DNA from: Polaromonas sp.
GTDB lineage: Bacteria > Pseudomonadota > Gammaproteobacteria > Burkholderiales > Burkholderiaceae_C
Length of the DNA stretch: 40,795 bases
NCBI RefSeq assembly: GCF_030682935.1
Contig: NZ_JAUXNA010000400.1
Coordinates: 1-40,795, forward strand
Direction of reading: 5' to 3'
Shown: positions 1 through 40,795 of the stretch, piece by piece
Layout: each line of letters starts with the position of its first letter
Numbering within the stretch: position 1 is the stretch's first letter
Notes under the pieces: model-generated
Seen by the model: only the letters and a program-made list of their open reading frames with translations
Told to the model about the DNA's origin: nothing
The model's database searches: none
Program-made: the position numbers and the translations under genes

Positions 1-794
1 TGCGTGAAGCCCACATAGAAGAACAGGCCTTCCATCAGGCAGGCAAATACGATCAATGACTTGAGCAGGGTCTGGTCGGTCTCCAGGGTGCCGGTCTTGA
101 AGTGGGGATCCGAGATCACTTCAATGAAAGGAATCAGGAACTGGTCCTTGTCCCTGATGGACTGCACTTCGTTGTAGGCGTTGAAGATCTCGCTCTCGTC
201 CAGGCCCAGCGACTCGGTGATGTACTGGTAGGCGTGGGTGTGAATGGCTTCTTCGAAAGCCTGGCGCAACAGGAACTGGCGGCACTCAGGGGCTGTGATG
301 TGGCGGTAGGTTCCCAGCACGATGTTGTTGGCTGCGAGTGAATCGGCCGTCACAAAGAAACCCAGGTTGCGTTTGACCAGGCGACGCTCGTCTTCGGTCA
401 AGCCGTTAGGGTCTTTCCAGAGCGCGATATCGCGCGTCATGTTGACTTCCTGCGGCATCCAGTGATTGGCGCAGGAGGCGAGGTACTTTTCCCACGCCCA
501 TTTGTACTTGAAGGGCACCAGCTGATTGACGTCCGTCTGGCCGTTGATGATGCGTTTGTCGGCCGCTTTGATGCGCTTTGCCTTGCCAGGTGCTACCGCA
601 GGATTTTCGCTGGCCGTAGCTGCCGGTGCAACGATGGCTTGCGCAGGTGCAGAGGCGTCATCGTGCGGCATGCGCGCTGGCTCCTGGGCCTGAGCAGGGG
701 ACAGTGGCGGAAGCGCCATCGAGCGGCTGTCGGGCAAACCGTTGGCGAGAGATTTCTGCAACGATGGTTTGACTTCTTCGTCCCAGGTCAGCAT
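1..794 (-). CDS. nrdB: Ribonucleoside-diphosphate reductase class Ia, beta subunit (3' end outside window)
   Basis: The small subunit of aerobic class Ia ribonucleotide reductase houses the diiron-tyrosyl radical that starts reduction of ribonucleotides in NrdA. The ATG is at 794 and the reading frame runs off the left edge, so about 264 residues are seen and the C-terminus is missing. Visible metal-site signatures are [12 protein letters not shown] (first Asp ligand) and [13 protein letters not shown], where Glu, His (+3) and Tyr (+7) match E. coli E115, H118 and the radical Tyr122. The N-terminus carries a low-complexity Ala/Pro-rich extension of roughly 70 residues before the core begins. 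It lies 145 bp downstream of nrdA on the same strand and is probably co-transcribed from the NrdR-controlled promoter. Confidence 0.95.
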
Positions 795-901
795 AGTGAT
801 TTCCAATATTGCATGATTATGAAAGCGGCGATAAAAAATGAAAAGTGTTCATTCATACCGCTGCAAATTAGTGTTGTTCAATTGCGTCGGGTTTGCCTCG
901 A

Positions 902-928
902 ATCGCGCGATAAATTCCAGCGCGCGAT
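902..928. other. Hairpin in nrdA-nrdB spacer
   Basis: A perfect 8-bp stem (902-909 with 921-928, alternating CG) encloses an 11-nt loop, 12 bp past the nrdA stop codon and before nrdB. It lacks a following T-run on the minus strand, so it is not a classical terminator. It could stabilise or attenuate the nrdA-nrdB message; no function is shown by the sequence. Confidence 0.4.
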
Positions 929-939
929 GCGGCAATTTT

Positions 940-3837
940 TTATTGGCAAGCCTCGCAACCAGGGTCGTCAATCGCGCAGAACTTGATGTCGGTTGCGGGC
1001 GATGCGCCCATCTGGGCTTGCGCCGCAGCGGCCGCAGCTTCAAGCGCGCTCATGCTGCCGCTTGCGGCCTCAGGGCCTGATGAAACGGCGTTCATCTTGC
1101 CCGCTTTCACGGTGGATTTCTCGACGTGCGTGGCGCTCATGGTGCGCAGGTAGTAGGTGGTTTTCAGTCCGCGCACCCAGGCCAGCTTGTAGGTCTCATC
1201 GAGCTTCTTGCCTGAAGCGCCCGCCATGTAGATGTTGAGCGACTGTGCCTGGTCAATCCATTTCTGGCGGCGGGCGGCCGCCTCTACGATCCACGACGTT
1301 TCCACTTCAAATGCGGTCGCATACAGCGCCTTGATGTCCTGCGGGACGCGGTCAATCGGGCGCAGCGATCCGTCAAAGTGCTTGAGGTCCACCACCATCA
1401 CTTCGTCCCACAGGCCGAGGCGTTTCAGGTCATTGACCAGGTAGCCATTGATGACCGTGAATTCGCCCGACAGGTTGGATTTCACCGAGAGGTTGCCGAA
1501 GCAGGGCTCGATACAGGCGTCTACCCCAATGATGTTGGAGATGGTGGCGGTAGGCGCAATGGCAACGCAGTTGGAGTTGCGCATGCCGTCCCGGGCAATC
1601 TTTTTGCGCAGGGCTTCCCAGTCCAGCGTGGCGGAACGGTCGACTTCAACATAACCACCGCGCGCCTCAAGCAGCATGTCCAGCGTGTCCAGCGGCAGTA
1701 TGCCTTTGTCCCAGAGCGAGCCTTTGTAGCTGGCGTACCGGCCGCGTTCTTTGGCCAGCTCGGTGGAAGCCCAGTAAGCGTGGTAGCAGATCGCCTCCAT
1801 GGACGTGTCGGCAAATTCAACGGCAGCCTGCGAAGCGTAGGGCACACGCAGCTCGTACAGGCAGTCCTGAAAGCCCATGAGGCCCAGCCCGACCGGGCGA
1901 TGGCGCATGTTGGAGTCGCGCGCCTTCTGGACAGCGTAGTAGTTGATGTCGATCACGTTGTCCAGCATGCGCATGGCCGTCGTGATGGTTTTTTGAAGTT
2001 TCTCATGGTCAAGCGCGCCATCCTTCAAGTGCTGGACCAGGTTGACCGATCCCAGGTTGCACACGGCCGTTTCGGTCTCGCTGGTGTTGAGCGTGATTTC
2101 GGTGCACAGGTTGGAGGAGTGCACGACGCCGGCATGCTGCTGCGGGGAGCGGATATTGCAGGCATCCTTGAAGGTGATCCAGGGGTGGCCGGTCTCAAAC
2201 AGCATGGACAGCATCTTGCGCCACATGTCTGTCGCCTGCAGCGTGCGGGAAGGCTGGAGCTCGCCGCGCTCGGCCTGGGCTTCATAGGCCGTGTAAGCCT
2301 TTTCGAAGTCCTTGCCAAACTTGTCGTGCAGGTCCGGCGTGTCAGACGGAGAGAACAGGGTCCAGCTGCCCTTTTCCATCACGCGGCGCATGAAGAGGTC
2401 GGGAATCCAGTTGGCGGTATTCATGTCGTGCGTGCGGCGACGGTCATCGCCGGTGTTCTTGCGCAGTTCCAGGAATTCCTCGATATCGAGGTGCCAGGTT
2501 TCCAGATAGGCGCAGACCGCGCCCTTGCGTTTGCCGCCCTGGTTGACCGCCACGGCAGTGTCATTGACCACTTTCAGGAACGGCACCACGCCCTGGGATT
2601 CGCCGTTGGTGCCCTTGATGTGCGCACCCATGGCGCGCACGGGCGTCCAGTCGTTGCCGAGGCCGCCTGCAAACTTGGACAGCAGGGCGTTTTCCTTGAT
2701 GGCGTCGTAAATGCCGCCCAGGTCGTCGGGCACCGTGGTGAGGTAGCAGGACGACAGTTGCGAGCGCAGGGTGCCGGCATTGAACAGCGTCGGCGTGCTC
2801 GACATGAAGTCAAACGACGAGAGAATTTCGTAGAACTCGATGGCCCGCTCTTCGCGCTGGCTCTCATTGAGCGACAGTCCCATGGCGACGCGCATGAAAA
2901 ACGCCTGCGGCAATTCGATGCGCTGCTTGCGCACGTGCAGAAAGTAGCGGTCAAACAGTGTCTGCAGGCCAAGGTAGTCAAACTTCAGGTCACGCTCCGG
3001 CTTGAGCGCCGCACCCAGGCGGGCCAGATCAAACTGCTGCAGTTTTTCGTCGAGCAGCTCGTTCTGGATGCCTTTGGCGATGAACTCCGGAAAATACGTC
3101 GCATAGCGGATCGCCATGGCTTCCTGGCTGACTTCCTCGCCCAGCACTTCCTTGCGGATGGTGTGCATCAGCAGACGCGCGGTGGCGTAGGTGTAATCCG
3201 GGTCTTTTTCAATCAGGGTACGGGCGGCCAGAATGGCCGCTTTGTAGACCTCTTCGATGGGCACGCCGTCGTACAGGTTACGCATGGTTTCCGAAACAAT
3301 CGGATCGGGCTTGACGTCGGCCCCCAGGTTGGCGCACGACGCTTCAATCAGTGCCTGCAGGTTGCGCAGATCGAGAGCAAGCTTTTTGCCGCCATCCATC
3401 ACATGCAGCAAGGGCGCAACAGGCATCTGGGCTTGCGGCTGGCTGGCGCGTTCCTGGCTGCGTTTTTCACGGTACAGCACATAGGCGCGGGCGATCTCAT
3501 GGTGGCCGCCACGCATCAGGCCGAGTTCAACCTGGTCCTGCACATCTTCTATATGAAATGTTCCGCCGCTGGGGCGCGAGCGCATCAGGGCGCGAATGAC
3601 GGTCTGCGTCATGGTGTCCACCGTTTCGCGCACGCTGGCCGAAGCCGCCCCCTGCGTGCCGTGCACCGCCAGAAAAGCCTTCATCATGGCGACGGCGATC
3701 TTGTTGGGTTCGAACGGAACCACGGCGCCATTGCGGCGAATGATCTGGTAGTGGGCGAGCGGGCTGGATTTTGCAGTGATATCGCCGCCTGCTGAAACGC
3801 TGGACGGAACGGGCGCCGCGTGCTGTGCTGTTTGCAT
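940..3837 (-). CDS. nrdA: Ribonucleoside-diphosphate reductase class Ia, alpha subunit
   Basis: The large catalytic subunit of class Ia ribonucleotide reductase, 965 residues, reduces NDPs to dNDPs in the cytoplasm with NrdB as radical donor. The ATG at 3837 is chosen because GAGAGGA lies just upstream and the ATP-cone begins soon after (IIRRNGAVVPFEPNKIAVAM); the frame is open further upstream but without family similarity. Active-site landmarks are the Cys in LRSQLSSCYL, the NLCTEITLN segment with thiyl-radical Cys and Glu, the partner Cys in ETAVCNLGSVNL, the radical-path Tyr pair in TTYYLRTM, and a C-terminal CEAC redox pair. The intact ATP-cone implies allosteric dATP/ATP control. It is followed by nrdB; two NrdR boxes overlap its promoter. 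Confidence 0.96.
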   Translation of the reverse strand: MQTAQHAAPVPSSVSAGGDITAKSSPLAHYQIIRRNGAVVPFEPNKIAVAMMKAFLAVHGTQGAASASVRETVDTMTQTVIRALMRSRPSGGTFHIEDVQDQVELGLMRGGHHEIARAYVLYREKRSQERASQPQAQMPVAPLLHVMDGGKKLALDLRNLQALIEASCANLGADVKPDPIVSETMRNLYDGVPIEEVYKAAILAARTLIEKDPDYTYATARLLMHTIRKEVLGEEVSQEAMAIRYATYFPEFIAKGIQNELLDEKLQQFDLARLGAALKPERDLKFDYLGLQTLFDRYFLHVRKQRIELPQAFFMRVAMGLSLNESQREERAIEFYEILSSFDFMSSTPTLFNAGTLRSQLSSCYLTTVPDDLGGIYDAIKENALLSKFAGGLGNDWTPVRAMGAHIKGTNGESQGVVPFLKVVNDTAVAVNQGGKRKGAVCAYLETWHLDIEEFLELRKNTGDDRRRTHDMNTANWIPDLFMRRVMEKGSWTLFSPSDTPDLHDKFGKDFEKAYTAYEAQAERGELQPSRTLQATDMWRKMLSMLFETGHPWITFKDACNIRSPQQHAGVVHSSNLCTEITLNTSETETAVCNLGSVNLVQHLKDGALDHEKLQKTITTAMRMLDNVIDINYYAVQKARDSNMRHRPVGLGLMGFQDCLYELRVPYASQAAVEFADTSMEAICYHAYWASTELAKERGRYASYKGSLWDKGILPLDTLDMLLEARGGYVEVDRSATLDWEALRKKIARDGMRNSNCVAIAPTATISNIIGVDACIEPCFGNLSVKSNLSGEFTVINGYLVNDLKRLGLWDEVMVVDLKHFDGSLRPIDRVPQDIKALYATAFEVETSWIVEAAARRQKWIDQAQSLNIYMAGASGKKLDETYKLAWVRGLKTTYYLRTMSATHVEKSTVKAGKMNAVSSGPEAASGSMSALEAAAAAAQAQMGASPATDIKFCAIDDPGCEACQ

Positions 3838-3998
3838 GATTTCCTCTCTTGCTTTGCTGGATGACTGGTGGTTGGCGTTTGATGTGCGCTTCAGGGCAAC
3901 TGGCGGAGTCTGCTGAAGGCCAGTCCGGTCAATGCGCCGGCTGCCTCGTTTTCTTGCCAGAATTGGCCTGGATGACATCAAACTGAATGAGGGCTTAG

Positions 3999-4046
3999 AC
4001 ACTATACCTAGGGTATCAGGGGAACACAAGCCACTACCCGTAGTGT
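3999..4046 (-). promoter_or_regulatory. nrdAB promoter with two NrdR boxes
   Basis: Two copies of the NrdR box (consensus ACACWATATATWGTGT) lie at 3999-4014 (ACACTATACCTAGGGT, 13 of 16 matches) and 4031-4046 (CCACTACCCGTAGTGT, 11 of 16), separated by 16 bp, so they are 32 bp centre to centre, three helical turns, as is usual for this repressor. On the minus strand a -35 TTGTGT (4029-4024) and a -10 TATAGT (4006-4001) are spaced by 17 bp. Box 1 covers the -10 and box 2 abuts the -35. The predicted start is near 3994, giving a leader of about 157 nt before nrdA. Confidence 0.85.
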
Positions 4047-4288
4047 ATCGCGCCCAGAATTCGTTGTTATGTTCCGGGGGCTTTTATTACCCTGTCTGGC
4101 AGGTGCAAAGCGGCCGATTTGATGAGCAGTCAAACAACTGATCAGCCTTGCCCCATCAGGCCTTGGCGAGGCAAACAGAGTCTGGGCGCGACTTCCCGGG
4201 CCTTTTCTGCCGCAAACGCCGGTTAATGCTTGCGTGGTAAAAATACCAGTGATTTTTTGAGCGCCGCGACATCCCTTGAATGGGGCGC
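4047..4288. other. Non-coding stretch between ampD and the nrdA promoter
   Basis: The gap from the nrdA start to the ampD stop is 451 bp. Apart from the NrdR promoter, I see only weak structure: an 8-bp stem with one wobble pair (4145-4152 with 4165-4172), an AT-rich imperfect dyad around 4238-4258, and a GC stem (AGCGCC/GGCGCT) beginning at the ampD stop and ending near 4260. None has a convincing T-tract. No coding potential with family similarity is visible. Confidence 0.5.
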
Positions 4289-4933
4289 TTATGGATTTTC
4301 ATCTGATCCGGTGATTGCGGGAAAACACTTAGGCGGCGACCCCAGCGAATCTTGCAACAAGGGCCAGTCAAAGCCGGGTCCGGGGTCCTGTTTGCGCCCT
4401 GCGGCGATATGTTCGTGCCCGGCAATGTGCGCTATGGGGTAGGCCTGCATCAGTGCCGCGCACAGCCCTGTCAGGGTTTCGTACTGGAGCGCCTCAAATG
4501 TGCCGCCCTCCAGTCCTTCCAGCTCAATGCCGATGGAATCGTCATTGCAGTTGCTCCGCCCCCGGTAGCTTGATTCTCCCGCGTGCCAGGCACGCTCGGT
4601 GCAGGCCACAAATTGCCACAACGCGCCCGATCGGGTGATGAAAAAGTGCGATGACACCCGCAAGCCGCGAATGCCCTGAAAGTAAGCGTTTTCCTCCCAG
4701 TCGAGCTGATTGGTAAAGAGTCGCTGGACGTTGCCATTTCCAAACTCACCGGGCGGCAGGCTGATGGAGTGGATGATGATCAAGTCAATTTGCGCGCTGG
4801 CAGGGCGCGGGCCGAAGTTGGGCGAAGCCAGCGCGCGTGCATAGCGATACCAGCCGCGCCGCCACAAGGCCGAATCAGCAGCAGGGCTGCAGCGCTCAGG
4901 CGGGGTCATCAAGCGCATCGGGTGCGTCGTCAT
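4289..4933 (-). CDS. ampD: 1,6-anhydro-N-acetylmuramyl-L-alanine amidase AmpD
   Basis: This cytoplasmic zinc amidase cuts the peptide from 1,6-anhydroMurNAc in peptidoglycan recycling; in species with AmpR/AmpC its loss induces beta-lactamase. The 214-residue amidase_2 protein carries zinc ligands equivalent to C. freundii H34, H154 and D164 at H55 (IIIHSISLPPG), H173 (AGHEHIAAGRKQDPGPGFDW) and D183, and the catalytic Glu and Lys equivalents E137 (GIELEG) and K181. The His-Lys-Asp spacing is identical to that of the characterised enzyme. An N-terminal extension of about 20 residues precedes the core. The ATG at 4933 lies inside pilR (38-bp overlap); in-frame ATGs at 4918 and 4909 also overlap pilR and are possible starts. 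Confidence 0.93.
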   Translation of the reverse strand: MTTHPMRLMTPPERCSPAADSALWRRGWYRYARALASPNFGPRPASAQIDLIIIHSISLPPGEFGNGNVQRLFTNQLDWEENAYFQGIRGLRVSSHFFITRSGALWQFVACTERAWHAGESSYRGRSNCNDDSIGIELEGLEGGTFEALQYETLTGLCAALMQAYPIAHIAGHEHIAAGRKQDPGPGFDWPLLQDSLGSPPKCFPAITGSDENP

Positions 4934-6341
4934 GGCCCGGCGTCACAATATTCAGGCGGGCAATGCGGTAGCGGATCTGGCGCAGGCTCAGGCCCAGTTT
5001 GGCGGCGGCTGCAGTCCGGTTGAAGCCGGTCTCCTGCAGTACCCTGGAGAGGATGCTGCGCTCATGCTGGTCCAGGAAATCCTGCAGATTTTCCGGAATG
5101 GCGACATAGTCTTCAGGCGGCGCATCGAAATGCAGCGTGCTGCCCTCCCCAAGGGCTACCGCGCGGTGCAAAATGTTTTCCAGTTCCCTGACATTGCCAT
5201 GGAAGGGACGAGAACCCAGCTGCGCCATGACAGGATCCGTCAGTTCGGGCATGCTGAACCCGGACTCCTGGCAAATTTTCGAAAGCAGGGCATTGCAGAG
5301 CGCTGGCAAGTCTTCGCGCCGCTCGCGCAGCGGGGGCACCGCAATTTCGATCACGTTGAGCCGGTAATACAAATCCTGGCGAAAAACGCCCGCCAAAACC
5401 TCCGCCGCCAGGTCTTTGTGCGTTGCGCTGACGATGCGCACATCGACCGCGTCTTCGTGTGGCGCGCCCAGCGGGCGCACAGTTCGTTCCTGAATGGCCC
5501 GCAGCAGCTTGGATTGCATGGCCAGCGGCAGGTCGCCGATCTCGTCGAGAAACAGGGTTCCGCCCTTGGCCATCTGAAATAGCCCAAGCCGGTCCTGTAC
5601 CGCGCCGGTGTAAGCCCCCTTGCGCGCGCCAAAGAATTCGGCTTCGAGCAAATTTTCGGGAATTGCACTGCAATTGACGGCCACAAACGGGCCCATCCCG
5701 CGGTGGCTGCAAGCGTGGAGGGCGCGCGCAACCAGTTCTTTGCCCGTGCCCGATTCGCCCTGGATCAGGATCGGCGCCATGCTGCCGGCCGCTTTGGCGA
5801 TGCGCGACTTGACGCCCCGCATGGCCGACGATTCGCCCACCAGCTTTTGCAAGGCGGCGGAAGCCTCGCTGGAGGGCAGTGCAGCCGATTTGACAGCCTC
5901 CGGGGCACTACGCTCGGCCCGGGCGGGCAGCGCCCCATTTTTTGTGCCTTGTATGGCTGACGCGACCACGCTGCGAAACTGCTTGAGATCGACTGGTTTG
6001 GTAAGGTAGTCAAATGCCCCGGCCTTGAGCGCTTCCACCGCATTTTCAGCAGAGCCATAGGCCGTGATGACCACGCAGCGCTCCGCACGCTGCTGGGCCC
6101 CCAGCTCGCGCAGCAACTCCAGCCCCAAGCCGTCGGGCAGGCGCATGTCGGTGATGACCGCATCGAAGCGATGTTCCTGGAGTTGCGCGCGTGCCTGCAA
6201 CAGATCGCCCGCCGCGTCCACCTGATAGCCCTCCCTGAGCAGCGTCAGCTCGTACAAGGTGCGCAAATCCGGTTCGTCATCAATGATGAGGATGCGGGGC
6301 GGGGGGGAGGCTGATGCTTTCAGGCTCATGGGTTCAGACAA
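4896..6341 (-). CDS. pilR: Sigma-54-dependent response regulator PilR
   Basis: An NtrC-type activator, 481 residues, that in type IV pilus systems drives pilin transcription with sigma-54 after phosphorylation by PilS. Receiver domain is at about 16-130 with phospho-acceptor D65 (VITDMRLPDG) and conserved Lys in YLTKPVD. The AAA+ domain has Walker A GESGTGKE at 195-202, the sigma-54 loop as GAYTGA at 242-247 (Phe to Tyr relative to GAFTGA), Walker B GGTLFLDEIGD near 260-270, and the arginine finger region FRQDLYYRLNV. A Fis-type helix-turn-helix (NRTAAAAKLGLSLRQIRYRI) closes the protein. Its start overlaps the pilS stop by 8 bp, so the pair is translationally coupled. No pilin gene lies in the window. 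Confidence 0.92.
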   Translation of the reverse strand: MSEPMSLKASASPPPRILIIDDEPDLRTLYELTLLREGYQVDAAGDLLQARAQLQEHRFDAVITDMRLPDGLGLELLRELGAQQRAERCVVITAYGSAENAVEALKAGAFDYLTKPVDLKQFRSVVASAIQGTKNGALPARAERSAPEAVKSAALPSSEASAALQKLVGESSAMRGVKSRIAKAAGSMAPILIQGESGTGKELVARALHACSHRGMGPFVAVNCSAIPENLLEAEFFGARKGAYTGAVQDRLGLFQMAKGGTLFLDEIGDLPLAMQSKLLRAIQERTVRPLGAPHEDAVDVRIVSATHKDLAAEVLAGVFRQDLYYRLNVIEIAVPPLRERREDLPALCNALLSKICQESGFSMPELTDPVMAQLGSRPFHGNVRELENILHRAVALGEGSTLHFDAPPEDYVAIPENLQDFLDQHERSILSRVLQETGFNRTAAAAKLGLSLRQIRYRIARLNIVTPGHDDAPDALDDPA

Positions 6342-8052
6342 TCAATGTATCAAAAGAGAGAGAGTCTGCGCTCAAGGGCTGTGAAGCGGCTTTGAATACG
6401 ACAAAAAATTCATTGCCCTCCGTGCCTGCGCGGTGCACACGCTGGTAGCCAATCAGGGCGCCGTAGCGTTCGCACAGTTCCCGGCAGATATACAGGCCCA
6501 GGCCGCTGGAACGGCTTTCGGAAGAGAAAAAAGGCTCGAATAAATGCGTCTGTACCGTTTTTTCCAGCGGCAGACCGTCGCTCCACACCGCCAGCCGGGC
6601 TTGCCCCGGCGTCATCATTTGGGTGCTCACTTCAATCGCATGGGCTGACGCACTGGCGTAGCGCAAAGCGTTGTCCAGCAGGTTGATCATCAGGCGCCGC
6701 AAATGTTCAGGCTCAAACCATACCACCGCATGGGCCGAGTTGGTGAGTACCTGCATCCGCTGGACTGCTGTGTTTTGACGGGCCCAGTCCGCAGCGATGC
6801 GAAGGACCGTGTCGTCAAGCCGCAGCGTACTTGTCTGGGGCGCTGGCAGGTCGGCCTGCGCGCGTGAAATATCCAGCACTTCATCCACAATCTTGGCCAG
6901 GCGCTGCGCGTTTTGCCCGATCATGGCCGTCAGCTGGCGCTGGCTGGCATCGTGCAGGTCTTCCTCCAGCAGGGCATTGGCCTGCGCAATGGCGGCCAGC
7001 GGGTTCCTGATTTCGTGGGCCACTGCAGCCGACATGCGGCCCATGGCCGCCATTTTTTCGGTACGCACACGGGCTTCCATCTCACGCAGGTCTTCAAGAA
7101 ACATCACGCATAAGCTTTCTTGTGTGCTACTTTGTGACGCCGCCAGCCGCGTGCGCACCCGGAGCCGCCTGGCATGGCCTATCGGATATTCGAGGCCGAT
7201 GTCCGCTTCTTGAGGAGACTGCGTTGCAAAGGTGCGATGCGTCAGGTCCGCCAGCGCTTGCCAGGCGGCTTCTGCGGTGAGCAGAAAGGGCGTACTGGCA
7301 ACGGCATCCTGCGTGGCCAGCAAGCGCCTGGAGGCCGGGTTGGCCGAATGCACCCTGCCGTTGCCATCGACCACCAAAAGGCCTTCTGCCAGCGTATCGA
7401 TCACCAGTTCATTGACCTGGGTTTGCATGCGTGCAGCGGACTGGCTGGTTTTGGCCAGCTGTTCTTCGCGCGCCAGCCGCAGGGCCAGCTGGTTGGCCAG
7501 CAACGCCACCAGAAAAAACCCCGAGCCGCTCAGGCCGGACTGCAGAAAGCGCGCATTGGTGTCGCCCATCGATTGCACCGAATTCCACCAGGCATCGCCG
7601 AGCAGCAGCAGTGTCACACTGGCCGCTGTGCCAAATGCCAGCAAAATCGGCCCCAGCACCGAGGACAACAGGACTGGCAGCGCAAACAGCGGGGTGTAGT
7701 TGATTCCACTGGACTGCAGGAAATTCAGCACGGAGAACGTGACAACGTCCACCCCAATGGTCAACACCCATTGCGCATCGAACGTGCTGCCGGCGGGGCG
7801 GGGCCGGGCCCACAGCCGAACGGCCAGGGTGGCGCACAGGTAGGCAATGCACACCGCGATGGACCAGCGGCTGATGGTGTTGCCGAAGGTATAGATGAAC
7901 GCTTGCAGCAGGATCAGTACGCTGGCAATGGCGATGCGGGCCGTCATGAACACACGCCAGAGGCGGCCGAAAGAGCCTGAGCCGGGCCCGGTCTGCCAGG
8001 CGCCGGAATTTTTTTCTTCGGATTCGAGCCAAGCGTGGACTTGGGGCGGCAT
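6334..8052 (-). CDS. pilS: Sensor histidine kinase PilS
   Basis: A 572-residue membrane sensor kinase, partner of PilR. The N-terminal half holds several hydrophobic helices (about 37-60, 64-80, 94-112, 121-155, 172-193), as in PilS of Pseudomonas, followed by a PAS-like segment (VIDTLAEGLLVVDGNGRVHS, about 217-236). The phospho-acceptor is H346 in the H-box AAVAHEIRNPLAAIAQAN. The ATPase domain shows the N-box NLLDNALRYA and the G-box GLGLYICREL. In Pseudomonas, PilS senses pilin in the inner membrane. The ATG directly follows the stop of the upstream gene (TGAATG). An internal ATG at 7947, just before the first membrane helix, is an alternative start that would give a more usual length. Confidence 0.9.
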   Translation of the reverse strand: MPPQVHAWLESEEKNSGAWQTGPGSGSFGRLWRVFMTARIAIASVLILLQAFIYTFGNTISRWSIAVCIAYLCATLAVRLWARPRPAGSTFDAQWVLTIGVDVVTFSVLNFLQSSGINYTPLFALPVLLSSVLGPILLAFGTAASVTLLLLGDAWWNSVQSMGDTNARFLQSGLSGSGFFLVALLANQLALRLAREEQLAKTSQSAARMQTQVNELVIDTLAEGLLVVDGNGRVHSANPASRRLLATQDAVASTPFLLTAEAAWQALADLTHRTFATQSPQEADIGLEYPIGHARRLRVRTRLAASQSSTQESLCVMFLEDLREMEARVRTEKMAAMGRMSAAVAHEIRNPLAAIAQANALLEEDLHDASQRQLTAMIGQNAQRLAKIVDEVLDISRAQADLPAPQTSTLRLDDTVLRIAADWARQNTAVQRMQVLTNSAHAVVWFEPEHLRRLMINLLDNALRYASASAHAIEVSTQMMTPGQARLAVWSDGLPLEKTVQTHLFEPFFSSESRSSGLGLYICRELCERYGALIGYQRVHRAGTEGNEFFVVFKAASQPLSADSLSFDTLIV

Positions 8053-8301
8053 TCAGTCTCCGGCCTGGCGGCGGTGCGCCTCGCTGCAGTACAGGCCTTT
8101 GCGGCCCGTCACAGCCTCAGACCGGGGCAGATGCACCTGGCAGACGTCGCAGGCCACCACTTCCGTGGCTTGGGCGCTCTTGGCGGCGCGACTTGGGCGG
8201 GTCGTGCTATCGCTTTGCGCGGCCTTTCTTTCGGCCTGCCGATTGTGGCGCCAGAGCCAAAAAACAACCAGTACCAGCGCTGTGACGAGCAGGTATTTCA
8301 T
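8053..8301 (-). CDS. PP0621-type small membrane-anchored cysteine protein
   Basis: An 82-residue protein with one N-terminal hydrophobic helix (YLLVTALVLVVFWLW, about 3-17), a basic and polar linker, and a compact C-terminal motif CDVCQVHLPRSEA followed by YCSEAHR, which resembles a small zinc-binding CxxC...C/H knuckle. I recognise it as the PP0621-type family often found beside pilS; the biochemical role is unknown. It overlaps ypjD upstream by 4 bp (ATGA) and abuts pilS downstream with no gap, so the three are almost certainly co-translated. The position suggests a link to PilS signalling or membrane assembly, which is inference. Confidence 0.8.
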   Translation of the reverse strand: MKYLLVTALVLVVFWLWRHNRQAERKAAQSDSTTRPSRAAKSAQATEVVACDVCQVHLPRSEAVTGRKGLYCSEAHRRQAGD

Positions 8302-9098
8302 GTGCGCCTCAAGATGACTTCAATTACAAAACTGGAACCGGCATAACCGAGCAGCAACAGGCCCGCGCCCAGGTACAGCACGCGAATGGCTTTGAGGCCA
8401 CGCCAGCCCAGCCGGGCGCGCCCTGCCAGCAAGCCCGCAAAGACCAGCCAGGCCAGCACCGAAAACACCGTTTTATGGTTCCACTTCCAGGCCAGACCCG
8501 GCCCGTGCAGGGTTTCCGCAAACAGCCAGCCTACCAGCAAGGTCGCAGAAAGCAGTACAAAACCGGCTTCGACAAAGCGAAAGGTCAGGCGTTCCAGAGT
8601 CAGCAGCGGCACGCCGGCGTTGCTCTGTGTGGCCAGCCGGATGGCGCGCTCAGCCCGGGTCATAAGCCAGCCATGCACGACTGCGGCGGCAAACAGCCCG
8701 TAGGAGGCAATGCCCAAAGCCCAGTGCAGCGGCAGCCAGGGTGAAGCAATCACATGGTAGCTGGTGCCCGGAAAAACAAGCGACAAAATAACCACTGCGC
8801 TGCCCATCCCGGCCAGTGCCCAGTGGGCGCGAAGTTGCGGGAGCAGGCGGCTTTCAATGGCATAGACAGTCAGTACCAGCCAGACAGTCATGGAAAGGGC
8901 GGGTGCAAAACCAAAGCGGGGAGGCGTTCCCAGCAGGCCTTCGGCCAGGGTCAGCGCGTGCAGCAACCAGGCCGCCAGCAGCAGGCCACGGATGGTGCCC
9001 GAGCCCAGCCGGGGGGTGGCCAGTGCAAGCAGTGCGTAGGCCAGCGCGGCGCCTGCCGCCGTCGCAAGCCCCCACCAAGCGTTCAAAGCTAAAATCAT
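8298..9098 (-). CDS. ypjD: CcsA/YpjD-family inner membrane protein
   Basis: A 266-residue polytopic membrane protein with about eight hydrophobic segments. The conserved WKWNHKTVFS segment near the C-terminal third and the His residues in LLHALTLAEG and LHWALGI are typical of the CcsA/CcmC/HemX superfamily of haem-handling cytochrome c assembly proteins. Members of the YpjD branch lack a proven role in cytochrome c assembly, so function is left open. It is the first gene of the ypjD-PP0621-pilS-pilR-ampD run and is divergent from ffh, a gene order seen widely in proteobacteria. Confidence 0.82.
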   Translation of the reverse strand: MILALNAWWGLATAAGAALAYALLALATPRLGSGTIRGLLLAAWLLHALTLAEGLLGTPPRFGFAPALSMTVWLVLTVYAIESRLLPQLRAHWALAGMGSAVVILSLVFPGTSYHVIASPWLPLHWALGIASYGLFAAAVVHGWLMTRAERAIRLATQSNAGVPLLTLERLTFRFVEAGFVLLSATLLVGWLFAETLHGPGLAWKWNHKTVFSVLAWLVFAGLLAGRARLGWRGLKAIRVLYLGAGLLLLGYAGSSFVIEVILRRT

Positions 9099-9187
9099 GC
9101 TTCGAGTTTAGCCTTTAGTCGGGCCGTTCATGACCTTATTGCTCCCCGCGCGGAGCCCCCTTTCACGTTTTCCTCCGGACCCTATTG

Positions 9188-10546
9188 ATGGCTACAGCCC
9201 TTACTGACAAGTTATCCCGCCTCGTCAAGGAAATGCGCGGCCAGGCCCGCATTACCGAATCCAATGTGCAGGACATGCTGCGCGAGGTGCGCTTGGCGCT
9301 GCTGGATGCCGACGTGGCCCTGCCCGTGGTGCGCGACTTCATCGCCCGCGTCAAGGAAAAAGCGCTCGGCCAGGAGGTAATGGGCTCGCTCTCGCCCGGC
9401 CAGGCCCTGGTCGGCATTGTCAACCGCGAACTGGCGGCCACGATGGGCGAGGGCGTCAGCGACATCAACCTGGCGGCGCAACCGCCGGCGGTGATTTTGA
9501 TGGCCGGCCTGCAGGGTGCGGGTAAAACCACGACCACCGCCAAGCTGGCCAAGCACCTGATTGAAAAACGCAAGAAAAAAGTGCTGACGGTGTCCGGCGA
9601 CGTGTACCGGCCGGCCGCGATTGAGCAGCTCAAGGTGGTCACGCAGCAGGCGGGGGCTGAATGGTTCCCCAGCACGCCGGATCAAAAGCCGGTCGACATT
9701 GCCCGGGCCGCCATCGACTATGCCCGCAAGCACTTTTTTGACGTGCTGCTGGTTGACACGGCTGGCCGCCTCGCCATTGACGAAGCCTTGATGAATGAGA
9801 TCAAGGAGCTGCACGCGGTGCTCAACCCGGTCGAGACCCTGTTTGTGGTCGATGCCATGCAGGGCCAGGATGCCGTCAACACGGCCAAGGCCTTTAAGGA
9901 CGCGCTGCCGCTGACCGGCATTATTTTGACCAAGACCGACGGCGACTCGCGCGGTGGCGCCGCCCTCAGCGTGCGGCAGATTACCGGCGCACCGATCAAG
10001 TTCGCCGGCACCAGTGAAAAACTCGACGGCCTGGAAGTGTTTGACGCCGAGCGTCATGCCGGCCGCATCCTGGGCATGGGCGACATCGTCGCCCTGGTCG
10101 AGCAGGTGGCTGCCGGGGTCGACATGGCGGCCGCGCAAAAGCTGGCGGCCAAAATCAAGTCCGGCGACGGCTTTGATCTCAATGATTTCCTGAGCCAGCT
10201 CCAGCAGATGAAAAACATGGGCGGCCTGTCCAGCCTGCTCGACAAGCTGCCCGCGCAGATGGCGGCCAAGGCCGGATCGATTGACATGGACAAGGCCGAA
10301 AAAGACATCAAGCGCAAGGAAGGCATCATCCAGAGCATGACGCCGCTGGAGCGCCGCAAGCCCGAACTGATCAAGGCGACGCGCAAACGGCGCATTGCGG
10401 CGGGCTCAGGCGTGCACGTTCAGGAAGTCAACCGCCTGCTCAAGGAGTTTGAGCAAATGCAGGCCATGATGAAAAAGATGAAGGGCAGCGGCATGATGAA
10501 GATGATGAAGCGCATGGGCGGCATGAAGGGCATGCCGAAGTTCTGA
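9188..10546 (+). CDS. ffh: Signal recognition particle protein Ffh (SRP54)
   Basis: The 452-residue GTPase of the signal recognition particle binds 4.5S RNA and hydrophobic signal sequences and delivers ribosomes to FtsY. The N domain (1-90) has the LLDADVAL helix signature, the NG domain has G1 GLQGAGKT at 107-114, then DTAGR, TKTDGD and the GTSEKLDGLE closing motif, and the M domain ends in a Met-rich tail (GGMKGMPKF). The ATG at 9188 is preferred to an in-frame TTG at 9185 because Ffh begins with ALTDKLSRLVK close to the N-terminus. The gene is single and divergent from ypjD (89 bp between starts). Confidence 0.97.
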   Translation: MATALTDKLSRLVKEMRGQARITESNVQDMLREVRLALLDADVALPVVRDFIARVKEKALGQEVMGSLSPGQALVGIVNRELAATMGEGVSDINLAAQPPAVILMAGLQGAGKTTTTAKLAKHLIEKRKKKVLTVSGDVYRPAAIEQLKVVTQQAGAEWFPSTPDQKPVDIARAAIDYARKHFFDVLLVDTAGRLAIDEALMNEIKELHAVLNPVETLFVVDAMQGQDAVNTAKAFKDALPLTGIILTKTDGDSRGGAALSVRQITGAPIKFAGTSEKLDGLEVFDAERHAGRILGMGDIVALVEQVAAGVDMAAAQKLAAKIKSGDGFDLNDFLSQLQQMKNMGGLSSLLDKLPAQMAAKAGSIDMDKAEKDIKRKEGIIQSMTPLERRKPELIKATRKRRIAAGSGVHVQEVNRLLKEFEQMQAMMKKMKGSGMMKMMKRMGGMKGMPKF

Positions 10547-10554
10547 AAAGCCAA

Positions 10555-10630
10555 TTTTTAGATAAAAACAGGCTCCAGCCCAATAGATTCGGGCTCAATC
10601 AGCTATCTTTTGGATAGCTGATTGAGCCCG
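10555..10630 (-). repeat. Intergenic two-hairpin repeat, copy 1
   Basis: Between the convergent ffh and opgH genes lies a copy of the repeat also seen near 19224, 30150 and 38631. In minus orientation it reads GATAGCT, then a GCCCG...GGGCT inner dyad, then GGAGCCTGTTTTT. This copy also contains a perfect 18-bp inverted repeat (10590-10607 with 10613-10630) around a 5-nt loop, which can serve as a bidirectional terminator for ffh and opgH even though no long T-run follows. Confidence 0.7.
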
Positions 10631-10655
10631 TTGGCATTTCAGGGGTAGTGGCCGT

Positions 10656-12644
10656 TCAGGCCGCTTTCAGCCTCGGCTTGGCCAGCTGGCTGGCATGCAG
10701 CCAGGCACGGCGCAGCACTGCGGGCGACCGGGTTTCTTCCGGGATCAACAGGTAGTTATTGGCGCGCATTGCGGTGCCTACCCCCACCTTGCTGGTCAGC
10801 ACCGTCATCGGAATCGACAGCAGCAGCGGCAGCCCGACGGGCAGCAGCCAGACCAGCGCGCTGGCGTCGATCATCGCAATGCCGGCAGCCAGCGCCACGA
10901 TCACGCCGCTCATGGGGGCAAGCTGCTGCAGCGCATGGCGCCATGGCACGGCAGCCGCTTCGCGGGGGGGCGATTTCCATTCCAGCTTCAGGCCGGTCAG
11001 CGCGATGACGACAAACAGCGAATGAGCCAGCATGCGGATGGGCGCCTGCAGCAGGGCAATCAGGGTTTCCAGCAGCGCGCTGCGCAGCAGGCTGGCAGTA
11101 CCGCCATAGGCTTGCTGCTGACGGTTGAGCAGCACGGCGGCGATGCCCAGAATGCGTGGCAAAAACAGCATGGAGAGCGTCCAGGCCCAGAGCGACACCA
11201 GCTCGCCGGGCAGCACGGCCCAGTCGCTCACCATCGGGGAGCCCGACAGCCACAGCGCCGTGCCCATCGTCATGAAGCAAAGCCACAGGGGCGCTGACAG
11301 GTAGGCCATGGCGCCGGTGGCAAACATGGAGCGGTGTACCGGATGAATGCCGGGCTCGGCAATCAGGCGCGAATTTTGCAGGTTGCCCTGGCACCAGCGG
11401 CGGTCGCGCTGCAGCTCGGCCAGCAGGTCGGGCGGCTGCTGCTCGTAGCTGCCCACCAGGTCGGCCACCAGCCAGACGTGGTAACCGGCGCGGCGCATCA
11501 GCGCGGCTTCGACAAAGTCGTGCGACATGATGCTGCCGGCCATGCCGCCCGTGCCCTCGATGCGCGCCAGTGCGCAGTGCTGCATGAAAGGCTCAATGCG
11601 GATGATGGCGTTGTGGCCCCAGTAGTGCGACTCGCCCATCTGCCAGAACTGCATGCCCAGCGTGAAGAGGCGGCCGGTCACGCGCGAGCCGAACTGCTGG
11701 GCCCTGGCGTGCAGCGTCACATGGCCGATGGCCTGGGTGGCGGTCTGGATGATGCCGGCTTTGGGGTTGGCTTCCATCAGCTTGACCATGGACACCAGGC
11801 AGTCGCCGCTCATCACGCTGTCGGCATCGAGCACCACCATGTAGCGGTAGTCCTTGCCCCAGCGGCGGCAGAAGTCGGCCACGTTGCCGGCCTTGCGGTC
11901 GGTGCGGCGTGTGCGCAGGCGGTAATAGACCTCGATTTGCGGCTGGTCCGGCTGGCTGACCAGCTGGGCGCGCAGGTCTTCCCAGGCAGCGCGCTCGGCC
12001 TGGATGATGGCCGGATTGTGGCTGTCGGACAGCACGAACACGTCGAAATTCTGCACATGACCGCTCAGGGCGACGGATTCGCAGGTGGCGCGCAGACCGG
12101 CAAACACGGTGCGCACATCTTCGTTGCAGATCGGCATGATGATGGCGGTGCGCGTGGATTTGTCGAGTGCGTGGTGCTGGACCTTTTTGGCCGACAGGGT
12201 GTGGGCATCGCCGAAAAGCGTGACGTAAAAACCCATCATCGCCGTCATGAAACCCGTCACCACCCAGGCCGACAGCAGGGCAAACAGGGTCAGCTGGCCG
12301 TATTGCAGCCAGGCGTTGTCGTAGAGGGGCTGCATGTCTGCGAACAAACTGGTGGCCAGCACCGTGCTGACCACGGTCAGCAGCATGAAAACGGCCCGGC
12401 GGCGTTTGGCGGCCTGCTGCCAGGGCTCCAGCGCTTCTGAATGCGTGCTTTTCGGTGCTGCCGATCCGCCAAGTCCAAGTCCAAGGACGGGCAGCAGGGC
12501 GGCCGTTCCCAGGCTGTTCCAGAAGCCGCGCCACGGACGCGGCGCCATGGAGCCGCGGTTCACGGGCGGCGCCGTGACCGCATTGGGATGCCGTTCTTCG
12601 CGCAAGGGGCTGCGTGGTGTCAGGGTGTGATCAGGTTGGTCCAT
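10656..12644 (-). CDS. opgH: Glucans biosynthesis glucosyltransferase H
   Basis: The inner-membrane GT2 enzyme, 662 residues, uses UDP-glucose to make and export the beta-1,2-linked backbone of osmoregulated periplasmic glucans. Seen features: a pair of N-terminal membrane helices (about 90-140), the glycosyltransferase core with ICNEDVRTVFAGLRA, the Asp motif VLDADSVMSGD, the acceptor-site segment EGTGGMAGSIMSHDFVEAA and the QRDRRWCQGN (QxxRW) motif, then four to six C-terminal helices. It lacks the long N-terminal regulatory part of E. coli OpgH. The ATG at 12644 lies inside opgG (25-bp overlap), so translation is probably coupled. Confidence 0.93.
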   Translation of the reverse strand: MDQPDHTLTPRSPLREERHPNAVTAPPVNRGSMAPRPWRGFWNSLGTAALLPVLGLGLGGSAAPKSTHSEALEPWQQAAKRRRAVFMLLTVVSTVLATSLFADMQPLYDNAWLQYGQLTLFALLSAWVVTGFMTAMMGFYVTLFGDAHTLSAKKVQHHALDKSTRTAIIMPICNEDVRTVFAGLRATCESVALSGHVQNFDVFVLSDSHNPAIIQAERAAWEDLRAQLVSQPDQPQIEVYYRLRTRRTDRKAGNVADFCRRWGKDYRYMVVLDADSVMSGDCLVSMVKLMEANPKAGIIQTATQAIGHVTLHARAQQFGSRVTGRLFTLGMQFWQMGESHYWGHNAIIRIEPFMQHCALARIEGTGGMAGSIMSHDFVEAALMRRAGYHVWLVADLVGSYEQQPPDLLAELQRDRRWCQGNLQNSRLIAEPGIHPVHRSMFATGAMAYLSAPLWLCFMTMGTALWLSGSPMVSDWAVLPGELVSLWAWTLSMLFLPRILGIAAVLLNRQQQAYGGTASLLRSALLETLIALLQAPIRMLAHSLFVVIALTGLKLEWKSPPREAAAVPWRHALQQLAPMSGVIVALAAGIAMIDASALVWLLPVGLPLLLSIPMTVLTSKVGVGTAMRANNYLLIPEETRSPAVLRRAWLHASQLAKPRLKAA

Positions 12645-14197
12645 GTTTCGGTCAGGGTGTTGGTGTTGTGTTGCAGGAAGGCGCGCAGCTCAATGGGCTG
12701 GGCCGGCTGGTCAGAAGGGAGGCGCTGAACGCGCAGCGTCATGCGCCAGGCGCCGGTCGCGGGATTTTTGTAGGCCAGGCTTTCCAGCACGCGGGCGTTG
12801 GCGCTGGCCGTCGTGACGGCCTTGACGGCGGCATCTTCCGGCAGGGCGTCCAGGGCAGGACCGGCAAAGTCGATGACAAACTGGATCTGCTGCCCTTGCG
12901 CGTCGGCGCTGTGCTTGGAGTAGCCGGTGCCGCGGCGCGATTGCGTGACCCAGCCGTTGGGCGGCAATTGCTGGTTTTTGCCCTGCCAGGCAATCTGATA
13001 GGCAATGTCGATCGACTGGCCGGGCGCCGGAATTTTTTCGGGCACCCAATAAGCGGCGACGTTGTCGTGGGTTTCGTCGGGCGTGGCGAACTGCAGCAGT
13101 TCCACTTTGCCGGCACCCCAGTCACCCACGGGCGTGACCCAGGCGCTGGGCCGGAGTTCGTAGCGCGCTTCGGTATCTTCGTAGTTGTGGAAGGCCCGGT
13201 CGCGCTGCATCAGGCCAAAGCCCTTCAGGCTTTTCATGCTGAACGAGGTGACCAGCTTGGAGGCCGGATTTTGCAGCGGGCGCCAGAGCCATTCACCGTC
13301 ACCGGTGGCCACCATCAGGCCGTCCGAGTCGTGGACTTCGGGGCGAAAGTCGCCGGGCCGGGGCTGGTTTTCGCCAAAGAAAAACATGCTGGTCAGCGGC
13401 GCCAGTCCCAGCGTGGCCACGGGCTTGTCGGTTGGACGCATGAAGATGCGGGCCTGCACTTCCGTGACGGTCTGCTCGCCCGGCTTGATATTGAAGCGGT
13501 AAGCACCTGTCATGCGCTCCGAATCCATCAAGGCAAAAATGGTCAGCGGGCCGCCCTCGGCGCCTGGCTTTTCGAGCCAGAAGTCGGTGAAGCGCGGAAA
13601 CTCTTCCTTGGCCGGACCGGCCGTGTCCACGGCCAAGCCGCGTGCCGACAAGCCATAGCGCTGGCCGGCGCCTAGCGCCCGGAAGTAGCTGGCACCGGAA
13701 AACACGATCAACTCGTCCTTGTAGGTGGGCGAGTTCAGGTTGCTGAAAGCGCGGACACCGCCGTAGCCCAGATCACCCCAGCTTTTGGGCGACAGCTTGT
13801 TTTTGCCAAAGTTGAAGCTGGCCGGGTCATAGGGCACGCGCTTGACGTCAGCAGATGTGATTTCATGGACGCGAACCGAGTCGCCCTGACGGCCAACGTG
13901 GAAAAAATTGGCTTCGTAGGGAAGTTTGTCGGCGCGCCACAGCGTGCTTTCCGGTTTAAAGCGGATGTCGCGGTAGTCGTCGTATTCCATTTTGGCCAAC
14001 TCGGCCGGAACGGCATGCGACGCTTCCTTGACAGGGGTTTTGGCACGCTGGCTGGCGAGTGTGGCGACATCATCCAGACTCCAGGCGTGGGCCTGGGCGG
14101 CGGTCAGCGCCAGTGCGCCTGCGCAGGCCAGGGCGGCGAAACGCGCTCGCGGCGCGAATCCGCTGAGGCGTTTTGAAAGACGAAAAAAGGCTTGCAT
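12620..14197 (-). CDS. opgG: Glucans biosynthesis protein G, periplasmic
   Basis: OpgG, 525 residues, is the periplasmic partner needed to complete osmoregulated periplasmic glucans. A signal peptide is clear: basic start (RLSKRLSGFAPRAR), hydrophobic core (ALACAGALALTAA) and cleavage after AHA near residue 38. The mature part shows MdoG-family blocks such as YDDYRDIRFKPESTLWR, YFRALGAGQRYGLSARGLAV, FPRFTDFWLEKPGAEG and FMRPTDKPVATLGLAPLTSM. It is first in the opgG-opgH operon; the 202-bp upstream gap carries the interleaved repeats listed separately. An OpgD paralogue would look similar, but linkage with opgH favours OpgG. Confidence 0.92.
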   Translation of the reverse strand: MQAFFRLSKRLSGFAPRARFAALACAGALALTAAQAHAWSLDDVATLASQRAKTPVKEASHAVPAELAKMEYDDYRDIRFKPESTLWRADKLPYEANFFHVGRQGDSVRVHEITSADVKRVPYDPASFNFGKNKLSPKSWGDLGYGGVRAFSNLNSPTYKDELIVFSGASYFRALGAGQRYGLSARGLAVDTAGPAKEEFPRFTDFWLEKPGAEGGPLTIFALMDSERMTGAYRFNIKPGEQTVTEVQARIFMRPTDKPVATLGLAPLTSMFFFGENQPRPGDFRPEVHDSDGLMVATGDGEWLWRPLQNPASKLVTSFSMKSLKGFGLMQRDRAFHNYEDTEARYELRPSAWVTPVGDWGAGKVELLQFATPDETHDNVAAYWVPEKIPAPGQSIDIAYQIAWQGKNQQLPPNGWVTQSRRGTGYSKHSADAQGQQIQFVIDFAGPALDALPEDAAVKAVTTASANARVLESLAYKNPATGAWRMTLRVQRLPSDQPAQPIELRAFLQHNTNTLTETWTNLITP

Positions 14198-14226
14198 GGC
14201 ATCACTAGGGCAAACCCTGTGCCAGC

Positions 14227-14399
14227 TTGAAAAAACCTTTTTAAATCATAGGCTTGGAAGCGATGCGGAATTTTTCATCGGTGAAACCCGGGGAAAATGG
14301 GCAAAACCCCTGGGTTTTGTCGCCAGACAGCGACAGAATTTCCACCCAGGTTGAAAAGTCCTTTTAAATCAAGGGCTTACCTTGTCGCCTGAGAGCGAC
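14227..14399. repeat. Interleaved direct repeats and palindromes upstream of opgG
   Basis: Two units alternate here. Unit A is at 14227-14255 and 14351-14378, sharing TTGAAAA, then TTTTAAATCA and GGCTT. Unit B is the palindrome GTCGC-N6-GCGAC at 14319-14334 and 14384-14399, the second touching the glrR stop codon. The order is A, 62 bp, B, 16 bp, A', 5 bp, B'. The pattern suggests a tandem duplication of an A-B module, or operator sites for the opgG promoter. It is not a known box to me. Confidence 0.6.
14284..14317. terminator. Possible hairpin terminator after glrR
   Basis: AAACCCGGGG (14284-14293) pairs with CCCC-T-GGGTTT (14307-14317), giving a 10-bp stem with one bulged T around a 13-nt A-rich loop. 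It lies between the glrR stop and the opgG start on the minus strand. There is no clear T-tract on the minus strand, so termination is only a suggestion. Confidence 0.35.
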
Positions 14400-15782
14400 T
14401 CAAGAAGCCGGCAGCGGGGCGCTGTCGGGCTTGAAGTGCCCGGGCGTCAAACCGTGTTTTTGCATCAGGCGGTAAAACTCGGTCCGGTTGCGGTCGGCCA
14501 GCCGGGCGGCGTCGGCCACATTGCCATCCGTCAGTTTGAGCAGGCCGACCAGGTAGTCGCGCTCAAACCGCTGTTTGGCCTCGGCAAAGGTCAGTACCTG
14601 CACGGTGGGCGAGCGCAGGGCGCGCTGCACCAGCGTCAGCGGTATCAGCGGCGTGGTCGACAGGGCGCAGACCTGCTCCACCACGTTGTAGAGCTGGCGC
14701 ACATTGCCCGGCCAGGCGGCCGTGGTCAGGGCTTTGAGCGCTTCCGGGGCAAAGCCGCTCAGGCGCTTGTCGTATTTTTTGGCCAACTGGTGCAGGAAAT
14801 GGTTGGCCAGCAGGGGAATGTCCTCGCGGCGTTCCGATAGCGGCGGCAGGGTCAGTGTCACCACATTGAGCCTGTAGTACAGATCAGCCCGGAATTCGCC
14901 CGCAGCCATGGCCGCATCCAGGTCGCGGTGGGTGGCCGAGATGATGCGCACATCGACCGGAATCGACTGGCTGGCGCCGACTGGCCGGACTTCGCGCTCC
15001 TGCAGCACCCGCAGCAGCTTGACCTGCAGCGCGGGCGGCATGTCGCCGATCTCGTCGAGCAGCAGCGTGCCGCCGTCGGCGGCCTGAAACAGTCCTTTGT
15101 GGCTGCTCACCGCGTCGGTGAAGGCGCCCTTGACATGGCCAAACAGTTCCGATTCGAGCAGGGCCTCGGGAATGGCGCCGCAGTTCACCGCAATGAAAGG
15201 TTTGTTCGCTCGTGCGCTGGCCTGGTGAATCGCCTGGGCCAGCAGCTCCTTGCCGGTGCCGCTTTCGCCGCGCAGCAGCACGCTGGCGTCCGAGCGCGCC
15301 ACCATCTGCGCTTCGGCCAAGGCCTCGGCCATGCGGCTGGAGCGGCTGATGATGCGCGTTTGCCAGGCCTGCGGGCTGCCCCGTTGGGCCGAATGGGCGG
15401 GCGCGCTCAGCTGCAGCGCCTGCGCAATTTTCTCGAGCAGGCCTTTGCCGTCAAAAGGCTTGGTCAGGTAGGTGAAAACGCCGCGCTCGGTCGCTTCCAC
15501 CGCATCGGGAATGGTGCCGTGCGCGGTCAGCAAAATAACCGGCAGCGAAGGGTGCTGGGCGCGAATGTCATCAAACAGCGCCAGGCCGTCCTTGCCGGGC
15601 AGCCGCACATCGCTCAGCACCAGCTGGGGCCGCTCGATGTGCAGCTGGGTCAGCGCCGCTTCGGCCGAGCTGACCGCCGTGACGCGGTAGCCCGCCGCCG
15701 CGAGCCGCATGGTGAGCAGGCGCAGCATGTCGGCGTCGTCATCCACCACCAGCAGATGGGGCGGTGAGGTGGAGGCGGTCAT
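14400..15782 (-). CDS. glrR: Sigma-54-dependent response regulator GlrR/QseF type
   Basis: A 460-residue NtrC-type regulator. The receiver has acidic residues DDD near 14-16, phospho-acceptor D58 (LVLSDVRLPGKDG) and the Lys in YLTKPFDGKG. The AAA+ domain has Walker A GESGTGKE at 171-178, a GAFTDA loop at 218-223 in place of GAFTGA, Walker B GTLLLDEIGD near 237-246, and RADLYYRLNVV. A C-terminal helix-turn-helix segment (DGNVADAARLADRNRTEFYR) is very close to that of E. coli GlrR. In enterobacteria the GlrK-GlrR pair activates sigma-54 promoters for sRNA GlmY and rpoE; the target here is unknown. The start overlaps the lipoprotein gene by 4 bp (ATGA). Confidence 0.88.
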   Translation of the reverse strand: MTASTSPPHLLVVDDDADMLRLLTMRLAAAGYRVTAVSSAEAALTQLHIERPQLVLSDVRLPGKDGLALFDDIRAQHPSLPVILLTAHGTIPDAVEATERGVFTYLTKPFDGKGLLEKIAQALQLSAPAHSAQRGSPQAWQTRIISRSSRMAEALAEAQMVARSDASVLLRGESGTGKELLAQAIHQASARANKPFIAVNCGAIPEALLESELFGHVKGAFTDAVSSHKGLFQAADGGTLLLDEIGDMPPALQVKLLRVLQEREVRPVGASQSIPVDVRIISATHRDLDAAMAAGEFRADLYYRLNVVTLTLPPLSERREDIPLLANHFLHQLAKKYDKRLSGFAPEALKALTTAAWPGNVRQLYNVVEQVCALSTTPLIPLTLVQRALRSPTVQVLTFAEAKQRFERDYLVGLLKLTDGNVADAARLADRNRTEFYRLMQKHGLTPGHFKPDSAPLPAS

Positions 15783-16441
15783 GGGGCGGGGGGGCGGCGC
15801 CGGGCGGGCGTCGCAGGCGCAGCAGGGCGGCTGGTCAGGCTACGCTCAATCGCCTTGAGCGCCTCCAGCCGTTCGTTGCTCTGGTCCAGCTTGCGCTGCA
15901 GTTCGCGTACTTGCTGGGTCTGCTTTTCAAGCTGTTCTTCGAGCCGGCGCTGCTCGCCATAACGCGCGGCCAGCAGGCGGGCCAGCGGCTGCAGGGGCTG
16001 GGCCTCCGCGCTGGCATTGCCGAGCACGCGTGCCAGCAGTTCCTGGGCGCGAATCAGCTCCGGAAGCTGGCGCAGCTGGCTCAATGCGAGTGCCAGCTGA
16101 AGCTGCGCGGCAGGGCTGGATAGCTCGCCGAGGCGCGCCACCTCCGGACCCAGCGCCGCAGGCGGCATCAGGCGCAGCCGGTCCGCATAGGCCAGCATGC
16201 CCAGCGCGGCGTCGGGCACGGACGCATCCGCTGCACGGGCTGGCGCTGCAGGCGGAGCATCGTGGTCGCGGGGGCGTACGGTGTCATTGGCGGCAGAGGG
16301 CGAGGGCGTCGCCATGCCGCCCGTTGTGACTTCGGCGCCGTGGCCTGGCGGCCCGCTGCTGCAGCCCGCCAGCACAACCAAGGCCACCGACGCCATCAGG
16401 CAGCAGGTGCGGGGCGAGAAAAATTCAGTTTTTAAAAACAT
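15779..16441 (-). CDS. Outer-membrane lipoprotein between glrK and glrR (QseG/YfhG position)
   Basis: A 220-residue predicted lipoprotein: a hydrophobic leader (CLMASVALVVLAGC) ends in a lipobox with Cys at about 26, followed by a low-complexity Pro/Ser/Ala linker and a helical C-terminal part (ALALSQLRQLPELIRAQELL, then a Glu/Gln-rich coiled coil about 160-200) and a Pro/Arg/Ala-rich tail. It occupies the place of enterobacterial YfhG/QseG, the lipoprotein that controls the GlrK/QseE kinase from the outer membrane; sequence similarity looks low, so the equivalence rests on position, length and architecture. It overlaps glrK by 17 bp and glrR by 4 bp. Confidence 0.8.
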   Translation of the reverse strand: MFLKTEFFSPRTCCLMASVALVVLAGCSSGPPGHGAEVTTGGMATPSPSAANDTVRPRDHDAPPAAPARAADASVPDAALGMLAYADRLRLMPPAALGPEVARLGELSSPAAQLQLALALSQLRQLPELIRAQELLARVLGNASAEAQPLQPLARLLAARYGEQRRLEEQLEKQTQQVRELQRKLDQSNERLEALKAIERSLTSRPAAPATPARRRPPAP

Positions 16442-17846
16442 GGGGAAGCTCTATCCTGAAGTGTGCACCAGGTTGGTCTGGCAGCAACACGATGCGCCCG
16501 CCGTGCGCGGCAATGTATTCGTGCACGATGGACAACCCGATGCCGCTGCCGCGCACCCCATCGGCGGGCTGGCGCTCGCCCCGGTAAAAGGGCTCGAAAA
16601 TCCGTTCGCGGTCAGCCAGCGCCACGCCGCTGCCCTGGTCGTGAATGTCGATGCGCGCCAGGCCTGGCAGCCGGCTCAGCTCCAGCCGGATCAGGCCCTG
16701 GAGTGGTGAATAGCGGATGGCGTTGGACAGCAGGTTGGCCAGCGCGGTGCCGATTTTTTCCGGGTCCACTTCCATGTTGAGCGGTTCGCCGACGACGCTG
16801 ACCGACAGGTCGCGAGCGCGCCATTGCAGCCGCTGTGCGTCGACCTGTTCTTCCATGAGCTGCAGCAGGTCGACCGTCTGGCGGTGCAGCTGGCGCGCCT
16901 CAAAGGCCGCCGTGTTGAAGCGCAGCAGGTCTTCAATCTGGCCCTGCAAGACGCCGGTGTTGTGCCTGAGGATTTGCGCAATTTCGCGCTGGTCGTGGCT
17001 CAGGGGGCCGGCCACGCCATCTTCCAGCAGCGACACGCCTTCGCGCAGTGACGCCAGCGGCGTCTTGAGCTCGTGCGAGATGTGGCGCAGAAATCGCGAC
17101 TTGTCGGCGTCCAGCTCGACCAGCCGCAGGCGCAGCCAGTTCAGCCGCTGCCCGACCAGGGCCAGATCGGCCGGGCCCTGAATCGCAATCACCTGATCCA
17201 GCCGGTTTTCGCCCAGGCCCACAATGGCGTTTTCCAGGCGCTTGAGCGGCAGGGTGAACCAGACGCCGAACGCCAGCGCCATGGCCACGGCAAGCACGAT
17301 GGCCCAGGTCACCTGCTGCGCCAGACGCCTGCGGCTGGTTTCGAGCTTGCCTTCCAGCGCCTTGTTGCGCTGTTGGATGGCTTGCTGCACCTGCACCGCG
17401 ATAGCGGCATTGACGCCTTCCAGTTCGCGAAACTCTTGCGCCAGCTGGCGTTCGCGATCAAGTGCGGTATCGGGCGGGCCGCTCAGCAGGTTGCCGATGC
17501 TTTGCAGGTGAGTGTTCCACTGCCGCGCCCGGGCAGCGGGAATGCCGACTGCGGCCAGGCGGGCCACGATCTGTTTGGCCTCGCGGGCCTCATCGCCAAA
17601 GTTCCCCCTGAGAACGCGGTCATCGAGCACCACCGACTGTCGCGAGGTCCGCTCCATGGAGATACTGCGTTCGCTCAAGGACTGGGCTGCTTGGCTGAGT
17701 TCGAGCGCGTGGGCCGCGTTGTCGCGGCTTTGCAGCGTCAGGTCTTCCAGCGTGAACAGGGCGCGCAGCGACGCGGCGCCCAGCAGGGCGGCAATCAGCA
17801 AAAAGGCAATGACCAGAAGCTGCCGGAACGAAAATCGCTGCAGCAT
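16425..17846 (-). CDS. glrK: Sensor histidine kinase GlrK/QseE type
   Basis: A 473-residue two-helix membrane kinase. Helix 1 is near residues 9-30, a periplasmic helical sensor region follows, helix 2 is near 180-200, then HAMP and the H-box FLRHISHELKTPLASLREGV with H258. The ATPase domain shows the N-box NLLSNAIRYSP, DQGSGV and GSGIGLSIVHEY. Periplasmic and H-box features match the GlrK/QseE family, and the genes downstream are the lipoprotein and glrR, as in E. coli. ATG 17846 is used; an in-frame TTG at 17867 would add seven residues and neither has a strong Shine-Dalgarno sequence. It starts 31 bp after miaB. Confidence 0.88.
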   Translation of the reverse strand: MLQRFSFRQLLVIAFLLIAALLGAASLRALFTLEDLTLQSRDNAAHALELSQAAQSLSERSISMERTSRQSVVLDDRVLRGNFGDEAREAKQIVARLAAVGIPAARARQWNTHLQSIGNLLSGPPDTALDRERQLAQEFRELEGVNAAIAVQVQQAIQQRNKALEGKLETSRRRLAQQVTWAIVLAVAMALAFGVWFTLPLKRLENAIVGLGENRLDQVIAIQGPADLALVGQRLNWLRLRLVELDADKSRFLRHISHELKTPLASLREGVSLLEDGVAGPLSHDQREIAQILRHNTGVLQGQIEDLLRFNTAAFEARQLHRQTVDLLQLMEEQVDAQRLQWRARDLSVSVVGEPLNMEVDPEKIGTALANLLSNAIRYSPLQGLIRLELSRLPGLARIDIHDQGSGVALADRERIFEPFYRGERQPADGVRGSGIGLSIVHEYIAAHGGRIVLLPDQPGAHFRIELPHVFKN

Positions 17847-17877
17847 GGGCTTGGGGCGTTTGAGCAAGGAAGCGGGC

Positions 17878-19221
17878 TTAGGCAGGAACTGCTTCGTCCC
17901 GCGTCAGGACTTCGCCGCGCAGCGAGCGCTGGCTGGTTTCGGTGATGGTCACATCGACCATCTGGCCGATCAGGCGTGGCTGGCCCTTGATGACGACGAC
18001 CCGGTTGCATTCGGTGCGGCCCATCAGCTCGGTCGGGTCCTTGCGCGCCGCGCCTTCGACGAGGATGCGCTGCACCGTACCCAGGCGGCTGGCACTGATG
18101 GCGCGCACGCTGTCGTCCAGCGTGGCCTGCAGGTGCTGCAGGCGTTTGAGCTTGACCTCGTGCGGCGTGTCGTCGGCCAGGTTGGCGGCCGGCGTGCCGG
18201 GGCGCGGGCTGAAGATGAAGCTGAACGAGGTGTCGTAGCCGACCTCGTTGACCAGCTTCATCATCTTCTGGAAATCATCCTCGGTTTCGCCCGGAAAACC
18301 GACGATGAAGTCGCTGCTCATGGCCAGGTCGGGCCGGATGGCGCGCAGCTTCTTGATCGTGCTCTTGTACTCCATCGCCGTATAGCCGCGCTTCATCGCC
18401 ATGAGGATGCGGTCCGAGCCATGCTGCACCGGCAGATGCAGGTGATTGACCAGCTTGGGCAGCTTGGCATAGGCGTCGATCAGGCTTTGCGTGAATTCGT
18501 TGGGGTGGCTGGTGACGTAGCGGATGCGCTCTATGCCCGGGATGTCGGACACGTACTCCAGCAAGGTGGCGAAATCGGCAATTTCAGCCGTGCCGCCCAT
18601 GGGGCCGCGGTAGGCATTGACGTTTTGCCCCAGCAGCGTGACTTCCTTGACGCCCTGGTCGGCCAGGCCGGCCACTTCGACCAGCACGTCTTCAAAAGGC
18701 CGCGAGACTTCCTCGCCGCGCGTATAGGGCACGACGCAGTAACTGCAGTATTTGGAGCAACCCTCCATGATGCTGACAAAGGCGCTCGCGCCTTCGACGC
18801 GGGCCGGCGGCAGGTGGTCAAACTTTTCAATTTCCGGAAAGCTGATGTCCACCTGGGGCTTGCCGAGACGGGCACGGCTGGCCAGCAGCTGCGGCAGGCG
18901 GTGCAGCGTCTGTGGGCCGAACACCACGTCAACGTAGGGCGCGCGCTGGATGATGGCCGCGCCTTCCTGGCTGGCGACACAGCCGCCCACACCGATCAGC
19001 ACGCCTTTTTCCTTCAAATGCTTGACGCGGCCCAGGTCGCTGAATACTTTTTCCTGCGCCTTCTCGCGCACCGAGCAGGTGTTGAACAGGATCAGGTCGG
19101 CTTCGTCGATGTCTTGCGTGGGCTCGTAACCCTCTGCGGCGTGCAGCACATCGGACATTTTGTCCGAGTCGTACTCGTTCATCTGGCAGCCGAAGGTTTT
19201 GATGAATACTTTTTTGCTCAT
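17878..19221 (-). CDS. miaB: tRNA-2-methylthio-N6-dimethylallyladenosine synthase
   Basis: MiaB, 447 residues, is a radical-SAM methylthiotransferase that converts i6A37 to ms2i6A37 in tRNAs reading UNN codons. The N-terminal UPF0004 domain carries cluster cysteines C12 ([13 protein letters not shown]), C49 ([12 protein letters not shown]) and C81 ([11 protein letters not shown]). The radical-SAM motif is C155-x3-C159-x2-C162 ([17 protein letters not shown]). A C-terminal TRAM domain (about 375-440) includes GRTECNRVV. The length matches the family. The ATG at 19221 is followed directly by the canonical [14 protein letters not shown] start. It is the first gene in a tight run with glrK, lipoprotein and glrR. 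Confidence 0.96.
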
Positions 19222-19223
19222 GA

Positions 19224-19291
19224 TTTGCTACTTTATTGATAGCTTCTAGCGCCCGTTGATAAAGGGCTAGAGGCCTGTTTTGTGCTTGAAA
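19224..19291 (+). repeat. Intergenic two-hairpin repeat, copy 2
   Basis: Reads TTTGCTAC-TTTATT-GATAGCTTCTAGCGCCCG...GGGCTAGAGGCCTGTTTT on the plus strand. The first dyad is GCTA/TAGC, the second AGCGCCC/GGGCT. It fills most of the gap between the unknown secreted gene and the miaB start, so any miaB promoter must lie in or overlap it. It is a relative of the copies near 10555, 30150 and 38631. Confidence 0.7.
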
Positions 19292-19300
19292 CAGCGAGCG

Positions 19301-19765
19301 TCAGCGTGCGTAGGCCGGCAACTGCCCGTAGGGCGTATTGCCGTCATCGGCAGGCGCTTCAGTGGCGCCGCTGCCAAAGCTGAACCAGGAGGCCTTGGTG
19401 TTGGGTCGTTTCTGCCTGATTTCTTCGCTGTTGAGTATCCAGACCTGGTGCACCTGGCCCGTGTTTTCGCGCAGGTAGTTCACCACCAGTTTTTGCTCGA
19501 CCAGCGCGCCCGAGAGCACCAGGTGGTTGTTGGCGTCGCGAATGCGCGAGCCCACCGACAGCCGGTCCGGCTTGCCGTCCATGGAAATGATGGGGGGTGC
19601 GAGCACCATCATTTCGCCGCGAAGGGCGGCCTTGGGGAATTGCCTGACGCCGGGTTGGCTCTCGCCGGCCTGGCTGGTCTGAGCAAGGGCAGACGGGGAT
19701 ACAAGAGAGGCCGATGCGGCCAGCAATATCAGTGCGGCCATCAGGTGCGGTGTGCAGCGGTTCAT
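19301..19765 (-). CDS. Hypothetical secreted protein
   Basis: I do not recognise this 154-residue protein. The ATG at 19765 is chosen over an upstream in-frame start (19885) because it gives a clean signal peptide: MNRCTPHL, hydrophobic core (AALILLAASASLV), cleavage after ALA near residue 29. The mature protein of about 125 residues has a conserved-looking core, GEMMVLAPPIISMDGKPDRL, then VGSRIRDANNHLVLSGALVE and VNYLRENTGQVHQVWILNSE, suggesting a small beta-rich domain, and a Gly/Ala-rich tail. No cysteine remains after the signal, so it is not a lipoprotein. It is alone, flanked by a repeat and a 248-bp gap; a role is not assignable. Confidence 0.75.
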   Translation of the reverse strand: MNRCTPHLMAALILLAASASLVSPSALAQTSQAGESQPGVRQFPKAALRGEMMVLAPPIISMDGKPDRLSVGSRIRDANNHLVLSGALVEQKLVVNYLRENTGQVHQVWILNSEEIRQKRPNTKASWFSFGSGATEAPADDGNTPYGQLPAYAR

Positions 19766-20013
19766 GGTGTTTGTCCAGAGGCTGTGGCAAGAAAAATCAG
19801 CAATCGTCTTGGGCAGAAATTCTGGCGGCGCTTCGCGGGGAGCCCGGAAGGCGCGACTGAAACCAGAAAATCCCCTGAAAATCAAGAGCTCGGGAATGCT
19901 TTTGGAGCGCGTCCGGGGGAGTTGGTGCTCCTCCGGCGTGAAGCCCTCAAGTGTACCCGCTGGACTTTGGCCGCGCCAGATCAGGGCATGCCGGACTTGT
20001 GGCGAAGCTGGAC

Positions 20014-21306
20014 TCAGCGGATGCGCGGCAGCGCCTGCATCTGCTCGGGCGTGGTGAACCAGGCGCTCGATGCGCCCATGCGCGTGCGCGCCTGCGCCAG
20101 TTCATGGCGCGCCACGGTGCGCAGGTGTACTTCGTCCGGGCCGTCCATGAGGTGCAGCGCGCGGCCCCAGGTCCAGAGTTGCGCCAGCGGCGTGTCTGGC
20201 GACAGGCCCATGGCGCCAAACACCTGCATGGCGCGGTCGACCACGCGCGTCTGCAGCCGCGCCGCCACGACCTTGATGGCGGCAACCTGCGCCCGCGTTG
20301 CCGGCGCGTCCGCCGCCTCGCACTGGTCGAGCAGCCAGGCGGTGTGCAGCACCAGCAGCCGCGCCTGGTCGATCTCGATGCGCGACTCGGCAATCCAGTC
20401 CTGCACGTTGGAGTAGTCGGCGAGGTACTTGCCAAAGGTCTGGCGCTCCAGCGTGCGCTCGGCAGCCAGCGCCAGTGCCAGCTCCCACTGGCCGATGGTG
20501 CGCATGCAGTGGTGCACCCGGCCGGGGCCGAGCCGCGCCTGCGCCATCGCAAAACCGTCGCCCCAGCCGCCCAGCAGGTGCTCGGCCGGCACGCGCACAT
20601 CGCGCAGCAAAATTTCGCAGTGGCCCTCTGGCGCGTGGTGGTGCAGCACGGCAATATTGCGCAGCACCTGCACGCCGGGGCTGTCGAGTGGCACCAGCAC
20701 CATGCTGTGCTGGTGGTGGCGCTGCAGTGTTGGGGGGGCGGCTTCCTCGTTGCGGCACATCACGATGAGTAGCCTGCAGTGCGGGTGCGCCGCGCCGGTG
20801 ATGAACCATTTGCGGCCGTTCAGCACGAGCTGATCGCCGTCACGCCGCGCGGTGGTCTGCAGATTGGTCGGGTCGGACGAAGCGACATCGGGCTCGGACA
20901 TGGCGAAGGCCGAGCGGATCCGGCCTTCAAGCAGCGGCGTGAGCCAGTGTGCGCGCTGCCCGGGCGTGGCAAAGCGGTGCAGCAGTTCGATGTTGCCGGT
21001 GTCGGGCGCGCTGCAGTTGAAGACCTCGGCGGCCCAGGGCAGGCGGCCCATGGTTTCGGCCAATGGCGCGTAGTCGAGGTTGGACAGGCGGGTGCCGGGT
21101 TCGTCGTCCTCGAGACCGGGCAGGAACAGGTTCCACAGGCCTTCGTCACGGGCGAGGGTCTTCAGGTCCTCCATAAACGGTGGCGGGTAAATGCCGTCCT
21201 GCACCGAGCGGTGCCAGGCGGCGTTGTAGGGCAGCAGGTAGCGCTGCAGGAAGGCTTCAAGGCGCCGGTTGAGCTCTCGTGCTTTTGGGGAGTGGGCAAA
21301 GTCCAT
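20014..21306 (-). CDS. Acyl-CoA dehydrogenase, ACAD10/11-like
   Basis: A 430-residue FAD flavoenzyme of the acyl-CoA dehydrogenase family, oxidising an acyl-CoA to the 2-enoyl form with ETF as acceptor. Family blocks: FAMSEPDVASSDPTNLQTT (FAD and substrate), GRKWFITGAAHP, ERQTFGKYLADYSNVQDWIA, the QVFGAMGLSPDTPLAQLW segment and a C-terminal DGPDEVH motif. The DGPDEVH/GAMGLS combination and the long N-terminal domain put it with ACAD10/ACAD11-like proteins rather than short-chain enzymes. The companion phosphotransferase domain common in that group is absent here. It stands alone, with a 7-bp-arm palindrome 28-48 bp upstream of its start that may be an operator. Confidence 0.88.
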   Translation of the reverse strand: MDFAHSPKARELNRRLEAFLQRYLLPYNAAWHRSVQDGIYPPPFMEDLKTLARDEGLWNLFLPGLEDDEPGTRLSNLDYAPLAETMGRLPWAAEVFNCSAPDTGNIELLHRFATPGQRAHWLTPLLEGRIRSAFAMSEPDVASSDPTNLQTTARRDGDQLVLNGRKWFITGAAHPHCRLLIVMCRNEEAAPPTLQRHHQHSMVLVPLDSPGVQVLRNIAVLHHHAPEGHCEILLRDVRVPAEHLLGGWGDGFAMAQARLGPGRVHHCMRTIGQWELALALAAERTLERQTFGKYLADYSNVQDWIAESRIEIDQARLLVLHTAWLLDQCEAADAPATRAQVAAIKVVAARLQTRVVDRAMQVFGAMGLSPDTPLAQLWTWGRALHLMDGPDEVHLRTVARHELAQARTRMGASSAWFTTPEQMQALPRIR

Positions 21307-21333
21307 TCGCTATTGTCGAAGCGGCGGGCCGGA

Positions 21334-21354
21334 CTGTCACAACGGAGGTGACAG
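21334..21354. promoter_or_regulatory. Candidate operator palindrome upstream of the acyl-CoA dehydrogenase
   Basis: CTGTCAC-N7-GTGACAG is a perfect 7-bp-arm dyad of 21 bp, centred 38 bp upstream of the acyl-CoA dehydrogenase start codon. Size and placement fit a TetR- or MerR-type dimer site, as is common for acyl-CoA metabolism genes. No regulator gene is adjacent. Alternatively it is an RNA hairpin in the leader. Confidence 0.45.
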
Positions 21355-21478
21355 GTGCTGTATTGCAAGGCTTGCAGTTTTGCTTGTGCCCCGGACGGCC
21401 ATTGGGAGAAAGTGGCGCTGGCGCTTTTCTGGCGTGCTGATGCAGCTATTTTTTTAACAGTTCCATGAGGGGCGCAGC

Positions 21479-22963
21479 TTACAGCCCGAGCGACTCAAAC
21501 AGGCTGTCCATGCGCGCGGTCACGTCGGCATCCATGGTGATGGTGCGGCCCCATTCGCGCTGGGTTTCGCCGGGCCATTTGTTGGTCGCGTCGAGCCCCA
21601 TCTTGCTGCCCAGGCCGCTCACGGGCGAGGCGAAGTCGAGGTAGTCGATGGGCGTGTTTTCCACCATCATGGTGTCGCGCGCCGGATCCATGCGCGTGGT
21701 CAGGGCCCAGACCACTTCGCGCCAGTCGCGCACGTTCACGTCGTCATCGACCACGACGATGAACTTGGTGTACATGAACTGGCGCAGGTGGCTCCACACG
21801 CCCATCATCACGCGGCGCGCGTGGCCGGGGTAGGCTTTTTTGATTTGCACCAGCGCCATGCGGTAGCTGCAGCCTTCGGGCGGCAGATAGAAGTCGGTGA
21901 TTTCCGGGAACTGGCGCTGCAGCAGCGGGATGAACAGCTCGTTCAGGGCCATGCCCAGCACGGCGGGCTCGTCCGGGGGTTTTCCGGTGTAGGTGGAGTG
22001 GTAAATCGGGTCTTGGCGCATGGTGATGCGGTCCACCGTGAACACCGGAAACCAGGCCTGCTCGTTGTAGTAGCCGGTGTGGTCGCCATACGGTCCTTCG
22101 AGTGCGTGCTGGTAACCGCTGGCGTGGCTGGCGTCGGGGTAAATGTGGCCTTCGAGCACGATTTCGGCCGAGGCCGGCACGCGCAGCGGCACGCCCAGCG
22201 CCTTCACCACCTCGGTGCGCGCACCGCGCAGCAGGCCGGCGAACTGGTACTCGGACAGGCTGTCGGGCACGGGCGTGACGGCGCCCAGGGTGGTGGCCGG
22301 ATCAGCCCCCAGCGCCACGGCCACGGGGTAGGGCTCGCCCGGGTGGGCGGCGCAGTGCTCGCGGAAATCCTGTGCGCCGCCGCGGTGCGCGAGCCAGCGC
22401 ATGATGAGCTGGTTGCGGGACAGCACCTGCTGGCGGTAGATGCCCAGGTTCTGCCGTGCCTTGTGCGGGCCCTGCGTGATGACCAGGCCCCAGGTGACGA
22501 GCGGCGCCACGTCGCCGGGCCAGCAGTGCTGCACGGGCAGGCGCGCCAGATCGACGTCGTTGCCTTCCCAAATCACTTCCTGGCATGGCGCCGAGCGCAG
22601 CTCTTTGGGCGCCATGTGCCACAAGGTTTTGAGCAGGCCGCCCAGGCCCAGCATGTCCTTGAGGCCTTTGGGCGCCTCGGGCTCCTTGAGCGCGGCGAGC
22701 AGTTCGCCAAATGGACGCAGCCCCTGCAGGTCGGCCACGCCCATGGCACGCGCCACGCGCGCCGGGGTGCCAAACAGGTTTCCCAGCACCGGCATGCTGT
22801 GTCCGGTTGGCTGCTCGAACAGCAGGGCCGGGCCGCCGGCGCGCAGCACGCGGTCGCACAGGGCGGTCATTTCGAGGTGGGGCGAGACGGGCACGGCGAT
22901 GCGGCGCAGCTCGCCGGCTTGCTCCAGCTGGTTAATGAAGTCGCGCAGGTCTTGGTAGGGCAT
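21479..22963 (-). CDS. ubiD: 4-hydroxy-3-polyprenylbenzoate decarboxylase UbiD
   Basis: UbiD, 494 residues, uses prenylated FMN made by UbiX to decarboxylate 3-polyprenyl-4-hydroxybenzoate, the first step after prenylation in ubiquinone synthesis, and needs no O2. The start at 22963 ([20 protein letters not shown]) matches E. coli UbiD; the open frame upstream begins with TTG and reads low-complexity sequence. The family active-site block [16 protein letters not shown] is present, as are [18 protein letters not shown] and the C-terminal [21 protein letters not shown] divided by the metal-site region. It is last in the ubiU operon, 74 bp after ubiX, the largest gap in the run. Confidence 0.95.
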
Positions 22964-23037
22964 GGGGTTGGCTTGTGGGGTGATTGCTTCGCCCTCTGCT
23001 TCGCAAGAGAAGGCGGGGGCGGTGCTCAAGGCGCAAG

Positions 23038-23634
23038 TCAAGCCGCCTCGGGAAGTGTCAGCCCTTCCCAGCGCGGCGCCAGGGTGTGGGGGATGTCGAG
23101 CAAGTCAAGCGCGCGGGCCACGCTGTAGTCCACGATGTCGCCGACCGACTGCGGGCGCAAATAAAACGCGGGCACCGGCGGGCAGATGATGCCGCCCATT
23201 TCGGTCACGCTGACCATGTTGCGCAGGTGTGTGAGGTGCAGGGGCGACTCGCGCACCAGCAGCACCAGGCGGCGGCGTTCCTTGAGCATGACGTCGGCCG
23301 CGCGCGTGAGCAGGTTGTCGCCCAGGCCGTGCGCCACCGCCGCGAGCGTGCGCATCGAGCACGGCGCAATCACCATGCCGCTGCACCTGAAGGAGCCGCT
23401 GGCAATGGCCGCGCCCACGTTGGCTGCGTCGTGCACGTGGTCGGCCATGGCTTCGACGAACGCGCGATCCATGTCGAGTTCGTGTTGCAGGTTGCGCCAG
23501 CCGGCGTCGGACACGACAAGGTGCGACTCGACGTCCGCCATGCCCTGCAACACCTGCAGCAGGCGCGTACCGTACACGGCACCGCTGGCACCCGAGATGG
23601 CGACGATGATGCGGCGCGGCGCGGGGGTGTTCAT
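23038..23634 (-). CDS. ubiX: Flavin prenyltransferase UbiX
   Basis: UbiX, 198 residues, attaches a dimethylallyl group to FMN to make prenyl-FMN for UbiD. It starts with the flavin-binding strand-loop [19 protein letters not shown], has the conserved [20 protein letters not shown] block near 115-135, [17 protein letters not shown], and the C-terminal [17 protein letters not shown]. The length is typical. Its start overlaps the upstream DGC-domain gene by 4 bp (ATGA), indicating coupled translation and tying the two small proteins together. Confidence 0.95.
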
Positions 23635-24035
23635 CCGGCCGTCGCAGTCTTCCCGGAGGCGCCCGGCGATGCGGCCTGCAGGTCGGCTTTCACGCGCTCC
23701 AGCACCGTGGCGGCCTGCCCGGGGTCAAAGTCTTCGTGTCGAAGCTTTCTCACGCCGTAGTGCTGTAGCTGGTAGTGGCGGTCGGCTTCAATACCGTGTC
23801 GTGCCAGGCTGCTCTTCACGCAGACCAGCGGGCAGCCATCCAGCGCAATGACGGGCCGGCCCGAGTGGGCGGTTTTGAGCAGGCTGGGCACATCGCCGCC
23901 TACGCCGGCAATGCACGACATTTCGGCCACGCCGCTGCGGTCCAGCCGAATCGCGACGTGGTTGGCCAGTTGCGCGGCGCTGGAACAGCCGGAACAGGCA
24001 TAAACCAAGGGGTGATGGGTTGCGTGAGGCGTCAT
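23631..24035 (-). CDS. DGC-domain putative zinc-binding protein in the ubi operon
   Basis: A 134-residue soluble protein of the DGC-domain family (putative zinc-binding). Cysteines are arranged as YACSGCSSAAQLAN at the N-terminus (C14, C17), an MSCIAGVGGD segment, and the eponymous LDGCPLVCVKSSLARHG. The start at 24035 is used because the homologous part begins there; upstream codons overlap ubiT. Its function is unknown in the family. Here it lies 2 bp after ubiT and overlaps ubiX by 4 bp, so it is a translationally linked member of an O2-independent ubiquinone operon. A role in metal or Fe-S supply for UbiU/UbiV, or as a redox-active thiol protein, is inference. Confidence 0.85.
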   Translation of the reverse strand: MTPHATHHPLVYACSGCSSAAQLANHVAIRLDRSGVAEMSCIAGVGGDVPSLLKTAHSGRPVIALDGCPLVCVKSSLARHGIEADRHYQLQHYGVRKLRHEDFDPGQAATVLERVKADLQAASPGASGKTATAG

Positions 24036-24037
24036 TT

Positions 24038-24535
24038 TTATCTTCCCGCTGGCGAACCTGTTTTTGCGGAGCGCCACTGGGCCATGCGTGCCAGCACCTG
24101 GTGCGGCGTCCACTGCTGCAGATCGAACACGGGCAGTTCCAGGGCGTCGAGCGCGTTCTTGACCACCAGTCCCAATTCGGTATCGCCCTCTATGGACATG
24201 CGCCGGCTGAAGAACAGCGTGTCGGGGTCCTCCTGGCGCTGCGCAAGGCGCAGGAAATCATGGGCGCTGGCGCTGAGGGTCAGGTCGGTGGCCTGCTGCC
24301 GGGGGCAGGCGGCAAAGCGCTGGCCTGTCCACGCAAAATCAAAGGTCAGGCCTGCATCGCGTACATGAATGCGCAGCTTTTTGTTCAGCAAAAACTGGCG
24401 CACGTCGCCGGGAAGCAGGCGTGCCAGACCCAGGTTGAGCGCGGTCACCAGCAGCATCGAACCCGGGTAGGCGGGCAGGCTGGACAGCAGCGATGCCACG
24501 GGTTGGGGCAGTACAAAGGAAGAAGGCGCGGTCAT
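24038..24535 (-). CDS. ubiT: O2-independent ubiquinone biosynthesis accessory factor UbiT
   Basis: UbiT (YhbT), 165 residues, has an SCP2 lipid-binding fold and in E. coli is needed for ubiquinone synthesis without O2, probably by handling hydrophobic intermediates, in place of aerobic UbiJ. The diagnostic C-terminal block DTLFFSRRMSIEGDTELGL and VVKNALDALELP is nearly the same as in E. coli YhbT. The N-terminal part has amphipathic helices (NLGLARLLPGDVRQFL) ahead of the beta-sheet domain (about 45-140). It lies 21 bp after trhA and 2 bp before the DGC gene. Presence with ubiU and ubiV in one operon makes the assignment firm. Confidence 0.93.
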   Translation of the reverse strand: MTAPSSFVLPQPVASLLSSLPAYPGSMLLVTALNLGLARLLPGDVRQFLLNKKLRIHVRDAGLTFDFAWTGQRFAACPRQQATDLTLSASAHDFLRLAQRQEDPDTLFFSRRMSIEGDTELGLVVKNALDALELPVFDLQQWTPHQVLARMAQWRSAKTGSPAGR

Positions 24536-24556
24536 GGTGGTCCAGTCAGGCTACGG

Positions 24557-25174
24557 TCATGCTACATAAAGCAGCACGGTGAAAAAATGGCAGGTGCTGC
24601 CCCCGAGCACAAACAAATGCCACAGGCCGTGACCGTGGCGCACCTTGTGGTCGGTGGCGTAAAAAATAATGCCCAGCGTGTAGCAGGCGCCGCCCGCCGC
24701 CAGCCAGGCAAAACCGGCAGGCGTGAGCGCTTGCCACAGCGGCGACACGGCCACCAGCGCAAGCCAGCCCATGAGCACATAAATGACGAGCGACAGCACG
24801 CGCGCGCCGTTGGCAAACCAGATTTCCTGCACGATGCCCAGCAGCGCCAGCCCCCAGACCACGCCCAGCAGCGACCAGCCCCAGGCACCGCGCAGCGACA
24901 CCAGCGCGAACGGCGTGTAGCTGCCTGCAATCAGGAGGTAGATGGCGCAGTGGTCCAGCTTGCGCAGCACGTTTTTGGCGCGGCCACGCACACTGTGGTA
25001 CAGCGTGGAGAAGACATACAGCGACACCAGCATGGCGCCGTAGATGCTGAAGCTGACGATTTTCCAGGCATCGCCCAGGCGTGCCGCCAGCACGATCAGC
25101 AGCACCGAGCCGACCAACGCCAGCCCGGCCCCCGCCAGATGACTGATGCTGTTGAAACGCTCGCCGTGGTACAT
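24557..25174 (-). CDS. trhA: PAQR / hemolysin III-family membrane protein
   Basis: A 205-residue seven-helix membrane protein of the hemolysin III (PAQR-like) family. Signature blocks are GERFNSISHLAGAGLAL, the STLYHS motif, KLDHCAIYLLIAGSYTP and the C-terminal HLFVLGGSTCHFF; the conserved His and Asp residues in these blocks form a metal site in PAQR proteins. Start 25174 is chosen by homology; the frame extends upstream into ubiV without similarity. The hemolysin name is historical; E. coli TrhA has been linked to membrane-fluidity homeostasis. It lies 13 bp after ubiV and 21 bp before ubiT, an unusual place for it, so a link to membrane or quinone lipid homeostasis is possible. Confidence 0.88.
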   Translation of the reverse strand: MYHGERFNSISHLAGAGLALVGSVLLIVLAARLGDAWKIVSFSIYGAMLVSLYVFSTLYHSVRGRAKNVLRKLDHCAIYLLIAGSYTPFALVSLRGAWGWSLLGVVWGLALLGIVQEIWFANGARVLSLVIYVLMGWLALVAVSPLWQALTPAGFAWLAAGGACYTLGIIFYATDHKVRHGHGLWHLFVLGGSTCHFFTVLLYVA

Positions 25175-25187
25175 GGTGCTCAGGTGT

Positions 25188-26099
25188 TCAGGCCGGTGTG
25201 GCCTGCTCCAGCCCGGGGCGGCCGTGCCAATAACCATTGCAGCCCTGCTCGGGCATGAGCGGCTGCATGCGTGCCAATGCCTCCTGCGGGGCCAGCGCTT
25301 GCGCACGTGCGGCATCGAACAGCGCGATCACGTCGGCCGTGTGCTGTGCCTGCGGGCTCAGGCGGACGACATCAACGCCCAGGGCGCGCATGTCGTCCAG
25401 TGTGTCCACCAGGTTGTAGACCCGCGAAGACTGCGTTTGCGTGCCGTTAAGCACCAGGAATTCTTCGCGCTCTCGTGTGTTGAGCAGCAGGCCATCCGGA
25501 TGCTCCAGGCAGCTGAAGCGGCAGTCGTCCTTGGGCAGGTTGCGGTGCCGCGCCGTGAAGCAGCGTGCCGAGTAGGCCAGCGGCATGCGGCCGTAGGCAA
25601 ACACCTCGGTCTGCAGCCCGTCGGGGCGACCTTGCTGCAGCACGGCCAGATCGTCTTTTTTCATTTCCAGGGGCATCACCCAGCGGCTGGCGCCCAGCGA
25701 CGCCATCCATTGCAGAGACGGCAGGTTGTAAAGGTTCAGATGCGGGCCGGCCACGAACGGGACCTTGCCCGCGAGGCACTGCACGGCCCCCATGTCGTTG
25801 GCTTCAACCAGAAAGTCGCCATTCGCTGCAATTTTGTGCATGGTGCCCACCTCGGCGCCTGATTCGAGCAGCACCTGCGTGGACAGCACCACTTGCTTGC
25901 CTGCGTCGCGCAATTGCGCGGCGATGTCAAGCCAGTCGGCCAGGCGCAGCTCGTGGCGGCGCGAGCAGACGGTTTCGCCCAGGTAGACCACATCGACCGG
26001 CGTCGTGGCCATGGCCTCGTAGAAGCTCAAGACAGTATCCCGCGGCCAGTAGTACAGCAGCGGACCGAGGGCAATTTTCAGGGGGTGGGTAGTCATCAT
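25188..26099 (-). CDS. ubiV: O2-independent ubiquinone hydroxylation protein UbiV
   Basis: UbiV (YhbV), 303 residues, forms a heterodimer with UbiU that hydroxylates ubiquinone precursors without O2 (prephenate serves as oxygen donor in the E. coli work). Four Fe-S ligand cysteines are present: C45 (GETVCSRRHELR), C180, C193 and C197 (SARCFTARHRNLPKDDCRFSC), against E. coli C39, C180, C193 and C197. The U32 fold signature FAYGRMPLAYSARC is clear; annotation as a collagenase-like peptidase would be wrong. ATGs at 26099 and 26096 are adjacent; the ubiU stop overlaps by 4 bp. Confidence 0.95.
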   Translation of the reverse strand: MMTTHPLKIALGPLLYYWPRDTVLSFYEAMATTPVDVVYLGETVCSRRHELRLADWLDIAAQLRDAGKQVVLSTQVLLESGAEVGTMHKIAANGDFLVEANDMGAVQCLAGKVPFVAGPHLNLYNLPSLQWMASLGASRWVMPLEMKKDDLAVLQQGRPDGLQTEVFAYGRMPLAYSARCFTARHRNLPKDDCRFSCLEHPDGLLLNTREREEFLVLNGTQTQSSRVYNLVDTLDDMRALGVDVVRLSPQAQHTADVIALFDAARAQALAPQEALARMQPLMPEQGCNGYWHGRPGLEQATPA

Positions 26100-27139
26100 T
26101 TCCAGGGCCGGTGGTAAGCGCCTAGCGTGTGCTGCTGGCCTTCGGCCACTTTGTCGAGGCTGGTCATCCAGACCGGTTTGGGCGCGTAGCGGTGCGGATT
26201 GGTGATGCAGTGGTCAATGGCTTCACGCCACACCTTCGTGACCTGGGCGACATAGGCCGGGCTGCGCTGGCGCCCTTCGATCTTGATGGCGCGCACGCCC
26301 ATTTTCATGAGCTGGGGCAAGAGCTCGAGCGTGTTCAGGCTGGTGGGTTCCTCGAGGGCGTAGTAGTTTTCGTCATTGCCCACGTCGAAACGTCCCTTGC
26401 ACAGCGTGGGGTAGCCAGCGTTTTCGCCATCGGCATAGCGGTCGATCAGCACGCCGTTCAGGCGCGACTCCAGCCCCCTGGGTGTTTGCTGCCAGCGCAC
26501 GGCCTTGGGTGGCGAACACACGCCGTGCGTGTTGGGCGCCTCGCCGGTGACATAGGACGACAGCGCGCAGCGTCCTTCGACCATCACGCACAGGCTGCCA
26601 AAGCCGAACACTTCGATCTCCACCGGCGTCTTCTCAATCACCTGCTGTACTTGCGTGAGCGACAGCACGCGCGGCAGCACCGCGCGCACCACGCCGAATT
26701 GCTCGCGGTAGAAATTGATGGCGTCGTAGTTGGTGGCCGATCCCTGCACAGACAGATGCAGCCGCAGCTTGGGATAGCGCGAAACGGCATAGTGCATGAG
26801 CCCCGGATCGGCCAGGATCACGGCATCCGCACCCAAATCGACGGCCTTGTCCAGCGCCGTGCGCCAGAGCCCGGGGTTGGACGCCTGCGGGTAGGTATTG
26901 AGCGCCATGAACACCTTGCAGCCACGCTCATGGGCATAGCGGATGCCCGTGGCCATGGCCGCTTCGTCAAAGTTCAGGCCGGCAAAATTGCGGGCGTTGG
27001 TTGCATCGCGCAATCCCAGGTAAACGCAACTGGCGCCGTTGTCCACGGCGGCTTTCAGGGCAGGAAGACTGCCTGCGGGGCAAACTAACTCTAAGGGGGC
27101 AGCGGCGGCTGCTTCGGAAAATCGGGTGGAAGGTTCCAT
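26096..27139 (-). CDS. ubiU: O2-independent ubiquinone hydroxylation protein UbiU
   Basis: UbiU (YhbU), 347 residues, is the [4Fe-4S] partner of UbiV in O2-independent ring hydroxylation of ubiquinone intermediates. The four cluster cysteines are C184, C191, C208 and C247 (GSLCVMVEGRC, NTHGVCSPP, YPTLCKGRF), with spacings 7, 17 and 39 identical to E. coli C169, C176, C193 and C232. Other strong matches are NARNFAGLNFDEAAM, VRWQQTPRGLESRLNGVLID and SLNTLELLPQLMKMG. It has about 15 extra N-terminal residues (MEPSTRFSEAAAAAP) before the canonical start. It leads the operon and follows an FNR-type promoter about 46 nt upstream. Confidence 0.95.
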   Translation of the reverse strand: MEPSTRFSEAAAAAPLELVCPAGSLPALKAAVDNGASCVYLGLRDATNARNFAGLNFDEAAMATGIRYAHERGCKVFMALNTYPQASNPGLWRTALDKAVDLGADAVILADPGLMHYAVSRYPKLRLHLSVQGSATNYDAINFYREQFGVVRAVLPRVLSLTQVQQVIEKTPVEIEVFGFGSLCVMVEGRCALSSYVTGEAPNTHGVCSPPKAVRWQQTPRGLESRLNGVLIDRYADGENAGYPTLCKGRFDVGNDENYYALEEPTSLNTLELLPQLMKMGVRAIKIEGRQRSPAYVAQVTKVWREAIDHCITNPHRYAPKPVWMTSLDKVAEGQQHTLGAYHRPWK

Positions 27140-27184
27140 GCGGCTAGGGTTTTGACGCGAGCCCCGAAGCGGAGCTATCGCACT

Positions 27185-27233
27185 GCATGGAAGATTACGC
27201 CTCTTGGCGCTGGCGCATTTTGACCTTGGTCAA
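27185..27233 (-). promoter_or_regulatory. FNR-type promoter of the ubiUV operon
   Basis: A perfect dyad TTGACCTTGGTCAA lies at 27220-27233 (TTGAC-N4-GTCAA, the FNR/Anr half-site arrangement with T to C in the fifth position). On the minus strand a -10-like TAATCT is at 27197-27192, which puts the start at about 27185 and the dyad centre at -41.5, the exact class II FNR activation position. No -35 is recognisable, as expected for an activator-dependent promoter. The leader would be 46 nt. E. coli ubiUVT are known to be FNR-controlled. Confidence 0.7.
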
Positions 27234-27297
27234 TGGGATAGGACTCAGACCCTGAATCGAACGCAAGCGCGCAGGGGAACGACAGGATGGGCAGACC

Positions 27298-27337
27298 AAA
27301 AAAAAAGTCCCTCAGGTGCTTGACCCAAGGGACTTTT
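27298..27337 (-). terminator. Rho-independent terminator of tRNA-Met
   Basis: On the minus strand AAAAGTCCCT (27337-27328) pairs perfectly with AGGGACTTTT (27312-27303) around a 15-nt loop, followed by a run of T (nine A on the plus strand, 27298-27306). It lies 8 bp past the tRNA 3' end, so it ends the tRNA transcript before the ubiU promoter. Confidence 0.9.
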
Positions 27338-27345
27338 CTGGAATT

Positions 27346-27422
27346 TGGTGGTGATAGGTGGACTTGAACCACCGACATCAGCATTATGAATGCTGCGCTC
27401 TAACCAACTGAGCTATATCACC
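27346..27422 (-). tRNA. tRNA-Met (anticodon CAT)
   Basis: A 77-nt tRNA with an encoded CCA end. The acceptor stem GGTGATA/TATCACC is fully paired, the D arm contains AGCTCAGTTGGTTAGAGC, the anticodon stem CAGCA/TGCTG encloses the loop TTCATAA with CAT at the anticodon, and the T arm has GGTGGTTCAAGTCCACC. The G1-C72 pair and A-rich features fit elongator Met rather than initiator (which has an unpaired 1-72 position). A lysidine-modified tRNA-Ile cannot be fully excluded from anticodon alone. Confidence 0.95.
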
Positions 27423-27433
27423 TCGCGACCGAT

Positions 27434-27462
27434 ATTATAGCCAGTTAAAACGCCAGGTTCAG
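27434..27462 (-). promoter_or_regulatory. tRNA-Met promoter
   Basis: On the minus strand a perfect -10 TATAAT (27439-27434) sits 17 bp from a partial -35 CTGAAC (27462-27457), which overlaps the 3' end of the enoyl-CoA hydratase gene. The predicted start is a few bases upstream of the tRNA 5' end. Confidence 0.75.
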
Positions 27463-28247
27463 CGATTCGTGAATGCCGCCTTGCGCTTGTTCAAAAAGGC
27501 ATCCATGCCTTCTTTTTGGTCCTGGGTCGCAAACAGTGCGTGAAACAGGCGGCGCTCGAACATCACGCCATCGCTGAGCCCGCTCTCAAAAGCCCGGTTG
27601 ACGGCTTCCTTGGCCGCCATGACGCTGGGCTGGCCGTAGCTGCAGATCATCAAGGCCGCGCCCAGCGCTTCGTCCATCAGCTGGTCCAGCGGCACCACGC
27701 GGCTGACCAGCCCGGCGCGTTCTGCCTCCACGGCATCCATCATCCGGCCGGTCAGCGCCATGTCCATGGCCTTGGCCTTGCCGACGGCGCGGGGCAGGCG
27801 CTGCGTGCCGCCGGCGCCGGGGATGATGCCGAGCTTGATTTCAGGCTGGCCAAATTTCGCGTTGTCGGCGGCAATGATGAAGTCGCACATCATGGCCAGC
27901 TCGCAGCCGCCACCCAGCGCAAAACCACTGACCGCGGCAATCACCGGCTTGCGGATGCTGCGGATCTGTTCCCAGTTGCGGGTGATGAAGTCGTTTTTGT
28001 AGACATCGGCAAAGCCGAATTTCGCCATCGCGGCGATGTCGGCGCCAGCGGCAAAGGCTTTTTCGCTGCCCGTCAAAATGATGCAGCCCACGCTGTCGTC
28101 GGCTTCAAAAGCCTGGAGCGCGTGGCCCAGTTCATCCATCAGCTGGTCATTGAGCGCATTGAGCTGCTTGGGCCGGTTCAGCGTCACGATGCCGACCTGG
28201 CGTGCATCCGGGCCTTCGGTGCGGGTTTCAATCATTTCGTAATGCAT
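27459..28247 (-). CDS. Enoyl-CoA hydratase (crotonase family)
   Basis: A 262-residue crotonase that adds water to 2-trans-enoyl-CoA in beta-oxidation. Both catalytic glutamates are present, E116 ([14 protein letters not shown]) and E136 ([20 protein letters not shown]), together with the oxyanion-hole segment [12 protein letters not shown]. The ATG at 28247 is preceded by AAGGAT at good spacing; the open frame further upstream has no similarity. The presence of both Glu and the overall match point to a true short-chain hydratase (EchA/PaaF-like) rather than an isomerase. It is 34 bp downstream of the M61 peptidase gene and may share its transcript. Confidence 0.92.
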
Positions 28248-28281
28248 GGGAAATCCTTTTTCTGGAGGTTGAGGAACAGAT

Positions 28282-30093
28282 TCAGTCTTGGGGGGCCAGC
28301 CACTGATCGAGCAGCGCTGCATCGTGCACCGCCAGACGCCAGGTGGTCAGTGCCGGCGGCAGGGTCAGCGCCAGCCGCAGCAGGCGTTTGTCGCGCGATA
28401 CCAGCGCGGTGATTTTTTTGGCCGCGCCCGCGTACAGCGTCAGATCATCGAGCCGGCTCATGCGCCAGCCGCTGCCCGAGAGCCTGGCCTCGGCCTTGGT
28501 GGCCGGCTCCAGTCCCAGCCATTCATCGCCCGGCGCAAAGCCGGCGCGCTCGGCCACGCCGCCGCGCAGCACGGTTTTAATGTGAACACCCTGGCCTTCG
28601 CTGACGCGCAGGCCCAGCCGGTGTGCCAGTTGCGCCGGGTCTTCCAGCACCGCCACGCCATGCCGCTGCAGCAGCGCTTTAAGGGGCAGCTCGTCCCGGC
28701 CATGGACCCAGCGCGCCAGCTCTGGCGCAAACGAACGCCCGCCCAGCGCCGCCAGCGTTTGCGCCACATCCGCTTCGCGCAGCGGCCCGGCCTTGCAGCG
28801 CAGCCAGAGGGCGCGCATCACGTCATCCAGTGTTTTGCCGTGCGTGGTCCGGCCTTCGGCGCGCAGCATCAGGTCAAAACACAGCGCCACCAGCGCGCCC
28901 TTGGTGTAGTAGCTCACTGTGGCGTTGGGCGTGTTGGCATCGGGCCGGTAGTATTTGACCCAGGCGTCAAAGCTGGCCTGGGCCACCGACTGCACCAGCC
29001 GCCCCGGCGTCTGCATGACCTGGTTGATGGTTTTGTTGAGCAGTTTCAAATAGCCCGCGTTGTCCAGCAGTCCGGCGCGGCGCAGCAGCAGGTCGTCGTA
29101 ATAACTGGTGAAACCTTCAAAAAACCACAGCAGTTCGGTGTAGCTTTCTCGCTCGTAACGGTAGCTTTCGAACTCGGCGGGGCGCAGGCGCTTGACGTTC
29201 CAGGTGTGGAAATACTCGTGGCTGATCAGCCCGCGCAGCGTGGTGTAGCCCTCGGAGGGTTTGTGCTCACCGACGCGCGGCAGGTCTTTGCGGTGGCAGA
29301 TCAGCGCGGTCGAGTTGCGGTGCTCCAGCCCGCCGTAACCGTCGTCCACGGCGTTGAGCATGAACAGGTAGTTTTTGAAGGGCGGCTTTTTGTTGCCATG
29401 CCAGAAGCGGATTTCCGTCTCGCAAATCTTCTGGGTGTCGGCCAGCAGCCGGGCGCCGTCAAAGCTGGCGGCGGCGCCTGCCACCACCAGACGATGCGGT
29501 ACACCGCGTGCGCTGAAGCTGCCGCTCCAGAATGGGCCCATTTCCACAGGGCAGTCGACCAGCTCGTCGTAATCGGCCGCCATATAGCTGCCAAAGCCCT
29601 GCGGATTGATTTTTTGCGCCGTCAAACCGGTGGCCACTGACCATCCGGTGACGGCGGTGGGCACCGGCAGTTCCAGCGCATGCAGCGTTTTTTCCTGCCC
29701 CTCCACCTTCAGGCACAGGCTGGTGCCATTGAAAAAGCCGCGCTGGGCATCCAGCCAGGCGGTGCGCACGGAGTTGTCGTGGGCATGGACCTCGTAGCGC
29801 AGCACCAGTGCTTTGGCGGGGTTGCACTGGATTTGCCAGCTGCATTTGTCCAGTTGCTCAAAAGGCGCCGGTGTGCGCGCGCCTTGGTGGGCCTGCAAGC
29901 CCTGCAGGTTTTTGGAAAATTCGCGGACCAGGTAGCTGCCCGGTATCCACACCGGCAATGACACCCGCTGCAGCGCCGCAGGCTGCGCAATCGTCAGCGT
30001 GACGCGAAACAGGTGGGCGTGCAGCTCGCCCATTTCGACGCGGTAGTGGACGGGGGCGGGGGTGTGGGGTGTTTTTTGGGAAGGGCTTGGCAT
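28282..30093 (-). CDS. M61-family glycyl aminopeptidase with PDZ domain
   Basis: A 603-residue metallopeptidase of family M61. The zinc motif HEYFH is at 292-296 ([16 protein letters not shown]) with the third ligand E326 ([18 protein letters not shown]); the GGLEHRNST block at 254-262 is the N-terminal substrate-binding signature typical of M61. An N-terminal beta domain (about 15-180) precedes it, and a C-terminal PDZ-like domain (about 490-585, [20 protein letters not shown]) follows. No signal peptide is visible, so a cytoplasmic location is likely, though some family members are exported. Family members release N-terminal Gly or Ala. It lies between the dsbC and enoyl-CoA hydratase genes. 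Confidence 0.9.
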
Positions 30094-30149
30094 CTTGAAC
30101 AGAGAATACGCCAGGCGCTGGCCGGTAAAGACCGAGTCTGTGCCCTGGG

Positions 30150-30209
30150 TTTGCTATAAAAAAGTAGCTGCTAGCGCCCGTCCTGTATGGGCTGGACGGC
30201 TAATTAATC
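30150..30209 (+). repeat. Intergenic two-hairpin repeat, copy 3
   Basis: Plus-strand TTTGCTAT-AAAAAA-GTAGCTGCTAGCGCCCG...GGGCTGGACGGC. The GCTA/TAGC and GCGCCC/GGGCT dyads match the copy near 19224 closely in the first half, but the 3' GAGGCCTGTTTT part is degenerate. It occupies the gap between the dsbC stop and the M61 peptidase start, and may act in termination or mRNA stability. Confidence 0.65.
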
Positions 30210-30247
30210 AATAATAAGCGCTTGCGGCGGCTGTCAGCCCGATAACC

Positions 30248-30976
30248 CTATTGGGGTTTGGCGCTGGCCAGCAACTTCTCGACCTGCTGGGCGCTGATGG
30301 CGCCCGGCACGCGCGTGCCGTCGGCAAAAAACACGGTCGGCGTGCCGGTGATCTTGTGCTTCTTGCTGAAGTCGAGGTTGCGCTCCAGCGCGGCGGTGTC
30401 GCAGCTGGCCTTGGCGGGTGTCTGGTCGCGCACCATCCAGTCGAGCCAGGCCTTGCCCTTGTCTTTGGCGCACCAGATGTTTTTCGACTTTTCGACTGAG
30501 TCGGGGCTCAGGATCGGCAGCAAAAAGGTGTAAATCGTCACATCGTTCACTTTTTGCAAGTCGCGTTCAAAGCGCTTGCAATAGACGCAGTTGGGGTCTT
30601 CAAACACGGCCAGCTTGCGTTTGCCGTTGCCGTGCACCAGGATGAATGCGTCTTTCAACGGCAGTGCGGAAAAGTCGATGGCGCTGAGTTTTTCAACCCG
30701 TTCTTCGGTTAGATTGCGCTTGGCCTTGGTGTCAATCAGGTTGCCCTGGATCAGAAAGTTGCCCTCGGCATCGGTGTAGAAAATGTCGCTGTCGTTGACC
30801 CGGATTTCGTACAGGCCGTTCATCGGCGTCTTGCTGACTTCATCGATTTTGGCCAAGCTGGGCAGGCGTTCGGCCAGGTTTTTGCGTATGGCGGCTTCCT
30901 GCGCAAACGCGGCACCCAGGCTGCAGGCCAGCAGGCCCATCAAGCCGGCACGGACGATCGATTTCACTGGTTTCAT
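30248..30976 (-). CDS. dsbC: Thiol:disulfide interchange protein DsbC
   Basis: A 242-residue periplasmic disulfide isomerase. The signal peptide is KPVKSIVRAGLMGLLACSLG with cleavage after AFA. The N-terminal dimerisation domain (about 28-95) precedes a thioredoxin domain with the active site C130-V-Y-C133 (FEDPNCVYCKRFERD), and a second Cys pair (NIWCAKDKGKAW and AKASCDT) matches the structural disulfide of DsbC. The cis-Pro loop is TGTPTVFF. ATG 30976 is preferred to ATG 30982 because AGGA lies 6 nt upstream of the former but touches the latter. It follows the UbiH-type gene by 43 bp. In the cell it is reduced by DsbD. Confidence 0.93.
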   Translation of the reverse strand: MKPVKSIVRAGLMGLLACSLGAAFAQEAAIRKNLAERLPSLAKIDEVSKTPMNGLYEIRVNDSDIFYTDAEGNFLIQGNLIDTKAKRNLTEERVEKLSAIDFSALPLKDAFILVHGNGKRKLAVFEDPNCVYCKRFERDLQKVNDVTIYTFLLPILSPDSVEKSKNIWCAKDKGKAWLDWMVRDQTPAKASCDTAALERNLDFSKKHKITGTPTVFFADGTRVPGAISAQQVEKLLASAKPQ

Positions 30977-31019
30977 GGTCATTCCTGGTATGTTCAAAAA
31001 AATTCGTTGATTCAATAGC

Positions 31020-32141
31020 TCACAAGCCCGCCGCCTGGCGCGCCACCCAGCGCTTGAGCAGGTCGCTGCGCGCAAACCCCTTCATGCCCCAGTTGCGCAA
31101 CGCCCGCCACGGGCCATCGTTCTGTGCAAACAGGCCGTGCAGGCCATCGGTCACGGCGCCCATGGTGGCCACGTCAGCCTTGCGCGCCCGCTCATAGCGG
31201 CGCAGCAGTTTTTCGTCGCCCAGCGCACGCCAGTATTCACGTTGCGCAATCACCTCAGCCAGGCAGGCCGCATCGGCCAGGCCCAGGTTCAGCCCCTGTC
31301 CGGCCAGCGGGTGCACGGCATGCGCCGCATCTCCGGCCAGCGCCCAGCCGGCTCCGACCCAGTGCTCGGCCGTAGACAGCGCCAGCGGCCAGCTGGCCCG
31401 CTCGCTGCTCAAGCGCAAGTGGCCCACTTCCTGGCCCGCCACCGCCTGCAGTTCGGCACAAAATTCTTCGGGCGCCAGCGCTTGCAGTGCGCTGGCGCGC
31501 GCCACGGAGACAGACCAGACCAGCGCGAAGGAGTTCCCGTCCGCGCCAGACATCGGCAAAAGCGCCAGAATCTCGCCTTTGGTAAACCACTGGCGGGCGA
31601 TGCCGCCGTGGGGCGTGCTGGACTCGAGCCGGGCGGCAACGGCTTTTTGCGGATAGGGCTTGACGCTCCACTGCGCGCCAAATTCATCGCGGCTGCGGCT
31701 TTTCTGGCCTTCGCAGACCACGGTGAGCGCGGCCTTGACCGGGGCCTGCACGGTTTCAATCTGGGGCTGGTAGCGCACCGCCTGGGTCAGTTGCTGCTCC
31801 AGCGCGGGCACGTCCACAATCCAGGCCAGCGCCTCCTGGTCCACGCTTTGCGCCGTGAAGTCGAGCTGGCCGCCGTCGTCGCCCCAGACCCGCATGGCCC
31901 GCACGGGGGTGGCCAGGGGCGCGTCGGGCCAGGCCCTCAGGGTTTCCAGCAGGTCCCGCGAGGCGCTGTTCAGGGCGTAGGCCCGCACATCCGTGCGAAC
32001 CTCGGCCGCCGTTGGCCCCGCCGGCGTGATGACAGGCTGGCTGACCAGGGCCACGCGCAAGCGCTCGCGCGCCAGCAGCAAAGCCAGCGTGCGGCCCACC
32101 ACGCCGTCGCCGCGAATACAGACATCAAAGGGTTTGGACAT
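31020..32141 (-). CDS. UbiH/UbiF/Coq6-type FAD-dependent monooxygenase
   Basis: A 373-residue class A flavin hydroxylase of the ubiquinone family, using O2 and NAD(P)H to hydroxylate ubiquinone ring intermediates. The FAD-binding GxGxxG is near the start (RGDGVVGRTLALLLARERL), and the second FAD motif is GDAAHAVHPLAGQGLNLGLAD, diagnostic for UbiH/VisC proteins. The intermediate DG motif is altered (VVCEGQKSRSRDEFG, Asp to Glu), and the protein is slightly short. Which ring position it acts on cannot be told from sequence. It is divergent from the MOSC gene (106 bp) and upstream of dsbC. It is the aerobic counterpart to the UbiUV pathway 4 kb away. Confidence 0.85.
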   Translation of the reverse strand: MSKPFDVCIRGDGVVGRTLALLLARERLRVALVSQPVITPAGPTAAEVRTDVRAYALNSASRDLLETLRAWPDAPLATPVRAMRVWGDDGGQLDFTAQSVDQEALAWIVDVPALEQQLTQAVRYQPQIETVQAPVKAALTVVCEGQKSRSRDEFGAQWSVKPYPQKAVAARLESSTPHGGIARQWFTKGEILALLPMSGADGNSFALVWSVSVARASALQALAPEEFCAELQAVAGQEVGHLRLSSERASWPLALSTAEHWVGAGWALAGDAAHAVHPLAGQGLNLGLADAACLAEVIAQREYWRALGDEKLLRRYERARKADVATMGAVTDGLHGLFAQNDGPWRALRNWGMKGFARSDLLKRWVARQAAGL

Positions 32142-32247
32142 GCCTCATTTTAGGAGGCAGTGCAAAATCGGTGCCTGGCGGGTGTTTTGACCACGCAACC
32201 AGGCCGTCGCCGCTCCATTTTCTGCATTCACAAGGACTTGACGCACC

Positions 32248-33168
32248 GTGAACGATTCATTGAACAACCCATCAACGCAAACCGTTTTTGAGGCGCCCTG
32301 GGACTTGAGCGCGCCCATCACCCAGCTGGTGGTGTACCCGGTGAAGTCCTGCGCCGGGGTGCAGGTGCAGGAAGCCCTCCTGACCGAGACCGGCCTGGAA
32401 TTTGACCGCGCCTGGATGGTGGTGAACGCGCACGGTGAGTTCCTCACGCAGCGCGAACTGCCGCGCCTGGCGCTGGTCCGGCCGCAGCTCAAGCACACCG
32501 AGATGGTGCTGCGCGCCCCCGGCATGCTGGCCCTGCACATTGCGCTGGACCGGGTCGAGGCCCCTGGGCGCGTGCAGATCTGGGGTGACCAGGTGCCGGC
32601 CTACGACATGGGACCCCTTGCGGCGCAGTGGTTCAGCGATTTTCTGGGCACCACGGCGCGCCTGGTGCGCTTTGACCCCGAGCACCAACGCCTCAGTAGC
32701 CCGCAGTGGACCGGCGGCATCGAAGCGCTCAACCAGTTCAGTGACGGCTTTGCGCTGCTGCTGATCAGCGAGGCTTCGCTGGCGCAGCTCAACGGCAAGC
32801 TGGCCGCTAACGGGATGGCAGCGGTCGGCATGGAACGCTTTCGTCCCAACATCGTGCTGGGCCACCCGGTGGGCGGCCCCGAGCTGGCACCGCACGATGA
32901 AGACCGGCTCGATGGCTTGCAGGTCGCCACCGAACAGGGCCCGGTGCAGCTCAAGCCCGTCAAGCCCTGCCCGCGCTGCCCGATTCCCAATATCGACCCG
33001 GCCACCGCCCTCAGCAGCCCGGAAGTCGGCGACATGCTGCAAGCCTATCGCCAGGATGCGCGCGTCGATGGCGCGGTGACCTTTGGCATGAATGCCATCG
33101 TGCTGGACGGCGTGGACCATCTGCTCAAAGTCGGCCAGACCGTCGGCGCCCGCTACCGGTTTGCGTGA
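32248..33168 (+). CDS. MOSC domain protein (YcbX type)
   Basis: A 306-residue protein with an N-terminal MOSC beta-barrel (ITQLVVYPVKSCAGVQVQEA) and a C-terminal MOSC domain carrying the conserved Cys pair in KPCPRCPIPNIDPA and the MERFRPNIVLG block. Proteins of this class bind molybdenum cofactor and, in YcbX, reduce N-hydroxylated bases with a flavoprotein partner; no reductase domain (2Fe-2S) is fused here. The start is GTG at 32248 with AAGGA 11 nt upstream; no ATG lies closer to the conserved region. It is monocistronic with ychF 57 bp downstream. Confidence 0.87.
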   Translation: MNDSLNNPSTQTVFEAPWDLSAPITQLVVYPVKSCAGVQVQEALLTETGLEFDRAWMVVNAHGEFLTQRELPRLALVRPQLKHTEMVLRAPGMLALHIALDRVEAPGRVQIWGDQVPAYDMGPLAAQWFSDFLGTTARLVRFDPEHQRLSSPQWTGGIEALNQFSDGFALLLISEASLAQLNGKLAANGMAAVGMERFRPNIVLGHPVGGPELAPHDEDRLDGLQVATEQGPVQLKPVKPCPRCPIPNIDPATALSSPEVGDMLQAYRQDARVDGAVTFGMNAIVLDGVDHLLKVGQTVGARYRFA

Positions 33169-33225
33169 TCTGGCCCGCCCGGGCGCTATGGAATACACTT
33201 CTCCCCCTGTTTTTGAAGGTTTGTC

Positions 33226-34317
33226 ATGAGTTTGAAGTGCGGCATTGTTGGCTTGCCCAACGTCGGAAAATCCACCCTGTTTAACGCGTTGACCAAAGCG
33301 GGCATCGCGGCGGAAAACTATCCTTTTTGCACCATTGAGCCCAACGTGGGCATCGTGGAAGTGCCTGACGCGCGGCTCGATGCGCTCTCTGGCATCGTCA
33401 ACCCGCAAAAGGTGCAACGCGCGATTGTCGAGTTTGTCGACATCGCGGGCCTGGTGGCCGGCGCCAGCACCGGCGAGGGCCTGGGCAACAAGTTTCTGGC
33501 CCATATCCGCGAAACCGACGCCATCGTCAATGTGGTGCGCTGCTTTGAAGACGACAACGTGATCCACGTCGCCGGCAAGGTCGATCCGATTTCCGACATC
33601 GAAGTGATCCAGACCGAACTCTGCCTGGCCGACCTGACCGCGGTTGAAAAAGCCCTGCACCGGGTGACCAAGCTGGCGCGCTCGGGCGACAAGGAGTCGA
33701 TCAAGCTGGTGGCGATTCTGGAGAAATGCCAGGCCGCGCTCAATGAAGCCAAGCCGGTGCGCACGCTGGAATTCAGCAAGGAAGAGCGGCCGCTGCTGCA
33801 GCAGTTTTTCCTGATCACCGCCAAGCCCGCGATGTTTGTGGCCAACGTGGCCGAAGACGGTTTCGAGAACAATCCCTTCCTGGATCGCCTGAAGACTTTC
33901 GCCGCGTCGCAAAACGCGCCGGTGGTCGCCATCAGCGCCAAGATGGAAGCCGAAATGTCCGAGATGAGCGATGAAGACCGCCAGATGTTCCTCGAAGAAC
34001 TGGGCCAGACCGAGCCGGGCCTGAACCGGCTGATTCGTGCCGCCTACAAGCTGCTGGGGCTGCAAACCTACTTCACCGCCGGCGTGAAAGAGGTGCGCGC
34101 CTGGACCATCCATGTCGGCGACACCGGCCCGCAGGCGGCGGGCGTGATTCATACCGACTTCGAAAAGGGCTACATCCGCGCCCAGACCATCGCGTATGAA
34201 GACTTCATCGCCTTCAAGGGCGAGCAGGGTGCCAAGGACGCGGGCAAGATGCGCGCCGAAGGCAAGGACTACGTCGTCAAGGATGGCGATGTGATGAACT
34301 TCCTGTTCAGCTCTTGA
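33226..34317 (+). CDS. ychF: Redox-regulated ATPase/GTPase YchF
   Basis: YchF (Ola1), 363 residues, is a conserved ribosome-associated Obg-family P-loop ATPase. P-loop is GLPNVGKST at 9-17, Walker B is [20 protein letters not shown], and the specificity position is non-canonical as in all YchF. A coiled coil follows (about 120-200) and a C-terminal TGS domain with [17 protein letters not shown] and the ending DVMNFLFSS. Shine-Dalgarno-like GAAGG precedes the ATG. It is upstream of the RluF-like gene. Confidence 0.96.
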
Positions 34318-34328
34318 GCGTTTCCGCG

Positions 34329-35084
34329 ATGACCGAACCGGTACGCCTTGCCAAACGCCTCGCCGAGATGCGGGGCTGCTCACGCAGTGAAGCCGAGCAG
34401 TACATTGAAGGCGGCTGGGTCAGCGTCGATGGCGTGGTGGTCGAAGAACCCCAGTTCCGGGTTCACCACCAGACCATCACGCTGTCGCCCGACGCCAGTC
34501 TGCTGGCGCTGACGCCGGTGACCCTGCTGCTGCACAAGCCGGCGGGCTACTGGGCCAGCGACACGCCGGGCGCCAGCAATGCGTCTGCAGGCAAAACCGC
34601 CGCCCAGCTGCTGACGGCTGCCAATCGGTCACCCGATGACCGCTCGGGCATCCGGCCGCTCAAAAAACATTTCACCGCCTCGGAACTGGCCACGCCGCTG
34701 GCCACGCCGGCCAGCGGCCTGGTCGTGTTCACCCAGGACTGGCGCGTGCTGCGCAAGCTCCAGGAAGACGCCCGGGTGCTGGAGCATGAGGTGATTGTCG
34801 AGGTCAGCGGCGAGATCAAGCCCGGCGGGCTGGAGCGCCTGAACCGCATTGACCACGGCTTTACCTTCAAGGGCGCGCTGCTGCCGCCAGCTAAAGTCAG
34901 CTGGCAGAGCGAGGCGCGGCTGCGCTTTGCGCTCAAGGGCGAGGTGCCCGGCCAGATTGCCTACATGTGCGACAGCGTGGGGCTCAAGATCGAGGCGATG
35001 AAGCGCCTGCGCGTCGGCCGTATGTCGCTGAGCCAGCTGCAGCCCGGGCAGTGGCGCTATCTGATGCCGTACGAGCGGTTTTAA
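34329..35084 (+). CDS. RluF/RsuA-like S4 protein, catalytic motifs lost
   Basis: A 251-residue protein with an N-terminal S4 RNA-binding domain (about 4-50, RLAKRLAEMRGCSRSEAEQY) and a pseudouridine-synthase fold of the RsuA/RluB/E/F group (LLLHKPAGYW near 66-75; GLVVFTQDWRVLRKLQED near 130-147). The catalytic motif of this group, normally R-L-D-x-D-(S/T)-x-G-L, reads P-L-A-T-P-A-S-G-L at 123-131, so the essential Asp and its Arg are replaced. The RQIRRM motif reads GQIAYM at 208-213. It is probably inactive as a synthase and may bind RNA. The ATG at 34329 is preferred to TTG 34314, which overlaps the ychF stop. Confidence 0.85.
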   Translation: MTEPVRLAKRLAEMRGCSRSEAEQYIEGGWVSVDGVVVEEPQFRVHHQTITLSPDASLLALTPVTLLLHKPAGYWASDTPGASNASAGKTAAQLLTAANRSPDDRSGIRPLKKHFTASELATPLATPASGLVVFTQDWRVLRKLQEDARVLEHEVIVEVSGEIKPGGLERLNRIDHGFTFKGALLPPAKVSWQSEARLRFALKGEVPGQIAYMCDSVGLKIEAMKRLRVGRMSLSQLQPGQWRYLMPYERF

Positions 35085-35569
35085 CTGGCGAAAATGCCCG
35101 GAAAAGCCCAGATCAAGCTGCCGGTCATCAAAAAGTAGCGCGCAAACTTGCCCACGGCCATGTAAGCCACACAGGGCCAGAACGGAAACTTGAGCCAGCC
35201 CGCCACGGCGCACAGCGGGTCGCCCACAATCGGCAGCCAGGCCAGCAGGCAGGCCTTGGGCCCGAGCTTTTCCAGCCAACGGACGGCGCGGCCATGATGG
35301 GACGAATGCGAGTACTTGTCGACCACCCTGTGCGCGCCAAAACCCAGCCACCAGTCCAGCGCGCCGCCCAGCGTATTGCCCGCCGTGGCGACCAGTATGG
35401 CGGGCCAGAACATGTCCGGGTTGAGCTTGACGAGGCCAAACACCACAGGCTCCGAGCCCAGCGGTAGCAGCGTGGCGGAGATGAAGGACACCACAAACAC
35501 CGTGCTCAGGCCAAATTGGGGCAAGGCCAGCAGTTCAATCAGGTGGTGAATCCAGGCTTCCATGGGCAT
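35081..35569 (-). CDS. yqaA: YqaA-family inner membrane protein
   Basis: A 162-residue polytopic membrane protein of the SNARE-associated/DedA-like YqaA family. Signature segments are SFISATLLPLGSEPVVFGLV, ATAGNTLGGALDWWLGFGA, LAWLPIVGDPLCAVAGWLK and VGKFARYFL. Four hydrophobic stretches are seen. Start 35569 (MPMEAW) is chosen since the frame upstream (to 35725) is hydrophilic and unlike the family; ATG 35563 is equally possible. Function is unknown; DedA relatives affect membrane lipid transport and proton balance. Its stop overlaps the stop of the convergent RluF-like gene by 4 bp. Confidence 0.85.
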   Translation of the reverse strand: MPMEAWIHHLIELLALPQFGLSTVFVVSFISATLLPLGSEPVVFGLVKLNPDMFWPAILVATAGNTLGGALDWWLGFGAHRVVDKYSHSSHHGRAVRWLEKLGPKACLLAWLPIVGDPLCAVAGWLKFPFWPCVAYMAVGKFARYFLMTGSLIWAFPGIFAS

Positions 35570-35717
35570 CCAGGTAAAAAGCCTGAGTATAGGCAGCGCA
35601 GGCGGCCGCGCCCCAAAAGCAAACGCAGGCCCGTCGGGCGCACATTTCAATTGCTGAAATTTTGGGCAGTTACAATCACACCTCGTTTTTTTCGCAACCA
35701 GAATCCCCCCACTTTCC

Positions 35718-36761
35718 ATGAACATCGGCCCTTACGCTTTGGCGAACAACCTGTTTGTCGCGCCCATGGCCGGTGTGACGGATCGGCCGTTTCGCCAGCT
35801 GTGTAAAAAGCTGGGCGCCGGCTATGCGGTCAGCGAGATGGTGACCTCGCGCCGCGACCTGTGGGACACGCTCAAAACCTCGCGCCGCGCCAACCACGAG
35901 GGCGAAGCGGCGCCGATTGCGGTGCAGATTGCCGGCACCGATGCGCAGATGATGGCCGAGGCGGCCGCCTACAACGTGGACCGCGGCGCGCAAATCATCG
36001 ACATCAACATGGGCTGCCCGGCCAAGAAAGTCTGCAACAAGTGGGCCGGATCGGCCCTGATGCAGGACGAAACGCTGGCGCTGCAGATCATCGAAGCCGT
36101 GGTGGCCGCCTGCGCGCCGCGCAACGTGCCGGTCACGCTCAAGATGCGCACCGGCTGGTGCCAGTCGCACAAAAATGCCCTGACGATTGCGCGCGCCGCC
36201 GAAAGCGCCGGTGTGCAGATGATTGCCGTGCATGGCCGCACGCGCGAGCAGGGCTACAAGGGCTTTGCCGAATACGACACGATCGCTGAAGTGAAGGCGG
36301 CGCTGCGCATTCCGGTGGTGGCCAATGGCGACATCAACAGCCCCGAAAAGGCGAGAGATGTGCTGGCCTACACCGGCGCCGATGCCGTGATGATGGGCCG
36401 TGTGGCCCAGGGCCGGCCCTGGATTTTCCGCGAGGTGGCGCATTTTCTGGCCACTGGCACCCACCTGGCGCCGCCGCTGGTGGCGGAAGTCAAACGCCTG
36501 CTGCTTGATCATTTGCTCGACCACTACGCCCTGTATGGCGAATTTACCGGCGTGCGCACAGCGCGCAAGCACATCGGCTGGTATGTGAAGACCTTGCCGG
36601 GCGGCGAAGCATTCCGCGCCCGGATGAACCTGCTGGAAGACTGTCCAGCGCAGCTTGCGGCGGTCGGCGGCTTTTTTGACAGCCTGGGCGATCAGAGGGA
36701 CCGTATCCCGGCGCAGGCCAGAACACACAACGATAAAAATCAGGAGGAAGCGGCTGCATGA
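35718..36761 (+). CDS. dusB: tRNA-dihydrouridine synthase B
   Basis: DusB, 347 residues, is an FMN-dependent enzyme reducing uridine to dihydrouridine in tRNA. The N-terminal TIM barrel starts VAPMAGVTDRPFRQLCKKLG; the catalytic Cys is in NMGCPAKKVCNKWAGSAL, and VHGRTREQGYKG and NGDINSPEKARDVL with MMGRVAQGRPWIF complete the FMN and phosphate sites. The C-terminal helical domain (about 245-330) includes YGEFTGVRTARKHIGWY. It overlaps fis by 4 bp (ATGA), the classical dusB-fis operon of proteobacteria. A -10-like TACAAT lies in the 148-bp gap upstream. Confidence 0.95.
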   Translation: MNIGPYALANNLFVAPMAGVTDRPFRQLCKKLGAGYAVSEMVTSRRDLWDTLKTSRRANHEGEAAPIAVQIAGTDAQMMAEAAAYNVDRGAQIIDINMGCPAKKVCNKWAGSALMQDETLALQIIEAVVAACAPRNVPVTLKMRTGWCQSHKNALTIARAAESAGVQMIAVHGRTREQGYKGFAEYDTIAEVKAALRIPVVANGDINSPEKARDVLAYTGADAVMMGRVAQGRPWIFREVAHFLATGTHLAPPLVAEVKRLLLDHLLDHYALYGEFTGVRTARKHIGWYVKTLPGGEAFRARMNLLEDCPAQLAAVGGFFDSLGDQRDRIPAQARTHNDKNQEEAAA

Positions 36762-36994
36762 GCAAGCAACATATAGAAGAGTGCGTACGCACCAGTCTGG
36801 AAAGCTATTTCCAGGATCTGGACGGTACCGAACCCGATGGCATGTACGACATGATGGTCCGCGTGGTTGAAAAACCCCTGCTGGAAGTGGTCATGCGGCA
36901 TGCCGAACAAAACCAGTCGCGCGCGGCCGAATGGCTGGGGCTGAACCGCAACACCCTGCGCAAAAAGCTGGTCGAGCACAAGCTCATCAAGTAA
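36758..36994 (+). CDS. fis: Fis-family DNA-binding protein
   Basis: A 78-residue nucleoid protein of the Fis family. The N-terminal half ([20 protein letters not shown]) matches the dimer/activation region, and the C-terminal helix-turn-helix reads [19 protein letters not shown]. It is shorter than E. coli Fis (98 residues), as is usual in betaproteobacteria. It is translated from the dusB transcript via an ATGA overlap. Expected roles are rRNA and growth-phase regulation and DNA bending. Confidence 0.95.
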
Positions 36995-37044
36995 TCCCCG
37001 ACGGGTCGGTCTCCCCGAACCCGCATTCCCTCACAAAGACAACC

Positions 37045-38616
37045 ATGAACGCACTGATTTCCGTTTCCGACAAAACCGGCATCCTCGAATTTTCCCAGGC
37101 GCTGCACGCGCTCGGCATCAAGCTGCTGTCCACCGGCGGCACGGCCAAACTGCTGGCCGACGCGGGTTTGCCCGTGACCGAAGTGGCTGACCATACCGGT
37201 TTTCCGGAAATGCTCGATGGCCGCGTCAAGACCCTGCACCCCAAGGTGCATGGCGGGCTGCTGGCCCGGCGCGACCTGCCCGAGCACATGGCGGCCCTCA
37301 AAACCCACGACATCGACACCATCGACCTGCTGGTGGTCAACCTCTACCCGTTTGAGGCGACGGTGGCCAAGCCCGGCTGCACGCTCGAAGACGCGATTGA
37401 AAACATCGACATCGGCGGCCCGGCCATGGTGCGCTCGGCCGCCAAGAACTGGAAAGATGTCGGCGTGCTGACCGATGCGTCGCAGTACGCGGGCGTGCTG
37501 GCTGAACTCAAGGCCGACGGAAAACTGACGGACAAGACCAAATTCGCCCTGTCGGTGGCCGCCTTCAACCGCATCAGCCAGTACGACGGCGCGATCAGCG
37601 ACTACCTCTCCAGCATCCAGCCAGACGGCACGCACAGCCTGTTTGCCGGCCAGGCCAACGGCCGCTTCATCAAGGTGCAGGATCTGCGCTACGGCGAAAA
37701 CGCGCACCAGCAGGCTGCGCTCTACCGCGACCTGCACCCCGCACCGGGCTCGCTGGTCACGGCCAAGCAGTTGCAGGGCAAGGAACTCTCGTACAACAAC
37801 ATCGCCGATGCCGACGCCGCCTGGGAATGCGTCAAGAGCTTTAGCGAAGCGGCTTGCGTCATCGTCAAGCATGCCAACCCCTGCGGCGTGGCCGTCGGCG
37901 TCGATGCGCTTGAAGCCTACAGCAAGGCCTTCAAGACCGATCCAACCTCGGCCTTTGGCGGCATTATTGCCCTGAACTGCCCGCTGGACGAGCGTGCGGC
38001 GCTGCAGATTTCAAAGCAGTTCGTCGAAGTGCTGATGGCCCCGGCGTTCACGCCCGAGGCGCTGGAAGTGTTCAAGAGCAAGGTCAATGTGCGGATTCTG
38101 CAGATCGACCTGCCGCCCGGTGGCGACACTGCCTGGCAGCAGGGCCGCAACCTGATCGACATCAAGCGCGTCGGTTCGGGCCTGCTGATGCAGACCGCAG
38201 ACATCCACGAACTCGCGCTGGCCGACCTGAAGGTGGTCAGCAAGCTGCAGCCCACGCCGGCCCAGCTGCAGGATCTGCTGTTTGCCTGGACCGTCGCCAA
38301 GTACGTCAAGTCCAACGCCATCGTGTTTTGCGCCAATGGCATGACCATGGGCGTGGGCGCCGGCCAGATGAGTCGCCTGGATTCTGCCCGCATTGCCAGC
38401 ATCAAGGCCGAGCACGCGGGTCTGTCGCTCAAGGGCACGGCCGTGGCCAGCGATGCCTTCTTCCCGTTCCGCGATGGACTCGACGTGGTGGTGGATGCGG
38501 GCGCGAGCTGCGTGATCCAGCCGGGCGGTTCCATGCGCGACCAGGAAGTGATTGACGCTGCCAACGAACGCGAAGTGGTCATGGTGCTGACCGGCGTTAG
38601 GCATTTCAGGCATTGA
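37045..38616 (+). CDS. purH: Bifunctional AICAR formyltransferase / IMP cyclohydrolase
   Basis: PurH, 523 residues, carries out the last two steps of purine synthesis: formylation of AICAR and closure to IMP. The start ATG 37045 gives [20 protein letters not shown], as in other PurH; the frame upstream overlaps fis and is not homologous. The N-terminal MGS-like cyclohydrolase domain (1-145) has [15 protein letters not shown] and [18 protein letters not shown]. The formyltransferase domain has [10 protein letters not shown] with catalytic Lys and His, [16 protein letters not shown] and the C-terminal [16 protein letters not shown]. It sits 50 bp after fis. Confidence 0.96.
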
Positions 38617-38630
38617 GCGGGCTAGCAGCT

Positions 38631-38697
38631 GTTTTTGATTAAAACAGCCTCTAGCCATTACGGGTTAGGCGCCATAAGCTATTTTATTGATAGCAAA
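38631..38697 (-). repeat. Intergenic two-hairpin repeat, copy 4
   Basis: Read on the minus strand: TTTGCTATC-AATAAA-ATAGCTTATGGCGCC, then GGCTAGAGGCTGTTTT. It lies between the convergent purH and hemL genes and could end both transcripts. It is the best-matching copy to that near 19224 in the first dyad and in the GGCTAGAGGC-TGTTTT tail, in opposite orientation. Confidence 0.65.
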
Positions 38698-38718
38698 TTC
38701 AGGCGCCTGAACCCCGGT

Positions 38719-40038
38719 TTATCTACCTGCAAAGAAACGGGCCGCCGCCTCCACCGTGGCGGCGATGTCTTCGGCCGTGTGCGCCGCGCTGACAAAGCCG
38801 GCTTCATACAGCGCCGGGGCGTAGTACACGCCGCTGTCCAGCATGGCGTGAAAGAAGCGGTTGAAGGACGGGCTGTCGGTGGTCATCACGCGGGCATAGT
38901 TCTGCGGCAATTCAGCAAGCAGGAAAAAGCCGAACATGCCGCCTTCGCTGTCGCCGCAAAACGGCACGCCGGCCTGCGTGGCGGCTTGTGTCAGTCCTTC
39001 AACAAGGCTGCGCGTGCGTGCGCCGAGCGCGTCATAGAAACCGGGTTTCTGGATTTCGCGCAGCGTGGCCAGGCCGCAGGCGGTGGCGACCGGGTTGCCC
39101 GAGAGCGTGCCGGCCTGGTAGACCGCGCCCAGGGGCGCCAGGTGTTCCATGACGGCGCGCGTTCCGCCAAATGCCGCCATCGGCATGCCGCCGCCAATCA
39201 CCTTGCCCAGCGCGGTCATGTCGGGTTTGAAGCCGGGAATGCTTTGCGCATAGACGCTTTGCGCGCCGCCCAGCGCCACGCGAAAACCCGTCATCACTTC
39301 GTCAAACACCAGCAGCGCGCCGTATTGCGTGCAGAGCTCGCGGCAGCGTTTCATGAACGGAACGCTGGCCCGCACAAAGTTCATGTTGCCGGCAATCGGC
39401 TCAATCATCAGGCAGGCAATGTCTTTGCCGTGCAGGGAAAAGGCTTCTTCCAGCTGGGCGATGTGGTTGTATTCCAGCACCAGCGTGTGCTGCACCACTT
39501 CGGGCGGCACGCCTGCGCTGGTCGGGCTGCCAAAGGTCGCCAGACCCGAGCCGGCCTTGACCAGCAGCGCATCGGAATGGCCGTGGTAGCAGCCTTCAAA
39601 CTTGATGATCTTGCTGCGCCCGGTGGCGCCGCGCGCCAGCCTGATCACGCTCATCGTCGCCTCGGTGCCCGAGCTCACCAGCCGCACCATCTCGATGGAC
39701 GGAACGAGCTTGACGATTTCTTCGGCCAGTTCCACTTCGCGCTCGGTCGGCGCGCCATAAGAGAAACCTTCGAGAACGGCTTTTTGAACCGCTTCAACCA
39801 CCGCCGGATGGCCGTGGCCCAGGATCATCGGGCCCCAGGAACCGATGTAGTCGATGTAGCGCTGACCGTCGGCATCCCAAAAGTAGGCGCCCTGGGCGCG
39901 CTGCACAAAGCGTGGTGTGCCCCCCACGGCCTTGAAGGCCCGGACCGGCGAATTGACGCCGCCGGGAATCAGTTGTTTGGCGCGCTCAAACAGCGCGGTA
40001 TTGCGGGAGGTGTCGGGTTTAGTGCTTGATGGTTCCAT
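38719..40038 (-). CDS. hemL: Glutamate-1-semialdehyde 2,1-aminomutase
   Basis: HemL, 439 residues, is a PLP enzyme that makes 5-aminolevulinate in the C5 haem pathway. ATG 40038 gives [10 protein letters not shown] then the conserved [20 protein letters not shown]; the upstream frame opens with TTG. The PLP lysine is K279 in [16 protein letters not shown], and [17 protein letters not shown] and [14 protein letters not shown] are canonical. The length is typical. Its start overlaps the thiD-like 3' end by 20 bp, so the two are coupled. Confidence 0.95.
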
Positions 40039-40795
40039 GGGGGGGCAGTTCAAAAGGGGGATTCGAAGTCAGTGCGTCGCTGCTGTCGGCGTCAGGCGCT
40101 TCATCGTCGTCGGCTTGTGCCCAAAACAGGCGGTCCGGCACGATGTGGCCCATGCCGGGGTGGAAACCGGCGTCCAGGCTGTGGTCCAGGTAGGTCAGTG
40201 CCTCCGCGGTGGCCGCCTGCAGGTCGTGGCCGTTGGCCAGCAAGGCGGTCAGCGCTGCTGACAGCGTCTCGCCAGCGCCGGAAAAAACAGCTTCAAAACG
40301 CTCGAATTTTTCGCTGTACAGCACCGCTTGCGGGGTGGCCAGCACGTTGTCAATGAACTGGTCAGGCAGCGGAATGCCGGTGACCAGCGTGTAGGAAACG
40401 CCGAGATCGGCGGCGGCCTTGGCAATGTCGCGGGCCGAAGGGTTACGCTCGCCGGACCAGTCGGGCAGCAACCAGCGCCACAGGCTGCTGTGGTTGCCCA
40501 CCAGCACGGTGGTCTGCGGCAGCAGCAGTTCGCGAAAGGCGTCGAGGTAGCTGTCAATCTCGCTTTCATCCCACCAGGACAGGCTGGGCATGTAAGCGAC
40601 CAGCGGAACGTCGGCGTAATCCGATGCGATTTCGGCAATGGCGCTGATGTTTTCCGGGTTGCCGACAAAACCGACCTTGATGGCCGAGACCGGCATGTCT
40701 TCCAGCGCGGCGCGCGCCTGGTCGGTCACGGCTTCATCGTCAAATGCAAAGTGGTCAAAAATTTCGGCCGTGTCGCGCACATAGGCGCCGGTCAC
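40019..40795 (-). CDS. thiD: Hydroxymethylpyrimidine kinase-like ThiD (5' end outside window)
   Basis: The C-terminal 258 residues of a ribokinase-fold kinase of the ThiD (HMP/HMP-P kinase) family of thiamine synthesis. The reading frame enters the window at 40795, so the true start is missing. The family block before the C-terminus, where ThiD has GTGCTLSAAI with a catalytic Cys, reads [19 protein letters not shown], with Glu in place of Cys. Also seen are [20 protein letters not shown] and [18 protein letters not shown]-terminal acidic extension ([17 protein letters not shown]) is present. Gene order thiD-hemL is common in betaproteobacteria, supporting the call; pyridoxal-kinase-like specificity cannot be excluded. 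Confidence 0.83.

Follow-up and report, generated by a model that had tools for sequence, protein, structure and literature searches.

Seven genes of Polaromonas sp., in the order ubiU-ubiV-trhA-ubiT-dgc-ubiX-ubiD, probably form one FNR-switched operon for O2-independent ubiquinone synthesis, with the DGC-domain protein most likely serving as a pathway accessory in denitrifiers. This is our best explanation of a gene cluster found in a stretch of 40,795 nucleotides, referred to here as the window. In the mechanism we propose, an FNR-type regulator would turn on the operon at low O2, UbiU-UbiV would carry out the O2-free hydroxylation of the ring, with UbiT presenting lipid intermediates and UbiX/UbiD providing the decarboxylation common to the aerobic and anaerobic routes. 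DGC could bind a metal or an Fe-S cluster through five cysteines and act with UbiT/UbiUV in denitrifiers, for example by protecting or serving UbiT/UbiUV-linked Fe-S clusters during nitric oxide production. We infer cotranscription, FNR control and ubiquinone production by the cluster from its sequence, and the roles proposed for DGC and TrhA are likewise putative.

Genes and upstream region of the cluster

Gene identities were assigned with NCBIfam and Pfam profiles above curated cut-offs, and all seven genes lie on the minus strand. The U32-family Fe-S subunit of the O2-independent hydroxylase, UbiU (26096..27139, 347 aa; NF047963, 560 bits against a cut-off of 440), its partner Fe-S subunit UbiV (25188..26099, 303 aa; NF047965, 415 bits against 275) and the SCP2 lipid-binding accessory factor UbiT (24038..24535, 165 aa; NF047962, 141.5 bits against 46.9) all exceed the cut-offs of the UbiUVT pathway families, and UbiT also matches PF02036. 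Between ubiV and ubiT lies trhA (24557..25174, 205 aa), encoding a PAQR/hemolysin III membrane protein (NF011669, 251 bits against 80; PF03006), and ubiT is followed by dgc (23631..24035, 134 aa), whose product scores above the Pfam gathering cut-off for the DGC domain (PF08859, 113 bits against 27), confirming both family memberships. The flavin prenyltransferase UbiX, which makes the UbiD cofactor (23038..23634, 198 aa; NF004685/PRK06029, 284 bits against 188), passes its subfamily cut-off, and the 4-hydroxy-3-polyprenylbenzoate decarboxylase UbiD (21479..22963, 494 aa; NF008175/PRK10922, 843 bits against 788) passes the ubiquinone-type equivalog cut-off. With the ATG starts of trhA (25174), dgc (24035) and ubiD (22963) chosen by us, the genes overlap by 4 bp at ubiU/ubiV and dgc/ubiX and are separated by 13 bp (ubiV/trhA), 21 bp (trhA/ubiT), 2 bp (ubiT/dgc) and 74 bp (ubiX/ubiD). 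The gene content, strand and junctions of the original prediction thus agree with the profiles and the measured gaps.

UbiU carries the cysteine pattern CX6CX16CX38C at residues 184-247, and UbiV has CX12CX3C at 180-197, located by pattern, with an extra upstream cysteine at 45. This is the spacing of the E. coli [4Fe-4S] motifs as given in an excerpt of the earlier study (UbiU CX6CX16CX38C, UbiV CXnCX12CX3C; PMC6747719), as had been claimed. Across the best hits, the motif was found in 164 of 166 UbiU and 163 of 165 UbiV sequences, the misses being L110 and L144 plus the truncated L003 and L046. The cluster thus shares with E. coli ubiT/ubiUV (yhbT, yhbUV) the same UbiU, UbiV and UbiT orthologues and the cysteine spacing, together with a predicted FNR-type control. 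In E. coli K-12, however, ubiT is divergent from ubiUV and the genes form two units, whereas all genes of the source cluster lie on one strand. Further, ubiX, ubiD, trhA and DGC genes are all missing from the annotation of the 9 kb around ubiT/ubiUV of K-12, consistent with the claim that E. coli ubiX and ubiD stand outside this unit.

The FNR consensus is a TTGAT-N4-ATCAA-like palindrome. We identified an FNR/ANR-type palindrome, TTGACCTTGGTCAA (27220..27233, no strand assigned), 80 bp upstream of ubiU, which is the single site of the form TTGAY-N4-RTCAA in the whole window. The exact sequence TTGAYNNNNRTCAA occurs once in the window where 0.11 copies are expected, and at least one copy was seen in 9 of 100 shuffles. 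The 400 bp before each of the six other genes hold no exact FNR-type site. Our survey of the 400 bp upstream of the profile-aligned ubiU start, which omitted two loci with less than 250 bp upstream, revealed that such sites are enriched in related loci: exact sites precede ubiU in 28 of 79 near loci (from the best 80 of at least 572 relatives), 2 of 45 family loci and 9 of 39 order loci, and sites with at most one mismatch in 73 of 79, 26 of 45 and 18 of 39, respectively, against a background of 0.9% (exact) and 5.7% (at most one mismatch). The rarity of exact sites in the family sample counts against the FNR reading. In E. coli, ubiUV is activated by FNR according to an excerpt of a later report (PMC10470549). 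Farther upstream, a terminator-like hairpin on the minus strand (27301..27339; a 17-pair stem and then a T-run) follows a tRNA-Met gene (27346-27422) and would set it apart from the operon. A search for sigma70-like promoters within the unit gave one weak match past ubiD, no more than expected by chance.

Gene order among relatives and the reach of the cluster

Gene order around ubiUVT, a survey of which the original prediction had called for, was compared in a near set (the best 80 of at least 572 relatives), a family set (45 loci from 44 genomes, G251 having two copies, with the source genome G000 excluded) and an order set of 40 loci. Loci with less than 6 kb downstream of ubiU were omitted (23 of 80 near, 4 of 45 family and 2 of 40 order), and the near and family sets overlap by three records (L042=L149, L030=L164 and L068=L157). 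The seven-gene cluster is not peculiar to the source genome but common to many near relatives: among the 57 near loci from the best 80 of at least 572 relatives, the exact set was found in 22, ubiD in 54 and trhA in the same slot in 27. Another 5 of 41 family loci have the exact set, giving 27 in the two sets together, 26 of them distinct. No violation of the order was seen in 136 loci (134 distinct; the near part again from the best 80 of at least 572), and the constant part of the cluster is ubiUV. Finding this order again in other genomes places the arrangement beyond chance. None of the 38 loci that represent other families within the order has ubiX or ubiD at this place, and on a UbiU tree of 137 rows, which includes the three duplicated records, ubiD changes state once, ubiX 4 times, dgc 10 times and trhA 12 times. 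The survey therefore shows a conserved order in which the joining of ubiX-ubiD to ubiUVT is the architecture of one lineage, of Comamonadaceae type, while trhA and dgc may be present or absent, each at its fixed position.

Among the literature matches listed, none concerned the gene order of ubiU with ubiX/ubiD in Comamonadaceae-type bacteria. Clustering of ubiTUV beside other ubi genes has already been noted in Magnetococcus marinus, a distant organism, in an excerpt of the E. coli study (PMC6747719). Loci L197 and L198, from a family of the same class (f56), also join a lower-scoring UbiD homologue (708-722 bits to our UbiD profile) to ubiUV on one strand, but its gene lies upstream of ubiU, and ubiT lies about 2.5 kb past ubiV on the other strand, so this probably represents a separate joining event.

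Taken together, the gene identities, the closely spaced junctions, the conserved order and the FNR-type site, along with narG and nirS in the assembly, support reading the cluster as operon-like and as part of the O2-independent ubiquinone pathway. This part of the original interpretation is supported; its description of the module as self-contained is not. The genes ubiA, ubiB, ubiC, ubiE and ubiG are not among the seven, and 3.9 kb upstream the window also contains a gene for an O2-dependent hydroxylase of the UbiH/UbiF family. Moreover, the UbiD of the cluster is the single UbiD-family match in the source draft assembly (89% complete), and ubiX and ubiD are required in both the aerobic and the anaerobic pathway of E. 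coli, as stated in an excerpt of PMC6747719, so the cluster ubiD probably serves aerobic synthesis as well. The same two observations would also suit an operon that works mainly for aerobic ubiquinone or for another aromatic decarboxylation and that ubiUVT joined by chance. We consider this very improbable, given that UbiD scores above the ubiquinone-type cut-off, that the FNR-type site precedes ubiU and none of the other genes, and that it is ubiUV that are constant in the cluster.

DGC and its association with UbiU

Cysteines 14, 17, 41, 68 and 72 of DGC are invariant in alignments of 65 and 27 members (overlapping sets). In an AlphaFold2 model (pLDDT 87), the protein is predicted to adopt a small alpha/beta fold with these cysteines at or just past the strand ends, where they could bind a metal or an Fe-S cluster. 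A search of solved-structure sequences with the DGC profile gave no match up to E 1, and Foldseek gave no hit at E <= 0.001 among the best 50 of 1018. Two weak Foldseek hits, 5odh_D and 5odc_D (ranks 30 and 37; prob 0.38 and 0.35), are chains that we take to be MvhD. FlpD/MvhD (PF02662) is an iron-sulfur protein of heterodisulfide reductase complexes, and its cysteine spacing is similar to that of DGC, but there is no significant profile match. Kinship between the two was rejected after hhalign comparisons with 12 PF02662 domains and 5 longer ones gave probabilities of 3, 14 and 13, the best alignment being gapped (best probability 14%, P 0.002 versus 0.046 for the UbiX control); PF02662 is also absent from the Pfam matches of the 65 DGC members. 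Among the literature matches listed, no paper dealt with PF08859 function, and 'DGC domain' there denotes diguanylate cyclases.

We observed that dgc tends to go together with the O2-independent ubiquinone pathway beyond this genome, which is a new point. In raw genome tallies, not corrected for phylogeny, 29 of 150 family genomes have both DGC and UbiU, 2 DGC only, 16 UbiU only and 103 neither (p 3e-17). Counted in the same sequence, the order sample gave 13/1/28/78 and a phylum sample of 377 genomes 18/3/99/257, so that 18 of 21 DGC genomes in the latter have UbiU. Conversely, 99 of its 117 UbiU genomes lack DGC, as does E. coli, which has UbiU and no DGC match, indicating that the chemistry can proceed without DGC.

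The main rival holds that the operon is as described but that dgc and trhA are passengers, DGC being a denitrification or nitric-oxide response protein that shares anaerobic islands and a regulator with ubiUVT. In the 150 family genomes DGC is also associated with narG, nirS and NnrS, and the repeated state changes of dgc and trhA on the UbiU tree suit passengers, as does the order sample, in which DGC and UbiU share a contig in 4 of 13 genomes and lie on different contigs in 9. Among family DGC loci outside or loosely linked to the ubi operon, of which 8 of 12 were scanned for neighbours, 5 of 8 (L168, L169, L172, L175 and L178) have a nirS, NnrS or Crp/FNR gene close by (nirS adjoining DGC in L168 and L175, NnrS in L169, L172, L175 and L178, a Crp/FNR gene in L168), so the DGC-UbiU link may run through denitrification. 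By position, nirS and NnrS also lie within 5 kb of DGC in L171 and L176; L173 has a sensor kinase near DGC, and L167 and L170 have no neighbour of the nirS, NnrS or Crp/FNR type. However, DGC still tracks UbiU within genomes positive for narG (27/1/13/31), nirS (24/1/9/14) or NnrS; the tallies were 5/1/7/89 without nirS and 0/1/1/70 without NnrS, the last carrying no information on the link. Given UbiU, narG, nirS and NnrS add little (p 0.33, 0.08 and 0.36). In six same-genus pairs differing in UbiU, which are those readable among the matches listed with unlisted genomes scored negative, so that other pairs may exist, DGC shows the same difference in four, is missing from both members in two and never shows the reverse; two of the four concordant pairs have nirS in each member. 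Finally, dgc repeatedly has ubiT as its close neighbour, within 300 bp in three arrangements. We therefore regard the passenger reading as possible but rather unlikely, and prefer DGC as a pathway accessory. A more specific version, which we offer tentatively and with some doubt, is that the PF08859 family is a hitherto unrecognised part of O2-independent ubiquinone synthesis in denitrifying Pseudomonadota, binding a metal or an Fe-S cluster through its cysteines and in direct partnership with UbiT and UbiU-UbiV, either protecting clusters from nitric oxide or serving the hydroxylase as its missing electron partner.

Significance for anaerobic ubiquinone synthesis

As of 2019, the mechanism of O2-free hydroxylation by UbiU-UbiV and its electron partner were described as open in an excerpt of PMC6747719. 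The related TrhP now carries a prephenate-dependent family label, and later work may have moved on. With its five invariant cysteines, its tendency to accompany UbiU and its frequent position beside ubiT, DGC is a candidate partner. Since ubiX and ubiD are coupled to the anaerobic branch in one lineage, decarboxylation is predicted to respond to low O2 there.

Composition of the seven-gene unit

The genes ubiU, ubiV, trhA, ubiT, dgc, ubiX and ubiD lie in this order on the minus strand at 21479-27139, each matching its profile above the curated cut-off. Successive gaps from ubiU to ubiD are -4, 13, 21, 2, -4 and 74 bp, bearing out the original prediction of seven tightly joined genes on one strand. 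The Fe-S cysteines were likewise found at the predicted E. coli spacing, with pattern matches to CX6CX16CX38C in UbiU and CX12CX3C in UbiV, the spacings given for the E. coli proteins in the consulted portion of PMC6747719. The window unit is real, conserved and operon-like, and it belongs to a known pathway; no description of an extended ubiUVT form with these added genes was found in the literature searched. The proposal that the seven genes form a complete module for low-O2 ubiquinone did not hold. None of ubiA, ubiB, ubiC, ubiE or ubiG is among them, and in E. coli ubiX and ubiD serve aerobic synthesis too, as mutants in either gene lack anaerobic ubiquinone entirely and are short of most of the aerobic ubiquinone (PMC6747719, in excerpt).

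As for TrhA, excerpts of PMC9017321 report that it influences membrane energetics in E. coli and B. subtilis and that E. coli trhA is a member of the FabR regulon. Membrane adjustment under low O2 would be a plausible candidate role for it.

Spread and history of the gene order

We surveyed gene order around ubiUVT, as the original prediction had proposed, in three sets of UbiU loci. The near set consists of the best 80 loci ranked by UbiU among 84,980 species genomes (further relatives exist), titled mostly Rhodoferax, Polaromonas, Acidovorax, Hydrogenophaga and other Comamonadaceae. Among the 57 with at least 6 kb 3' of ubiU, ubiT was present in 57, ubiD in 54, ubiX in 51, dgc in 42 and trhA in 27, and the exact seven genes in 22. 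Three clusters (L034, L042 (= L149) and L056) keep ubiD without ubiX, so ubiX is elsewhere or lost in those genomes. The family set comprises 45 UbiU loci sampled evenly across the wider family; in the 41 that were long enough, ubiUVT stood alone in 22, and ubiD was found in 19, ubiX in 18, dgc in 17, trhA in 6 and all seven genes in 5. The order set contains 40 loci of the same order outside this family (Burkholderiales by inference), and ubiX, ubiD and trhA were in the unit of none of the 38 long enough to judge, while dgc lay immediately 3' of ubiT in 3. Across all 136 loci (134 distinct) the gene order was never violated.

In a 137-row UbiU tree, built by a quick method with changes counted per gene, ubiD requires 1 change, ubiX 4, dgc 10 and trhA 12. 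Given these counts, ubiD appears to have joined ubiUVT one time in the window's lineage, and trhA and dgc appear to have been repeatedly gained or lost, always in fixed slots. Two loci of another family of the same class (L197 and L198, family f56) have a UbiD homologue immediately upstream of ubiU-ubiV, apparently independent of the window lineage, and the ubiD-ubiUV coupling therefore probably arose at least twice.

Ahead of the unit stand a tRNA-Met gene and then a terminator-like hairpin with a 17-pair stem. The FNR-type site TTGACCTTGGTCAA, 80 bp upstream of the ubiU start codon, is the sole match to TTGAYNNNNRTCAA in the 40,795 bases, where 0.11 were expected and one or more turned up in 9 of 100 shuffles. 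In the 400 bp upstream of the profile-aligned ubiU start, an exact site occurred in 28 of 79 near, 2 of 45 family and 9 of 39 order loci (0.9% in a background of 5,000 pieces of 400 bp taken at random from these loci); allowing up to one mismatch, the counts were 73/79, 26/45 and 18/39 (background 5.7%). No exact site was found in the 400 bp before any of the other six genes. In E. coli, ubiUV and one ubiT promoter are activated by FNR, and the site there is imperfect (PMC10470549, in excerpt). The sequence-based case for FNR-type control of the ubiU unit is weakened, because just 2 of 45 family loci have an exact site, but still stands.

Association of DGC with UbiU

The interest of the extended unit rests mainly on the DGC gene, and we found no function for its domain, PF08859, in the open-access literature searched. 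Among 150 family genomes (126 genera), 45 had UbiU, 31 DGC and 29 both (Fisher p 3e-17; these statistics ignore phylogeny). The link persists inside the narG+, nirS+, NnrS+, narG- and nirS- classes: counted as both/DGC only/UbiU only/neither, the genomes number 27/1/13/31 with narG, 24/1/9/14 with nirS and 29/1/15/33 with NnrS, and 2/1/3/72 without narG (p 0.01) and 5/1/7/89 without nirS, those without NnrS being uninformative (0/1/1/70). Within UbiU+ family genomes, narG, nirS and NnrS contribute little to DGC (p 0.33, 0.08 and 0.36), and after removal of the 22 genomes with clustered ubiX/ubiD, DGC was present in 10 of 23 UbiU+ versus 2 of 105 UbiU- genomes. UbiU also occurred in 13 of the 14 DGC genomes among 120 of the order and in 18 of 21 among 377 of the phylum.

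It is possible that DGC is a passenger without a role in the ubiquinone pathway, since 99 of the 117 UbiU genomes of the phylum sample lack it, E. coli (the control in our profile searches) has no DGC match, and nirS, NnrS or Crp/FNR lies beside dgc in 5 of 8 scanned family DGC loci outside the operon. In six same-genus pairs differing in UbiU, identified among the genomes listed and the best available check on phylogeny, DGC follows UbiU in four, is absent throughout in two and never shows the reverse.

In the phylum sample DGC and UbiU lie within 15 kb on one contig in 14 of 18 genomes with both, the remainder having them on different contigs (three) or at contig ends (one); in the order sample they share a contig in just 4 of 13. 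The dgc gene lies within 300 bp downstream of ubiT on the same strand in the window and its relatives as well as in families f13, f21 and f32, and on the opposite strand in four family f54 genomes and L146. Upstream of ubiT on the same strand, it lies at 265 bp in L196 and similarly at 548 bp in L198. In a 101-row DGC tree with many unresolved forks, ubiT adjacency (within 600 bp) changes 10 times. One genome, G251, carries two ubiUVT copies (L142 and L146) about 28 kb apart, one of them near narG with a convergent dgc adjoining ubiT.

An AlphaFold2 model of DGC from 65 aligned members is a confident alpha/beta fold (pLDDT 87, pTM 0.80). Cysteines C14, C17, C41, C68 and C72, invariant in these 65 and in an overlapping, more diverse set of 27, sit at or shortly past the ends of predicted strands 10-13, 38-41 and 62-66, an arrangement that would suit a metal site. 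Foldseek returned no solved relative at E <= 0.001. A resemblance to FlpD/MvhD failed in profile comparison.

Probable ubiquinone synthesis routes and denitrification in the source organism

On the strand of ubiU and 3.9 kb upstream of it is a UbiH/UbiF-family O2-dependent ubiquinone hydroxylase gene (31020-32141, minus strand; TIGR01988, 306 bits). A DsbC-like gene (30248-31075), scoring under the DsbC model's cut-off, comes next after the hydroxylase gene. The source assembly (3.59 Mb, 403 contigs) is 89% complete, and within it the window ubiD is the one UbiD-family match. In view of the hydroxylase gene and this single match, the organism probably has both O2-dependent and O2-independent ubiquinone pathways. 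Another of its contigs, C341, carries narG, NnrS and nirS together, nirS being accompanied by a second cytochrome d1-type gene, and denitrification is therefore likely. In G208, a congeneric genome assembled into one contig, no match to UbiU, DGC, narG, nirS or NnrS was found at the thresholds applied, so members of the genus differ in their anaerobic set.
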